DNA of 53,151 nt, taken from positions 1 to 53,151 of the forward strand of contig CAJTCE010000027.1 in the NCBI GenBank assembly GCA_910574745.1. The letters are read 5' to 3'. Both the position numbers and the translations under genes were made by a program. The stretch comes from Lachnospiraceae bacterium (lineage in GTDB: Bacteria; Bacillota; Clostridia; Lachnospirales; Lachnospiraceae). Below the pieces are notes generated by a model. It saw nothing but the letters and a program-made list of their open reading frames with translations. It was not told the DNA's origin and did no database searches. The stretch's first letter is position 1, and each line of letters starts with the position of its first letter. This document shows positions 1-53,151 of the stretch, piece by piece.

Positions 1-129
1 GCAATTCCGAACTACCGATGCCAGAGTAAAGTTGAGTTCATTGTATCCTAAGTTTACAACAGCTTCCGAATAGGAAGTTGTTGTAATGCTAAATATCAAC
101 ATGTCATTGCACTAGTTATTTGTGACAAT

Positions 130-420
130 GTGTATGAGTCAGAAAAGATATATAATTCGTTTCATAGTACGATTATTGGATGCCCTATGTTAGTAATCAA
201 TAATTTTGAAGAAAGAACTTATATTGATGAAAGTAAATCCGTAGAAATATATTTTGAGAAGAATGATGTATATATATTATTTTCTAAAAATGATGCTAAA
301 GTTTGCATAATAAATAAAAATATTGAATTTCTTGTAGATGCTGAAAATAATTGGGTGGGTTTATGTATAAAGGATATAACCAAGGAAAATCTTAATATTT
401 TAAGACATTCATTAAGTTAA
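130..420 (+). CDS. Small hypothetical protein, possibly 5'-truncated
   Basis: I do not recognise this 96-residue, AT-rich, Asn/Ile/Glu-rich product. The only usual start in frame is a GTG at 130 and no clear ribosome binding site precedes it. The frame stays open upstream to a stop at 49-51, and the upstream residues (around QHVIALVICD) look like ordinary protein, so the true gene may start earlier with an unusual codon or be the 3' end of a gene broken by a frameshift. It lies beside an insertion-sequence remnant, which fits decay. No signal peptide or membrane segment is visible. Function unknown. Confidence 0.4.
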   Translation: MYESEKIYNSFHSTIIGCPMLVINNFEERTYIDESKSVEIYFEKNDVYILFSKNDAKVCIINKNIEFLVDAENNWVGLCIKDITKENLNILRHSLS

Positions 421-533
421 TTTGATATTTGTTACATGCTTCTTTCTCTTATGCGGATAATTTATGAAGAGAAAAACAGGCCATTGGTCCTGTGTCAAGA
501 TTTAGTACAAAATAAAATGAGAGGTTCTGCCAG

Positions 534-903
534 CTAAGCTGCCAGCAGATTCTCAGTCCTCATATACAGTTTTTCGTAGTCATTAGGTAATAGTCCGTAC
601 ACCATACAGCATTAGGACGGTCAGGATTAAACTGCTCATCAAGTATGTTAAGAAGCTCTTTGCTGAAATCAGAATGGCGGGTGGTTGTAGTCTAGGGTTT
701 AACCCATTGGGCGTTGATCCCCATCTCATGCATATATTTTCCAACGGTGCGTTGAGAAATAGTCGGGTGGGAGATACTTTACGAGCGAGAAAAGCACGGT
801 AACCAGAGCGGGAAACGCCTAAAGATTTCAGCATCCCAGAGATCGAGATGCGGCGTCCGGTGGCTTTTTCTTCTGTGAGGTATTCAAGGGATATTTCTCT
901 TTG
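534..903 (-). pseudogene. IS3-family transposase (orfB) remnant with internal deletions
   Basis: On the minus strand, pieces of an IS3/IS150-type OrfB can be read in different frames. A helix-turn-helix part ends in GVSRSGYRAFLARK (about 778-903). A second piece in another frame (about 590-768) contains RTVGKYMHEMGI and DRPNAVWCTD, with an in-frame TAG at 692-694 where the family has Trp. The extreme C-terminus (PNDYEKLY, stop at 534-536) follows directly. The stretch between the first two pieces and nearly all of the DDE catalytic core after WCTD are missing, so it cannot be active. No matching terminal repeat is visible on the 1.1-kb side. Confidence 0.75.
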
Positions 904-1104
904 CCGCCGCCTGCTCCTGTCACGCCATGCGGTAATAGCCGCAAAGCGTATGAAATCTTGCAATAGCCATTGAAAGTATACATGATGTGTTCCCTGTATG
1001 CTTTTGTGCAAAGCATAGATAATTCCCCCTTTCTCCCACATAGGGCGTTGCACGGTTTATGGTTACATTTATTATTCAAGGAGAGACAAAACTTTTTGAT
1101 ATTA

Positions 1105-1953
1105 TTATTTGAATGCCGGACTATGACCCAAACTTACTTTAGTGATTCCGACAATCAATATTCCAATAAGCGCAACTGTATCTACAAGTAATACAGCAAC
1201 TACATTTTTTATCAATCCATATACAAACATTATAGAAAATACCTCTACTGACAGAGCAATAAAACATAAATAGTTTGACAAATATTCTGTTATAAGTTCT
1301 CCATAGATATAGTTCATTAAAAATCTCACATAGATAACGGGTCTTAACAAAATACGGATACAGATACAAGCTAATGGATATACAAAAATAAATTTCTTAT
1401 CTACAACCGAAGCTGCTGATCCGTTGTCCCATTGAACAGGAATCTCAGCTGGCAATTTCCCATATGATAATATTCCGATTATTAAACACAATACTGTAAT
1501 AATTGTCCATGTAATAAGGCTGCCCCAAATATACAAGAAGCTAACTGAATCCAGTTTGAAAACCGGTTTATTATTACTCCAATAACTCTCCAAATCTGTT
1601 ACATATTTCTCAACCTGTAATTCGTCAAAACTGATATTTCCAGATTCAAGCATTCTTTCACACATGGTTTTTGCCTGATTTAAACCCTCTATTTGTGCTT
1701 GGATTGTTGTAGTTTGTTTTTTTATAATTTCTGCCAATGGCACTTTATCGGATATGATATTACGGATATCTTCAATGGAAATTTCCAGTGTCCGCAAATA
1801 AGCAATTTTTTTAATATTTTCAACATCTTTTTCAGAATAATCTCTATATCCGTTTTTATCATTTCGTGACGGTTCTATAAGTTTTTCTTTTTCATAAAAA
1901 CGTATATTGGAACGTGTCAAACCTGTCCGTTCCTCAACCTCTTTTATTGTCAT
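1105..1953 (-). CDS. MerR-family regulator with C-terminal membrane domain
   Basis: This is a 282-residue protein. Residues 1-70 form a MerR winged helix-turn-helix (TGLTRSNIRFYEKEKLI, then NGYRDYSEKD), and about 75-115 a coiled-coil dimerisation helix. After residue 135 there are about four hydrophobic segments, with a DUF1648-like signature (LPAEIPVQWDNG) between the first two. It should bind a promoter while anchored in the membrane. The start is supported by an AAGGAGG box just upstream. It is the last gene of a minus-strand cluster with an ABC-2 permease and an ABC ATPase, and probably controls them. The last residues run up to the IS remnant, so the native C-terminus may be altered. Confidence 0.8.
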   Translation of the reverse strand: MTIKEVEERTGLTRSNIRFYEKEKLIEPSRNDKNGYRDYSEKDVENIKKIAYLRTLEISIEDIRNIISDKVPLAEIIKKQTTTIQAQIEGLNQAKTMCERMLESGNISFDELQVEKYVTDLESYWSNNKPVFKLDSVSFLYIWGSLITWTIITVLCLIIGILSYGKLPAEIPVQWDNGSAASVVDKKFIFVYPLACICIRILLRPVIYVRFLMNYIYGELITEYLSNYLCFIALSVEVFSIMFVYGLIKNVVAVLLVDTVALIGILIVGITKVSLGHSPAFK

Positions 1954-1979
1954 AACGCTTACCTCCTTATTCCGGGACT

Positions 1980-2717
1980 CTATTTAATTTCTTTTTTGTT
2001 CATAACCATACATAATAAAATAATTTCTGACAAAAGGAATATTAGCCCTATAACAATAGCCCTTGCATATACTGAGTTTGCAGAATACATTCCAATTTGA
2101 AAGATATTGGAATCCAACATAAATTGATTTACATTGAAATGTGTAAACCGTTCAACAAGCACATACAAACCATTTAGAATTTTAAGTGCCATTAAAAGTC
2201 CGGCTGCCACGGTAAAAGTTGTACTGCCGGTTAGTATATAAAAAAGCAACATTAAGCAACAAAACGCCCAATGCAAAATAAACTGTACAATCAGCAGTTT
2301 TATTATAGCAAAAAAGGAAAAATCAATAAACGTATTTCCAAAAAAGATTGCCCCTGCGGCAATCGTACATATCGAATATACAAAAAAATACAAAGCACAA
2401 GCAACAAATGATACAATAATCTCTGGCAGAACGAACATTTCACGCCGTGGAAGGTAATTGGCAATATTTTTTATGAAACCGTTCTTATACTTGCCACTCA
2501 CAAATATAATAACCGCTACTGCGCATAGTATCATAATCATACCGCCATTTATTTGTGCTGCCAGCAGTTCTCCGACATTAGAATAAATCTGAATTGATTT
2601 ATTAGTTGAAACCAGCATAACACTTAAAAATACAAGCATAATATCAGCAAATAGGATTGTCCATGTGGATGCAGAGCGAAAGAAACGATATAAATCTATT
2701 TTTATCATCTTAGTCAT
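1980..2717 (-). CDS. ABC-2 type transporter permease
   Basis: A 245-residue integral membrane protein with about six hydrophobic segments and a short cytoplasmic N-terminus (MIKIDLYRFFRS) typical of ABC-2 permeases paired with lantibiotic-immunity-like or MerR-controlled ATPases. The ATG at 2717 is preferred because GAGGTG lies six bases upstream, inside the end of the ATPase gene; a longer GTG start is less likely. It overlaps the ATPase by 8 bases, indicating translational coupling. The substrate is unknown; peptide antibiotic export or self-protection is common in the family but is only inferred. Confidence 0.75.
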   Translation of the reverse strand: MTKMIKIDLYRFFRSASTWTILFADIMLVFLSVMLVSTNKSIQIYSNVGELLAAQINGGMIMILCAVAVIIFVSGKYKNGFIKNIANYLPRREMFVLPEIIVSFVACALYFFVYSICTIAAGAIFFGNTFIDFSFFAIIKLLIVQFILHWAFCCLMLLFYILTGSTTFTVAAGLLMALKILNGLYVLVERFTHFNVNQFMLDSNIFQIGMYSANSVYARAIVIGLIFLLSEIILLCMVMNKKEIK

Positions 2718-3252
2718 GAGATACACCTCTAATCATTTCCCGAATTTCAGCCATGCCTTGTGGGTCAAGACCATTGATAGGTTCGTCCAAAAGAACCAGT
2801 TCCGGATTTCCTACCAAAGCTAACGCAATGCCTAAGCGTTGTTTCATTCCAACAGAAAAATGTTTGACTTTTTTCTTATCGGCATATGACAGCCCGACGC
2901 TTTCTAAAAGCTCTGTAATATAGCTTTTACTCGAAATGCCCTTTGCCAAACACTTTAGTTTTATATTCTCTTTTGCGTTCATATTCGGGTACACTCCCGG
3001 ATTTTCAATCAGCACTCCCACACGATTCTGCGCATAAATCGTATCATGACCATTTTTCTCAAATAAACATACATTTCCTCCTGAGGGTTTTGCCAGTCCG
3101 CTAATCAATCTCAAAACAGTGGTTTTTCCTGCCCCATTTCGCCCTGTCAGTCCATAAATTTCGCCCTTTTTGACTGATAGATTCACACTGTTTACAACTT
3201 TATGCTTTCCATACCATTTTGTGAGATTATTGGTTTGTACGAAAACCTCCAT
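2710..3252 (-). CDS. ABC transporter ATP-binding protein, C-terminally truncated
   Basis: The 180-residue product has a Walker A (GRNGAGKTT), a signature region (HFSVGMKQRLGIALAL), a Walker B (ELVLLDEP) and a D-loop (NGLDPQGM). It stops about 20 residues later, before the H-loop histidine and the regulatory tail, while family members normally run to about 280-300 residues. The next bases are the start of the permease gene, so the missing part is deleted rather than frameshifted. The ATG at 3252 is chosen over a longer frame because an AGGAGG box precedes it. ATP hydrolysis is doubtful without the H-loop. Confidence 0.75.
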   Translation of the reverse strand: MEVFVQTNNLTKWYGKHKVVNSVNLSVKKGEIYGLTGRNGAGKTTVLRLISGLAKPSGGNVCLFEKNGHDTIYAQNRVGVLIENPGVYPNMNAKENIKLKCLAKGISSKSYITELLESVGLSYADKKKVKHFSVGMKQRLGIALALVGNPELVLLDEPINGLDPQGMAEIREMIRGVSHD

Positions 3253-3374
3253 ACCATATCCTCCTGCTACAAAGCTATTATTTTCCTTGAAATATAAGGT
3301 ATCAATCAGGTTTACAGTCAAGTTCTTTTTTCATTTTTTCGGGCTGAGATTGCAGAAAAAAATAAAATAATAAA

Positions 3375-3623
3375 ATGCTATTTATTTTGAAAGAAGCATT
3401 AGATGATGTAGCCTATGAAAATCTCCAAGTGCGTGCATGTATTTCTGAAGCGGTTATTGGGCGAAAAACTTTATCTGAAAGAAGTGGCATGATTTTTGGG
3501 GCGTATGATATGGGAGAGAAAGATTTAGCAAAAGATTTTTTACAATTTATATTAAATTTTCTGTCAGACTGTACTTTAACCCAAAAGATGCTTCCGCGAT
3601 TTGAGAGAAGTATCACAAACTGA
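3375..3623 (+). CDS. Small hypothetical ORF, doubtful
   Basis: An 82-residue reading frame that I cannot assign. It has no convincing ribosome binding site (the preceding bases are A-rich) and lies in a decaying AT-rich segment. The amino-acid composition is protein-like, with a charged first half and a hydrophobic helix near residues 55-65, so it may be a fragment of a larger lost gene. It shares the intergenic space with a remnant of another gene downstream. Treat as uncertain. Confidence 0.22.
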   Translation: MLFILKEALDDVAYENLQVRACISEAVIGRKTLSERSGMIFGAYDMGEKDLAKDFLQFILNFLSDCTLTQKMLPRFERSITN

Positions 3624-3801
3624 ACAATTGGGATTTGGGATAAATATTTAAGGATACAATTTTGCCAGTTGTCCCAATTAGTAAGTAGGATGGGAGAAAA
3701 AGTGGATACCGGTTAAAATTGGAAGCATCCGTGTTACAAACAGGGAAATCCGGTAAATTTAACGGATATCTTTGTTCTGTGTCCCATACGGGCACAAGTG
3801 A
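3624..3801. other. Gap without recognisable gene
   Basis: AT-rich, low coding potential on both strands. I see no promoter, repeat or RNA that I can support. It appears to be degraded sequence between the accessory segment and the conserved pyr region. Confidence 0.4.
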
Positions 3802-3891
3802 TTAGCGGATATAATGGGAATGAAGCTTGAACGGAAAATGACGATTGCAGAAGGAAAACCCAAATGTGATTTTCGGTATAGCAGAAAATGA
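3802..3891 (+). pseudogene. 3' remnant resembling an L-2-amino-thiazoline-4-carboxylate hydrolase-type gene
   Basis: After a stop at 3799-3801 a short frame reads on to TGA at 3889-3891. Its end, LERKMTIAEG then KCDFRY, resembles the C-terminal signature (AEG..xCDFR) that I associate with the L-2-amino-thiazoline-4-carboxylic acid hydrolase family. No upstream part of such a gene is visible in any frame, so this looks like a leftover 3' end. The assignment is from memory of the family motif only. Confidence 0.35.
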
Positions 3892-3984
3892 ACGGCTATT
3901 TCCGACAGTGTGGGAAATGACTGGCTTTTTGGCTGTTTTTAAGAGTTCCTGTGGCAATTATTTGCTTTATGGGAGGAACCCTTA

Positions 3985-4010
3985 AAAAACAGCGCATGGA
4001 TTGCGTTTTT
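3985..4010 (-). terminator. Possible terminator after pyrI
   Basis: On the minus strand, just after the pyrI stop, a short stem (CGCA/TGCG around a five-base loop) is flanked by an A-run and a T-run. It is a modest rho-independent terminator candidate. A second imperfect hairpin lies further on, at about 3939-3985. Confidence 0.4.
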
Positions 4011-4020
4011 CCATTCTGTT

Positions 4021-4452
4021 CTATTTTTTTGAATCATATTTTTCTTCGCAATATTTGCAGCGGTAAATTTCCTTCTCTTCATCTGCCAGAAAGAAAATGT
4101 GCGGCAGCTCCTGTTCGATGGAAGTAATGCAGCGGGGATTTTTGCAATGAATCACGTTTTTGATTTCCCTTGGGAGAATCAGTTCCCTTTTGTCTACGAT
4201 TTCCCCGTCTTTAATGACATTGACGGTAATATTGTGATCGATAAAGGCCAGAATATCCAGATCCAGCATATTGATATCGCACTCTACCTTTAAAATGTCT
4301 TTTTTGCCCATTTTGTTGCTGCGGGCGTTTTTGATGATGGCAACAGTACAGTCCAGCTTGTCCAGCTGAAGATGGTGGTAAAGGGAAAGGCTTTTTCCCG
4401 CCTCAATATGGTCTAATACAAATCCTTCTTCAATTTTTCCTACATTTAACAT
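4021..4452 (-). CDS. pyrI: Aspartate carbamoyltransferase regulatory chain
   Basis: A 143-residue PyrI. The N-terminal nucleotide-binding domain begins after MLNVGKIEEGFVLDHIEAG. The C-terminal zinc domain has the four expected cysteines, as CKNPRC and CKYC. PyrI binds CTP/ATP and holds the catalytic trimers in the ATCase holoenzyme, giving feedback control of pyrimidine synthesis. The length is normal. It follows pyrB by 14 bases on the same strand, so the two chains are made from one transcript. AGGAGG lies just before the ATG. Confidence 0.95.
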   Translation of the reverse strand: MLNVGKIEEGFVLDHIEAGKSLSLYHHLQLDKLDCTVAIIKNARSNKMGKKDILKVECDINMLDLDILAFIDHNITVNVIKDGEIVDKRELILPREIKNVIHCKNPRCITSIEQELPHIFFLADEEKEIYRCKYCEEKYDSKK

Positions 4453-4466
4453 AATAGTTCCTCCTC

Positions 4467-5378
4467 TTATACCAGCTCTAACAGTGTGAGAATCAGGGCC
4501 ATTCGCACATACATGCCGTACTGGACCTGTTTAAAATAGACCGCACGGGGATCATCGTCCACTTCCACAGAGATTTCATTAACACGGGGAAGGGGATGCA
4601 GCACCAACATATCCTCCTTGGCAGCTTTCATTTTCTTTTTGTCCAGAATGTAGAAATCCTTTAATCTTACATAATCCTCTTCGTTGAAGAAGCGCTCTCT
4701 CTGGACGCGGGTCATATAAAGCAAGTCCAGCTGCGCAATGGTGTCTTCCAGCTTGATAACTTCTTCATAGGGAATGTTCTTTTCCTTCAACATCTCAATA
4801 ATGTAATCGGGAACCCGCAGTTCTTCGGGGGAAATAAAGATAAAGTGTATGTCCTCATAACGGGAAAGGGCATTGATCAGGGAGTGAACCGTTCTGCCGA
4901 ATTTTAAATCCCCGCAAAGACCGATGGTAAAATGATTGAGCCGTCCCTTTAAGGAGCGGATGGTCAACAGGTCCGTCAGGGTCTGGGTGGGGTGCTGGTG
5001 TCCGCCGTCTCCCGCATTGATAACGGGAATGGAAGACCTGGAAGCCGCAACCATAGCCGCCCCTTCTTTAGGGTGGCGCATTGCGCAGATGTCCGCAAAG
5101 CAGGAAATAACCCGGATGGTGTCGGAAACGCTTTCGCCTTTCGAGGCGGAAGAGGAGTTTGCGTCGGAAAAGCCGATAACGCTGCCGCCTAAATTTATCA
5201 TTGCCGCTTCAAAGCTTAGGCGGGTTCTGGTGCTGGCCTCATAAAAGCAGGTGGCTATTTTTTTGCCGGCGCATCTGTCAGCGTATTTTTCCGGATTCTT
5301 TTCAATATCCATTGCCAGCTCAAACAGCGTATCCAGTTCTTCCACGGAAAAATCCAGCGGATTCATTAAGTGTCTCAT
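4467..5378 (-). CDS. pyrB: Aspartate carbamoyltransferase catalytic chain
   Basis: A 303-residue enzyme making N-carbamoyl-aspartate from carbamoyl phosphate and aspartate, the committed step of pyrimidine synthesis. The carbamoyl-phosphate loop STRTRLSFE is near residue 50, the mobile 80s loop (SSSASKGES) follows, and the domain-bridging [12 protein letters not shown] is near 130. [11 protein letters not shown] near 265 is the aspartate-domain motif. Length is typical of the class B, PyrI-associated enzyme. It is first in the pyrBI pair. Its leader carries a small perfect hairpin at 5410-5425; no PyrR or T-box element is recognisable. Confidence 0.96.
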
Positions 5379-5409
5379 AAGTATGAACCTCTCTTTCTGA
5401 AATGATGTT

Positions 5410-5425
5410 CCCCGTAAAGACGGGG
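5410..5425 (-). other. Small perfect hairpin in the pyrB leader
   Basis: A six-pair GC stem (CCCCGT/ACGGGG, loop aaag) lies about 32 bases before the pyrB start codon and has no T-run after it. It might affect message stability or a leader fold. No function can be assigned from sequence. Confidence 0.45.
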
Positions 5426-5432
5426 TATCATA

Positions 5433-5465
5433 ATAAAATCGAAGAGAAATGAATCTCTTCGATTT
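5433..5465 (-). terminator. Terminator after the nitroreductase gene
   Basis: A 12-bp perfect stem (AAATCGAAGAGA with its complement) and a six-base loop lie directly after the nitroreductase stop and are followed on the minus strand by TTTTATTATG. This should end the nitroreductase transcript and isolate pyrBI. The other strand also has a T-rich tail. Confidence 0.8.
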
Positions 5466-5469
5466 ATTT

Positions 5470-6012
5470 TTAATTTAAAAATGAAATTAACTCATCTACC
5501 GGTTTCCTGCGGGGGGCGACCGGTTCTTCATCTGCGTAGCCAATGGGAATCAGAGCCACCAGCTCTCTATCTTCGGGAAGCTGTAACAGGGAGGAAACAA
5601 CGGGTCTGTCAAATATTCCCATAATTACGGTTCCAAGACCTGCTTCATGTGCCGCCAGGCAAAATGTCTGGGATGCAACGCCTGCATCATACATCTGCCA
5701 GCCGTCGCCTCTGTCGGTAGAAAAGGAACCGTCCCTCTCATAACCGGAGCGGCCTTTGACAACGGTTACGGCGATTAATACGGGGGCGTTTTTGATAATA
5801 TTGCCGTTATTAGGAAACATTTTGGTTCCCTCGTCTGCGATCTTATCCTTTAAGGCACCTTCCACAGCTATATATCTTGTAATTTGTGTATGCTTCCAGC
5901 TGGGCGCGTAAGAAGCGGTTTCAACGATTCCTTTTAATAATTGAGGGTCTACGGCGTCAGGCTTAAATCTGCGGATGCTGCGACGGTTTATGATACATTC
6001 CTTTGCTGTCAT
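5470..6012 (-). CDS. Nitroreductase-family protein
   Basis: A 180-residue FMN-dependent nitroreductase-like oxidoreductase. The N-terminal motif INRRSIRRF is the usual FMN phosphate-binding start, [10 protein letters not shown] near residue 35 also contacts the cofactor, and [13 protein letters not shown] near 125 is the conserved helix. The length fits the short single-domain branch. The substrate cannot be read from sequence. A ribosome binding site (AGGAGG) precedes the ATG. It is monocistronic, with its own promoter and terminator. Confidence 0.88.
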
Positions 6013-6048
6013 GAAAATACCTCCTACTTTTGTGTCTGTATTTTTACT

Positions 6049-6077
6049 ATGATACCATATGTGGTAAAGGCTTTCAA
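6049..6077 (-). promoter_or_regulatory. Sigma-A-type promoter of the nitroreductase gene
   Basis: On the minus strand TTGAAA and TATCAT are separated by exactly 17 bases and lie about 40 bases before the start codon. Confidence 0.65.
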
Positions 6078-6129
6078 TGAAAAAATGGGAGAATCATATA
6101 AATTCCAAACTGCATTCATTACATAAAGG

Positions 6130-6600
6130 ATCTGGCGGAGGAAGAGAAGGAAGAAATTTCCCGGCTGATGGATACCATTAACAGGCAGCAACAAGAGCTT
6201 ATCAGTACGTTTTCCGAGATAAACGGAGAGTTTACAAAGCTGAACGCATCCGTAGAGCAGATGGAGGCCGGAAATAATGCCAATGCGGAGGAAAGTACGG
6301 GAATTTCCGGAGACGTATCCGAGGTTAGTGCGTTCTGTCAGGCTTTGGGGGATTCTCTGACGGGAAGCTCCAAAAAGACAGCGGGAAGCAGCAATGATAG
6401 TAAGATTAAAATTGAAGATGCTATCAGCGGCATTATGAAGAATGCAGAAAACCTTCTGGCGGTCATAGAGCAGGTAAGTGAAAGGACATAAAATCTTGCG
6501 CCTCCACGGAGGAAATGGCAGCAGCTTTTACCACGGTATCCCAGGCGTCGGATTCTATTCAGAGCATGTTGGATACTCTTGTATCCCAATCTTCTTAAAA
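6130..6600 (+). pseudogene. Frameshifted methyl-accepting chemotaxis receptor remnant
   Basis: One frame from about 6130 to 6488 has helical, heptad-like sequence (KDLAEEEKEEISRLMDTIN, LNASVEQMEAGNNANAEEST) typical of receptor signalling coiled coils. It ends at a stop, and a neighbouring frame carries on to 6597 with STEEMAAAFTTVSQASDS, a normal receptor C-terminal helix. So only the C-terminal part survives, it is split by a frameshift, and the conserved hairpin tip is missing. No sensor domain or start is present. The exact receptor type cannot be named. Confidence 0.65.
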
Positions 6601-6674
6601 TCCGTATTTGCAGTCAGGGCAGTATGTGATATGATAAGGAAAAGCGGCCTGACTATAATTTGGAGGATAAATGA

Positions 6675-7046
6675 ATGGAATTTGTAGAAAAAAAGAGAGT
6701 TTTATTTTTTGGACTGCCCTGGACCTTTACCAAATATACGATAGGAGAGGAAATCATCAACATGAAGGCGGGATTTTTAAAAACGGTGGAAGATGACTGC
6801 TACATGTATAAGGTAACGGATGTAAAGCTTGAGACTTCTTTGTGGGAGCGGATTTTTAAGCTTGGTACGGTTGTCTGCTACACAGGGGATACTACCCATC
6901 AGGTATTAAAGCTTGTCCATATCAAAAATTCCCGTGCCATAAAGGATTATATTTTAGAACAGTCTGAAAAGCAGAGAATGAAAAGGAGAACCTTAAACAC
7001 CCAGAGTATTAATGCGGGAAACATCGATGAATTTGGCGATGAATAA
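6675..7046 (+). CDS. PH-like (bPH2-type) domain protein
   Basis: A 123-residue protein whose residues 5-95 resemble the bacterial PH-like fold found in YdbT/YdbS-type proteins: FFGLPWTFTKYTI, a KTVEDDCYMYKVTDVKLE strand pair and LVHIKNSRAIKDYILEQ. There are no membrane segments. The C-terminal tail is charged. The ATG at 6675 is 8 bases after GGAGG; an ATG four bases earlier is out of frame. It has its own terminator and no clear functional neighbour. The family's cellular role is unknown. Confidence 0.75.
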   Translation: MEFVEKKRVLFFGLPWTFTKYTIGEEIINMKAGFLKTVEDDCYMYKVTDVKLETSLWERIFKLGTVVCYTGDTTHQVLKLVHIKNSRAIKDYILEQSEKQRMKRRTLNTQSINAGNIDEFGDE

Positions 7047-7050
7047 TAAA

Positions 7051-7075
7051 CCACCCGCACAAGGCGGGTGGCTGT
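7051..7075 (+). terminator. Terminator after the PH-domain gene
   Basis: A stem of CCACCCGC and GCGGGTGG around a five-base loop lies directly after the stop codon and is followed by a short T-rich tail. The stem is strong but the tail weak. Confidence 0.65.
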
Positions 7076-7093
7076 TTAGGGGAGGATATATGA

Positions 7094-7128
7094 ATACCTT
7101 ACCGCAGATAATAAAAGCGGTAAGGTAT
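7094..7128. repeat. Perfect 12-bp inverted repeat
   Basis: ATACCTTACCGC and its exact complement are separated by 11 A-rich bases. There is no T-run after it on either strand, so it is not an obvious terminator. A further imperfect hairpin (7142-7165, 9-bp arms, then TTTTT) follows and overlaps the stop codon of the convergent gene. Confidence 0.7.
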
Positions 7129-7141
7129 TGCAAAGGTAATG

Positions 7142-7169
7142 ACTGGCGGTTATTTGACCGTCAGTTTTT
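7142..7169 (+). terminator. Second possible terminator between convergent genes
   Basis: A nine-base stem with one G-T pair (ACTGGCGGT/ACCGTCAGT) is followed by TTTTTA on the plus strand. It may back up the terminator at 7051 and protect the convergent membrane-protein gene. Confidence 0.5.
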
Positions 7170-7556
7170 ACTTTTCCGGCGGTTCAGGATATATTCATAC
7201 AAAAGACCTGTGCCGAACCAGTAAGGGGCGTAATCGATTCTGATAACGCCGTCGATGTTATAAGGCGAGCTTTCATAATTCCAGGGACAAAGCTTTCTTT
7301 TCTTCAAAGCGCTCCCTGTAAGAAATTCCGTGGCAAAGATACAGACAGTATAAAATGCGCCCCTGAAAGGAACCGGCCATTTTTTTATAAACCTATAAGC
7401 CGGTTTAAAAAAAGCCGCCATACCATATATAGGAAACATCCACAAAGAAGTATTTCCTTTTAACTTAAAATCTCTATTTTTCAGTCCATTGGCGGCAGTA
7501 AACATAATTTCCAAACACCACCCCACGAGACCACAAGTAAAAAAATTTTTAATCAT
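7161..7556 (-). CDS. CmpB-like (putative ABC-transporter type IV) membrane protein
   Basis: About 131 residues with three to four hydrophobic segments. The order FFTCGLVGWCLEIMFTAA, then MFPIYGMAAFFKP, then ATEFLTGSALKK and CPWNYE matches the family annotated as putative ABC transporter type IV (CmpB). The function is not established. The frame is open up to a TTG at 7649, giving 162 residues, but that start lies inside an inverted repeat; I prefer the ATG at 7556, where family similarity begins, with 7622 as another option. None has a strong ribosome binding site. Confidence 0.65.
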   Translation of the reverse strand: MIKNFFTCGLVGWCLEIMFTAANGLKNRDFKLKGNTSLWMFPIYGMAAFFKPAYRFIKKWPVPFRGAFYTVCIFATEFLTGSALKKRKLCPWNYESSPYNIDGVIRIDYAPYWFGTGLLYEYILNRRKSKN

Positions 7557-7631
7557 AGCTAAAGTATGTCCCGAAATATCAAAATTATTCAAAAAATATG
7601 TTATAATGTCCACGTAAGCCATGAGCAGTGC

Positions 7632-7688
7632 GAAAACTGTCAGAGACAAATCGGCTGTTCACAGACGAATTTGTCTATGACAGTTTTC
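7632..7688. repeat. 20-bp inverted repeat
   Basis: GAAAACTGTCAGAGACAAAT at 7632-7651 recurs as its complement at 7669-7688 with one mismatch and a 17-base loop. It is the first of several successive hairpins upstream of folC. Confidence 0.85.
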
Positions 7689-7691
7689 ATA

Positions 7692-7733
7692 GGGCGAAGC
7701 CCGTGAATTCGTAAAACCGAAGGTTTTACGAAT
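7692..7733. repeat. Two perfect hairpins with identical loops
   Basis: GGGC-gaa-GCCC at 7692-7702 is followed by a 12-bp perfect palindrome (ATTCGTAAAACC, loop gaa, complement) at 7707-7733. The same trinucleotide loop closes both. They sit between the 20-bp inverted repeat and the tandem array. Confidence 0.85.
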
Positions 7734-7734
7734 G

Positions 7735-7945
7735 GGGCACTGCGGAGCCGAACCGGAACTCCAAAAGCTTAACGAAAGGGGCGCTGCGGAGCCGAACCAG
7801 CCCCCCAAAGCTTAACGAAAGGGGCACTGCGGAGCCGGACCAGCCCCCCAAAGCTTAACGAAAAGGGCGCTGCGGAGCCGAACCAGCCCCCCAAAGCTTA
7901 ACGAAAAGGGCACTGCGGAGCCGAACAAAAACCCCAAAAGCCTTT
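7735..7945. repeat. About five tandem copies of a 43-bp repeat
   Basis: Units begin GGGCACTGCGGAGCCGAACC or a close variant and end AAAGCTTAACGAAA. Four full copies are nearly identical (G/A alternates in GGGCACTG/GGGCGCTG) and a fifth is degenerate after about 20 bases. There are no unique spacers, so it is not a CRISPR array. The array ends about 50 bases before the folC start. No ORF of note runs through it. Confidence 0.9.
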
Positions 7946-7995
7946 CAAATAAAGTACTACATATTTAACCCCAAAAACAAGCGAGGCAGTTCAAA

Positions 7996-9312
7996 ATGAC
8001 AGAAAAAGAAACTCTTTCCTACATAGAAAGCTTAAAGCCTTTAGGCTGTCATCCGGGACTTTCCTGCATTTCCGAACTATGCAGACGTTTAGGTGATCCC
8101 CAGGATGATTTAAAATTCATACATATAGCCGGGACAAACGGAAAAGGCAGCATTCTTGCGATGCTTTCGGAAACCCTTACAGCCTGCGGATATAAGACAG
8201 GACGCTATATTTCTCCTACCATTTCGGAATACAGGGAGCGTTTCCAGATTAACGGACGTATGATAAGCAAAAAGCTTTTATGCGAATATGTGGAAAAGCT
8301 GAAATTCCAATGTGAAGAAATGGTTCAGGCGGGATTTTCCCATCCGACGCCCTTTGAGTTTGAAACAGCGCTGGCCTTTTTCTATTTTAAAGAGAAAAAA
8401 TGCGATGTAGTGGTGCTGGAAACAGGCTTGGGAGGTACGGAGGATGCCACTAATATCATTAAAACGCCGTTAGTATCGGTTATTTCTTCTATCAGTATGG
8501 ATCATATGGACTTTCTGGGTTCGTCCCTTTCCCAAATTGCCCGAAATAAGGCGGGAATCATCAAAGAAGGAGTTCCGGTGGTAAGCGGCGTGCAGAAGCA
8601 GGAGGCTTTAGAAGAAATAGAACGTGCCTGCCAGGAAAAAAACGCGCGGCTTTTTTTGACAAATACGGATAAAAAAAAGCTTCTTTCGGGAACAGACAAA
8701 GGAATCCGTTTTTCTTACAAACATTATAAAAAAATGAAGCTTTCTCTTATGGGAGTATACCAGCTTGAAAATGCGGCTGTAGCTTTGGAGACCATTGATT
8801 GTTTAAGGAACAACGGAAATTTTTCACTGCCGGAAGAAAAAATCCGTCTTGCCTTTGAACGGGTTTCGTGGCCGGCAAGGTTTGAAAAAATCGCCGGAAA
8901 GCCGGATTTTTACATAGACGGGGCCCATAATGAAGGGGCTGTAGGCGCACTTGTACAAACCATAGAGTTTTATTTTACAAATAGGAAAATAATTTATATA
9001 ATGGGAGTGTTAAAGGATAAGGAGTATGACAGGATGATTCAGTTATCTTATCCTTATGCTGACAGCATTATTACAGTAAAGACTCCGGATCATGAACGTG
9101 CTCTTGAGGCTTATGAGCTGGCAAAGGCCGTGTCGGTCTGCCACAAAAAGGTAACGGCGGCGGATAGTCTGGAGGAAGCGGTGGAAATGGCATATCTCAT
9201 GGCCGGCAGGGATGGGGTTATCATTGCATTTGGCTCCCTTTCCTACCTGGGAGAGCTGACAGCAATTGTAAAAAAGGGAAAATGGACGAGGAGAGACTCC
9301 CATGGTAAATAA
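7996..9312 (+). CDS. folC: Bifunctional folylpolyglutamate synthase / dihydrofolate synthase
   Basis: A 438-residue Mur-ligase-type enzyme that adds glutamate to dihydropteroate and to folates. The ATP loop [10 protein letters not shown] is near residue 42, [12 protein letters not shown] near 140 is the second conserved loop, and the ligase C-terminal domain has IDGAHNEGA near 305. Length is normal. It opens the folate operon and its last 11 bases overlap folE. The ATG at 7996 has only a weak GAGG upstream. The tandem repeat array lies just before it. Confidence 0.93.
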
Positions 9313-9862
9313 AGACAAGATAAAAGAGGCGGTTACCCTTTTACTGGAGGGAATCGGAGAGGATATTCACAGAGAAGGGCTGAAAGATACGCCGGACCGC
9401 ATAGCCAGAATGTATGAAGAAATTTTTGCGGGTATGGATGAAAAAAGTAAGGAACATCTGTCAAAGACCTTTCGTGCGGGAAATAATGAGATTGTACTGG
9501 AGAAGGATATTACATTCTATTCCATGTGCGAGCATCACCTGATGCCCTTTTACGGAAAAGCGCATGTGGCATATATTCCTGACGGCAGAGTAGTGGGCTT
9601 GAGCAAGCTTGCCAGAACGGTGGAGGTATATGCCAGAAGGCTGCAGATTCAGGAGCAGATGGGGGCTCAGATAGCAGACGCCCTCATGGAGGAATTAGGT
9701 GCGAAAGGCGCTATGGTCATGATTGAGGCGGAACATATGTGCATGACCATGCGGGGGATAAAAAAGCCCGGAAGCAAAACCGTGACCATCGTGACAAGAG
9801 GTATATTTGCAGAGGATGAAAAACTGCAAAACAGCTTTTACCATATGCTGCAGGGGACATGA
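9302..9862 (+). CDS. folE: GTP cyclohydrolase I
   Basis: A 186-residue FolE, converting GTP to 7,8-dihydroneopterin triphosphate, the first step of folate synthesis. Conserved motifs are [20 protein letters not shown] (zinc Cys and His), VVGLSKLAR and [12 protein letters not shown], which supplies the second zinc cysteine and a substrate contact. It overlaps the end of folC, so translation is coupled. The 154 bases after it contain a degenerate direct repeat and no gene. Confidence 0.96.
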
Positions 9863-9882
9863 AAAAATAAACGGGACAGAAA

Positions 9883-9960
9883 TCCTGCAGGAGAGCGGGA
9901 AAGCATAAAAGAGTCTGAAGCTTTGCAGGAGAACAAAAAAGCGCGAAAGAGTCAAAAGTC
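9883..9960. repeat. Degenerate purine-rich direct repeat between folE and the HD gene
   Basis: Two imperfect copies of a unit beginning TGCAGGAGA and ending AAAGAGTC-like bases follow each other. The DNA is strongly purine-rich on the plus strand. Similar decayed repeats occur at 14490 and 42930. Confidence 0.5.
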
Positions 9961-10016
9961 CGATAAGAACTTAGAAAGGCAAAAAGCGGAGGAAGCTATG
10001 AAAGAGGTAAGAAACC

Positions 10017-10526
10017 ATGAGTGATTCAGACGGCAAAAGCATGAAAAGAGCCAGAAAGATTTTAGAGCATCCCGTGTACCAGAAATATGCCAAAAAGATT
10101 GCGCACCATGAAAAGAGCCGGAAATTCTGCGGCCACGATATGACGCATTTTCTCAATGTAGCGAGAATTGCCATGCTGTTAAATCTGGAGGAAAATGCGG
10201 AACCGATCAGGAAGGATTGGATTTATGGCGCCGCGCTGCTTCACGATATCGGCAGGTTTGTCCAGTATGAGGACGGAACAGACCACGCCTTAGCCTCGGC
10301 AAAGTTAGCGCCGGGAATATTGAAGGACTGCGGCTATTCGGAGGAGGAGATTAAGATGATTTCCGAGGCAATTGCCAACCATCGCAATAAGGACATAAAG
10401 GATGGTTCCGATTTAAAAGGGATTTTGTACCGGGCGGATAAAGCCAGCAGACCCTGCTATGGCTGTCAGATGCAGTCAGCGTGTAACTGGAAGAAAAAAA
10501 AGAAAAATATGAAGCTGGAAATTTGA
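10017..10526 (+). CDS. HD-domain phosphohydrolase in the folate operon
   Basis: A 169-residue protein with an HD metal-binding domain: GHDMTHFLNVARIA (first His), LLHDIGRF (the HD pair), then DHALASAKLA and IANHRNKD, all expected ligands in order. The C-terminus is Cys- and Lys-rich (CYGCQMQSACNWKKKKK). HD enzymes of this size remove phosphates from nucleotides or related molecules. Its place between folE and folP, with no Nudix FolQ in sight, suggests action on dihydroneopterin phosphates, but this is inference. It overlaps the next frame slightly; GAGG precedes the ATG. Confidence 0.85.
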   Translation: MSDSDGKSMKRARKILEHPVYQKYAKKIAHHEKSRKFCGHDMTHFLNVARIAMLLNLEENAEPIRKDWIYGAALLHDIGRFVQYEDGTDHALASAKLAPGILKDCGYSEEEIKMISEAIANHRNKDIKDGSDLKGILYRADKASRPCYGCQMQSACNWKKKKKNMKLEI

Positions 10527-10537
10527 GGAAAGACATC

Positions 10538-11344
10538 ATGAGAATCGGACAGAAAGAATTTGACACTGCGAATCATACATATGTGATGGGAATTTTAAAT
10601 GTAACGCCGGATTCCTTTTCGGACGGCGGAAAATGGAACAATATGGATGGGGCGTTATTTCATACGGAGGAAATGATAGAAGCCGGAGCGGATATCATTG
10701 ATATCGGCGGAGAATCCACAAGACCGGGCTACAGCCTTTTGACAGAAGAAGAGGAGGCGGCGCGGGTCATACCGGTTATTGAAGCAATGAAAAAACGGTT
10801 TGACATTCCGCTTTCCCTGGATACCTACAAGTCCTCTGTAGCTCTTTCGGGCATAGAAGCCGGAGCGGATATGATCAATGATATCTGGGGGCTGAAATAT
10901 GATTCCAATATGGCAGAGGTTATAGCCAGATCGGGACTGCCCTGCTGTCTGATGCATAACAGAAAGGCCGCGGATTACCGCAATTATATGAATGAACTGT
11001 TGATGGATATGGAGGAAACCCTGGAAATAGCGGAGAGAGCCGGGATCGGCAGGGAGAAAATCTGTATAGACCCGGGGGTGGGTTTTGGTAAAACCTACGA
11101 AAACAATCTGGAAATTATCAATAAACTGGAAATGCTTCATACCTTCGGACTGCCTGTTTTATTGGGAACCTCCCGAAAATCCGTCATAGGGCTGACATTG
11201 GATCTGCCGGTGGAAAAACGACTGGAGGGCACCCTTGCCACCACCGTGATGGGAGTTATGAAAGGCGCGGCATTTGTAAGGGTCCATGATGTGAAAGAGA
11301 ACGTGCGGGCAATCCGCATGACGGAGGCTATTCTGCACAGCTGA
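10538..11344 (+). CDS. folP: Dihydropteroate synthase
   Basis: A 268-residue TIM-barrel enzyme that joins dihydropterin pyrophosphate to p-aminobenzoate; it is the sulfonamide target. Diagnostic motifs are MGILNVTPDSFSDGG, DIGGESTRPG, IDPGVGFGKTYENN and LLGTSRKSVIG. The ATG at 10538 is chosen over an upstream TTG because GAGGA lies about nine bases before it. It starts 11 bases after the HD gene ends. Confidence 0.95.
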   Translation: MRIGQKEFDTANHTYVMGILNVTPDSFSDGGKWNNMDGALFHTEEMIEAGADIIDIGGESTRPGYSLLTEEEEAARVIPVIEAMKKRFDIPLSLDTYKSSVALSGIEAGADMINDIWGLKYDSNMAEVIARSGLPCCLMHNRKAADYRNYMNELLMDMEETLEIAERAGIGREKICIDPGVGFGKTYENNLEIINKLEMLHTFGLPVLLGTSRKSVIGLTLDLPVEKRLEGTLATTVMGVMKGAAFVRVHDVKENVRAIRMTEAILHS

Positions 11345-11436
11345 CAGACAAAGCGGGACTGGAATAAAAAGTGGCCCAAGTCTTTGGCGGTCTGCCAATA
11401 TATCATACAATGAGCACCATGAAAGGAGCGTACAAA

Positions 11437-12258
11437 ATGGATAAAATTCAGGTAAAGGGCTTAAAGGTATTTGCCCATCACGGCGTATATCCTGAAGAGT
11501 CTGCCCAGGGACAGGATTTTTTTGTCAATGTTTGTCTGTATACGGATACAAGACCGGCAGGGAAAGCTGATGACTTGGAGCAGTCGGTGGATTATGGCGA
11601 ACTGAGTATGTTTGTAGACCGTTATATGAAGAAGCATACCTATAAGCTTTTAGAATCCGTCACGGAAAATCTGGCAAGGGAAATCCTGCTGCGGTATCCT
11701 GCGGCAGCTTCCGTAGAGGTTAGCGTGAGCAAACCCTATGCTCCCATACCGCTTCTTTTTGAAGACGTTTCCGTTTCCATAGAGCGCAGTTTTCACGAGG
11801 TCTATATCAGCTTTGGCTCCAATGTGGGAGACAGGGAAGAGTATATCAGAAAGGGCTTGGAAACACTGGAAAATGAAAGTGATATTTTTCTTCTGCGGAC
11901 TTCAAGCATTATTGAAACAGAACCGTACGGCGGCGTGGAAATGGATCCGGTATTAAATGGAGTGGCAAAGATAAAAACCCTTCTGACTCCCTATGAACTG
12001 TTAGCAGTATGTAACCGAATAGAGGCGGAAGCCAAAAGGGACCGGGCGGTGCATTGGGGGCCCAGAAGTCTGGATTTGGATATTCTTTTTTATGATAAGA
12101 GGATTATGGATGATGAATATCTTACCATTCCCCATATCGATATGAAAAACAGAGCTTTTGTGTTAGAGCCTATGGTGGAAATCGCGCCGGGCTTTGTTCA
12201 TCCGGTGTATGGAAAAACAATGGTGGATATGTTAAATGAGTTAAAGGGAAAGGTGTAA
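11437..12258 (+). CDS. folBK: Fused dihydroneopterin aldolase / HPPK (FolB-FolK)
   Basis: A 273-residue fusion. Residues 1-120 are dihydroneopterin aldolase (VKGLKVFAHHGVYPEE with the catalytic region, then SVDYGEL and KPYAPIPL). Residues from about 122 are 6-hydroxymethyl-dihydropterin pyrophosphokinase (YISFGSNVGDREEYI, then GPRSLDLDILFYD and IPHIDMKNRAFVLEP). The two catalyse consecutive steps before FolP. A longer frame starts at 11371, but AAAGGAG and an ATG at 11437 match the FolB N-terminus. One base separates it from the next gene. Confidence 0.95.
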   Translation: MDKIQVKGLKVFAHHGVYPEESAQGQDFFVNVCLYTDTRPAGKADDLEQSVDYGELSMFVDRYMKKHTYKLLESVTENLAREILLRYPAAASVEVSVSKPYAPIPLLFEDVSVSIERSFHEVYISFGSNVGDREEYIRKGLETLENESDIFLLRTSSIIETEPYGGVEMDPVLNGVAKIKTLLTPYELLAVCNRIEAEAKRDRAVHWGPRSLDLDILFYDKRIMDDEYLTIPHIDMKNRAFVLEPMVEIAPGFVHPVYGKTMVDMLNELKGKV

Positions 12259-12259
12259 T

Positions 12260-13300
12260 ATGTCTGATAAGAAAAAAATAATTTTAGTATTTTCTCTGGT
12301 ATTTGTTTTCATTGCGGGGTTCTTTGTTTTTCAGGAAGTAAAGGTGCTTTTGTATAAGAACCCGGAAGGAACTGTCGGAAATACAGGCGGGAATATCAAT
12401 AACGGCGGACTGTTCTGTCAGGTGGGCGACAAGGTATATTTTGCCAACCAGTATGATAACGGAACTTTGTATGTGATGAATGTGGATGAAACCGACGTCA
12501 GGAAGCTTAGCGATGCAAAGCCTATGTATATGAATGCGGATGATAACTATCTTTACTATTTTGTAAATGATGTGTCGGCGCCTTCGGGACTGGGAGGCTT
12601 TGCGCTCCAGATGCTGGGAATCTACCGCAGTGATTTAAAGGGAAAAAAGGCAAAATGCTTAGACAGAGCCCTATGCACATCCATGAAATTAATGGACAAT
12701 ACGCTCTATTATGCAAGGTATGACAAGGAAACAAAGACTACCTTATATCAGGTGGATGTCCGCAGGGGAAAAGGAGAAGAGGTTCTTGATTTTGAAATGA
12801 ATCCCGCCTCCAGTTACGGAAATATGATTTACTACAATGGAGTGGATGGGGACCATTATCTCTACAGCTTTAATACGCTTACAGGCCAGACTCAGATGGT
12901 GTATGACGGCAATGTATGGAATCCCGATGCCCAAGGGGACTATATTTATTTTATGAATATTTCAGATGACTATAAGCTGTGCAGGTATGACATGGCAACA
13001 GGAGAAGTTCAGACCCTGACCCAGGACAGGATTGATTGTTATCTGGTCTGCGGAAATTACATTTTTTACCAAAAAAATTCCCAAACAGAGCCGGCTCTTA
13101 AAGTTATGTATACGGACGGCTCGGACCCCCGCGTGCTTGCGGAAGGCAATTATACATCCATTAACGCTACCTCCAAATTTGTTTATTTTATGGGATTTGG
13201 CGAGAATGTACCAATGTATAAGATTTCTTTAGAGAGTGGGGACTTTCAGGTTATGACTTTTGATGCGGCAAGGGATGCGGCGGCAGAAAATGCAAAATAG
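12260..13300 (+). CDS. Membrane-anchored DUF5050-like propeller protein
   Basis: A 346-residue protein with one N-terminal transmembrane segment (about residues 5-24, IILVFSLVFVFIAGFFVF) and an extracytoplasmic region of repeated short strands such as GTLYVMNVDETDVRKLSD and YKLCRYDMATGEVQTLT. These match the DUF5050/TolB-like beta-propeller pattern, about six blades. No catalytic residues are recognisable. It starts one base after folBK and is three bases before the pheA reading frame, so it may be co-transcribed with metabolic genes that it does not obviously belong with. Function unknown. Confidence 0.75.
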   Translation: MSDKKKIILVFSLVFVFIAGFFVFQEVKVLLYKNPEGTVGNTGGNINNGGLFCQVGDKVYFANQYDNGTLYVMNVDETDVRKLSDAKPMYMNADDNYLYYFVNDVSAPSGLGGFALQMLGIYRSDLKGKKAKCLDRALCTSMKLMDNTLYYARYDKETKTTLYQVDVRRGKGEEVLDFEMNPASSYGNMIYYNGVDGDHYLYSFNTLTGQTQMVYDGNVWNPDAQGDYIYFMNISDDYKLCRYDMATGEVQTLTQDRIDCYLVCGNYIFYQKNSQTEPALKVMYTDGSDPRVLAEGNYTSINATSKFVYFMGFGENVPMYKISLESGDFQVMTFDAARDAAAENAK

Positions 13301-13339
13301 ATTTTGAAAAACGCAAAACGGATTTGGAGCGGAAACGAT

Positions 13340-14479
13340 ATGGAAACGAAGAATTTGGATTTACAGAAGCTGCGGGACGAAATTGACAGGATTGACAAAC
13401 AGATTGTGGATCTTTATGAAAGCAGAATGGAAATTTGCAAAGAGGTTGCAGAATATAAAATAGAGACCGGGAAAAAGGTCTTTGACAGAGTGAGGGAAGA
13501 GGAGAAAATCAGAAAAGTCAAAGCCTTAACATCTGATGAGTTCAGCAGCCGTGCCGTTGAAGAATTGTTTGAGCAGATCATGTCTGTAAGCAGAAAGCTT
13601 CAATACAAGCTTTTAGCGGAGCATGGCAGTATAGGACGTCTTCCTTTTATGGGAGTTGACACTTTGCAGGAGGGCAAAGTGAGAGTGGTGTTTCAGGGGG
13701 CGGAAGGCGCTTATTCCCAGGCGGCCATGGTACAGTATTTCGGAGAGAAAATAGACAGCTTCCATGTGGATACCTTCCGGGATGCCATGAGTGCAATTGA
13801 AGAGGGAAGTGCGGATTTTGCGGTACTGCCTATTGAAAATTCCACAGCGGGAATCGTAAGCGATATCTACGACTTGATGGTAGAGTTTGAAAATTACATT
13901 GTAGGGGAGCAGATCATTAAAATCGAGCATTGCCTTTTAGGCGTGCCCGGAAGCAGAATAGAAGAGATTCAAACGGTCTATTCCCATCCACAGTCTTTGA
14001 TGCAGAGCGCAAGGTTTTTGAACCGGTACGGCTGGAAGCAGATCAGTATGCAGAATAATGCCTTTGCGGCAAAAAAGGTAGTGGAGGATCAGGATAGATC
14101 CCAGGCGGCAATTGCCAGCTCCTATGCAGGAGAAATATACGGGCTGGAGGTTTTGAAACGGGGTGTGAACCAGTCCGATACCAATTCCACCAGATTTATC
14201 ATTGTGACCAATCAGAAGGTGTTTTTAAAGGATGCGAAAAAAATCAGCATCTGTTTTGAAATTCCCCATGAAAGCGGTTCCCTGTATCATATGCTTTCTC
14301 ATTTTATTTATAATAATCTGAATTTATGTAAAATCGAAAGCCGCCCTATCGAGGACAGAAACTGGGAATACCGTTTCTTTGTGGATTTCGAGGGGAACCT
14401 GGCTGATGGAGCGGTTAAGAACGCTTTGCGGGGCTTAAGGGACGAGGCAAGGAATATGAAAATCCTGGGAAACTACTAA
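13340..14479 (+). CDS. pheA: Bifunctional chorismate mutase / prephenate dehydratase
   Basis: A 379-residue P-protein for phenylalanine synthesis. Residues 5-88 are an AroQ chorismate mutase helix bundle (LDLQKLRDEIDRIDKQIVDL, RVREEEKI). Residues 107-290 are prephenate dehydratase (VVFQGAEGAYSQAA, PIENSTAGIVSD and the catalytic DTNSTRFIIV). The end is an ACT domain that binds phenylalanine (HESGSLYHML, KIESRPIEDRNWEYRFFVDF). The ATG at 13340 is preferred, with GGAG upstream, over a TTG start at 13304. Feedback inhibition by Phe is expected from the ESRP motif. Confidence 0.95.
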   Translation: METKNLDLQKLRDEIDRIDKQIVDLYESRMEICKEVAEYKIETGKKVFDRVREEEKIRKVKALTSDEFSSRAVEELFEQIMSVSRKLQYKLLAEHGSIGRLPFMGVDTLQEGKVRVVFQGAEGAYSQAAMVQYFGEKIDSFHVDTFRDAMSAIEEGSADFAVLPIENSTAGIVSDIYDLMVEFENYIVGEQIIKIEHCLLGVPGSRIEEIQTVYSHPQSLMQSARFLNRYGWKQISMQNNAFAAKKVVEDQDRSQAAIASSYAGEIYGLEVLKRGVNQSDTNSTRFIIVTNQKVFLKDAKKISICFEIPHESGSLYHMLSHFIYNNLNLCKIESRPIEDRNWEYRFFVDFEGNLADGAVKNALRGLRDEARNMKILGNY

Positions 14480-14489
14480 AAGCGGAAAG

Positions 14490-14612
14490 AGAAGGCCGGC
14501 ATAACAAAGAAGGGCAGGACTGGAAAGCCGGCATAGTAAGGAAAGACAGGATGAGAAGGCCGGCATAACAAAGAAAGGCAGGACAAAAAAGCCGGTCAGA
14601 AACGACAGGCGG
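14490..14612. repeat. Degenerate tandem repeat between pheA and ppx
   Basis: Three to four imperfect units of about 35 bases share GCCGGCATAACAAAGAA and GGCAGGA cores. The last is shortest. They fill most of the 180-bp gap and have no coding signal. Confidence 0.75.
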
Positions 14613-14660
14613 TGTAAGGAAGAAAAACAGAAATAGTTCAGACAGAAAGAGGAAGGTCAT

Positions 14661-16202
14661 ATGGCAGTTAAAACATTTGCGGCAATTGATGTAGGCTCTT
14701 ATGAGCTGTCCATGAAAATATTTGAAATTTCGCCAAAATCCGGCATCCGGGAAATCGATTGTATCAGGCATAGAATTGCGCTGGGAGTGGATTCTTATAA
14801 CACGGGAAAAATTACCATAGAAAAGCTGGATGAACTTTCAGAGATTTTGCGGGAATTTGACCGGATTATGAAATCCTACAGGGTGGACGATTATAAGGCC
14901 TATGGCACAAGCGCCATCAGGGAAACCAGAAATACTATGATCGTGCTTGACCAGATTAAAAACCGGACGGGAATTTCGGTGGAAGCGATCAGTAATTCCG
15001 AGCAGCGTTTTTTAGACTATAAGGCGGTTGCTACAAGAGGAAAGGAATTTGACGACTGTATTGAGGGCGGAACGGCGATACTGGATATCGGCGGCGGAAG
15101 TATCCAGATTTCCCTTTTTGAAAACGATACTCTGGTAACTACCCAGAATATGCGTCTGGGCGTTATGAGGATGCGGGAGAGGCTGGAGACGTTGTCCCCT
15201 AAAACCACACAGTATGAAAGACTGATTGAAGAGGTGGTAAATAACCAGTTTTCCCTGTTTAAAAAATTTTATTTAAAGGACAGGGAAATTCAGAATCTGA
15301 TCATTATAGACGACTATATTTCTCCGGTATTGCAAAATAAGGAAGTCTGCAAGGACCGGGGCAATATGGATAATCAGAAGTTCATGGAGTTTTATGATAA
15401 GATTTTTCATAAAAATCCCGGGGAAATCAGCAGATGGCTGGAAATTTCCGAGGAGCACGCTTCTCTTTTGTTCCATAGCGCAGTTTTGACCAAGCGGATT
15501 ATGGAGGTGCTGGGAGCGCAGCATATCTGGGCGCCGGGGGTATCCATCTGTGACGGAATTGCTTATGAATATGCCCAGCAGAATAAGCTCCTTTTAGAAG
15601 TCCATGATTTTGAACAGGATATTATTGCTTCCACTGCCAATATCAGCAAAAGATATATGTGCAGCAGAAAGCGTAATGAGATTATGGAACATCTTGCCCT
15701 TTCCATATTTGATACCATGAAAAAGGTCCACGGTCTTTCAAAAAGGGAACGGCTTCTTTTACAGATTGCGGCCCAGTTAAATGACTGCGGGAAATATATA
15801 TCCCAGATTGATGTGGGAGAATGCAGCTTCCGTATCATTATGGCGACGGAGATCATCGGCCTGTCCCATGCGGAACGGGAAATTGTCGCCTATGTGGCGA
15901 AATACAATCGGGATGAATTTGAGTATTATGAGGCTTTGAGTGAAAAGACTACCTTGAGCAGGGAGACCTATCTGATCATTGCCAAGCTGACGGCAATTTT
16001 ACGGGTTGCCAACGGCCTGGATCGGAGCCACAAACAGAAGTTTAAAGAAGTGAAAACGGTTTTAAAGAATAATGAATTGATTATCAGCGTGGACACCGCA
16101 GAAGACATTACACTGGAAAAAGGCCTTCTTACTACAAGGGCAAAATTCTTTGAAGAGGTTTACAGTGTAAGGACGGTCATTAAGCAGAAGCGTCATGTTT
16201 AG
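14661..16202 (+). CDS. ppx: Exopolyphosphatase (Ppx/GppA family)
   Basis: A 513-residue member of the actin-like Ppx/GppA family, which removes terminal phosphates from polyphosphate or pppGpp. AAIDVGSYELSMKIFEI is the first phosphate loop, AYGTSAIRETRN the conserved Arg/Glu region and ILDIGGGSIQISLFE the second phosphate loop. Residues from about 325 form an HD-like helical domain (QIAAQLNDCGKYI). The length matches long two-part family members. It precedes ppk by 11 bases, so the enzymes that degrade and make polyphosphate are co-regulated. Confidence 0.9.
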   Translation: MAVKTFAAIDVGSYELSMKIFEISPKSGIREIDCIRHRIALGVDSYNTGKITIEKLDELSEILREFDRIMKSYRVDDYKAYGTSAIRETRNTMIVLDQIKNRTGISVEAISNSEQRFLDYKAVATRGKEFDDCIEGGTAILDIGGGSIQISLFENDTLVTTQNMRLGVMRMRERLETLSPKTTQYERLIEEVVNNQFSLFKKFYLKDREIQNLIIIDDYISPVLQNKEVCKDRGNMDNQKFMEFYDKIFHKNPGEISRWLEISEEHASLLFHSAVLTKRIMEVLGAQHIWAPGVSICDGIAYEYAQQNKLLLEVHDFEQDIIASTANISKRYMCSRKRNEIMEHLALSIFDTMKKVHGLSKRERLLLQIAAQLNDCGKYISQIDVGECSFRIIMATEIIGLSHAEREIVAYVAKYNRDEFEYYEALSEKTTLSRETYLIIAKLTAILRVANGLDRSHKQKFKEVKTVLKNNELIISVDTAEDITLEKGLLTTRAKFFEEVYSVRTVIKQKRHV

Positions 16203-16213
16203 GAGGTATGAGT

Positions 16214-18397
16214 ATGTCAGAAGCATTGGATTATTTAAAGCCCGAATATTACGATAACAGGGAATTAAGCTGGCTGAAATTTGATTACCGTATATTGAGT
16301 GAGGCACGGGATAAGACAAACCCGCTTTTTGAGCGTTTGAAATTTTTGAGTATTACCGCTTCCAACCTGGATGAATTTTTTATGGTAAGGGTTGCGTCCT
16401 TAAAGGATATGGTTCATGCGGGCTACGAAAAAGAAGACATAGCGGGAATGACGCCCAAAAAGCAGCTTCTTGCCATCAACGAGGATACCCATGCGTTAGT
16501 AAACCTTCAGTATTCAACCTATAACAGAAGCCTTGTGCCTTTGTTGAAGCAGCAGGGGGTGCAGATGATTGCCCATCATGAAGGCTTAAACAAAAAGCAG
16601 GCGGCTTTTGTTGATAAATATTTTGAGGATAATGTGTATCCGGTTCTGACTCCTATGGCGGTGGATTCTTCCAGACCTTTCCCTCTTATCAGGAATAAAT
16701 CCCTGAATTTAGGCGCTCTTGTCAAGAAAAAGCCGGATAAAAGCGAAAAGACCAAGGGAGAAAAAGGCAAAGAAGAAAAGGGGAAAGACGATAAGAACCG
16801 GGAGGTTGAGTTTGCTACGGTTCAGGTGCCGAGCGTTCTGCCCAGAGTGGTGGAAATTCCCGACGATAAAGAGAGAGTTTTCATTTTTTTAGAGGAAATA
16901 ATAGAAAGGAACATTGAGAAGCTCTTTTTGAATTATGATGTATTATGCATCCATCCCTTCCGTATTATGAGAAATGCGGATTTAAGCATAGGAGAAGATG
17001 AGGCGGAAGATTTATTAAAAGAAATCGAGAAACAGCTAAAGAAGAGACAGTGGGGCGAAGCAATCCGTTTAGAGGTGGAAGAAGGGGTTGACAAAGCGCT
17101 TTTAAAAATGATTCGGAAAGAATTGAAGATTTCCGAAGAGGATATTTATTATATCAACGGACCTCTGGATTTAACCGTGCTTATGAAGCTTTACGGGGTG
17201 GAGGGCTTTGAGCATTTCAAGGAAGAGCCTTATGCCCCCCAGCCGGTGCCGGAGCTTCCCGGGGACTGCGATATTTTTGGGGAAATCAGGAAAAGGGATA
17301 TTTTATTGCATCATCCCTACCAGACCTTTACGCCGGTTGTGGATTTTATCAAGACGGCGGCAAAAGACCCCCGGGTGCTGGCTATTAAACAGACTCTTTA
17401 CAGGGTCAGCGGCAATTCTCCCATTATAGCGGCTCTGGCCCAGGCGGCGGAAAATGGCAAGCAGGTTTCTGTTCTGGTAGAGTTAAAGGCCAGATTTGAC
17501 GAAGAAAACAACATAGTCTGGGCGAAAATGCTGGAAAAAGCCGGCGTTCATGTTATCTACGGTCTGGTGGGTTTAAAAACCCATAGCAAGATTACTCTTG
17601 TAGTCCGGAAAGAGGAGGACGGCATCAGGCGGTATGTGCATCTGGGAACCGGTAATTATAATGACGCCACGGCAAAGCTGTATACGGATTTGGGACTTTT
17701 AACCTGCAGGGAAGATATCGGCGAGGACGCTACGGCAGTATTTAACATGCTGTCCGGTTATTCGGAGCCAAGGAGCTGGAACAAGCTTTCCTTAGCGCCC
17801 CTTTGGCTAAAGGACCGCTTTATCTATATGATAGAAAGGGAAACGAAATTCGCCAAGGCCGGAATGGAGGCCAAGATTGTGGCAAAGATGAATTCCCTCT
17901 GCGACAGGGAAGTGATCAGCGCCCTTTATGCGGCAAGCGCTGCAGGAGTAAAGATCGACCTGATCGTCCGGGGTATCTGCTGTTTAAAAACCGGAATTCC
18001 CGATGTTTCGGAAAATATTACGGTTCGTTCGATTGTAGGGACATTTTTGGAGCATAGCAGGATTTTCTATTTTGAAAACGGCGGAGACGAAGAGTACTAC
18101 CTCTCCAGTGCAGACTGGATGCCTCGTAACCTGCGGCGCAGGGTGGAAATCCTGTTTCCGGTGGAACAGCCGGATTTAAAGGAAAGAATCGCCCATATTT
18201 TAAGCTGTCTGCAAAAGGATACCCTAAAGGCGCAGATTTTGAAGGCCGACGGTTCTTATGAGAAGGTGGATAAAAGGGGAAAGGAATCCTTCGGGGCCCA
18301 GAAATATTTTTGTGAAGAGGCTAAAAATTTAACAAAGGCCATGGAAGGCGATATTTTAAAGGAGCGGGTATTTATCCCGGAGATACATCATGAGTAA
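16214..18397 (+). CDS. ppk: Polyphosphate kinase 1
   Basis: A 727-residue PPK1 that polymerises the gamma-phosphate of ATP reversibly. N-domain NRELSWLKFDYRIL, head domain SNLDEFFMVRVASLKDM, and the C1/C2 catalytic domains with RYVHLGTGNYND (the phosphorylated histidine is the first His), LLTCREDIGEDATAVFNMLS and SSADWMPRNLRRRVEILFPV are all present. The ATG at 16214 is chosen because the AGGAGG box is only one base from the ATG at 16208. About 25 residues near 175-200 are a Lys/Glu-rich linker. It overlaps the next gene by 8 bases. Confidence 0.96.
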   Translation: MSEALDYLKPEYYDNRELSWLKFDYRILSEARDKTNPLFERLKFLSITASNLDEFFMVRVASLKDMVHAGYEKEDIAGMTPKKQLLAINEDTHALVNLQYSTYNRSLVPLLKQQGVQMIAHHEGLNKKQAAFVDKYFEDNVYPVLTPMAVDSSRPFPLIRNKSLNLGALVKKKPDKSEKTKGEKGKEEKGKDDKNREVEFATVQVPSVLPRVVEIPDDKERVFIFLEEIIERNIEKLFLNYDVLCIHPFRIMRNADLSIGEDEAEDLLKEIEKQLKKRQWGEAIRLEVEEGVDKALLKMIRKELKISEEDIYYINGPLDLTVLMKLYGVEGFEHFKEEPYAPQPVPELPGDCDIFGEIRKRDILLHHPYQTFTPVVDFIKTAAKDPRVLAIKQTLYRVSGNSPIIAALAQAAENGKQVSVLVELKARFDEENNIVWAKMLEKAGVHVIYGLVGLKTHSKITLVVRKEEDGIRRYVHLGTGNYNDATAKLYTDLGLLTCREDIGEDATAVFNMLSGYSEPRSWNKLSLAPLWLKDRFIYMIERETKFAKAGMEAKIVAKMNSLCDREVISALYAASAAGVKIDLIVRGICCLKTGIPDVSENITVRSIVGTFLEHSRIFYFENGGDEEYYLSSADWMPRNLRRRVEILFPVEQPDLKERIAHILSCLQKDTLKAQILKADGSYEKVDKRGKESFGAQKYFCEEAKNLTKAMEGDILKERVFIPEIHHE

Positions 18398-19043
18398 AAA
18401 AGCAGTAATATTTGATTTGGACGGAACCCTTACGGATACTTTGAAATCCATTTGGAAATCGGCAAACCTGGCGCTTTCGGACGTGGGACTGCCTCCCTTT
18501 GAGATAGACCGTTACCGCTATTTTGTGGGAGACGGCGCGGCGGAGCTTGTAAAAAGGGCGTTGGTTGCTAACGGGGATACAGAGCTGGTTCATCTTGATG
18601 AAATGGCGGAAAGCTATCGAAAGTATTTTGAAAAATATGTAAATTATGAAGTAAAACCCTACGAAGGCATTCCGGAGTTGCTAAATGCCCTAAAAGAAAA
18701 AGGGCTTCTTCTGGCGGTTAATTCCAATAAACCCCAGGAGAGGACCGTCAATGTGGTAGAAAAAAATTTCGGAAAGGGAACCTTTGACATCCTTGTGGGG
18801 CAGAGCGATGAGCGGGCAAGGAAGCCTGCTCCCGACGGCGTATTCTATATTATGGAACAGCTGGGACTTGTCAGGGAAGAGGTTATTTACCTGGGAGATA
18901 CCTGTGTGGATATGAAAACGGGAAAATCCGCAGGAGTTTATACCGTAGGCGCTTTGTGGGGATTTCGGGACAGACAGGAGCTGGAAGAAAATCACGCGGA
19001 TGCCATTATTGAACATCCTATGGAGCTGTTAAAGTATTTATAA
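18390..19043 (+). CDS. HAD-superfamily phosphatase (phosphoglycolate phosphatase-like)
   Basis: A 217-residue subfamily IA HAD hydrolase. Motif I is IFDLDGTLTDT, motif II SNKP, motif III ARKPAPDG and motif IV YLGDTCVDMKTG. The cap is the helical type seen in Gph and PpaX, and length is normal. It overlaps ppk by 8 bases, so translation is probably coupled. The substrate is unknown; pyrophosphate or phosphoglycolate are family options. Association with polyphosphate genes might point to phosphate handling. Confidence 0.9.
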   Translation: MSKKAVIFDLDGTLTDTLKSIWKSANLALSDVGLPPFEIDRYRYFVGDGAAELVKRALVANGDTELVHLDEMAESYRKYFEKYVNYEVKPYEGIPELLNALKEKGLLLAVNSNKPQERTVNVVEKNFGKGTFDILVGQSDERARKPAPDGVFYIMEQLGLVREEVIYLGDTCVDMKTGKSAGVYTVGALWGFRDRQELEENHADAIIEHPMELLKYL

Positions 19044-19184
19044 GTTTTGCGGGCAGGGCCCGGGAAGGAAGCCGATTGCTTTCGGGAGAAAACGAAGGAA
19101 GCTTTGCCCTGGATTCTGCTACGGCTTTTAGAAAGGCAGGATTTCTTGAATCACCGTCCTTTCGACCCTTGATGAGGAGATATT

Positions 19185-20009
19185 ATGGAAAACAGAATAA
19201 AATTAATTGCCACAGACGTGGACGGAACTTTAGTAAAGGATTCTTCCAGAGAGGTTTATGATGAGATGATAGAGGTCATCCGCGATTTAAAAGATGCGGG
19301 GGTTCACTTTGTCATAGCCAGCGGAAGGCAGTATGGCAGCATTCGTAAAATGTTTGCAGCTACAAAGCGGAAGCTGAGTTATATTGCGGAAAATGGCGCC
19401 CATATTATTTTAAACGGGGAAAACTTTTCAGTTACCACAATGGATAGAGGCTATGTGGAAGAGATCATGGCAGATTTAAGAGGCTTATATTCGGAGGGCT
19501 GTCATGTGGTGGCGTCTACGGCAAACGGATGTTATCTGGAATCGAAGGATGAGGCTTTTATTCATCTGATTTCGGAAGAATATCGCAACGATGTGACCTT
19601 GACGGAGGACATTTTAAAGGCGGATGCGGAAATTATCAAGCTTGCCGTTTACAAAAAGGGAACAATCCGTCCCATAGGCGAGTCTGCGTTGATTCCTAAA
19701 TGGCAGGACAAAGTAAAAGTGACTATGGCAGGAGAAGAATGGGTTGACTTTATGGATAAAAGTGTGGATAAGGGAAATGCTTTAAAGAAAATCCAGGAAA
19801 CCCTTCAGATCAGCAGAGAAGAAACCATGGTCTTCGGGGACAATAACAATGATTTGGGAATGATCTTATCGGCAAAGGAAAGCTATGCCGTAGAAAATGC
19901 GGTGGAAGAATTGAAGGCCGCAGCAAAGCATAGCTGCCCGGATTATACAAAAAAGGGAGTCTGTCAGGTGTTAAGGCAATTATTGGCAGAGGAGAAAAGC
20001 CGGGAATAA
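19185..20009 (+). CDS. Cof-type HAD-IIB phosphatase
   Basis: A 274-residue HAD hydrolase of the Cof/IIB subfamily, acting on sugar phosphates or flavin-type substrates. Motif I ATDVDGTLV, motif II ASGRQ, motif III DKGNALKKI and motif IV VFGDNNNDLGMI are intact with the C2 cap in between. AGGAG precedes the ATG. It lies 141 bases after the previous HAD gene, a gap with no clear structure. Four HAD phosphatases occur within 10 kb of each other here. Confidence 0.9.
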   Translation: MENRIKLIATDVDGTLVKDSSREVYDEMIEVIRDLKDAGVHFVIASGRQYGSIRKMFAATKRKLSYIAENGAHIILNGENFSVTTMDRGYVEEIMADLRGLYSEGCHVVASTANGCYLESKDEAFIHLISEEYRNDVTLTEDILKADAEIIKLAVYKKGTIRPIGESALIPKWQDKVKVTMAGEEWVDFMDKSVDKGNALKKIQETLQISREETMVFGDNNNDLGMILSAKESYAVENAVEELKAAAKHSCPDYTKKGVCQVLRQLLAEEKSRE

Positions 20010-20175
20010 TTTGCATTTCCGGGAGCAACACTCTAAAGAGTGAAGCCGGATGGGTAAACGTGATTGTGGAGGGGATTTTGATCCTGGATGAATTATGCAG
20101 CAATAAAATTGTAGAAAGAACGATATGGAAGAAAGGATTTTTCGTGTCGGAAGAATTGGAAAGGAGGTAAGAAGG

Positions 20176-20439
20176 ATGCCCGATTTTGATGATGAAGTAG
20201 TAAAATGCTTTTTGGAAAAGCAGCTTAAGCTTTTTCCGGAGCCGGTAGCGGAAACTATGGAAGAGGCTCAGAATTTTCTGGAGGAATGCATGGCGGTTGT
20301 GGTAAATTCTCCCAAAGAGGTATGGGAATATTTCGATGAAGAAGGCGTCGATGTGGAAGGAATGGACGAGGAAGAGATTCTGGATGCGGATGAGGTCTTT
20401 GAGGTGGGGGATGGAAGGTATCTGATTGTGGAAGGATGA
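20176..20439 (+). CDS. Small acidic hypothetical protein
   Basis: An 87-residue, strongly acidic protein (Asp/Glu-rich, for example DVEGMDEEEILDADEVFEVG) with no membrane segment. I do not recognise a family. A strong AAAGGAGG box precedes the ATG at 20176, so the longer frame starting at 20125 is rejected. It ends 13 bases before the large fold-back element at 20453. Conserved helical sequence QKLF-like near residue 17 and a hydrophobic C-terminal strand suggest a folded protein. Function unknown. Confidence 0.65.
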   Translation: MPDFDDEVVKCFLEKQLKLFPEPVAETMEEAQNFLEECMAVVVNSPKEVWEYFDEEGVDVEGMDEEEILDADEVFEVGDGRYLIVEG

Positions 20440-20452
20440 GATTTAAAGGGGG

Positions 20453-20724
20453 ATTGGCGGGATATAACGTGCTTAGGGGGGACGGACTCCGGCTTAGAAG
20501 GGGCTTAGCTTTCAGATGCTTTCTGCAAAAGAATATATTTATTTCAGGAACGCGCTTGCGCTCCGGCAAAAGCGTAGCGGCACATAAGATTGCAAAGAAC
20601 GCAATCTAAATGCTGACGCTTTTGCAGGGTTCCTTCAATTAAATATATTTTTTGCAGAAAGCATCTGAAAGCTAAGCCCCTTTTAAGCCGGAGTTCGTCC
20701 CCCTAAGCACGTTATCCTGCCAAT
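20453..20724. mobile_element. 272-bp fold-back element, MITE-like
   Basis: ATTGGC at the left end and its complement at the right close an inverted repeat of about 95-100 bases per arm with only a handful of mismatches. The inner 75 bases continue to pair (GCAAAAGCGT with ACGCTTTTGC, AGATTGC with GCAATCT), leaving a loop of seven bases. Nearly the entire element is thus one long hairpin. It has no ORF of note. It looks like a non-autonomous transposon copy or a structured RNA gene. Confidence 0.75.
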
Positions 20725-20826
20725 TTCTAAGAATTAGGCTTGTGTAAGGAGGGGGTAGGGGAATGGATTTATTTATATGGGTATGAGTGCCCTGATATGG
20801 AGTGGTGTGAGAGCAGGTAATGTTGC
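20725..20826. other. Gap after the fold-back element
   Basis: About 100 bases between the element and the convergent PHP-HAD gene. No hairpin, promoter or ORF that I can support. Confidence 0.4.
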
Positions 20827-22491
20827 TCAACCCTTTATTTTATCAAAGATTTCCATAAATCCGTTGTGGTTATTGTCCGATTTTGTTACATAATCCGCAA
20901 CAGCCTTTGCATCCTCCGTTCCGTTGCACATGCAGACGCCGTATCCTGCGGCCTGTAGCATGGAAATGTCATTTGCCGCATCTCCCGCAGCGATGGAATT
21001 CTTTATATCTATGCCAAGATGTCCGCATAAAAACCGGATCGCATTTCCTTTGGAGGCTTCTTTCATACAGCATTCCAAATAAACGGAAGAGGAGTAGAAG
21101 GTGTGCAGCTTGTCCCCCGTTCGGGATTCTAATGTATTGCGGAAGGCTTCCAGCTTGTCTTTGCCGTCTAACTGAATGAGGATCAGCTTAAAAGGTTCTT
21201 TGTCCAAAGCGGAAATAATGTCGTCCGTGATAATGGCGGGCATATGAATATGTTCCCGGTAGTAAGCCAGTTCTTCGTTGTCCTTTGGAGAAATGATACT
21301 GTTGTCAGTATAGGTGTGGGCGTGAACATCACATTCATTAGAAAGCTGTAGTACTTTTTTAACGTAATTATACGGAACACGCTGTTCCCATATAGATTTT
21401 TCCTGTTCACAGTCGTAAACAAGAGCGCCGTTATAGGCAATCACAAAGGTGCCGGGGAAGTTCAAGCCAAGCTTTTCTCTTGTTTCCAGGATGCTGGCTA
21501 AAGGCCGGCCGCTGGATAAAACGAAGCGCCCGCCCTGGGCGGTAAAATTATCAATGGCTTCATAAATCCGGGGAGAAAGATTCTTCCTGTCATCAAGCAG
21601 TGTGCCGTCCATATCGGAAAAAATAATCCTGTTTTTGTATCTGCCGTTTTTTCTCCGGTATTCTTTTATGTTCTCCAGAATATCATAAGGAATGCAAAGC
21701 TTGCCGTATCCGCATCCTAAATCCAGGTTGGGCTTGGTAGTGCCGTGAAAATCCGAACCGCCGGAAATCAATAAGTCATATTTATCCGCCAGCGCCCTCA
21801 TCTGACGTTCCTCTGAAGAGGTGTAGGTGGAATAGATGGCTTCTATACCCGCAAGTCCGACACCCTTTAACTGTGCCACCAGCTTATCAAGCCTTTCATC
21901 GCTTAAATGATATAAAACCGGATGAGCCAGTATGGGCACGCCCCCGGCCCTTAAAATCAATTCAACAGCCTGCATGGGAGTTACTTTTTCCCGGGGCAGG
22001 AAACAGGGAGCGTGGTCCCCGATATAGCGGTCAAAGGCTTCGCTCATGCTTTTGACAAAGCCTTTTTCCCACATATATTTGGCATAATGAGCTCTGGTCA
22101 GCACAGAACCGGGAAAATATTCACGCATTTCCTCATAGGTAACGGGAACGCCGTGTTCTGTCAGCTTTTCACACATTTTCCGGTTGCGCAGGTCTCTGGA
22201 ATCCTGAAAATCCTTCAGGTATTTTTTAAATTCCTTTCCGCTGTAATCAATATAAAGTCCCAGAATATGAATATCCTTTCCTTCATATTCCGTGGAAAAT
22301 TCAATGGCGGGAATAACTTCTATGCCGGTTCCTTTCGCTGCCTGAACGGCGGCCTCGATTCCTTCCGTGGTATCGTGATCGCTTAAGGCAAAAGCAGAAA
22401 GCCCTTTCTCGATGGCATAGGAAACCAGCTCCTCCGGCGAAAAGCTTCCGTCTGATTTATTGGAATGTACATGTAAATCAACTGTTTTCAT
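20827..22491 (-). CDS. PHP phosphoesterase fused to a Cof-type HAD phosphatase
   Basis: A 554-residue two-enzyme fusion. Residues 1-280 are a PHP domain with metal ligands in DLHVHSNKSDG, ALSDHDT, AIEFST, TRAHY, ILAHP and GGSDFHG, as in RNase AM/YciV-type 3',5'-nucleoside bisphosphate phosphatases. Residues from about 285 are a HAD-IIB phosphatase (IFSDMDGTLLDD, SSGRP, ASKGNAIRFL and AAGDAANDISML). Both active sites look intact. The ATG at 22491 follows GAGGTG; a GTG nine bases earlier is less likely. It stands alone on the minus strand. Confidence 0.9.
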   Translation of the reverse strand: MKTVDLHVHSNKSDGSFSPEELVSYAIEKGLSAFALSDHDTTEGIEAAVQAAKGTGIEVIPAIEFSTEYEGKDIHILGLYIDYSGKEFKKYLKDFQDSRDLRNRKMCEKLTEHGVPVTYEEMREYFPGSVLTRAHYAKYMWEKGFVKSMSEAFDRYIGDHAPCFLPREKVTPMQAVELILRAGGVPILAHPVLYHLSDERLDKLVAQLKGVGLAGIEAIYSTYTSSEERQMRALADKYDLLISGGSDFHGTTKPNLDLGCGYGKLCIPYDILENIKEYRRKNGRYKNRIIFSDMDGTLLDDRKNLSPRIYEAIDNFTAQGGRFVLSSGRPLASILETREKLGLNFPGTFVIAYNGALVYDCEQEKSIWEQRVPYNYVKKVLQLSNECDVHAHTYTDNSIISPKDNEELAYYREHIHMPAIITDDIISALDKEPFKLILIQLDGKDKLEAFRNTLESRTGDKLHTFYSSSVYLECCMKEASKGNAIRFLCGHLGIDIKNSIAAGDAANDISMLQAAGYGVCMCNGTEDAKAVADYVTKSDNNHNGFMEIFDKIKG

Positions 22492-22500
22492 ATAACACAC

Positions 22501-22653
22501 CTCTATTTGCTGCGTTTATCATGAATGTCTGTATCATGAATGGTTTTATCATGGTATCCGGTATCATAATGGTTCATTTCTTTGTGAATACTGTCCGGCA
22601 TCTTTTATGAATACTGTCCGGTTTAAGCGCTGATTCGCATTTTGGCGGCCGGC
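22501..22653. repeat. Short imperfect direct repeats
   Basis: The gap between the ABC-F and PHP-HAD genes contains two or three copies of a TATCATGAATG-like unit and two copies of TGAATACTGTCCGG. No terminator hairpin is clear. Confidence 0.5.
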
Positions 22654-24291
22654 TTAATTATTATCGTCTTCCGTATTAGCAGTATAGACGGTTCTCTTTC
22701 TTGCCATTTCATCGCTTTCCAGATACTCGTCATAGGTGGTGATCTTATCGATTAAGGTGCCGCCGGGTAGAAGCTCCATGATTCGGTTGGCGGTAGTCTG
22801 CACAAACTGGTGGTCATGGCAGGCAAACAGCACAACGCCGCCGAATTTGATCAATCCGTTATTTAAAGCGGTAATGGATTCCATGTCCAAATGGTTGGTA
22901 GGCTCATCCAGTACAAGGCAGTTAGCTCCGCTGATCATCATTTTGGAAAGGAGACAGCGGACCTTCTCGCCACCGGATAGGATCCGTACCTTTTTAACGC
23001 CGTCCTCTCCGGCAAAAAGCATACGTCCCAGGAATCCTCTTACATAAGTAATGTCGTCCACGGGAGAGTAGCCCATAAGCCAGTCCGCAATGGTTAAATC
23101 GTTGTCAAATTCCTCGGTGGAATCCTTGGGGAAATAAGCCTGGGAGGTGGTAACGCCCCATTTAAAGGAGCCTTCATCCGGCTCAAGCTCTCCCATAAGG
23201 ATTTTGAAAAGAGTTGTTTTGGCTAATTCGTTGCCGCCTACAAACGCTACCTTGTCGTCATGGTTTAAAATGAAGGATACATGGTCCAATACCTTTTCTC
23301 CGTTAATGGTTTTGGTAATGTTCTCCACGCTTAAAACCTCGTTGCCGATTTCCCTGTCGGGACGGAAATCGATATAGGGATATTTCCTGCTGGAAGGTCT
23401 GATATCATCCAACTCGATTTTTTCCAAAGCTCTTTTACGGGAAGTCGCCTGCTTGGATTTGGAGGCGTTGGCGGAGAAACGGGAAATAAATTCCTGCAGC
23501 TCCTTGATTTTTTCTTCCTTTTTCTTGTTGGCTTCCTTCATCTGCTTGATCAAAAGCTGGCTGGACTCGTACCAGAAGTCGTAGTTGCCTGCATATAACT
23601 GAATTTTGCCGTAATCAATATCCGCAATATGGGTGCAGACCTTATTTAAGAAATAACGGTCATGGGATACTACGATAACCGTATTTTCAAAATCGATGAG
23701 AAAATCCTCCAGCCATGAAATGGCGTCTAAATCCAAATGGTTGGTAGGCTCATCCAAAAGCAGAATATCGGGACTGCCAAAAAGGGCTTTGGCAAGGAGC
23801 ACCTTAACCTTTTCACTGCCGTTTAAGTCGCTCATAACGGAGTAGTGAAGTCCCGTATCGATGCCGAGACCGTTTAACAATACGGCTGCATTGGTCTCCG
23901 CATCCCAGCCGTCCATCTCTGCAAATTCCGCTTCCAGTTCGCTGGCGCGGATGCCGTCTTCATCCGTAAAATCTTCCTTGGCGTAGATGGCGTCCTTTTC
24001 CTTCATGATCTCATACAATCTGGCGTTTCCCATAATGACAACATCCATGACCGGATAGGAGTCATATTTGAAATGATCCTGCTCCAAAACGGAAAGTCTC
24101 TGTCCCGGTGTGATGATAATGTCTCCGTTGGTGGTTTCCAATTGTCCTGAAAGTATTTTTAAGAAAGTGGATTTGCCGGCGCCGTTGGCACCGATCAGTC
24201 CATAACAGTTTCCTTCCGTAAATTTAATGTTTACTTCTTCAAATAAGGCTTTCTTACCTACCCGGTAAGTTACGTTGCTTGCTTGTATCAT
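22654..24291 (-). CDS. ABC-F family ATPase (YkpA/YbiT type)
   Basis: A 545-residue soluble protein with two ABC domains and no membrane segment. First domain: Walker A GANGAGKST, signature LNGSEKVKVLLAKAL, Walker B LLLDEPTNHLDL. The linker (about 240-310) is Lys-rich. Second domain: Walker A GGNELAKTT, signature LSGGEKVRCLL, Walker B LVLDEPTNHLDM. The NELAKTT variant is usual for YkpA-type proteins, so it is not a defect. ABC-F proteins act on ribosomes; some confer antibiotic resistance, but this subgroup is more likely translational. CAGGAGG precedes the ATG. Confidence 0.9.
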   Translation of the reverse strand: MIQASNVTYRVGKKALFEEVNIKFTEGNCYGLIGANGAGKSTFLKILSGQLETTNGDIIITPGQRLSVLEQDHFKYDSYPVMDVVIMGNARLYEIMKEKDAIYAKEDFTDEDGIRASELEAEFAEMDGWDAETNAAVLLNGLGIDTGLHYSVMSDLNGSEKVKVLLAKALFGSPDILLLDEPTNHLDLDAISWLEDFLIDFENTVIVVSHDRYFLNKVCTHIADIDYGKIQLYAGNYDFWYESSQLLIKQMKEANKKKEEKIKELQEFISRFSANASKSKQATSRKRALEKIELDDIRPSSRKYPYIDFRPDREIGNEVLSVENITKTINGEKVLDHVSFILNHDDKVAFVGGNELAKTTLFKILMGELEPDEGSFKWGVTTSQAYFPKDSTEEFDNDLTIADWLMGYSPVDDITYVRGFLGRMLFAGEDGVKKVRILSGGEKVRCLLSKMMISGANCLVLDEPTNHLDMESITALNNGLIKFGGVVLFACHDHQFVQTTANRIMELLPGGTLIDKITTYDEYLESDEMARKRTVYTANTEDDNN

Positions 24292-24364
24292 TGCCCGTTC
24301 CTCCTGAAAATTTGGGTTTTACAGTCACTCTTTCTATTTTACAGAAATTAGTAAAAATTGCAAG

Positions 24365-24399
24365 AAAAACCCGGGCCTTTATGCAATGACCCGGTTTTT
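24365..24399 (-). terminator. Terminator of the diguanylate cyclase gene
   Basis: CCGGG pairs with CCCGG around a 14-base loop and is flanked by A5/T5, with one bulge. On the minus strand it gives CCCGGGTTTTT. The stop codon (24379-24381) lies in the loop. Confidence 0.75.
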
Positions 24400-25488
24400 T
24401 CCTTCGTTTTTGCCCTTATACAGGTTTTTATCGGCGACGGATATAAGCTTTGTCATGGCATATCCCGATTGATATTCCGCCATGCCAAAGGTCATGGTAA
24501 CGCCGATCAGCGCATCGCCGGCCTTCGTTCTGGATTTGGAAATGGCTTTTCGGATATTTTCGGCAATGGGTGCGGCGGTCTGTACGCTGCCGTGGATGAG
24601 AATCAGTATTTCTTCGCCACCCCAGCGGCATACCTTTGCATCCTCCGGTATATTGGAACAGATGATATCCGCTACGTTGACCAGTATGTCGTCGCCTACA
24701 TTATGTCCGTAAGTGTCATTTACCATTTTGAAATCATCGATATCGCCTATGACAACTGAAAAAATTTCCCCTTTGCTTTTAAAATGCTCTACCGCTTCCT
24801 TTAAATGAACGTCTATGCTGCGCCGGTTCAAGAGTCCGGTCAAAGGATCTTTGCTGGAAACATCCGATAAAATACGATTTTGGGATTCTAAGCGCATCTC
24901 GTTTCTCCGGATTTCGATAGTGAATAAAACGGAGAAAAATATCAGCATGAAAAAAGCGAGAGCGGAATTCAAATTGTAAGCAATGGTCAGATTCTTGTCA
25001 TAAACACGCCAGGTATAAATGGGGTCTATGTATACGCTTAAAATTCTGGTCAGGATAAATACGCACATGGCAATAAAGGTAAATACAAAAGGCTTTACCG
25101 CATTGCGTCCGAACTGTGTGGTGGAATAGGAGAGATAAAATGCCACAGGAATCAGTGCCAGAATGTAGATCATATAGCCCCATTCCCATCCCGCTAAAAG
25201 CGTAGCAAGGGGAGAGTGGATTAAAATCTCCACAAAGCAGCACAGATAGGCGGTATAAAACTTCCCCTTTTTAGGCAGAATGGTACCGATGATCAGATAA
25301 AAAATAACGGATAAAAAATTGTAAACATATAAAATTGTATAGTGCAAAGAATAAAATCTGACGGTAATGGCAATGTGAACAAATGCTAGTGCATAGCAGA
25401 TAAAGCGGTATTTGTTCACATCCGGAAGAATTCGCTTTCCGGTCAGCACATCCGTCAGATTCTTAATAAAGCGCTTACATATATTCAT
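24379..25488 (-). CDS. Membrane diguanylate cyclase (GGDEF)
   Basis: A 369-residue protein with about six transmembrane segments in residues 25-200 and a GGDEF domain from about 210. The active-site motif is RWGGEEIL, and DPLTGLLNRR, GDIDDFKMVNDTYGH and VTMTFGMAE are all present, so it should make cyclic di-GMP. I see no clear RxxD product-inhibition site. The sensor region has no domain that I recognise. YjfB lies upstream by 31 bases on the same strand, linking c-di-GMP signalling to a motility-type gene. Confidence 0.9.
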   Translation of the reverse strand: MNICKRFIKNLTDVLTGKRILPDVNKYRFICYALAFVHIAITVRFYSLHYTILYVYNFLSVIFYLIIGTILPKKGKFYTAYLCCFVEILIHSPLATLLAGWEWGYMIYILALIPVAFYLSYSTTQFGRNAVKPFVFTFIAMCVFILTRILSVYIDPIYTWRVYDKNLTIAYNLNSALAFFMLIFFSVLFTIEIRRNEMRLESQNRILSDVSSKDPLTGLLNRRSIDVHLKEAVEHFKSKGEIFSVVIGDIDDFKMVNDTYGHNVGDDILVNVADIICSNIPEDAKVCRWGGEEILILIHGSVQTAAPIAENIRKAISKSRTKAGDALIGVTMTFGMAEYQSGYAMTKLISVADKNLYKGKNEGKNRVIA

Positions 25489-25519
25489 AAAGAATCCCCT
25501 TATATTTTGGTGTGAACCA

Positions 25520-25708
25520 TTATATGGAAATATCGATATTGGCTCCGATGTGAGGATTTACGGATAACTCCATAGAATGATCCATCATGGAAGTAAGATT
25601 TGAACCCAGATCAGTGGCTAAGTCCAAAGTTTTGTCCAACATGGCGATTCCTACGCTGTTCATTAAATCGGTCTGTGCCATTGACATGGATAAAGCCGCA
25701 ATATCCAT
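25520..25708 (-). CDS. YjfB-family putative motility protein
   Basis: A 62-residue protein matching the YjfB family: MDIAALSMSMAQTDLMNSVG followed by a short central segment and a polar C-terminus with HIGANIDISI. Family members are small, often near flagellar genes, and have no proven function. The AGGAGGG box precedes the ATG. It is transcribed with the diguanylate cyclase, probably from the promoter at 25760-25787. Confidence 0.85.
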   Translation of the reverse strand: MDIAALSMSMAQTDLMNSVGIAMLDKTLDLATDLGSNLTSMMDHSMELSVNPHIGANIDISI

Positions 25709-25759
25709 CTTTCATCCCTCCTTAAAATTTATTTTGTATAAAACTTTATAATTAGTTAC

Positions 25760-25787
25760 ATTTTAGCACATTCAGATAAAAATACAA
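25760..25787 (-). promoter_or_regulatory. Promoter of yjfB and the diguanylate cyclase gene
   Basis: On the minus strand TTGTAT, 16 bases and TAAAAT stand about 50 bases before the yjfB start. Confidence 0.5.
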
Positions 25788-25841
25788 CTGGTTTATCAGA
25801 TATTTGCTCATATTTTTTCGGAGTTCCAAAGGTGGTTTTGC

Positions 25842-25870
25842 TGGACAAAAAGAATAAAAAAAGCTATAAT
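25842..25870 (+). promoter_or_regulatory. Promoter of the degenerate GGDEF gene
   Basis: TGGACA, 17 bases and a perfect TATAAT lie about 55 bases before the start codon at 25926, divergent from the yjfB promoter. Confidence 0.6.
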
Positions 25871-25925
25871 ATTTTTAATTTATTGCCTGCATAAAGGTGG
25901 CATTTATAAAAGAGAGGGATCGGAT

Positions 25926-26840
25926 ATGGCATTTGGACTTGTACCGTTGGAAAAACGACTGAAAGACAATATTCGCAATTACAGCCTTGACCAGATTTAT
26001 GAAATCGGGCAGCTGTCCCGGTTTTTAGAAGGCATCAATATAGTGACGGGCATTAGCCTTTTGCTGACTGACAGGCATGGAGAGAAAGCGGTCAGTGCAG
26101 GCAATTTCGTAGGCTTTAAGCCGGATACGGTAAATGCCCCCGGCAAAAAGATACGGGTGGCGGGCAGAACGATTGCACACCTTTATACAAAGGAAGAGGA
26201 AAACGGCGATAGGGTAAAGGAAAGCTTGGTGGAGGCTGTGGTAGCGCAGCTGACGGAGCAGGCCGCGAAATCCTATGAGGCCGCCGAGCTGTCCTTATAT
26301 GTAGACGATTTGGAGAAAAAACTGGAAAAGGAGCAGTATCGGGTAAAGCACGGGGAAAAAGAAGACGCTTTGACCGGTGTGCTCAACAGTACTTATTTTG
26401 ACAATAAAATGCAGATTATTGACCGTTCCCAGGCAGTGCCGGTGGCGGTTATCTGTGCCAATATCAATGACTGGAAATATGTCAACGACAATTTCGGGGA
26501 TGAAGAGAGCGACCGTTTGATTCAGGTGGTTGCGGGATTTTTAAAGCAAGAGGCAAAGGCGGAGTATATTATCGGCAGGTGCGGCGGAGATTTCTTTAAT
26601 GTTTTGATTCCCATGGCGGAGGATGGAGAAGCGGAAGACTATTGCAAGAGGGTACAGCAGAAGTGTCTTGAGTTTGAAGATGCACATTTAGCCCCCAGCG
26701 TAGCCTGTGGATCTGTAATCAAGTATAATGTGGAGCAGGCTCTTGCGGATTTGGTTTCCGATGCCGAATACGAGATGTTCGATAACAAATTCGAGATAAA
26801 GAATGCCCCCGGATACAGGGAGCGGTTGGAAAAACGATGA
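25926..26840 (+). CDS. Degenerate GGDEF-domain protein
   Basis: A 304-residue cytoplasmic protein. Residues 1-120 may be a small-molecule sensor of GAF or PocR type (weak similarity only). A coiled segment follows, then a GGDEF fold from about 150 (DALTGVLNSTYFDNKM). The active-site motif is RCGGDFF, so the catalytic acidic residue is replaced by Phe, and the metal-binding strand reads CANINDWKYVN. It is therefore probably not a cyclase and may bind c-di-GMP or serve as a regulator. It overlaps the next HAD gene by 4 bases (ATGA). Confidence 0.85.
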   Translation: MAFGLVPLEKRLKDNIRNYSLDQIYEIGQLSRFLEGINIVTGISLLLTDRHGEKAVSAGNFVGFKPDTVNAPGKKIRVAGRTIAHLYTKEEENGDRVKESLVEAVVAQLTEQAAKSYEAAELSLYVDDLEKKLEKEQYRVKHGEKEDALTGVLNSTYFDNKMQIIDRSQAVPVAVICANINDWKYVNDNFGDEESDRLIQVVAGFLKQEAKAEYIIGRCGGDFFNVLIPMAEDGEAEDYCKRVQQKCLEFEDAHLAPSVACGSVIKYNVEQALADLVSDAEYEMFDNKFEIKNAPGYRERLEKR

Positions 26841-27628
26841 AAAGAAAAGCAGTATTTTTTGATATAGACGGAACATTATATGAACAGGGAAAGCCTGTGG
26901 AAGAGTCTGCCATAGAAGCAATCCGGGAAATCCGGAGAAAAGGGCATCTGGCCTTTATCTGTACAGGCAGAAGCCGGGTCATGGTTCCAAAGGAACCGGT
27001 TCTATCCATAGGCTTTGACGGAGTGGTGGCATCCTGCGGCACTTATGGGGAATATGACAAGGAGACGTTGTTCCATTATCCCCTGTCCAAGGAACAGTAT
27101 ATCAAAATGATCACGACCTTCCGAAAATATAATGCCATGTATATATTAGAGGGAACGGAATATATTTATTATGATGAGGAAATGGTAAACGATTTTGAAA
27201 ATGACTGGTATCTCAGGCATATAAACACCATGCTTCCTCATAATTTTTTGCCCGTGCAGGAGGTTTCTGACATCAACGCCTGCAAGGCAAGCATTCATGC
27301 CAGAAATGTGGAGCCGGAGGAAATATACAGGAGCCTCGGAGAAGATTTTGAGGTGCTAGAGCATGTTTTCGGCGTGGCGGAATTTGTGCCCAAAGGGTTT
27401 TCCAAGGCGAAGGGAATCGAGCTGATGTGTGAAAAGCTGGGAATCGGTCTGGAGGATACCATAGCGGTGGGAGACAGCATAAACGATGTGGATATGCTCA
27501 AATTCGCCAAAATCGGCGTTTGCATGGGAAACGGAAGCGTCCCGGCAAAGGAATGTGCGGACTATATTACCACAGGAATCCATGAGGATGGTATTTATCA
27601 CGCCATGGAACATTTCGGACTGTTATAG
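26837..27628 (+). CDS. Cof-type HAD-IIB phosphatase
   Basis: A 263-residue HAD-IIB phosphatase: FFDIDGTLYEQG, CTGRSR, FSKAKGIELM, VGDSINDVDML and a C2 cap. All four motifs are intact. Its ATG overlaps the stop of the GGDEF-like gene, a strong sign of coupled translation. The substrate is unknown; sugar phosphates are common for the family. It is probably expressed from the TATAAT promoter upstream of the GGDEF-like gene. Confidence 0.9.
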   Translation: MKRKAVFFDIDGTLYEQGKPVEESAIEAIREIRRKGHLAFICTGRSRVMVPKEPVLSIGFDGVVASCGTYGEYDKETLFHYPLSKEQYIKMITTFRKYNAMYILEGTEYIYYDEEMVNDFENDWYLRHINTMLPHNFLPVQEVSDINACKASIHARNVEPEEIYRSLGEDFEVLEHVFGVAEFVPKGFSKAKGIELMCEKLGIGLEDTIAVGDSINDVDMLKFAKIGVCMGNGSVPAKECADYITTGIHEDGIYHAMEHFGLL

Positions 27629-27760
27629 GTTCTGAAAAGGTCTAATTATAAAATAAGTATTAAATGTGCCTGATTCAGGGGTCTATAAGAAAAAGTGAGA
27701 ACACGTGAGAAAAACATATGAAAAAGAGAGGAAAAGGAAGCAATATCGGTTTAGATGGGT

Positions 27761-27789
27761 TTGCAACACCTTTCATTAATTACTAATAT
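27761..27789 (+). promoter_or_regulatory. Sigma-A promoter of groESL
   Basis: TTGCAA, exactly 17 bases, then TAATAT. Transcription would start near 27796, at the edge of the CIRCE operator. Confidence 0.75.
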
Positions 27790-27800
27790 ATGGGTTGTAG

Positions 27801-27827
27801 TTAGCACTCAAAGGAAGTGAGTGCTAA
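27801..27827. promoter_or_regulatory. CIRCE operator (HrcA site)
   Basis: A perfect TTAGCACTC, nine-base spacer and GAGTGCTAA. HrcA binds this element and represses groESL until heat stress. hrcA itself is not in this window. Confidence 0.97.
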
Positions 27828-27870
27828 TAAAAAGAAAAAATTTAAATGACATATAAGGAGGCTTTTAATT

Positions 27871-28143
27871 ATGAAATTAGCACCACTTGGCGACAGAGTC
27901 GTATTAAAACCGTTAGTTGCAGAAGAGACAACCAAATCCGGCATCGTCCTTCCGGGAACTGAAAAAGAGAAACCCCAGCAGGCTGAGGTTGTGGCGGTAG
28001 GTCCGGGAACCGAAAAGGTTAAGATGGAAGTAAAGGAAGGGGATAAAGTTATTTATTCCAAATATGCGGGAACAGAGGTTAAAGCCGATGATGAAAACTT
28101 TATTATCGTAAGCCAGTCGGATGTTCTTGCGGTTATCCAGTAA
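27871..28143 (+). CDS. groES: Co-chaperonin GroES
   Basis: A 90-residue Hsp10. PLGDRVVLKPL starts the barrel; a mobile loop with the expected hydrophobic triplet (SGIVLPG) contacts GroEL. The C-terminus VSQSDVLAVIQ is typical. A strong AAGGAGG precedes the ATG. It is first in the operon, after CIRCE and the sigma-A promoter. Confidence 0.98.
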   Translation: MKLAPLGDRVVLKPLVAEETTKSGIVLPGTEKEKPQQAEVVAVGPGTEKVKMEVKEGDKVIYSKYAGTEVKADDENFIIVSQSDVLAVIQ

Positions 28144-28180
28144 GCGGAAAAAGTCAGAAAAAATATTGTGGAAATATTAG

Positions 28181-29815
<1,635 letters not shown>

Positions 29816-29830
29816 GAAATAAGTACCTGC

Positions 29831-29869
29831 CAATAGAGAACAATAGAGAATAATAGAGAATAATAGAGA
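29831..29869. repeat. Four copies of a 10-bp tandem repeat
   Basis: AATAGAGAAC/T units follow each other directly, between the groEL stop codon and the terminator. Confidence 0.8.
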
Positions 29870-29920
29870 AGAGGATTTGGCTCGAACCCATTATGGCTTC
29901 GGTGGCAAATCCTCTTTTTT
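29870..29920 (+). terminator. Terminator of groESL
   Basis: AGAGGATTTG and its complement CAAATCCTCT enclose a 26-base loop and are followed by a T-run. A clear rho-independent terminator, though the loop is long. Confidence 0.85.
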
Positions 29921-30011
29921 AACTGGATATTATGGCAACACTTTTTTAGAGTAAAATAGGAAAGAAATCGCATTCCATTTGTGCAGAATCACGAAAAACG
30001 GCTTTTTCACA

Positions 30012-30040
30012 TTGAAAATTTGTGAAAAAAGTAGTAAAAT
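30012..30040 (+). promoter_or_regulatory. Promoter of the sortase gene
   Basis: TTGAAA, exactly 17 bases and TAAAAT lie about 65 bases before the sortase start. Confidence 0.65.
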
Positions 30041-30104
30041 ATATTTATCATGGATAGTTACACCCATGTTTTAAAAATATAAGCTGCGAAATGGATCTCG
30101 GAAT

Positions 30105-30893
30105 ATGAAAAGGAATGCAAGGGAAGGTAGAAAAACGAACAGAGGATTTGACAAGGCGCTGCTTTGTGCCGGATGTGTTTTTCTTGTTGTTTTTCTGGCG
30201 GCGGGTTACTTTTTGTTACAATATTACGGGGACTATCGTGAGCAAAAGGAAATGGATGATACAGTTGCCGGATTGAGACAGGTGCCAAAAGAGAGTGGCC
30301 AGGACGGTGTTCGCACCGTGGAGTGGCAGGAGGTTTATGAGAGGAATGCCATGAGGTTAAGAGAGATGAATCCCGATTACATAGCATGGCTTACGGTTCC
30401 CGATACGGAAATTTATTATCCTGTGGTAAAGAGAGATAATTCTTATTATCTGTATCATGATTTTATGCAGCAGTCCAACAGCCACGGCGCTATTTTTATG
30501 GATGAGAGCTGCAGCCGGGATGACGGGGTTATTCTTTTACATGGACATCATATGAAGGATGGTACCATGTTTGGAGGACTCAAAAAATATAAAAGGGAAA
30601 AATTCAGACAGGAACATGAAATAATATATCTGGATTGGGGAAACGGGGATGAACCATACAGGGTATTTGCTGCGGCGTTAATTGATTTGACGGATGAGGA
30701 ATACTTTCATTACAATGAGCTTCCCGGTGCAGATGGGGATACGCAGGAATACTTGAGGGAATTGAAACGCAATTCTTTCTGGTATGATGATTCTACGGAA
30801 ATTGACGGACAGGTTGTGCTGCTTTCCACTTGTGAATACGGAACCGCACAGCAGCGTCTGGTTATCGGGGCCGTTGCAAAGCCCGGCAGGTAA
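30105..30893 (+). CDS. Class B sortase
   Basis: A 262-residue transpeptidase with an N-terminal membrane anchor at about residues 20-42 (CVFLVVFLAAGYFLLQYY). The catalytic histidine is in LLHGHHMKDGTMF, the cysteine in LLSTCEYG and the arginine in QQRLVI, in the right order; spacing and the TLSTC-like motif point to class B. It should join the C-terminus of wall proteins to peptidoglycan. It sits upstream of a giant protein with a sorting signal, its probable substrate. The ribosome binding site is weak. Confidence 0.92.
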   Translation: MKRNAREGRKTNRGFDKALLCAGCVFLVVFLAAGYFLLQYYGDYREQKEMDDTVAGLRQVPKESGQDGVRTVEWQEVYERNAMRLREMNPDYIAWLTVPDTEIYYPVVKRDNSYYLYHDFMQQSNSHGAIFMDESCSRDDGVILLHGHHMKDGTMFGGLKKYKREKFRQEHEIIYLDWGNGDEPYRVFAAALIDLTDEEYFHYNELPGADGDTQEYLRELKRNSFWYDDSTEIDGQVVLLSTCEYGTAQQRLVIGAVAKPGR

Positions 30894-30995
30894 AACCTGC
30901 AAAGGCAGGCCGACGGGGAACTTAAGCGATGTGACGGAATCGTTTCACGCGGGAGTTAATGGCAGAAAATCATAGCATTGGGGAGGAATGTTCTT

Positions 30996-33900
30996 ATGAA
31001 GAAAAAACTGTTAAACAGAGGAAAAAGAAGGGTTCTAAAGAGAATCTTTTCAGCCATGTTAGTTATGGTGCTGATGTCGACAGGGATGTTTACAGACGTT
31101 AATGCAGGAAGGAGAGGCGTTGGTTTTACGGGAGTATCGGACAACAGCCTTTTACCGGCAAACCCTGCGCAGGATGATGCATCGTTGTATTTTGAGCCGA
31201 TAAATGGAGACAATGCGTTGCCTGCGTCCGGCAGGGCGTTGAGATATCTGGCAGAGAGCAGAGGGACAGATATTTTTGATAATACGACCATTACTTTGAA
31301 TAAGCTGACTTTGAAGGCAAGCTATCAGGATGACAGCGGTAAGAGCCATACGGTGGAGCTGACCCAGAACGGGAATTTTGAACTTCCCTACAATGCGGAT
31401 ATCAATATGAGGCTGGACTTTATGCTGGGGATTCCATCCGCTGTTGAGCCGGGGCGTCCTTACACCTACAAGCTACCTGAGGGAATCAGGGTGGATGTGG
31501 AGGCAACCCACGACCTGGCCGATAACGACGGTAAGTCAATCGGTACTGTTCATATTTCAAGGGATGGTACGCTGACTTTTATCTTTGAAAAACTAGACGA
31601 TAATCCTACCAATAGAAATATTCCCTTTTACGTACAGTTTGAAGGGGGATTAAGTGAAGAAAATCAGGAAGCGGGCAAGCATATAGACGTCAAATTTCCC
31701 ACTGCTTCCGGAGATTTTGATTTTTCCATTGATACTACAGGTAAAACAGGGGTTGAGGAAAAACCAGAGGCGGGTCCCGTTATTATGGAAAAGTCCGGCA
31801 GCCGTGTGATCAGTGAGAACGGAAGAAACTATATTGAGTGGACGGTATCCCTTGGGGCAAACGGAAGAGACTATATTACGGGAACCATTCACGACAATTT
31901 ACCGGCAGGACTTACCTATGCGGCTATTCCCGGTTATCCAAAGGTAAGCGGACTTTCATGGGGGAATGGCGGCTATGTGGAAACCAACGCCAAGGATGGG
32001 GATACATCCATTGATATCAATGTGATTGACTGTAAGCCGGACTGGCGCGCCAACGTTACTTTCTGTACTTATTATGACGAAGCCGCATTTGGAAATATTA
32101 ATGCCGGCACCAGTCAGATTATTAACAATAAGGCTTTTTTTGAACCGGAGGACAAAACAGAATGGTCAGAGGACGACGGAGAGGTAACCATCAGACCGGA
32201 TGTGCTCAGTAAAAGCGGTTCCAAAGTGGACGCCAACGGAAATATTAACTGGACTGTAGTTATTAATAAAGAAAAATTAAACCTGAAAAATGTTACTTAC
32301 CATGATATTTTTGGCAACGGGCAGGAACTGGTGGGCGGTAGCAGCGCGATTAAGATAAGCCCTGCGCTGCCCTCGGGAAGCACTTTAAATACAACTGCTA
32401 ATGGCTTTAATATCCAGTTTTCGGGTAGTGTAGATGATACCAAGACCTATACGATTACCTATACCACCCATGTAACGGATCTTGCACAGCAGTCCTTTAA
32501 AAATACCGGAAATCTCACAGGCGGGGACAATGTTACATATGATGTGATGCAGGAAGCGACTGTGCCGGGGCTTACCCTGCTTCAGAAAAACTGTAAAGAT
32601 TACAACAGTATAACCAACCGCTTTACATGGCAGATCATTGTAAATCCGGAAAATGTGGAAATGAACAATGTGGTTGTCACAGATACCTTTGACGCCACAG
32701 CCATGAAATATGTCAGCGCAAGCGTAACGCCTGCGACAGTGAGCGACGGCAGGCTTACGTTTAATCTGGGTAATATTAATAAACGGCAGGTCATTGAAAT
32801 CGTAACAGAGATTATAAATCCCGAGAGCTATGGAGAGAATAACTGGACGGGATTTAGAAACCATTCGGAGATGGTAAGCTCTTTGAATCCCACTACGCCT
32901 GTAAACGCTGATGCGGAAAGATATGTTCAGGTTAAAAAGCCGGAACTGATATACAAAAACGGACAGATTAAGGATAATGGCACCGTGGAATGGGTCATTA
33001 CCGTATTGGAACCCCAGCTTGCAGTGGAAAGCCTGACCTTGACGGATATTATTCCGGCGGGAATGGAATACATTCCGGGAAGTTTCCGGCTTCAGAATAT
33101 GTATTATGATGCAAGTCCTGTTTACAGAGATCCGGTCATCGGTACCAGCGGGGGACGGCAGACAATTTCTTATACCTTATCAAATGCTCCTGAGGAAAGC
33201 AGATTTTATAAGAACGCTTTTCAGGTTTATTACAGTACAAAGGTTCCTGACTTAGATGAAGCAAACGAGAGCAAAAAATATACCAACCATGCGGAGATTT
33301 CGGTTGATTATGAAGGAAATATCAATATAAAGGATGATGCCGAAAGTTCGGTAGAGGGAGTTGTAGGCGGAGTTGTCAACAAAACCTACAGCTATAAATG
33401 GGGTACCAGGGATGTTGAATGGACCGTTACCATTAATGAGGCCCGTAACGATATGAGCAGCATCCAGAATCCGAAGATTTACGACAACCTTGCCGACTAT
33501 TTTGATTATGCGGGCGGAAAGCTGTATAAGCTGGATGCAAAAGGAAATAAGACCGAGGTTTTGGGAAGCCAGTATGTGGTTACCGTGGTCAACGGAAAAA
33601 TTATCGTACAGCTGCCCAATATCGGCAGCGACTGCTATCAGTTTGTGTTTACCACACGATTTAACTGTCTTGCACAGGAGCTGGAAGGGAAACGGATTAC
33701 CAATACGGTTGTTTTCGACGGAGATGGAAAATCCTTTGAAAAGGAAAGCGGCAACGTAGATAACGTAAACTTCAGTTCTTCTTCGGCAGGCGCGGTTACA
33801 AGAAGGGAAATCAGGGTTAAAAAGGTGGACTCCGTTACCGGAAAACCTTTGGAAGGGGCAAGATTTGAACTGCGCTTAAACGGCGAGGCAATCGGCGTGG

Positions 33901-36900
33901 CAACCTCCGGGGAAAACGGCTATGCGGTTTTTGAAAGCTATAATAACCTTTTGGGATATGAATTACATTTGTACGAACTTCAGGCTCCTGACGGTTATAC
34001 TATTTTAGAGCAGGAAAAAATTATTACCGACTATGATACGGAACATCTTAAGACGGATGAAAACGGAATTCAATATTATGAAATTGAAGTTCCCAATGTT
34101 AATAAGGATAGACAGAATACAGGGGATATGCATATTAAGAAGACCAATGAATACGGCGACATACTGCCGGGGGCGGAGATTGGGCTTTATGCAGACGCTG
34201 CCTGCACTACTTTACTGGACACAAGAATTACCAACGACTCCGGTACGGCTGACTTTTCCGGCTATGGAGAGGGTACTTATTATTTAAGAGAAATAACGCC
34301 GCCGCCGGGATATAAGCTTTCATCTCCCAACAACGCGGTTACTGTAGTGATCGACAGAGACCCTGTGGATAACAATAATATCAGGGTTACCTATAACGGA
34401 AGCGATGTGGATGTTTTTGAGATAGAAAATACCCATGCTTTGGGCAGTCTGCGGATCAAGAAGGTAGTAAAGGGCAGTACCACAGGAATTTCCGGTGCAT
34501 CCTTTTCCATCTACAATGACATTAATTGTACAGACAGGGTTGCTTATGGCACTACAGACAGCAGCGGATTTTTGACGTTAAGCGGTTTAGAGCTTGGAAG
34601 GACTTACTATTACAGAGAGACGGCGGCTCCCGGCAATTATGTGCTGGATAATACCATTCATGCCATAACGGTTGGAAAAGGAACGGAAACTGAGGATCAG
34701 ATAAAAGATATTACGGTAGAAAATGAACCGGCCAGAGGTAATATAGTCATTACCAAGACGGATAACAGCATGCCGGCGCAGACTCTGTCGGGCGTAAGCT
34801 TTACTTTGTATGCGGAGAACGGCACTACGGTGGTGCAGGGACCTGTTGAGACAGACAGTCAGGGCGTTGCAGTATTTACGGATGTTCCTTTCGGCAATTA
34901 TGTGATTAAGGAAACTACCGGAAAAACCGGATATGCAGTAGCTTCCGACAAAAATGTTACGGTAAATGTTATCGGGGACGTGGAAGTGACCATGGTCAAT
35001 AGGGTCATTAAATGCGATATCAGGATTCTCAAAGTGGAATCGGGTTCTACGAGCACAAAGCTTTCCGGAGCCAGATTCGGGCTTTATACCCAGAGCGGAA
35101 AGCAGGTGGCGTCAGGAGTAACCAATGCGGACGGCGAGGTAGTGTTCCACGATATTCCGTATGGGGATTATGTTTTAAAAGAGTTAGAAGCGCCGGAAGG
35201 CTATAAGGATGCTGCCGGTACATGGACCATAACCGGTTCGAATATTGAGAATGCATTTAACGGTAGTGGCGTATACAGCTATACCATTGATAATGAAAAA
35301 GAAAACGGAAGCATAAGGCTTGTGAAAAACGGCGAAAAGGAAGGAGACGCTCATAAAGGAGAGTTTGAACCTTTAGCAGGAGCTCTTTTTACCCTTTTCG
35401 ATGCAAACATGCTTCCTGTGGCGACGGCAACCTCTCAGTCCAACGGCTATGTAGAGTTTACGCAGCTTCGTTACGGCACCTATTATATACAGGAGACGAA
35501 GGCGCCGGACGGATTTGTAAGGGATACGGGAATTTACAAGGTTATTGTGGATTCTGATACCATGCAGACTCAGTATGTAACGGATACGGGAAAAGCGAAT
35601 CTTGTGGTCAATAACAATAGGTCCAACGCACCCTATATCAGTGTAAAGCTGAAGAAGGTTGACAGTGAGACCGGAAGGTCGGTAGCCAATGCGACCTTTG
35701 TTATGTATGCAACGGAGAACGGAAAATCGACGCCAATCGGCTCAGCGGTAACAGGAGCTGACGGAATCGCATATTTTAAGCGGATTCATGTAGAAGATGA
35801 TGATGACAATACAATTTATACCATTAAAGAAACATCGTCTCCGGCAGGATATTATGATCCGGATGCCCAAAATGAAATCGTTTTAGGGGATGGCAGGGTA
35901 GAAATAAATAAATATGCGGATCCTTTAGTTGATGGTAGACCTAATCTGACAGATGATGAGATTTTGTGGATAGGCGGTTCTAATCCCACCGGCGACCAGA
36001 TCGTGGAAAATGTTCCGATAAAAGGACGGATTCTGATTACAAAAACTGCTATAGCGGAAGGAAATCCTCCTTTGGCAGGAGTACAGTACACACTGTATCA
36101 GGAAATAAACGGAAAGAAAGAGAAAGTCAATATTACGGGAGTAACAAATCCCGTTACAACCAATAAGGATGGATGGGCGGTATTCGATGACCTTCCCTGC
36201 GGAATCTATTATGTAAAGGAGACAGGCGTACCTAAAGGCTATACTTTGAGCGAAGAAGAGACCAGATTTGTTATCATTGATGACAGTACGAAAGAGGTAG
36301 CCTACAAGGATATGCCCATTGAGGTATGGGTAAGCAAGCAGGCTGTTGACGGAAGTGCGGAGATTCAGGGAGCGGTGTTTAAGATCGTGGCTAAAGACAA
36401 TCCGGATAAGGTAATCGACAGCTGGACTTCCAACGACAGACGGCCTCACAGCGTTCTACCGGGCGTTTTGGAAATAGGAAAGACCTATATATTGTCGGAA
36501 ATGATTGCACCGGACGGCTATGGCTATATGCCGGATGCGGAATTTACCGTTAATTCGGACGGAAGCATTACCGTAAACGGAAATGCGGAGAAAAACGGGC
36601 AGACTGTTGTTATGAGAGATAAACCTATTAATCTGGCGATCAGTAAGCAGGCGGAGGAAGCGCCGGGAACGGAGCTTGCCAATGCAATCATGGCAATTCT
36701 CGATGAAGACGGTAAGGAGATACATCGTTTTACTACCAATGGAATTGCACCCTATGAGGTACCTTTGGGAATCCTGACGGCACCGAAAACGGGTTATAAC
36801 GTATATACCTTAAGAGAAATCAGTGCACCGGATACTTATGCGCTGGCGGATGATATTAAATTTTCCGTTGGTGCGGACGGCACGGTATATGAAGGAACAG

Positions 36901-39011
36901 GAGCCGGTAAGCCGCTGTCAAGTGGAATCCTAACCATGCTTGATGCAAAGAAAGAGCCTTTCTACTTGAGGAAACTGGATGCAGGTACCAGACTGGATGT
37001 GCCGGGAGCGAAATTCGATATTTATGATGAAGACGGAAATGCAGTATCATTTGGCGGTTATAGTACCAGCGGCCGTCCCTTAAAGGTTGACGCATTAAGC
37101 AGTGGTATTTATATCATAAGAGAGCTTGAGGCGCCGGACGGATATCTGACTGCAAGAGAGGTTAAATTTCAATTGACCTATAATGCCGACGGTACCTATG
37201 ATATTGAGATATTAGACGGCAGAGCTACCAACTTAAATGCGGATAAAGACACCTTTATGATTTATGATACGCCCATTGAGTTAAAAATCCGCAAGCAGGA
37301 CAGCTTTGGTATGATCTTAAATGGAGCTACCTTAAAGCTATCGAAATACAACAGGGATACACAGACGATCGGAGAAGAGATCGTGACATTTACGTCCGAC
37401 GGTCAAAAATCTTACACGGTTCTGCCTTCCGATCTGGAGTGTGATACGGATTATATTCTGCAGGAATTAGACGCACCTGACGGTTATATGAGAGCGGAGG
37501 ATATTATCCTTCACATTGCCGATAACGGCGTTATTACAAGAGATGACGGCGTAAAGGTCGTGAACAATACCATTGTTATGGAGGATGATGAAGCGGGACT
37601 GGGAATCGGCAAGTTTTCGCTGGATGACGGAGACGGTCTGGCAGGCTGTACCTTAATGTTAGAAACCCTGGATGACCCTTGGTGGGAGACTATTACATGG
37701 GTAAGCGACGGTCATGTAAGAACATGGGATTTACTGGAGTTTACACCGGGATGCACTTATATCCTGACAGAGGTGGAAGCGCCTGTGGGCTACGCTTACG
37801 CAGATCCTATTACCTTTACCATCAATGCGGATGACCATCAGGTTTACATTGACGGAGAAAAGGTTGAAAACAGAACAGTAAAAATTTCTGACGGAAAGAT
37901 TAAGCTGACAGTCAGCAAGCAGGATTTCTATGATCATGTGGAAGTACCGGGAGCGGAGCTTTCCATACTGGATAAGGAAGGCAATGTACTGGCATCCTGG
38001 GTATCGGGAAGCGAACCATGTGCGGTAGACACCGGCAAACTGATTGCGGGCAATGAATCCTATGAAGAATATATCCTGCGTGAGGTAACAGCGCCTAACG
38101 GCTATTATAAGACTGTGGATATTCCTTTTGCCATTGACAGGGACGGAAACATCTATCTGGTTCAAGGCAACGGACAGTATACAAAGGTGGAAGACAATAA
38201 GATCATCATGTATGATGAGCCGATGTTAACCATTGCGAAACTGGATACGTCAGGCAATCCGGTTGTGGGAGCGACGCTTACCATAACGGCAAAGGATGAC
38301 CCGAATTTTGCTCCGATTTCATGGGAGACCACGGAGGAGAGACGTTCCTTTGAGGACGGTACTTTTGCACCGGGTGCAACTTATATTTTGACGGAGACGG
38401 AAGCGCCTAACGGATACGGATACGGACAGAGTCTTGAGTTTATGGTAAATGCAGATAATCAGGTATTCGTAAACGGTCAGCTGGTAGAAAACAGAAGGAT
38501 TGTAATGTTAGATTATCCGATCAAGGTTTTGGTAAGTAAACTGGATGGCGGAAACAGGCAGCCTCTTGCAGGAGCTAAACTGGTTATTAAAAACGAGGCA
38601 GGGGAGGTAATTCATACCTTTACTTCAACAGGAGAGCCTATATTGATTCCCAAGGAAATCTTTAAGGCAGTACAGGGCGGTATGAGCTATTACACCCTTT
38701 CCGAGATTGAAGCGCCTGGCGGATACCAGATTGCGCCGGACATTGCCTTTGCCATTGACAGCAGCGGAAATCTTCTTCAGAGAAATGAGGACGGCACCTA
38801 TGTACGTTGTGAAGACAGTACTCTGGTAATGCTTGATTATGCCGGGGACAGTGGATATTCCACAAATCCTAATATAAATACAAACGTGCCGAGGACAGGA
38901 GACAGCACACCTTTAGGAATGCTGATAGCCCTTTGTGCTGCAGGCTTTATTGGAGCATGTGCAATCTTCGGATGGTATTTTATCAGAAGACGTAAGAGAA
39001 CGGAATCGTAA
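30996..39011 (+). CDS. Giant wall-anchored SpaA/Cna_B-repeat surface protein
   Basis: A 2,671-residue secreted protein. Residues 1-37 are a signal peptide ending DVNA; 70-250 a beta-rich N domain; 261-930 about five collagen-binding/DUF11-like sandwiches (each begins near a SGSKV or LLQKN motif with a WTV strand). From about 936 come 16 SpaA/Cna_B-like domains with APDGY, KK/SK and E(I/L)xAP residues that typically form Lys-Asn bonds; the last eight, from 1775, form a distinct set of about 105 residues. The sorting signal is NVPRTGD at 2630, then a membrane helix and RRRKR. The ATG at 30996 has GGGAGG upstream. Probably an adhesin or wall stalk. Confidence 0.93.
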   Translation: MKKKLLNRGKRRVLKRIFSAMLVMVLMSTGMFTDVNAGRRGVGFTGVSDNSLLPANPAQDDASLYFEPINGDNALPASGRALRYLAESRGTDIFDNTTITLNKLTLKASYQDDSGKSHTVELTQNGNFELPYNADINMRLDFMLGIPSAVEPGRPYTYKLPEGIRVDVEATHDLADNDGKSIGTVHISRDGTLTFIFEKLDDNPTNRNIPFYVQFEGGLSEENQEAGKHIDVKFPTASGDFDFSIDTTGKTGVEEKPEAGPVIMEKSGSRVISENGRNYIEWTVSLGANGRDYITGTIHDNLPAGLTYAAIPGYPKVSGLSWGNGGYVETNAKDGDTSIDINVIDCKPDWRANVTFCTYYDEAAFGNINAGTSQIINNKAFFEPEDKTEWSEDDGEVTIRPDVLSKSGSKVDANGNINWTVVINKEKLNLKNVTYHDIFGNGQELVGGSSAIKISPALPSGSTLNTTANGFNIQFSGSVDDTKTYTITYTTHVTDLAQQSFKNTGNLTGGDNVTYDVMQEATVPGLTLLQKNCKDYNSITNRFTWQIIVNPENVEMNNVVVTDTFDATAMKYVSASVTPATVSDGRLTFNLGNINKRQVIEIVTEIINPESYGENNWTGFRNHSEMVSSLNPTTPVNADAERYVQVKKPELIYKNGQIKDNGTVEWVITVLEPQLAVESLTLTDIIPAGMEYIPGSFRLQNMYYDASPVYRDPVIGTSGGRQTISYTLSNAPEESRFYKNAFQVYYSTKVPDLDEANESKKYTNHAEISVDYEGNINIKDDAESSVEGVVGGVVNKTYSYKWGTRDVEWTVTINEARNDMSSIQNPKIYDNLADYFDYAGGKLYKLDAKGNKTEVLGSQYVVTVVNGKIIVQLPNIGSDCYQFVFTTRFNCLAQELEGKRITNTVVFDGDGKSFEKESGNVDNVNFSSSSAGAVTRREIRVKKVDSVTGKPLEGARFELRLNGEAIGVATSGENGYAVFESYNNLLGYELHLYELQAPDGYTILEQEKIITDYDTEHLKTDENGIQYYEIEVPNVNKDRQNTGDMHIKKTNEYGDILPGAEIGLYADAACTTLLDTRITNDSGTADFSGYGEGTYYLREITPPPGYKLSSPNNAVTVVIDRDPVDNNNIRVTYNGSDVDVFEIENTHALGSLRIKKVVKGSTTGISGASFSIYNDINCTDRVAYGTTDSSGFLTLSGLELGRTYYYRETAAPGNYVLDNTIHAITVGKGTETEDQIKDITVENEPARGNIVITKTDNSMPAQTLSGVSFTLYAENGTTVVQGPVETDSQGVAVFTDVPFGNYVIKETTGKTGYAVASDKNVTVNVIGDVEVTMVNRVIKCDIRILKVESGSTSTKLSGARFGLYTQSGKQVASGVTNADGEVVFHDIPYGDYVLKELEAPEGYKDAAGTWTITGSNIENAFNGSGVYSYTIDNEKENGSIRLVKNGEKEGDAHKGEFEPLAGALFTLFDANMLPVATATSQSNGYVEFTQLRYGTYYIQETKAPDGFVRDTGIYKVIVDSDTMQTQYVTDTGKANLVVNNNRSNAPYISVKLKKVDSETGRSVANATFVMYATENGKSTPIGSAVTGADGIAYFKRIHVEDDDDNTIYTIKETSSPAGYYDPDAQNEIVLGDGRVEINKYADPLVDGRPNLTDDEILWIGGSNPTGDQIVENVPIKGRILITKTAIAEGNPPLAGVQYTLYQEINGKKEKVNITGVTNPVTTNKDGWAVFDDLPCGIYYVKETGVPKGYTLSEEETRFVIIDDSTKEVAYKDMPIEVWVSKQAVDGSAEIQGAVFKIVAKDNPDKVIDSWTSNDRRPHSVLPGVLEIGKTYILSEMIAPDGYGYMPDAEFTVNSDGSITVNGNAEKNGQTVVMRDKPINLAISKQAEEAPGTELANAIMAILDEDGKEIHRFTTNGIAPYEVPLGILTAPKTGYNVYTLREISAPDTYALADDIKFSVGADGTVYEGTGAGKPLSSGILTMLDAKKEPFYLRKLDAGTRLDVPGAKFDIYDEDGNAVSFGGYSTSGRPLKVDALSSGIYIIRELEAPDGYLTAREVKFQLTYNADGTYDIEILDGRATNLNADKDTFMIYDTPIELKIRKQDSFGMILNGATLKLSKYNRDTQTIGEEIVTFTSDGQKSYTVLPSDLECDTDYILQELDAPDGYMRAEDIILHIADNGVITRDDGVKVVNNTIVMEDDEAGLGIGKFSLDDGDGLAGCTLMLETLDDPWWETITWVSDGHVRTWDLLEFTPGCTYILTEVEAPVGYAYADPITFTINADDHQVYIDGEKVENRTVKISDGKIKLTVSKQDFYDHVEVPGAELSILDKEGNVLASWVSGSEPCAVDTGKLIAGNESYEEYILREVTAPNGYYKTVDIPFAIDRDGNIYLVQGNGQYTKVEDNKIIMYDEPMLTIAKLDTSGNPVVGATLTITAKDDPNFAPISWETTEERRSFEDGTFAPGATYILTETEAPNGYGYGQSLEFMVNADNQVFVNGQLVENRRIVMLDYPIKVLVSKLDGGNRQPLAGAKLVIKNEAGEVIHTFTSTGEPILIPKEIFKAVQGGMSYYTLSEIEAPGGYQIAPDIAFAIDSSGNLLQRNEDGTYVRCEDSTLVMLDYAGDSGYSTNPNINTNVPRTGDSTPLGMLIALCAAGFIGACAIFGWYFIRRRKRTES

Positions 39012-39048
39012 AATCAGCAAGAATTATAAGAAATAGCAAAAGTTATGA

Positions 39049-39078
39049 GAAAAAGCCGGTTAATCCGGCTTTTTCTTA
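39049..39078. terminator. Bidirectional terminator
   Basis: AAAAAGCCGG and CCGGCTTTTT form a strong stem with a four-base loop. It can end the giant surface-protein transcript and, on the other strand, the LysR transcript. Confidence 0.9.
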
Positions 39079-39146
39079 TGGAAAAAAATGTATGGAAAAG
39101 TTATAGTAAAATGTATGGATCCTTTTACAGGAAAACTTGCGGGTAT

Positions 39147-40046
39147 TTATGGTAAAAATTCCAACTGCTTGAGATAAAGGAATAATTCTTTCGCAGCGGC
39201 GGTCAGAGTTCTTCCCGCATCCTGCACAATGCATACGGAACGGGAGGGAAGGGATTCCTGCAATTTGACTTCAAAGCATTCCTCATTTATCAGAGCGGAT
39301 TTTGCGTAGAAAAAAGGAACAAAGCCGATTCCCAGATTATTGATAACGGCAGGGACAATCAAATCAGAGGTGGATAATTCGATGTCTGGTTTTAGAAGAA
39401 GACCATGTTCATAATAGAACTGATTAAAAAAGGAAAAGGTCATAGAGGTTTCCAGCATACAGACAAAAGGATAAGTCTCTAGTTCCTTCAGGCACCTTGT
39501 TTTGTCAGCAAGGTGGGAAAACTTAGGGCCGGCAATCAGGACGTCGGAAAAGGAAAACAGAGGATATTCTTTTAAAGGCTTTTTAGCGCCGGTAGGAGTT
39601 GCCACGATACAAAAGTCTATTTTCCCGGATTTAACCGCCTCCACACCCTTAGAAGTGGACAAATTGAGAATGCGGATATGAATGGCGGGAAACTGTTCAT
39701 AAAAGGGTTCCAGATTTTGCATGAGAAACCCATGGAGAGCCGTTTCACTGGCGCCGATGGTTACAATTCCGTTTACGGGCCTTGTTGACATGGAAAGCTC
39801 ATTTTCCGCCATGGAAAGCTGTTCGAAAGCAATAGCGGCCCGGTGGTAGAGCTTTGCCCCTTCCTCTGTCAGGGCTACGCCTTTGTGCGAACGGATAAAG
39901 AGACGGCAGCCCAATTCATTTTCCAGTTTGTTCATGGCATGGGTCACATTGGGCTGATTGCTGGATAAAATCTGGGCAGCTTTTGTAAAGCTCTGATATT
40001 TGGCAACATGGTAAAAAATGTAGTAGTATTGATAATTGGATTTCAT
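39147..40046 (-). CDS. LysR-family transcriptional regulator
   Basis: A 299-residue regulator. The N-terminal winged helix-turn-helix (FYHVAKYQSFTKAAQILSSN, then MNKLENELGCRLFIR) is typical, followed by a substrate-binding-like domain from about 90. The effector cannot be named. It is divergent from a MATE transporter gene 250 bases away, the standard layout for a regulator and its target. A perfect palindrome at 40101-40119 is a candidate operator. Confidence 0.93.
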   Translation of the reverse strand: MKSNYQYYYIFYHVAKYQSFTKAAQILSSNQPNVTHAMNKLENELGCRLFIRSHKGVALTEEGAKLYHRAAIAFEQLSMAENELSMSTRPVNGIVTIGASETALHGFLMQNLEPFYEQFPAIHIRILNLSTSKGVEAVKSGKIDFCIVATPTGAKKPLKEYPLFSFSDVLIAGPKFSHLADKTRCLKELETYPFVCMLETSMTFSFFNQFYYEHGLLLKPDIELSTSDLIVPAVINNLGIGFVPFFYAKSALINEECFEVKLQESLPSRSVCIVQDAGRTLTAAAKELFLYLKQLEFLP

Positions 40047-40100
40047 AAAAATCTCCTTTTCGTTTCATGGTATTTTGCTATAGGCGCTTGGTTGAATGCA

Positions 40101-40119
40101 ATATGTAATATTTACATAT
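40101..40119. promoter_or_regulatory. Candidate LysR operator palindrome
   Basis: ATATGTAA-TAT-TTACATAT is a perfect 8-3-8 palindrome between the two divergent starts, with T and A spacing like the T-N11-A type LysR box. It lies 55 bases after the LysR start. Confidence 0.6.
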
Positions 40120-40139
40120 TATATATATTTATAATACAT

Positions 40140-40168
40140 TTTTCACATGGAACTGAATAGAGTATAAT
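40140..40168 (+). promoter_or_regulatory. Promoter of the MATE gene
   Basis: TTTTCA, 17 bases and a perfect TATAAT. The palindrome at 40101 lies just upstream, so LysR binding could repress or activate it. Confidence 0.6.
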
Positions 40169-40296
40169 GCTCTTGGCTGGAAAAAACAAGAAGAAATCTG
40201 CAGATACAAAGGCAGATAGAAAAGAAGCAGATAGAGGAAGTCAAAAATATCTGTCCATATACAGCCGTCATTGTTTAAGAAAGCAGGAGATGGAAA

Positions 40297-41631
40297 ATGA
40301 ATCGTGATTTGACATGCGGGAAACCGGGAACGGTATTGAGAAATTTTTGCATACCATTATTTGGAAGTATTATTTTTCAGCAGCTGTACAATATAGCGGA
40401 TAGTCTGGTAGCCGGGAAGTTTATTGGAGAAAACGCTTTGGCAGCGGTGGGAAACAGCTATGAGGTTACTTTAATCTTCATTGCATTTGCCTTTGGAGCG
40501 AATATAGGCTGTTCCGTTGTTATAAGCCGTTTTTTTGGAGCGAAGGATTATAAAAGCGTGAAAACGGCAGTTTATACCACGTTTATTGCCGGCGGCATTC
40601 TTTGTGCGGTATTGATGATACTGGGGCTGCTCTTTAACAGCGCCATGCTTGAACTGATCCATACTTCGGCGGAAATATTTGCCGATTCCTATTTGTATCT
40701 GAAAATTTATATATGGGGACTTCCTTTTTTGTTTTTCTATAATATTGCAACGGGAATATTTTCTGCCTTGGGAGATTCCAAAACGCCTTTTATTTTTCTG
40801 GCCATATCCTCCAGCGCCAATATTGCTGTGGACATTCTGTTTGTCAAAAGCTTTGGAATGGGCGTTGCAGGTGTGGCGTGGGCAACCTTTTTGTGTCAGG
40901 GAATCAGCTGTGTACTGGCTGTTTTAGTAGTATTCCACCACTTGAAATCCTTGGATTATCATGAAAAATGCAGCCTTTTTTCCAAAAAGATTCTGGCACA
41001 GATTTGTGTCGTGGCAATTCCCAGTATTTTGCAGCAAAGCTTTATTTCTGTGGGAAATCTTGTGATACAGGGAATTATCAACAGCTTTGGAGCGTCGGTA
41101 ACGGCGGGATATGCTGCCTCTGTCAAATTAAATAATCTGGTCATAACTTCCTTTACTACTTTGGGAAACGGTGTTTCCAACTTTACGGCGCAAAATCTGG
41201 GAGCCGGTAAAACGGATAGAGTCAAGGAAGGATTTAAAAGCGGTATAAAAATGGTATTTGTTATTTGCATACCTATTGTGGTTTTGTACCTCCTTGCAGG
41301 AAGAGCTTTTGTAAACTTTTTTATAAACAATCCCAGCCAGAGCGCTTTGAACACAGGAGTACAAATGCTTAGAATATTAGCGCCCTTTTACTTTGTAGTA
41401 TCCGCCAAGCTGGTGGCGGACGGCGTGCTAAGGGGAAGCAATCTGATGAAACAGTTTATGATGGCAACCTTTACCGATCTGATTCTGAGGGTTGTGCTGG
41501 CGTATCTGCTGTCAAAATTATTGGGAACGATCGGTATCTGGTGCGCATGGCCTGTGGGATGGAGTATAGGCACGGCCGTTTCGCTGTTTTTGTACAGACG
41601 TTCTTATAAGTCTGCCAAAAGTATCAGATAA
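40297..41631 (+). CDS. MATE-family efflux transporter
   Basis: A 444-residue integral membrane protein with about 12 hydrophobic segments in two related halves. The N half has CIPLFGSIIFQQLYNIADSL and NALAAVGNS; the C half has ASVKLNNLVIT and NFTAQNLGAGKTDRVK, which are typical of the DinF/NorM-like MATE family. It likely exports a drug or metabolite with Na+ or H+. GGAG precedes the ATG. Probably controlled by the divergent LysR protein. Confidence 0.92.
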   Translation: MNRDLTCGKPGTVLRNFCIPLFGSIIFQQLYNIADSLVAGKFIGENALAAVGNSYEVTLIFIAFAFGANIGCSVVISRFFGAKDYKSVKTAVYTTFIAGGILCAVLMILGLLFNSAMLELIHTSAEIFADSYLYLKIYIWGLPFLFFYNIATGIFSALGDSKTPFIFLAISSSANIAVDILFVKSFGMGVAGVAWATFLCQGISCVLAVLVVFHHLKSLDYHEKCSLFSKKILAQICVVAIPSILQQSFISVGNLVIQGIINSFGASVTAGYAASVKLNNLVITSFTTLGNGVSNFTAQNLGAGKTDRVKEGFKSGIKMVFVICIPIVVLYLLAGRAFVNFFINNPSQSALNTGVQMLRILAPFYFVVSAKLVADGVLRGSNLMKQFMMATFTDLILRVVLAYLLSKLLGTIGIWCAWPVGWSIGTAVSLFLYRRSYKSAKSIR

Positions 41632-41639
41632 ACAGGCCT

Positions 41640-41861
41640 GGGCTTTCATGACTGCACCTGGAAAGAAAGAAGGTTTGTCTTTGGCTTATCTTTGGTCTGT
41701 TTTTTGGGGCGTTTTCAGGCTGTGCAACTGCCGGTTGTCAAATTTCCTAGCGCACTTGGTGGTTGTCAACCGAAAATTTTGCTAGATTATTCCTGACAAT
41801 ATTGTGAAATCTGATGACAAAAAGAGCCGGCGGATTTAGAATGAATGAAAGGAATGATAAA
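41640..41861. other. Gap with short GGTTGTCAA-type repeats
   Basis: The region upstream of the XRE gene contains a GGTTGTCAA pair (about 41733 and 41760) and an imperfect inverted repeat, which might be the self-operator of the XRE regulator. No further features seen. Confidence 0.35.
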
Positions 41862-42923
41862 ATGACATTAGCAGAAAAAATAGCTCTTTTGAGAAAACAA
41901 AAAGGCTGGTCCCAGGAGGAACTGGCGGACAAAATGGATATTTCCAGACAATCCGTAAGCAAGTGGGAAAGCGCGCAGTCGGTTCCCGATTTGGACAAAA
42001 TCATTAAAATAAGTAATATCTTTGCGGTAAGCACGGATTATCTTTTAAAGGAGGAAGGGGAATCGGAGGATTTTTCTTCCGGACGGGAAGAAAGACGTGA
42101 TGAAGGAGAAAAGGTACGGAATGTTTCATTGGAAGAGGCCAATGAATTTATGGAACTTACCAGAAAGCTGGCAAATATAAGAGGAATCGGAGCGAGCCTC
42201 TTTGTGCTGTCGCCGGTCTGCCTGATTATTCTGGGAGGAATATCGGAATATAGTAAGAATATCATTTCGGAAGATGGAGCGGGAGGCCTGGGAATGATGG
42301 TTCTTCTGGCGCTTGTTGCCATAGGAGTCGTTATTATGACAATGACGGGAATGCAGCTTTCTAAATATGAATATCTGGAGGAAACAAAAATTTCATTAGG
42401 CTTGGGCGTAAAAGAAATGGTGGAAAAAAGGAAAGAAAAATTTGAGAAGCCCTACCGTATTGGCGTGTGTGCAGGCATTGTGTTGATTTTTGCGGGAATT
42501 ATACCCTTGATGGCTGCGGCTGCGGTAAATGCGGAAGATATGGTATATGTCTGTTGTGTAGCGATTATTCTTCTGACCGTTTCAATCAGCGTTTTTTGCT
42601 TTGTGCGGTTTGGAAGCATCTGGGAAAGTTATGAGAAATTGCTGCAGGAAGGCGATTATACAAGAGAAAAGAAGGAGTTAAAACAGGCGAACTCTTTGTT
42701 CTCTACTGCATACTGGTGCATTGTGACAGCTATTTACCTGGGGTTAAGCTTCATAGGACCTGATCTGGGAGCAGGAAGCAGAGGGATGTGGCTGAAAGGA
42801 ATAAAATGGGGGAATTGGGGAATAACCTGGGTTATCTGGCCTGTTGCAGCTGTGCTCTTTGCAGGGCTTAAAGCCATATTCAACGGAATACGAAATGCAA
42901 AGAGAAAGCAACAGGACAAATAA
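41862..42923 (+). CDS. XRE-family regulator with C-terminal membrane domain
   Basis: A 353-residue protein. Residues 1-62 are an XRE helix-turn-helix (LRKQKGWSQEELADKMDISR and VSKWESAQSVPDLDKI). The linker is acidic. From about 110 there are six hydrophobic segments, so it is a membrane-bound DNA-binding protein. The ATG at 41862 is preferred over the longer frame from 41814 because AAAGGA lies upstream and the HTH starts normally. No target gene is evident; the neighbours are a MATE transporter and a DegV protein. Confidence 0.85.
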   Translation: MTLAEKIALLRKQKGWSQEELADKMDISRQSVSKWESAQSVPDLDKIIKISNIFAVSTDYLLKEEGESEDFSSGREERRDEGEKVRNVSLEEANEFMELTRKLANIRGIGASLFVLSPVCLIILGGISEYSKNIISEDGAGGLGMMVLLALVAIGVVIMTMTGMQLSKYEYLEETKISLGLGVKEMVEKRKEKFEKPYRIGVCAGIVLIFAGIIPLMAAAAVNAEDMVYVCCVAIILLTVSISVFCFVRFGSIWESYEKLLQEGDYTREKKELKQANSLFSTAYWCIVTAIYLGLSFIGPDLGAGSRGMWLKGIKWGNWGITWVIWPVAAVLFAGLKAIFNGIRNAKRKQQDK

Positions 42924-42924
42924 T

Positions 42925-42995
42925 GTCAGGTTTCTGAAACAGAATCAGAAAACAGAATCATAAAACAAAATCGTAAAACAGAATAGGAAAAAGGA
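42925..42995. repeat. Degenerate short tandem repeat
   Basis: Four to five imperfect copies of a 15-base unit (AACAGAATCATAAA-like) follow the XRE gene. Purine-rich. Confidence 0.6.
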
Positions 42996-43005
42996 ATCAT
43001 GCGGT

Positions 43006-43875
43006 TTAACGATGTTCCCCTAAGAAAATCAGACCTACGGTTCCGGGACCGGAATGTGCGCCGATGCTGGGACCGATAGGTTGAATCAGGAAATCGTTAT
43101 AACCGTATTTTTCTTCTATGATTTTTTTGAGATATAAAGCGTCCTCCTCACAGTCTCCGTGAATCAGGCCGATGGTCAGCTGCTTATTTCGGAATTCTCC
43201 CAGATATTCTTCCATAAGGTTTGCCATGGTCTGTAAGGATTTGTTGCGGCCCCTTGTTTTGGAAAGAGCTACCAGTTTGCCTTCCTCGTTAACTCTTAGA
43301 ATGGGCTTTATATTTACCAGAGTGCCGACTACCGCGCTTGTTTTGGAAAGGCGACCGCCACGGTAGAGGTAGTTTAAATCATCTACGGTAAATAAGGTGC
43401 AGATATGGGGAACAAGCTCTTCAATGGCTTTTGCGGTTTCCGCAAGATTCTTTCCCTCTTTTTTCAGCTGTACGGCCTTCATGATCAAAATGCCTTCGCC
43501 CAAGGATGCGGCAAGAGTATCCACTACGAGAATAGTGGTGTCGGAAAAGTCTTCCATAAGTTGTTTCGAAACCATCTGTACGTTTCCGCAGCCGCCGCTT
43601 AATGCGGAGGAAAAGCTGATATGCAGAATATCTTTTCCTTCTTTGGCATAGGCGCTGAATTTTTCTTCTATTACGGCGGGATTGCTGGCCATGGTGCCTA
43701 CCTTTTTCAAATTTCTCATTTCATCATAAAATTCTTTGCAGGTCAGCTCTTTTCCGTCTCCGAACACTTCCTCATCCACGGTGTAATAGTGAGGGATGAC
43801 GCAGATGCGATTCTCTTTAATATAATCCTCGGGCAAGTCGCAGTTGCTTTCAGTAGAAATCACAAACTCTCTCAT
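43006..43875 (-). CDS. DegV-family fatty-acid-binding protein
   Basis: A 289-residue DegV/FakB-type protein that binds a fatty acid and serves as its carrier to the FakA kinase. STESNCDLP at the start, SSALSGGCGN (the phosphate-site Ser and turn) and SIGAHSGPGTVGLIF at the end are typical. The ATG at 43875 is preferred because AAAGGAG precedes it; the frame upstream to 43998 is not coding-like. Promoter at 43913-43941. A second DegV lies at 49941. Confidence 0.9.
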   Translation of the reverse strand: MREFVISTESNCDLPEDYIKENRICVIPHYYTVDEEVFGDGKELTCKEFYDEMRNLKKVGTMASNPAVIEEKFSAYAKEGKDILHISFSSALSGGCGNVQMVSKQLMEDFSDTTILVVDTLAASLGEGILIMKAVQLKKEGKNLAETAKAIEELVPHICTLFTVDDLNYLYRGGRLSKTSAVVGTLVNIKPILRVNEEGKLVALSKTRGRNKSLQTMANLMEEYLGEFRNKQLTIGLIHGDCEEDALYLKKIIEEKYGYNDFLIQPIGPSIGAHSGPGTVGLIFLGEHR

Positions 43876-43912
43876 TTGGGTAACTCCTTTGTTCATTTTA
43901 TTGATAAATAAA

Positions 43913-43941
43913 AGTATAGCATGACAGTGGAAAAATGAAAA
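43913..43941 (-). promoter_or_regulatory. Promoter of the DegV gene
   Basis: On the minus strand TTTTCA, 17 bases and TATACT about 40 bases before the start codon. Confidence 0.6.
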
Positions 43942-44302
43942 GGAGTGGGTACTACAATTAAAAGAATTAAATTCAGGTGTTGTTTTTTGTGACAGCACTC
44001 ATATAAAATAGATTAGTAGAAATCAATAACATAAATTTACAAGGACTAAAATTATGAGCACAATCGTAATAAGGGGTTATTCCCTAAAAGCTCAAAAAGA
44101 ATTTGATTTTCTTGGTTTTAATTATGATGGATTGGAAGGCTGCAGCCTGACGCACCTATGTCCCTGCAAATGCCGTTCTGAAACGTCGATGTTCCCCCGC
44201 CACTACCCAATCCCCCAACATTTTTATATAATAAATTCAAAAACCTTGTAACAAAACCTTTAAAACTCCGTCTAACCAATGAAGAGGAGGTGAAACTGCC
44301 CA
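43942..44302. other. 361-bp gap upstream of the ECF operon
   Basis: A 65-residue frame on the plus strand (44054-44251) has a weak AAGGA before its ATG, but its second half does not look like protein and I do not call it. No strong hairpin is visible. The ECF promoter probably lies here; a TATAAA at about 44005 is a weak candidate. Confidence 0.4.
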
Positions 44303-44776
44303 ATGGATTTTGAAAAACTCTACAATATGTACTATATGGAAATATACTCCTACGTCCTGACTATGACGAAAAACAGCCACATGGCGGAAGAAATTACCCA
44401 GAAAACCTTTTTTAAGGCAATGAACTCCCAGAGCAAATTCCGCGAACAATCAGGAGAACTAACCTATTTATGCGCCATAGCCAAAAATCTGGTCTATGAC
44501 GAAATGCGCCACTATAAACACTTCGGGGATACCGATACGGAAGAGCCGGATAAGACGAATATAGAGCATATCGTAGAAGACGAAGACTCCATGCTGCGGA
44601 TTCATCAGATCCTGCATACACTGGAGGAGCCATACAAGGAAGTGTTCCAGTTAAGAATTTTCGGAGAACTGAGTTTCAAAAAGATAGGAATGATCTTTGA
44701 AAAAACGGAAAACTGGGCGCGGGTAACCTATCACAGGGCAAGACTTAAGATTTTGGAAAGGATGGATGTGAAATGA
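44303..44776 (+). CDS. ECF-type RNA polymerase sigma factor
   Basis: A 157-residue sigma-70 family protein. Region 2 is FEKLYNMYYMEIYSYVLTMT with AEEITQKTFFKAM. Region 4 is EPYKEVFQLRIFGELSFKKI followed by the recognition helix ENWARVTYHRAR. AGGAGG precedes the ATG. Its 3' end overlaps the next gene by 4 bases (ATGA), the usual sigma/anti-sigma layout. It probably transcribes this operon on an envelope signal. Confidence 0.93.
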   Translation: MDFEKLYNMYYMEIYSYVLTMTKNSHMAEEITQKTFFKAMNSQSKFREQSGELTYLCAIAKNLVYDEMRHYKHFGDTDTEEPDKTNIEHIVEDEDSMLRIHQILHTLEEPYKEVFQLRIFGELSFKKIGMIFEKTENWARVTYHRARLKILERMDVK

Positions 44777-45786
44777 AATATGAATGTGAAATGATTCGGG
44801 ATTTGCTGCCCCTGTATCATGATAAGGTATGCAGCAATGTCAGCGAAAGGGTAGTAGAGGAGCATTTGGAGGAATGCGCGCCCTGCCGGGAAATTGCAAA
44901 AAAATTAAAAAATACGGCTTATGATGAGAAGCTGCAGATAGAAAGAGAGAGTGTAATCGGCGCCCATGCAAGAAAAGTAAAAAGGAAAACCTTTATGGTA
45001 GGCGCATATATGGCGGGCATTTTAATGATACCTGTGGGAGTCTGCTTAATCTGCAACATTGCAATCGGACACTCCTTAGACTGGTTTTTTATTGTCCTTG
45101 CCTCCCTGATGGTTTTTGCATCCTTAACGGTAGTACCTCTTGTTGTAGAGGAAAAAAGAGGATTGTGTACTCTGGGCGCTTTTACCATTAGCCTTTTATT
45201 CCTGCTGTTAGTCTGCAATATTTATAGCAGGGGCAGATGGTTCCCAGTGGCGGCGTCGGGGGTTTTACTGGGGCTGTCTGTTGTATTTATGCCCTTTGTG
45301 GTATATCAGATCAAACTTCCAAAGCCCCTTCACTGCCAAAAAGGCCTTCTGGTCATGACGGTAGATACCATTTTACTTTATGGCGTCATTATTATTTCGC
45401 ATTTTTACGGCCGGGCAGATATGATTTACCTGTTGAAAGGGCTTATGATCAACACGATCTGCCTGCTGCTTCCTTGGGTCGTGTTTGGGATAATACGCTA
45501 TCTGAAAACAAACGGCTTGATAAAAGCGGGAATTTGTACCATAATTATAGGTGTGTTCTGTGCATTTATTAATGATGTTATTGCACTGGTTTTGGAAGGC
45601 AGGCTGCATATATGCATCCTGAATGCGGATTTAAGCCGCTGGGCCATGGGAATGCCTATGACCGGACAGGGGAACACGGTGGATGCCAACGTATGGCTTC
45701 TGACTCTTATTTTCAGCCTGACAATCGGCATCTGTTTGATTGCGGCGGGGGTAAAGAAAAGCAGAAAGCCGATGGAAAATCAGTGA
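44773..45786 (+). CDS. Zinc-finger anti-sigma factor with membrane domain
   Basis: A 337-residue membrane protein. The first 40 residues carry a zf-HC2 motif with CEMIRDLLPLYHDKVCS and HLEECAPCREI, as in RsiW/ZAS-type anti-sigma factors. After it come about eight transmembrane segments, more than the single segment of RsiW. It likely keeps the upstream sigma factor inactive until a membrane signal. It is coupled to the sigma gene by a 4-base overlap. Confidence 0.85.
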   Translation: MKYECEMIRDLLPLYHDKVCSNVSERVVEEHLEECAPCREIAKKLKNTAYDEKLQIERESVIGAHARKVKRKTFMVGAYMAGILMIPVGVCLICNIAIGHSLDWFFIVLASLMVFASLTVVPLVVEEKRGLCTLGAFTISLLFLLLVCNIYSRGRWFPVAASGVLLGLSVVFMPFVVYQIKLPKPLHCQKGLLVMTVDTILLYGVIIISHFYGRADMIYLLKGLMINTICLLLPWVVFGIIRYLKTNGLIKAGICTIIIGVFCAFINDVIALVLEGRLHICILNADLSRWAMGMPMTGQGNTVDANVWLLTLIFSLTIGICLIAAGVKKSRKPMENQ

Positions 45787-45818
45787 GAAGTGAATATAAA
45801 ATCAATAAGAGGTAGCAA

Positions 45819-46256
45819 ATGAAGATTTCCATTGAAGAAATTCCCCGGGGAGAGGAAGAGGAAATTATCATCAGATGCCATGAGATGAATGAAGAAGTCA
45901 TGGCTCTTTTACACAAATTAAAATCGTCTGGAGAGCAGTTAAGCGGAATCTGCGGGGATGAAATCTACCGCCTCCGTCTGTCGGATATTTACTATTTTGA
46001 AACAGTAGACCAGAAATCCTTCCTTTACTGCGAAAGCCGGGTTTACGAGACAAAGCTGAAGCTTTATGAATTTGAAGAGCTGGCGGCGGGAACCCGGTTT
46101 TTCAGAGCTTCAAAATCCACGGTTATCAATGCGGGGAAGATTTCCCATATCAAGCCTTCCTTAAGCGGCAGGTTTGAGGCTTTTATGGACAATGGGGAAA
46201 AGCTTCTGGTATCAAGAAGCTATGTGCCTTCCCTAAAAAAGGTCTTGGGATTATAG
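45819..46256 (+). CDS. LytTR-domain DNA-binding protein
   Basis: A 145-residue protein. Residues 45-145 form a LytTR domain: IYRLRLSDIYYFETVDQKSF, then RFFRASKSTVINAGKIS and LLVSRSYVPSLKKVL. There is no receiver domain, so it is a stand-alone regulator, usual in LytTR/DUF3021 pairs. The N-terminal segment has an EEEEIIIRCHEMNEEVM stretch. It is followed by DUF3021 and probably controls the ABC genes. Confidence 0.9.
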   Translation: MKISIEEIPRGEEEEIIIRCHEMNEEVMALLHKLKSSGEQLSGICGDEIYRLRLSDIYYFETVDQKSFLYCESRVYETKLKLYEFEELAAGTRFFRASKSTVINAGKISHIKPSLSGRFEAFMDNGEKLLVSRSYVPSLKKVLGL

Positions 46257-46266
46257 GAGGTGGATG

Positions 46267-46698
46267 ATGGAATTACGGGAGATTATCAAAAAATTAATTA
46301 TCAGCTATCCGATTATATATGGCTGTACTATGATGGCAGCCTTTGTATGCTGTCTGGTTTTTCATCCGGATGCGGTTTTCGGTATAGACTATCTGGGAAA
46401 AGCGCTGGTGTTTGCTCTGGCAGGAGATTTGCCTTCCCTTGTCTTTTGCTCCAAAAGAGAATTGAGTCATAGGGAGTGGATGGTCAGGCAGATCATACAT
46501 CTGCTCATGCTGGAGGGTGTGCTTTTATTATTCGGCTGGTTCCTGAAATATTATGAAACTGTGGCAGAGGGAGTGTTTTTCTTCTTTATTGTTCTGCTCG
46601 TCTACATTGTAGTCAGAATTTTGGCATTTTCAGAAGATTTCAAAGATGCAAAGGAAATTAATCAGGTTCTTGCCAAAAGAAAGAATGATAAAAAATAA
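46267..46698 (+). CDS. DUF3021-family membrane protein
   Basis: A 143-residue protein with four transmembrane segments, typical of DUF3021. Its partner LytTR regulator is just upstream; the family is thought to inhibit or sense for LytTR, but the mechanism is not established. The ATG at 46267 fits the AGGAGG six bases upstream; the ATG at 46264 is too close. Confidence 0.85.
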   Translation: MELREIIKKLIISYPIIYGCTMMAAFVCCLVFHPDAVFGIDYLGKALVFALAGDLPSLVFCSKRELSHREWMVRQIIHLLMLEGVLLLFGWFLKYYETVAEGVFFFFIVLLVYIVVRILAFSEDFKDAKEINQVLAKRKNDKK

Positions 46699-46779
46699 AC
46701 ATAACTAGTGATATTTAAAATGGGTAATCCTGGAAACAAAGAATACCGGGATCAAAAGTGAAAAAGGAGCGGAAGGAAT

Positions 46780-46962
46780 ATGCTTGAATGCCGTTTGTAC
46801 GGCGTCAGGGATACCTTACCGTTCCTTTTGCATTTTACCTTCGTAAAAGCGCATCTTGCCTTCCTTCAAAAGCAACTTGCCAAAAGGGTAGTTTACAGGC
46901 TCTTTTCTGTGGATTATGGTGTGAAGAGAGAAGGGAGAGACGTATATGAAAAACATCATTGA
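46780..46962 (+). CDS. Small basic ORF overlapping the ABC ATPase gene (doubtful)
   Basis: A 60-residue frame with GGAG-GGAA upstream of its ATG. It is rich in Phe, Leu and Arg, and its 3' end overlaps the ATPase start by 17 bases. No family is known. It could be a leader peptide that couples translation to the ATPase or just a chance frame; the 247-bp gap before the ATPase has no other gene. Confidence 0.25.
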   Translation: MLECRLYGVRDTLPFLLHFTFVKAHLAFLQKQLAKRVVYRLFSVDYGVKREGRDVYEKHH

Positions 46963-47860
46963 AGTAAATCATCTGTCCAAATCCTACGGCAGTATTCATG
47001 CGGTAAAGGATGTAAGCCTTTTTGTAAAACAGGGAAAGCTGTTTGCCTTTTTGGGGCCCAACGGGGCGGGCAAATCCACTACGATTAATTCTATCTGCAC
47101 GTTTTTAAAGCCGGATCAGGGAGAAGTAATGGTAAACGGTTACAGGCTGGGAGCGGATGATGACAAAATACGGGACAGCATAGGCGTGGTCTTTCAGGAA
47201 AGCCTTCTGGACAGACTTCTGACTGTGGAAGAAAACCTGTATATTCGGGGCAGCTTCTATCACTTAAAAGGAAAAGAATTAAAAGAAGCGGTAAGGAAGG
47301 CCTGTCAGGCGGTGGAGATCGAAAGCCTTTTAAAGCGGCCTTACGGAAAACTGTCGGGAGGACAGAGAAGAAGGGCGGATATTGCCAGAGCCCTTGTGCA
47401 TACGCCGAAAATCCTCTTTTTGGATGAGCCTACCACAGGACTGGACCCCCAGACCAGAAAAAATGTATGGGATACCGTAAAGAAATTGCAGAAGGAACAG
47501 GGGATGACCGTATTTTTAACCACACATTATATGGAAGAGGCAGAAGAAGCGGACTACTGTGTAGTTGTGGACGACGGAATGGTTGCGGCAGAGGGAACCC
47601 CCTTTGATCTAAAGGGAAAATACGCAAAGGATAAGCTGTGCTTAAAGCCACAAAGAGAAAAAGAAATAATAAAGCTGCTTTCGGAAAAAGGAATTTCCTA
47701 TGAAAAGAAAGCGGATCTACTGGAAATAAAATTACAGACTACCATGGAGGCATTGCCTCTTTTGAAGGCGGCGGAACCGTTTTTAGAGGGCTTTACGGTA
47801 GTAAAAGGCTCCATGGACGATGTGTTTTTGGAAATAACGGGAAAGGAGATAAGGGAATGA
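46946..47860 (+). CDS. ABC transporter ATP-binding protein
   Basis: A 304-residue ATPase of the DrrA/CcmA type: Walker A GPNGAGKSTT, signature LSGGQRRRADIARAL, Walker B ILFLDEPTTGLDPQTR, and H-loop LTTHYMEEAEEAD. The C-terminal domain from about 225 is the regulatory extension. All motifs are intact. Its stop overlaps the permease start by 4 bases (ATGA). Together they probably export a small molecule or peptide under LytTR or ECF control. Confidence 0.93.
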   Translation: MKNIIEVNHLSKSYGSIHAVKDVSLFVKQGKLFAFLGPNGAGKSTTINSICTFLKPDQGEVMVNGYRLGADDDKIRDSIGVVFQESLLDRLLTVEENLYIRGSFYHLKGKELKEAVRKACQAVEIESLLKRPYGKLSGGQRRRADIARALVHTPKILFLDEPTTGLDPQTRKNVWDTVKKLQKEQGMTVFLTTHYMEEAEEADYCVVVDDGMVAAEGTPFDLKGKYAKDKLCLKPQREKEIIKLLSEKGISYEKKADLLEIKLQTTMEALPLLKAAEPFLEGFTVVKGSMDDVFLEITGKEIRE

Positions 47861-48714
47861 GCGCATTTGCAAAAAGAAATCTGAAATTATATCTGAGGGA
47901 TAAATCAGCCTTGATATTTTCCCTTCTTGCAGTATTTATCGTTATCGGCCTTTATGTGCTGTTTTTAGGGGATGTGTATACAAATGACTTAAAGGAATTC
48001 GAGGCTGCGGAGGAACTGATGGACAGCTGGGTTATGGCAGGCGTGCTGGCTATTACCAGTATGACTACCACTTTGGGAATGCTCGGAACCATGGTAAATG
48101 ATAAAGCCTCCGGCATTGAAAAGGATTTTTATGTGGCGCCGGTAAAAAGGTGGAAAATGGGGGCGGGATATATGGCAAGCGCTTATCTGGTAGGCGTGGT
48201 CATGAGCCTTATTGCCCTGTGTGTGGCGGAAGCTTATATTGTTTTAAACGGAGGCGGGTATATGGAGCCTTGGGCGCTTATCCGTATCTTTTTTGCCATT
48301 TTGCTTACTTCTCTGATGAATACGTCTATCGCCCTGTTTCTTGTTTCGCTGTTTCAGAGCATCAACGCTTATACCACGGCTAATATTGTTTTGGGAACAT
48401 TAATCGGATTTTTAACGGGTATTTATCTGCCCATCGGTTCCTATCCGGAGCCGGTTCAGTGGATTGTAAAGCTGTTTCCCGTTTCCCATGGAGCCTTGCT
48501 TTTCAGGAATATTATGATGAAATCCGTTATGGACAGAGCTTTTGACGGCGCGCCTGTTTCCGTCGTAAAGGAAATCAAGGAGGAATTGGGGATTCTCTAT
48601 ATGTTCGGGGATAAAGAAGTCACATCTGCTTTTTGCATAGGATTCATGGCGGTTGTGGCGGTTATATTCTTTGGCGCGGCATGTTTAAACCTGTCCCGCA
48701 GGAAACGAGGCTGA
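47857..48714 (+). CDS. ABC-2 type transporter permease
   Basis: A 285-residue permease with six transmembrane segments of the ABC-2 type: FAKRNLKLYLRDKSALIFSL near the N-terminus, TSMTTTLGMLGTMVNDKASG and LIGFLTGIYLPIGSYP towards the end. It overlaps its ATPase gene by four bases. No drug can be named. Confidence 0.92.
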   Translation: MSAFAKRNLKLYLRDKSALIFSLLAVFIVIGLYVLFLGDVYTNDLKEFEAAEELMDSWVMAGVLAITSMTTTLGMLGTMVNDKASGIEKDFYVAPVKRWKMGAGYMASAYLVGVVMSLIALCVAEAYIVLNGGGYMEPWALIRIFFAILLTSLMNTSIALFLVSLFQSINAYTTANIVLGTLIGFLTGIYLPIGSYPEPVQWIVKLFPVSHGALLFRNIMMKSVMDRAFDGAPVSVVKEIKEELGILYMFGDKEVTSAFCIGFMAVVAVIFFGAACLNLSRRKRG

Positions 48715-48754
48715 AAGCCAATTGCCAAAACAATTCATAAGCAGCGTTTTTTTG

Positions 48755-48783
48755 TTGTGTATACGGAAATAATCGGATAAAAT
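48755..48783 (+). promoter_or_regulatory. Promoter of the K+ channel gene
   Basis: TTGTGT, 17 bases and TAAAAT, about 80 bases before the start codon. Confidence 0.5.
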
Positions 48784-48860
48784 AGCAGTAGTGGCTTTGT
48801 ATGCCGGTATAAGCGTCGGGCGGCTGTACTTTTCATAGTTCGGATACGGGGAATAAAAAG

Positions 48861-49817
48861 ATGAAAGCAAAGAAAAAACGCATTTTTGATATTATACAGA
48901 TTGGCAAAAAAGACGATTTTCCAAGCCGTGCCTTTGATATTTTTATCGTTTGGGTTATCATTATCAATATTGCGGTGCTGTTTTTGGAGACGTTTGATGA
49001 ATTAAATGGCTATGCGCCCCTTTTTAAAATTGTAGAAATGATTACAATTGTTATTTTTTGTGTGGAATACCTTCTGCGTATCTGGACGGCGGAATATTTA
49101 TATCCGGGCAGGGGGTATTGTAAGGCGGTTTTAAAATTCCTGGTTTCCTTTGACGGAATTGTGGATTTATGTACCATTCTGCCTTTTTTCTTTTTGTCGG
49201 GCTTTATTGCCTTTAGGATGCTCAGAGTCGTCAGGATCTTCCATCTCTTCCGGATTAACGCTTATTACGACTCCTTTCATGTTATCACTTCTGTTTTATA
49301 TGAAAAGAGAAACCAGATCATATCATCGGTATTTATCATTATGGTGTTGATCATGGCTTCTTCCCTGTGCATGTACAGCGCGGAGCATGAGGTGCAGCCG
49401 GGAGTATTCAACAATGCCTTTTCCGGAATCTGGTGGAGCATATCCACAATCCTTACGGTGGGATACGGGGATATTTATCCCGTAACCATTTTAGGAAGGA
49501 TCATGGCCATTATCATATCATTCTTGGGCGTAGGCGTGGTAGCCATTCCCACAGGTATTATTTCAGCCGGCTTTGTGGAACAGTATACGGAGCTGCAGAG
49601 AGCGAAATCCACGGAAAATATAAAGGGAACCGTCAAGGTTGAAATAGATGGGGTCAGTCCCTTTTTAAACCTTTCCATAAAAAAGGCGGAGGAGCAGTAT
49701 CACATAACGGCGTTAGTGATCATCAGAAAGGGAGAGGTCATTCTTCCGGTGGAAAGTATGAAGCTAAAGCAGAAAGATATGCTGATTTACCAGACGGACA
49801 GGCTTCTTGAAAGCTGA
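48861..49817 (+). CDS. Voltage-gated-type potassium channel
   Basis: A 318-residue channel. Six transmembrane segments; an S4-like helix FRMLRVVRIFHLFR has several regularly spaced Arg residues, and the pore has the selectivity filter TVGYGD. After the pore, residues from about 255 resemble a TrkA-C (RCK-C) ligand domain (ALVIIRKGEVILPV, DMLIYQTDRLL). It likely conducts K+. It is on the plus strand with a DegV gene between it and the opposite-strand KtrAB genes. Confidence 0.9.
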   Translation: MKAKKKRIFDIIQIGKKDDFPSRAFDIFIVWVIIINIAVLFLETFDELNGYAPLFKIVEMITIVIFCVEYLLRIWTAEYLYPGRGYCKAVLKFLVSFDGIVDLCTILPFFFLSGFIAFRMLRVVRIFHLFRINAYYDSFHVITSVLYEKRNQIISSVFIIMVLIMASSLCMYSAEHEVQPGVFNNAFSGIWWSISTILTVGYGDIYPVTILGRIMAIIISFLGVGVVAIPTGIISAGFVEQYTELQRAKSTENIKGTVKVEIDGVSPFLNLSIKKAEEQYHITALVIIRKGEVILPVESMKLKQKDMLIYQTDRLLES

Positions 49818-49940
49818 GCTTTGGGTATTTGACGGTTAAATCATAAAAAGGTCTGGTAAAAGGCGCTCATTTTTCGTATAATAGCACTATCGCAAACATA
49901 AAAGGCCGCAAGGGCGCGCCTTTTGACCATGGAGGAAGAA

Positions 49941-50819
49941 ATGGAAAAGATTAGAATTATTACGGATTCGGCAAGTGATATTACGGTTGAAAACGAAAAA
50001 AATCTGGATATTCGGGTATTGCCCTTTCAGATTGCCTTGGGGGACAAATCCTACACAAGCCGGATAGATTTTGACAACGACGGGTTTTATGAGCTGATGG
50101 CGCAGTATGATGAAATACCCAAAACCTCCCAGATAACCCCTTTTGAGTTTCAGGAGTTATATTTGGAAGAGGCAAAGGCGGGATATACGGATATTATTCT
50201 GGTATTAATCAATTCCCACGGTTCTTCCACTTACGGAAATTCGGTTATGGCAAAAGAAGCCTTTTTTGACGAGCATCCGGAGTATGAAGGAAAGGTCCGC
50301 ATTTACAATATTGACGGAAAAGGTTACTCGGCGATTTACGGAGTTCCCGTTGTAAACGGAGCTAAAATGGTAAAAGAAGGAAAAAGTGCAAAAGAAATAG
50401 ACGCATACATAAGAAATGCAATAGATAACAGGCGTATTTATTTTGGCATGTATACGCTCAAATATGCGGGTAAATCCGGCAGGATTCCCAGCGCTGCGGC
50501 ATTTGTGGGAGACAGGCTGAATTTAAAGCCCATTATGAAAATCTGTGATAATGAGATTACCACCGGCGCAAAGGTGCGGGGAGAAGGAAAGCTGATTCCC
50601 AAAATCGTGGATATGAGTCTTGCCGATATGAAGCCGGGAACTCCTTACGAGGTCATTTATGGAGATGATGTAAGCGTGAGAGAGGAAATTGAAAATATGA
50701 TGAAAGAGCGCGTGGGCTACGGTCCCGCAGGCTACTATCAGATAGGTGCTGCAATTGCCGCCAATGCGGGACCGAGAACGGTAGGTCTTGCTTTCGAATT
50801 AAAAGAATCCGGCAGGTAA
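49941..50819 (+). CDS. DegV-family fatty-acid-binding protein (second copy)
   Basis: A 292-residue FakB-type protein with ITDSASDIT at the start, NSHGSSTYGNS instead of the usual SSxLSGT loop, and ANAGPRTVGLAF at the end. The ATG at 49941 fits GGAGG six bases upstream and not the TTG at 49923. It ends three bases before the stop of ktrA on the other strand. A GC-rich inverted repeat (49899-49925) lies just upstream. The changed Ser loop suggests a different ligand from the first DegV copy. Confidence 0.9.
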   Translation: MEKIRIITDSASDITVENEKNLDIRVLPFQIALGDKSYTSRIDFDNDGFYELMAQYDEIPKTSQITPFEFQELYLEEAKAGYTDIILVLINSHGSSTYGNSVMAKEAFFDEHPEYEGKVRIYNIDGKGYSAIYGVPVVNGAKMVKEGKSAKEIDAYIRNAIDNRRIYFGMYTLKYAGKSGRIPSAAAFVGDRLNLKPIMKICDNEITTGAKVRGEGKLIPKIVDMSLADMKPGTPYEVIYGDDVSVREEIENMMKERVGYGPAGYYQIGAAIAANAGPRTVGLAFELKESGR

Positions 50820-50822
50820 AGT

Positions 50823-51482
50823 TTACTGCTCCGGTATCTGGGCGGAAAGCTTGAATACGTCGGAGGATTTACCGATAACCACAATATGGCTTCCCTTTTC
50901 AAATACGTGTTCCCCGCCGGGACCGGGATTGATCTGGGAGCCGTTTTTAATTGCAATAATATTAATATTATAATTTTTCCGCACATCCACTTCCACAATG
51001 GTTTTCCCCTCCCATTCCGGCAGAATGGGTATTTCAAAAATGGAGTATTCTGAAGTCAACTCAATATAGTCGAAAATATTGGTAGCATTGTAGCGAACGG
51101 CCAGCTTCTCGGCGATTTCACGTTCGGGGTAGAATACTTCGTCAGCGCCGATTTTCTTTAAGAATTCTGCCTGTCTAAAACGTCTCGCTTTGGATATGAC
51201 ATAATTTGCACCAAGCTCCTTTAAAATCGAAGTAATTTCCAGGGAGGAGTAAAAGTCTTCTCCGATTGCCACAAAGCAATAGTCAAAATTGTTGACGCCG
51301 ATGGAGCAAAGAACCGCTTCATTTGTACAGTCTCCGATAACGGAGTCCGGGAAAATCGGGGCAAGCTCCTGAATGATATATTCGTTTTTATCTACAATCA
51401 TTACATCATTTCCCATTTCCTGCATCTTTGCGGCAAGGTGCCTCCCCAAGGTGCCCATTCCGATGACCAGTATAGATTTCAT
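50823..51482 (-). CDS. ktrA: KtrA: potassium uptake regulatory subunit (TrkA-N)
   Basis: A 219-residue cytoplasmic protein with an RCK-N Rossmann domain (ILVIGMGTLGRHLAAKMQEM, then VMIVDKNEYI and SVIGDCTNE) and an RCK-C domain from about 135. It gates KtrB on NAD(H)/ATP binding; the RCK-C domain commonly binds c-di-AMP. It is 104 bases downstream of ktrB on the same strand. An AGAAGGA box precedes the ATG. Confidence 0.93.
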   Translation of the reverse strand: MKSILVIGMGTLGRHLAAKMQEMGNDVMIVDKNEYIIQELAPIFPDSVIGDCTNEAVLCSIGVNNFDYCFVAIGEDFYSSLEITSILKELGANYVISKARRFRQAEFLKKIGADEVFYPEREIAEKLAVRYNATNIFDYIELTSEYSIFEIPILPEWEGKTIVEVDVRKNYNINIIAIKNGSQINPGPGGEHVFEKGSHIVVIGKSSDVFKLSAQIPEQ

Positions 51483-51586
51483 GTTTTATTCCTTCTTTCT
51501 AATACAATATTTATGATGGTTAATACCCGACAATCAGTCAGATGATTATCCTTTTCTATCCTTAAGCAGCGAAAGCATAAGATCAA

Positions 51587-52930
51587 TCAACCGATAATGA
51601 TGGGTTCTGTAGGTCTGCTTAAGGGCGGCTGCTGTTTTTGCTCTCCGAATACCAGCATCATGGAAAGACCGCCGATACGGCCGGCAAACATTAAAAACGC
51701 AAGTATCATATGGGAGAGGGTGGACAAAGAGGGGGTAAGTCCCCTGGAAAGTCCCACTGTAGCGGCAGCCGATATGGTTTCAAACAGGATATCCGTTATG
51801 GAATAAGGTTCCACATGGCATATTATCATGGTGGCAAATAGAATTCCCGATAAATAAATGATAATAATGACTGCGGCGTGTTTTACCATATCCGCTCTCA
51901 GGCTTCTTTTGAACAGGGTTATTTCATTGCGTCCTTTGGACATGGAAACGGTGGCAAAGAAAACAACCGCAAGCGTGGATGTCTTGATGCCGCCTGCGGT
52001 GGAGCCGGGGCTTCCGCCGATAAACATGAGTATCATGGATAAAAGGCTTCCGGATTCCGATAGGGTCGCCGTGTCCATGGTATTAAAGCCGGCAGTCCTG
52101 GTGGTAACGGACATAAAAGCCGAGGAAAGCAGCTTATTAGAAAGGGACAATTCTTCCAGATTCCCGTGATATTCAAAGATGAAAAAGCCGATGGTTCCCG
52201 ATAGAACCAGAAAGGCTGTGGTGGACAGGACGATTTTGGCATGGAGGGAATATTTACCGAAATGAACGCCGTATCTGACGATTTCATCCCAGACGAGAAA
52301 ACCGATTCCGCCCACAATGATTAAAAGCATGATGGTAATATTTACCACAGGGTCCTGTTCATAGGCGGTAAGGGATGAAAAATGCTCGAAACGTCCCATT
52401 AAATCAAACCCCGCATTACAAAAAGCGGATACGGAGTGAAAAACGGCGTAATAACTCCCGGTAAGAAGTCCCATTTGAGGAATAAAACGCACTGCCAGGA
52501 AAAGAGCGCCCACTCCTTCACATATAAGGGTGCCTTTTACGATCCTTTTTACCAGTTTTACCATGCCGCTGATGCGGACAGTACCTGCGGACTGCATTAA
52601 TAGCAGTCTTTCGTGAAGGCTGATTTTCCGTTTCAGAAAAATGAAAAGCATGATGATGATAGTCATTAAACCGATTCCGCCGATTTGAATCATGAGAAGA
52701 ATAATGAGCTGACCGAAAAGAGACCAGTGGGAAAATGTGTCAAATACCACAAGGCCGGTCACACAGGTGGCGCTGGTTGCGGTAAAAAACGCATCTGTAA
52801 AGCCGGTCCATTCTCCGCTTTTTGAGGAGCAGGGAAGGCATAACAGAATAGAACCGGATAAAATAACAATCAGAAAACTTAAAGCGATCAATCTGGTCGC
52901 ACTTATGTGTTTCAACCATTTTGATATCAT
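51587..52930 (-). CDS. ktrB: KtrB: potassium uptake transmembrane subunit
   Basis: A 447-residue TrkH/KtrB family K+ translocator with four M1-P-M2 units: TGLVVFDTFSHWSLFG and SVTTRTAGFNTMDTATL are typical filter-region sequences. Length is that of KtrB, shorter than TrkH. It pairs with KtrA to import K+. GGAGG precedes the ATG. Together with the K+ channel it makes this end of the window a potassium homeostasis group. Confidence 0.93.
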   Translation of the reverse strand: MISKWLKHISATRLIALSFLIVILSGSILLCLPCSSKSGEWTGFTDAFFTATSATCVTGLVVFDTFSHWSLFGQLIILLMIQIGGIGLMTIIIMLFIFLKRKISLHERLLLMQSAGTVRISGMVKLVKRIVKGTLICEGVGALFLAVRFIPQMGLLTGSYYAVFHSVSAFCNAGFDLMGRFEHFSSLTAYEQDPVVNITIMLLIIVGGIGFLVWDEIVRYGVHFGKYSLHAKIVLSTTAFLVLSGTIGFFIFEYHGNLEELSLSNKLLSSAFMSVTTRTAGFNTMDTATLSESGSLLSMILMFIGGSPGSTAGGIKTSTLAVVFFATVSMSKGRNEITLFKRSLRADMVKHAAVIIIIYLSGILFATMIICHVEPYSITDILFETISAAATVGLSRGLTPSLSTLSHMILAFLMFAGRIGGLSMMLVFGEQKQQPPLSRPTEPIIIG

Positions 52931-53076
52931 AAAAAATAACCTCCGTGTAATATAAGCTTTGCCAAATTATGCAATATTACCCGAAAATCATTTTAGCATA
53001 ATCGGAAGTCTTTGCGTAGTAGGAAATTGACGAAAAGTCAAAATAATAATCCTGTTTTTGACAGTTGAGAAAGGGT

Positions 53077-53119
53077 AAAAACCTCACAGCCAGCATAAAT
53101 ACGCTGTTTGTGAGGTTTT
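53077..53119. terminator. Terminator near the right edge
   Basis: AAAAACCTCACA pairs with TGTGAGGTTTT around a loop that itself holds CAGC/GCTG. T-runs flank it on both strands. It probably ends a gene lying beyond the right edge of the window. Confidence 0.8.
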
Positions 53120-53151
53120 CTTAATTGAAAAGTATGTGGCTATTTTTGCTT

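Follow-up and report, generated by a model that had tools for sequence, protein, structure and literature searches.

A long hairpin between convergent genes of a Lachnospiraceae bacterium: probable membership in a MITE-like family of palindromic insertions with a conserved folded core

The window analyzed here, a stretch of 53,151 nucleotides from a Lachnospiraceae bacterium, contains a segment that pairs with itself almost from end to end. What is a hairpin of this size: a mobile DNA copy, a structured RNA, or a palindrome that arose by chance? A preliminary description, made from the sequence alone, had proposed either a MITE-type mobile copy with ATTGGC ends or a structured RNA. We compared the segment with its own genome, its genus, its bacterial family, and a sample of its class. 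Genomes are designated by G numbers, G000 being the genome of the window, and loci by L numbers.

Results

Structure and position of the hairpin

The hairpin occupies positions 20453–20724 with exactly these limits (272 bp). Its folding energy, calculated over 301 nt, is −196.1 kcal/mol, whereas 100 dinucleotide shuffles give −84.5 ± 5.1 kcal/mol (z = −22), and none of the 100 reaches the value of the hairpin. The fold-back noticed in the preliminary description is therefore real, and its innermost loop of seven bases, AAAGAAC, is also as described. The left arm (89 nt) and the right arm (84 nt) align with 81 matches, three mismatches (all G·T), and three gaps. The idea of a single long stem does not hold, since the pairing is not continuous and the middle 99 nt form a separate conserved fold (Table 1).

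The hairpin lies between two convergent ORFs, 13 bp past the stop codon of a small acidic ORF (20125–20439), the distance reported before, and 102 bp ahead of the next (the ORFs used for gene context are mechanical calls). The ORFs that overlap it are all short, namely one of 57 aa (+) and parts of those of 104 aa (−) and 52 aa (−), in agreement with the earlier remark that it holds no ORF of note.

Table 1. Parts of the hairpin element in the window
Feature	Positions	Strand	Remarks
Left arm	20453–20541	+	Copy-specific sequence; AT-rich inner end AATATATTTA common among G000/G002 copies
Conserved folded core (99 nt), family-defining	20542–20640	+	Repeated across genome and family
Short one-sided hairpin of the core, GC-TTGC-GC, giving a three-way junction	20552–20563	+	From the consensus structure, with covariation in both pairs
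Conserved 2-nt bulge, AG, sometimes AA	20576–20577	+	Two alignments of copies
Conserved internal loop, 5' side RTAA	20584–20587	+	3' side TAA at 20607–20609
Terminal seven-base loop, AAANNAC in most copies	20594–20600	+	Folding and alignments
Right arm, inverted copy of the left arm	20641–20724	+	Self-complementarity and folding

Family size and distribution

BLAST against G000 finds six other places, with the matches confined to the core and inner arms. These matches span at most positions 76–226 of the 301-base query and stop short of both ends, so that ATTGGC does not mark the ends of the family; the unit repeated in this genome is the core and not the whole 272 bp. BLAST over the genus places the element in three of nine genomes. 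A covariance model built from 27 copies, with 150 candidates scored per genome, gives matches in seven of the nine: 11 places in G000, 12 each in G003 and G005, 16 in G008, 1 in G001, 18 in G002 (22 matches, four being the opposite strand of the same place), and 17 in G006 (18 matches, one of them opposite-strand; one place is a weak partial match). Thus, by both searches the element is not single-copy in its own genome.

The covariance model detects the core in 108 of 299 genomes of the bacterial family and in 107 of 298 genera, that is, at least a third of them; 11 candidates were scored per genome in this search, and the copy numbers it gives are lower bounds. All 11 positive genomes in a class sample of 391 belong to the same family, and none lies outside it. 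A pattern scan of named genomes yields at least 120 stretches; among the 80 titles listed, 57 are Lachnospiraceae, and the other or broader names include Acetatifactor, Kineothrix, Herbinix, and Clostridium, together with seven entries from one record titled Gastranaerophilales. The host family of the element, judged from these matches, is probably Lachnospiraceae. No match was found by BLAST among phages and plasmids, nor by one exact pattern among viral contigs. Among the open papers searched, none was recognized as describing the hairpin family, and a search of PMC3733652 for six clade names gave no occurrence of any of them.

Copies range in size from about 130 to 280 bp. At L182:3022–3519 (G133), three cores stand in tandem with a 187-bp period. 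At L172, L174, L178, and L180, the end of the contig is no more than about 60 bases away from an element copy, and short-read assemblies therefore probably break at such hairpins.

Conserved core

From the outside inward, the fold of the core consists of an outer helix, a short one-sided hairpin, a long helix carrying the AG bulge, an RTAA/TAA internal loop, and a last helix, which in most copies is capped by AAANNAC. The best conserved positions include several unpaired ones, and paired positions covary. An alignment of 75 copies shows two-sided change in 46 of 47 pairs, and 96.4% of its 3481 cells are paired, as against 65.1% when shuffled and at most 45.2% when slid; this alignment leans towards structure because it was fitted to the covariance model. 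A weaker measure, the number of further pair types, is reached by 10 of 500 shuffles. In the first alignment of the core, made with MAFFT, 39 of 47 pairs change on both sides.

Two variations of the core should be noted. The side hairpin of L025, L029, and L030 (G002, near 1490–1640) is extended by an additional CTCTTTAGAG-type stem. A variant on one side of the long stem, CGCCCACAT, recurs in the cores of L204, L210, L211, L213, L214, L215, and L226, where it disrupts pairing in several of the copies from G003/G005/G008 and looks as though it had spread between sites.

Arms that change together

The two arms of a copy match closely, whereas their sequence differs from site to site. Over 32 copies, 1775 of 1842 aligned arm positions match and 67 mismatch, as counted in local alignments with gaps left out and with L010 and L019 contributing almost no arm. 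Flank comparison identifies four orthologous pairs between G000 and G002 (L001/L016, L003/L022, L006/L012, and L007/L020). The substitution columns in their arms comprise 35 two-sided, 25 one-sided, and no other changes; the one-sided class is possibly undercounted, the arms having been delimited by their own complementarity. Since independent arms should give almost no two-sided columns, the arms evolve together. Non-orthologous arms in G000/G002 (19 of the 23 copies were used) exceed z = 4 in 19 of 167 comparisons. G189 copies share arms among themselves, as do G061 copies, and the ends differ between genera.

Divergence among G003, G005, and G008 (15 pairs from 13 orthologous sets) is 10.3% and 9.3% in the two arms, 4.2% in the core, and 7.1% and 5.4% in the flanks. 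The core thus changes more slowly than the arms; compared with the flanks, part of which may be coding, it is only slightly slower. Homogenization does not always win, because several copies in these genomes carry the stem-breaking variant.

Core inversion

The core is opposite in orientation to the flanks in 5 of the 13 orthologous sets of G003/G005/G008, namely L190 and L205 versus L220; L199 and L216 versus L222; L200 versus L212; L204 and L220b versus L213; and L209 versus L225. Divergence of the arms makes the L222 inversion less certain. Between L204 and L213, the arm halves are exchanged as well as the core.

Template switching between inverted repeats homogenizes arms and inverts spacers, according to the available part of PMC8604942. 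The homogenized arms and inverted spacers of quasipalindrome correction (PMC8604942; PMC7202029, both in the parts available) resemble what is found here. The repeats described in that part of PMC8604942 are short, with spacers of a few bases, whereas the arms here reach 89 nt, the center is about 100 nt, and dozens of loci are involved.

Pairing at the level of DNA or RNA

Paired RNA tolerates G·U far more than A·C. The mismatched cells of the 75-copy core alignment include 51 G·U and 48 A·C among the 3481, and a single column pair supplies 18 of the 51; without that pair the numbers are 33 and 48. The first core alignment gives 14 G·U versus 18 A·C, and the arms of the 32 copies give 27 G·U (G·T) versus 27 A·C. 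A tRNA control (3 G·U versus 1 A·C in 10 genes) is too small for use. The similar frequencies of G·U and A·C indicate that pairing is Watson–Crick on both strands alike, and the covariation, as far as sequence comparison goes, looks DNA-level. Fast correction by template switching could also erase G·U pairs, and the case for an RNA role is therefore weakened only.

Nothing in the window reaches the gathering score of an Rfam family. A loose Rfam search gives, for the window element, BTnc060 at 22.5 bits (gathering 228.9) and snoR24 at 16.8 bits (gathering 38), and, on the element copies of 20 family loci, only matches below gathering. One of the latter is to Clostridiales-1 RNA (RF01699) in L147 (24 bits versus 48), where the copy at L147:1416–1624 adjoins the 3' part of the match. 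This RNA resembles the element in being a long hairpin of bacteria of the same kind with a sub-threshold match beside a copy; however, its consensus is different, and the overlap at L147 is only 39 nt.

Filled and empty sites

The site in the window is filled in G000 and in G002, the latter with two hairpins. It is without the element in G003, G004, G005, G006, and G008, the five element-free genomes spanned among the eight other genomes of the genus (G001 and G007 are not spanned). The position is thus not conserved in all relatives; it is such conservation that the preliminary description would have taken as favoring an RNA. In place of the element, G003, G005, G006, and G008 show by eye a short hairpin resembling an intrinsic terminator, flanked by the same convergent genes.

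Two further sites are informative. At L217 the element is present in G005; in G003 it is missing and a single base separates the flanks, and in G008 half of it has been deleted. At L192 it is present in G008, whereas G003 has two bases between the flanks and no element, and G005 has a half-deleted copy. At L004, L008, L014, and L023, gain and loss are indistinguishable because the core-less sister (G000 or G002) keeps related or terminator-like hairpin sequence. One such site in the window is 29818–30074, downstream of a gene that we take, from its end, to be groEL-like; G002 has copy L014 there, and the window has a terminator-like hairpin instead.

Direct repeats are clearest in G189. Four copies of this genome compared pairwise are 93.6–99.6% identical across 277–359 bp, and a direct repeat of 8–9 bp is present at the ends in 11 of 15 readable copies (16 were fetched). 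Repeats of at least 8 bp appear in 4 of 210 cases when flanks of different copies are paired, and this control makes the evidence for target duplication stronger in G189. Copies of G061 are mostly 96–98% alike, with ends unlike those of G189. Elsewhere, direct repeats of at least 8 bp occur in 1 of 22 copies (G000/G002), 2 of 9 (G006), 2 of 40 (G003/G005/G008), and 2 of 25 (other genera), not clearly above chance. At the window copy, no flanking direct repeat reaches 7 bp. The right flanks of the G189 copies L373, L377, L381, L385, and L387 adjoin another repeated hairpin, of type GGAAAGTCCTCCGACTT.

Mobility is supported for the element family by dispersed copies, clean empty sites, and near-identical G189 copies with direct repeats; to this extent the MITE-type reading of the preliminary description stands. 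For the window copy we only infer it, because direct repeats are not clearly above chance outside G189.

Gene context and search for a partner gene

Among G000/G002 copies, 18 of 23 have the core co-oriented with a gene that ends within 60 bp upstream. This co-orientation is evidence against plain insertion, which does not predict such a bias. In G006, the genes around 7 of 9 copies are on the opposite strand. All 38 classifiable copies of G003/G005/G008 (40 were examined) lie between co-directional genes; these counts are not independent, as they come from 13 orthologous sets and some single copies. In Firmicutes, neighboring genes often run in the same direction.

No mobility gene was found among the clustered ORFs beside copies (349 ORFs; 813 ORFs of 120 loci; five cluster examples identified). 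The five examples identified with Pfam are ABC transporters (two), GGDEF/EAL, a short-chain dehydrogenase, and a histidine kinase. No transposase was seen at four G189 loci with the shared end, all in one genome; the ORFs beside two of these ends are FtsX-like and RecD2-like. A phmmer search with Escherichia coli RayT, a weak test, gives no match with E up to 1 among 7499 ORFs of the fetched loci.

Discussion

In our view, the window element probably belongs to a large family of palindromic DNA insertions of one bacterial family, which are MITE-like and non-autonomous. The entire hairpin would be inserted between genes by a transposase acting in trans; later, template switching by DNA polymerase inside the palindrome would copy one arm onto the other and sometimes flip the center, which would explain why the arms drift fast but together. 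The asymmetric unpaired features of the core would be kept by selection; the simplest reason would be that a protein must recognize the folded single strand, more likely as DNA than as RNA. Because a terminator-like hairpin occupies this place in four relatives, the element may also end transcription between the convergent genes of the window.

The terminator-like hairpins admit another explanation, in which only the core moves, inserting into the loop of pre-existing terminators; the arms would then be stretches of host terminator that template switching has lengthened. We regard this as unlikely, although several observations are in its favor: the hairpins of the four relatives at the window site and of the core-less relative at L014 and L023 (all by eye), the left arm of L023, which by eye resembles the stem plus loop of that hairpin while its right arm is the inverted copy, the stop codons close upstream of 18 of 23 G000/G002 copies, and the rarity of resemblance between non-orthologous arms. 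However, the arms are missing from the empty site at both G003/G005/G008 sites examined, indicating that they came with the insert, and the half-deleted copies there indicate that core-less remnants arise by deletion. A stem of the L023 type without a core is found only once in G000. The outer end is AGAAAAGGAT-like in 6 of 19 left arms (L003, L006, L012, L018, L022, and L023, with L003/L022 and L006/L012 as orthologous pairs), which would fit arms that moved together with the element, and arms are common to the G189 copies and to the G061 copies. An element selected as a transcript, whether a 3'-UTR element, a terminator, or a small RNA, is less probable still. Strong folding and covariation, the constant orientation that most G000/G002 copies show relative to the gene upstream, and the co-directional neighbors of every classifiable G003/G005/G008 copy agree with it, but the core strand has no G·U excess, the core is inverted at orthologous sites, most G006 copies lie among genes of opposite strand, and Rfam gives no match at gathering score in the window. 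The RNA alternative of the preliminary description has consequently lost ground.

A REP/REPIN-type element moved by a REP-associated HUH (Y1) transposase would likewise be a hairpin with many intergenic copies, and we consider it very improbable here. Canonical REPs are imperfect hairpins with GTAG at the 5' foot (PMC6006769, in the part available). The present elements, too, are imperfect intergenic hairpins, in many cases carry GTAG at the base of their inner hairpin, and are possibly read as a folded strand. The GTAG is not invariant, however: GCAG, ATAG, and GTAA are found where REP/REPIN elements would have GT[AG]G, and the first two bases are paired and covary with the opposite strand. 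The copies are about 130–280 bp long as against 20–40 for REPs (PMC3733652, available portion), and the weak phmmer test revealed no RAYT (TnpA-REP) match in the fetched loci. The direct repeats of 8–9 bp in G189 are also at odds with such a transposase, as they do not fit the Y1 mechanism. A chance palindrome, in favor of which we find no point, is refuted by the z value of −22 and the copies throughout the family.

The preferred reading, a MITE-like insertion, agrees with the short, gene-less, and palindromic nature of the element, with its multiple intergenically dispersed copies per genome, with filled and empty orthologous sites, and, in the genus of G189, with the direct repeats bordering the copies. 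MITEs usually keep their ends. Here, in reverse of the usual pattern, the center is conserved and the ends are variable, and the search found no autonomous partner.

A broader proposal, which we put forward tentatively as a possibility rather than an expectation, is a class of mobile palindromes defined by their center, in which a folded single-strand DNA core, with its side hairpin, AG bulge, RTAA/TAA internal loop, and AAANNAC loop, is the recognized signal and is kept in at least a third of the genera of the family, and the arms, possibly derived from the target, can be rewritten by template switching. If such a class exists, RNA-like covariation without a G·U excess would mark the evolution of DNA hairpins, and such elements could account for some of the "RNA motifs" detected through covariation. 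Two-sided covariation alone is no proof of a functional RNA, as 46 of 47 pairs covary here without an excess of G·U over A·C. The family is a natural record of apparent palindrome correction by template switching, with arms of up to 89 nt at many loci, and sister genomes allow arm conversions and core inversions to be read. Should a protein recognize the core, a large group of gut bacteria would possess a new mobility or chromosome factor.
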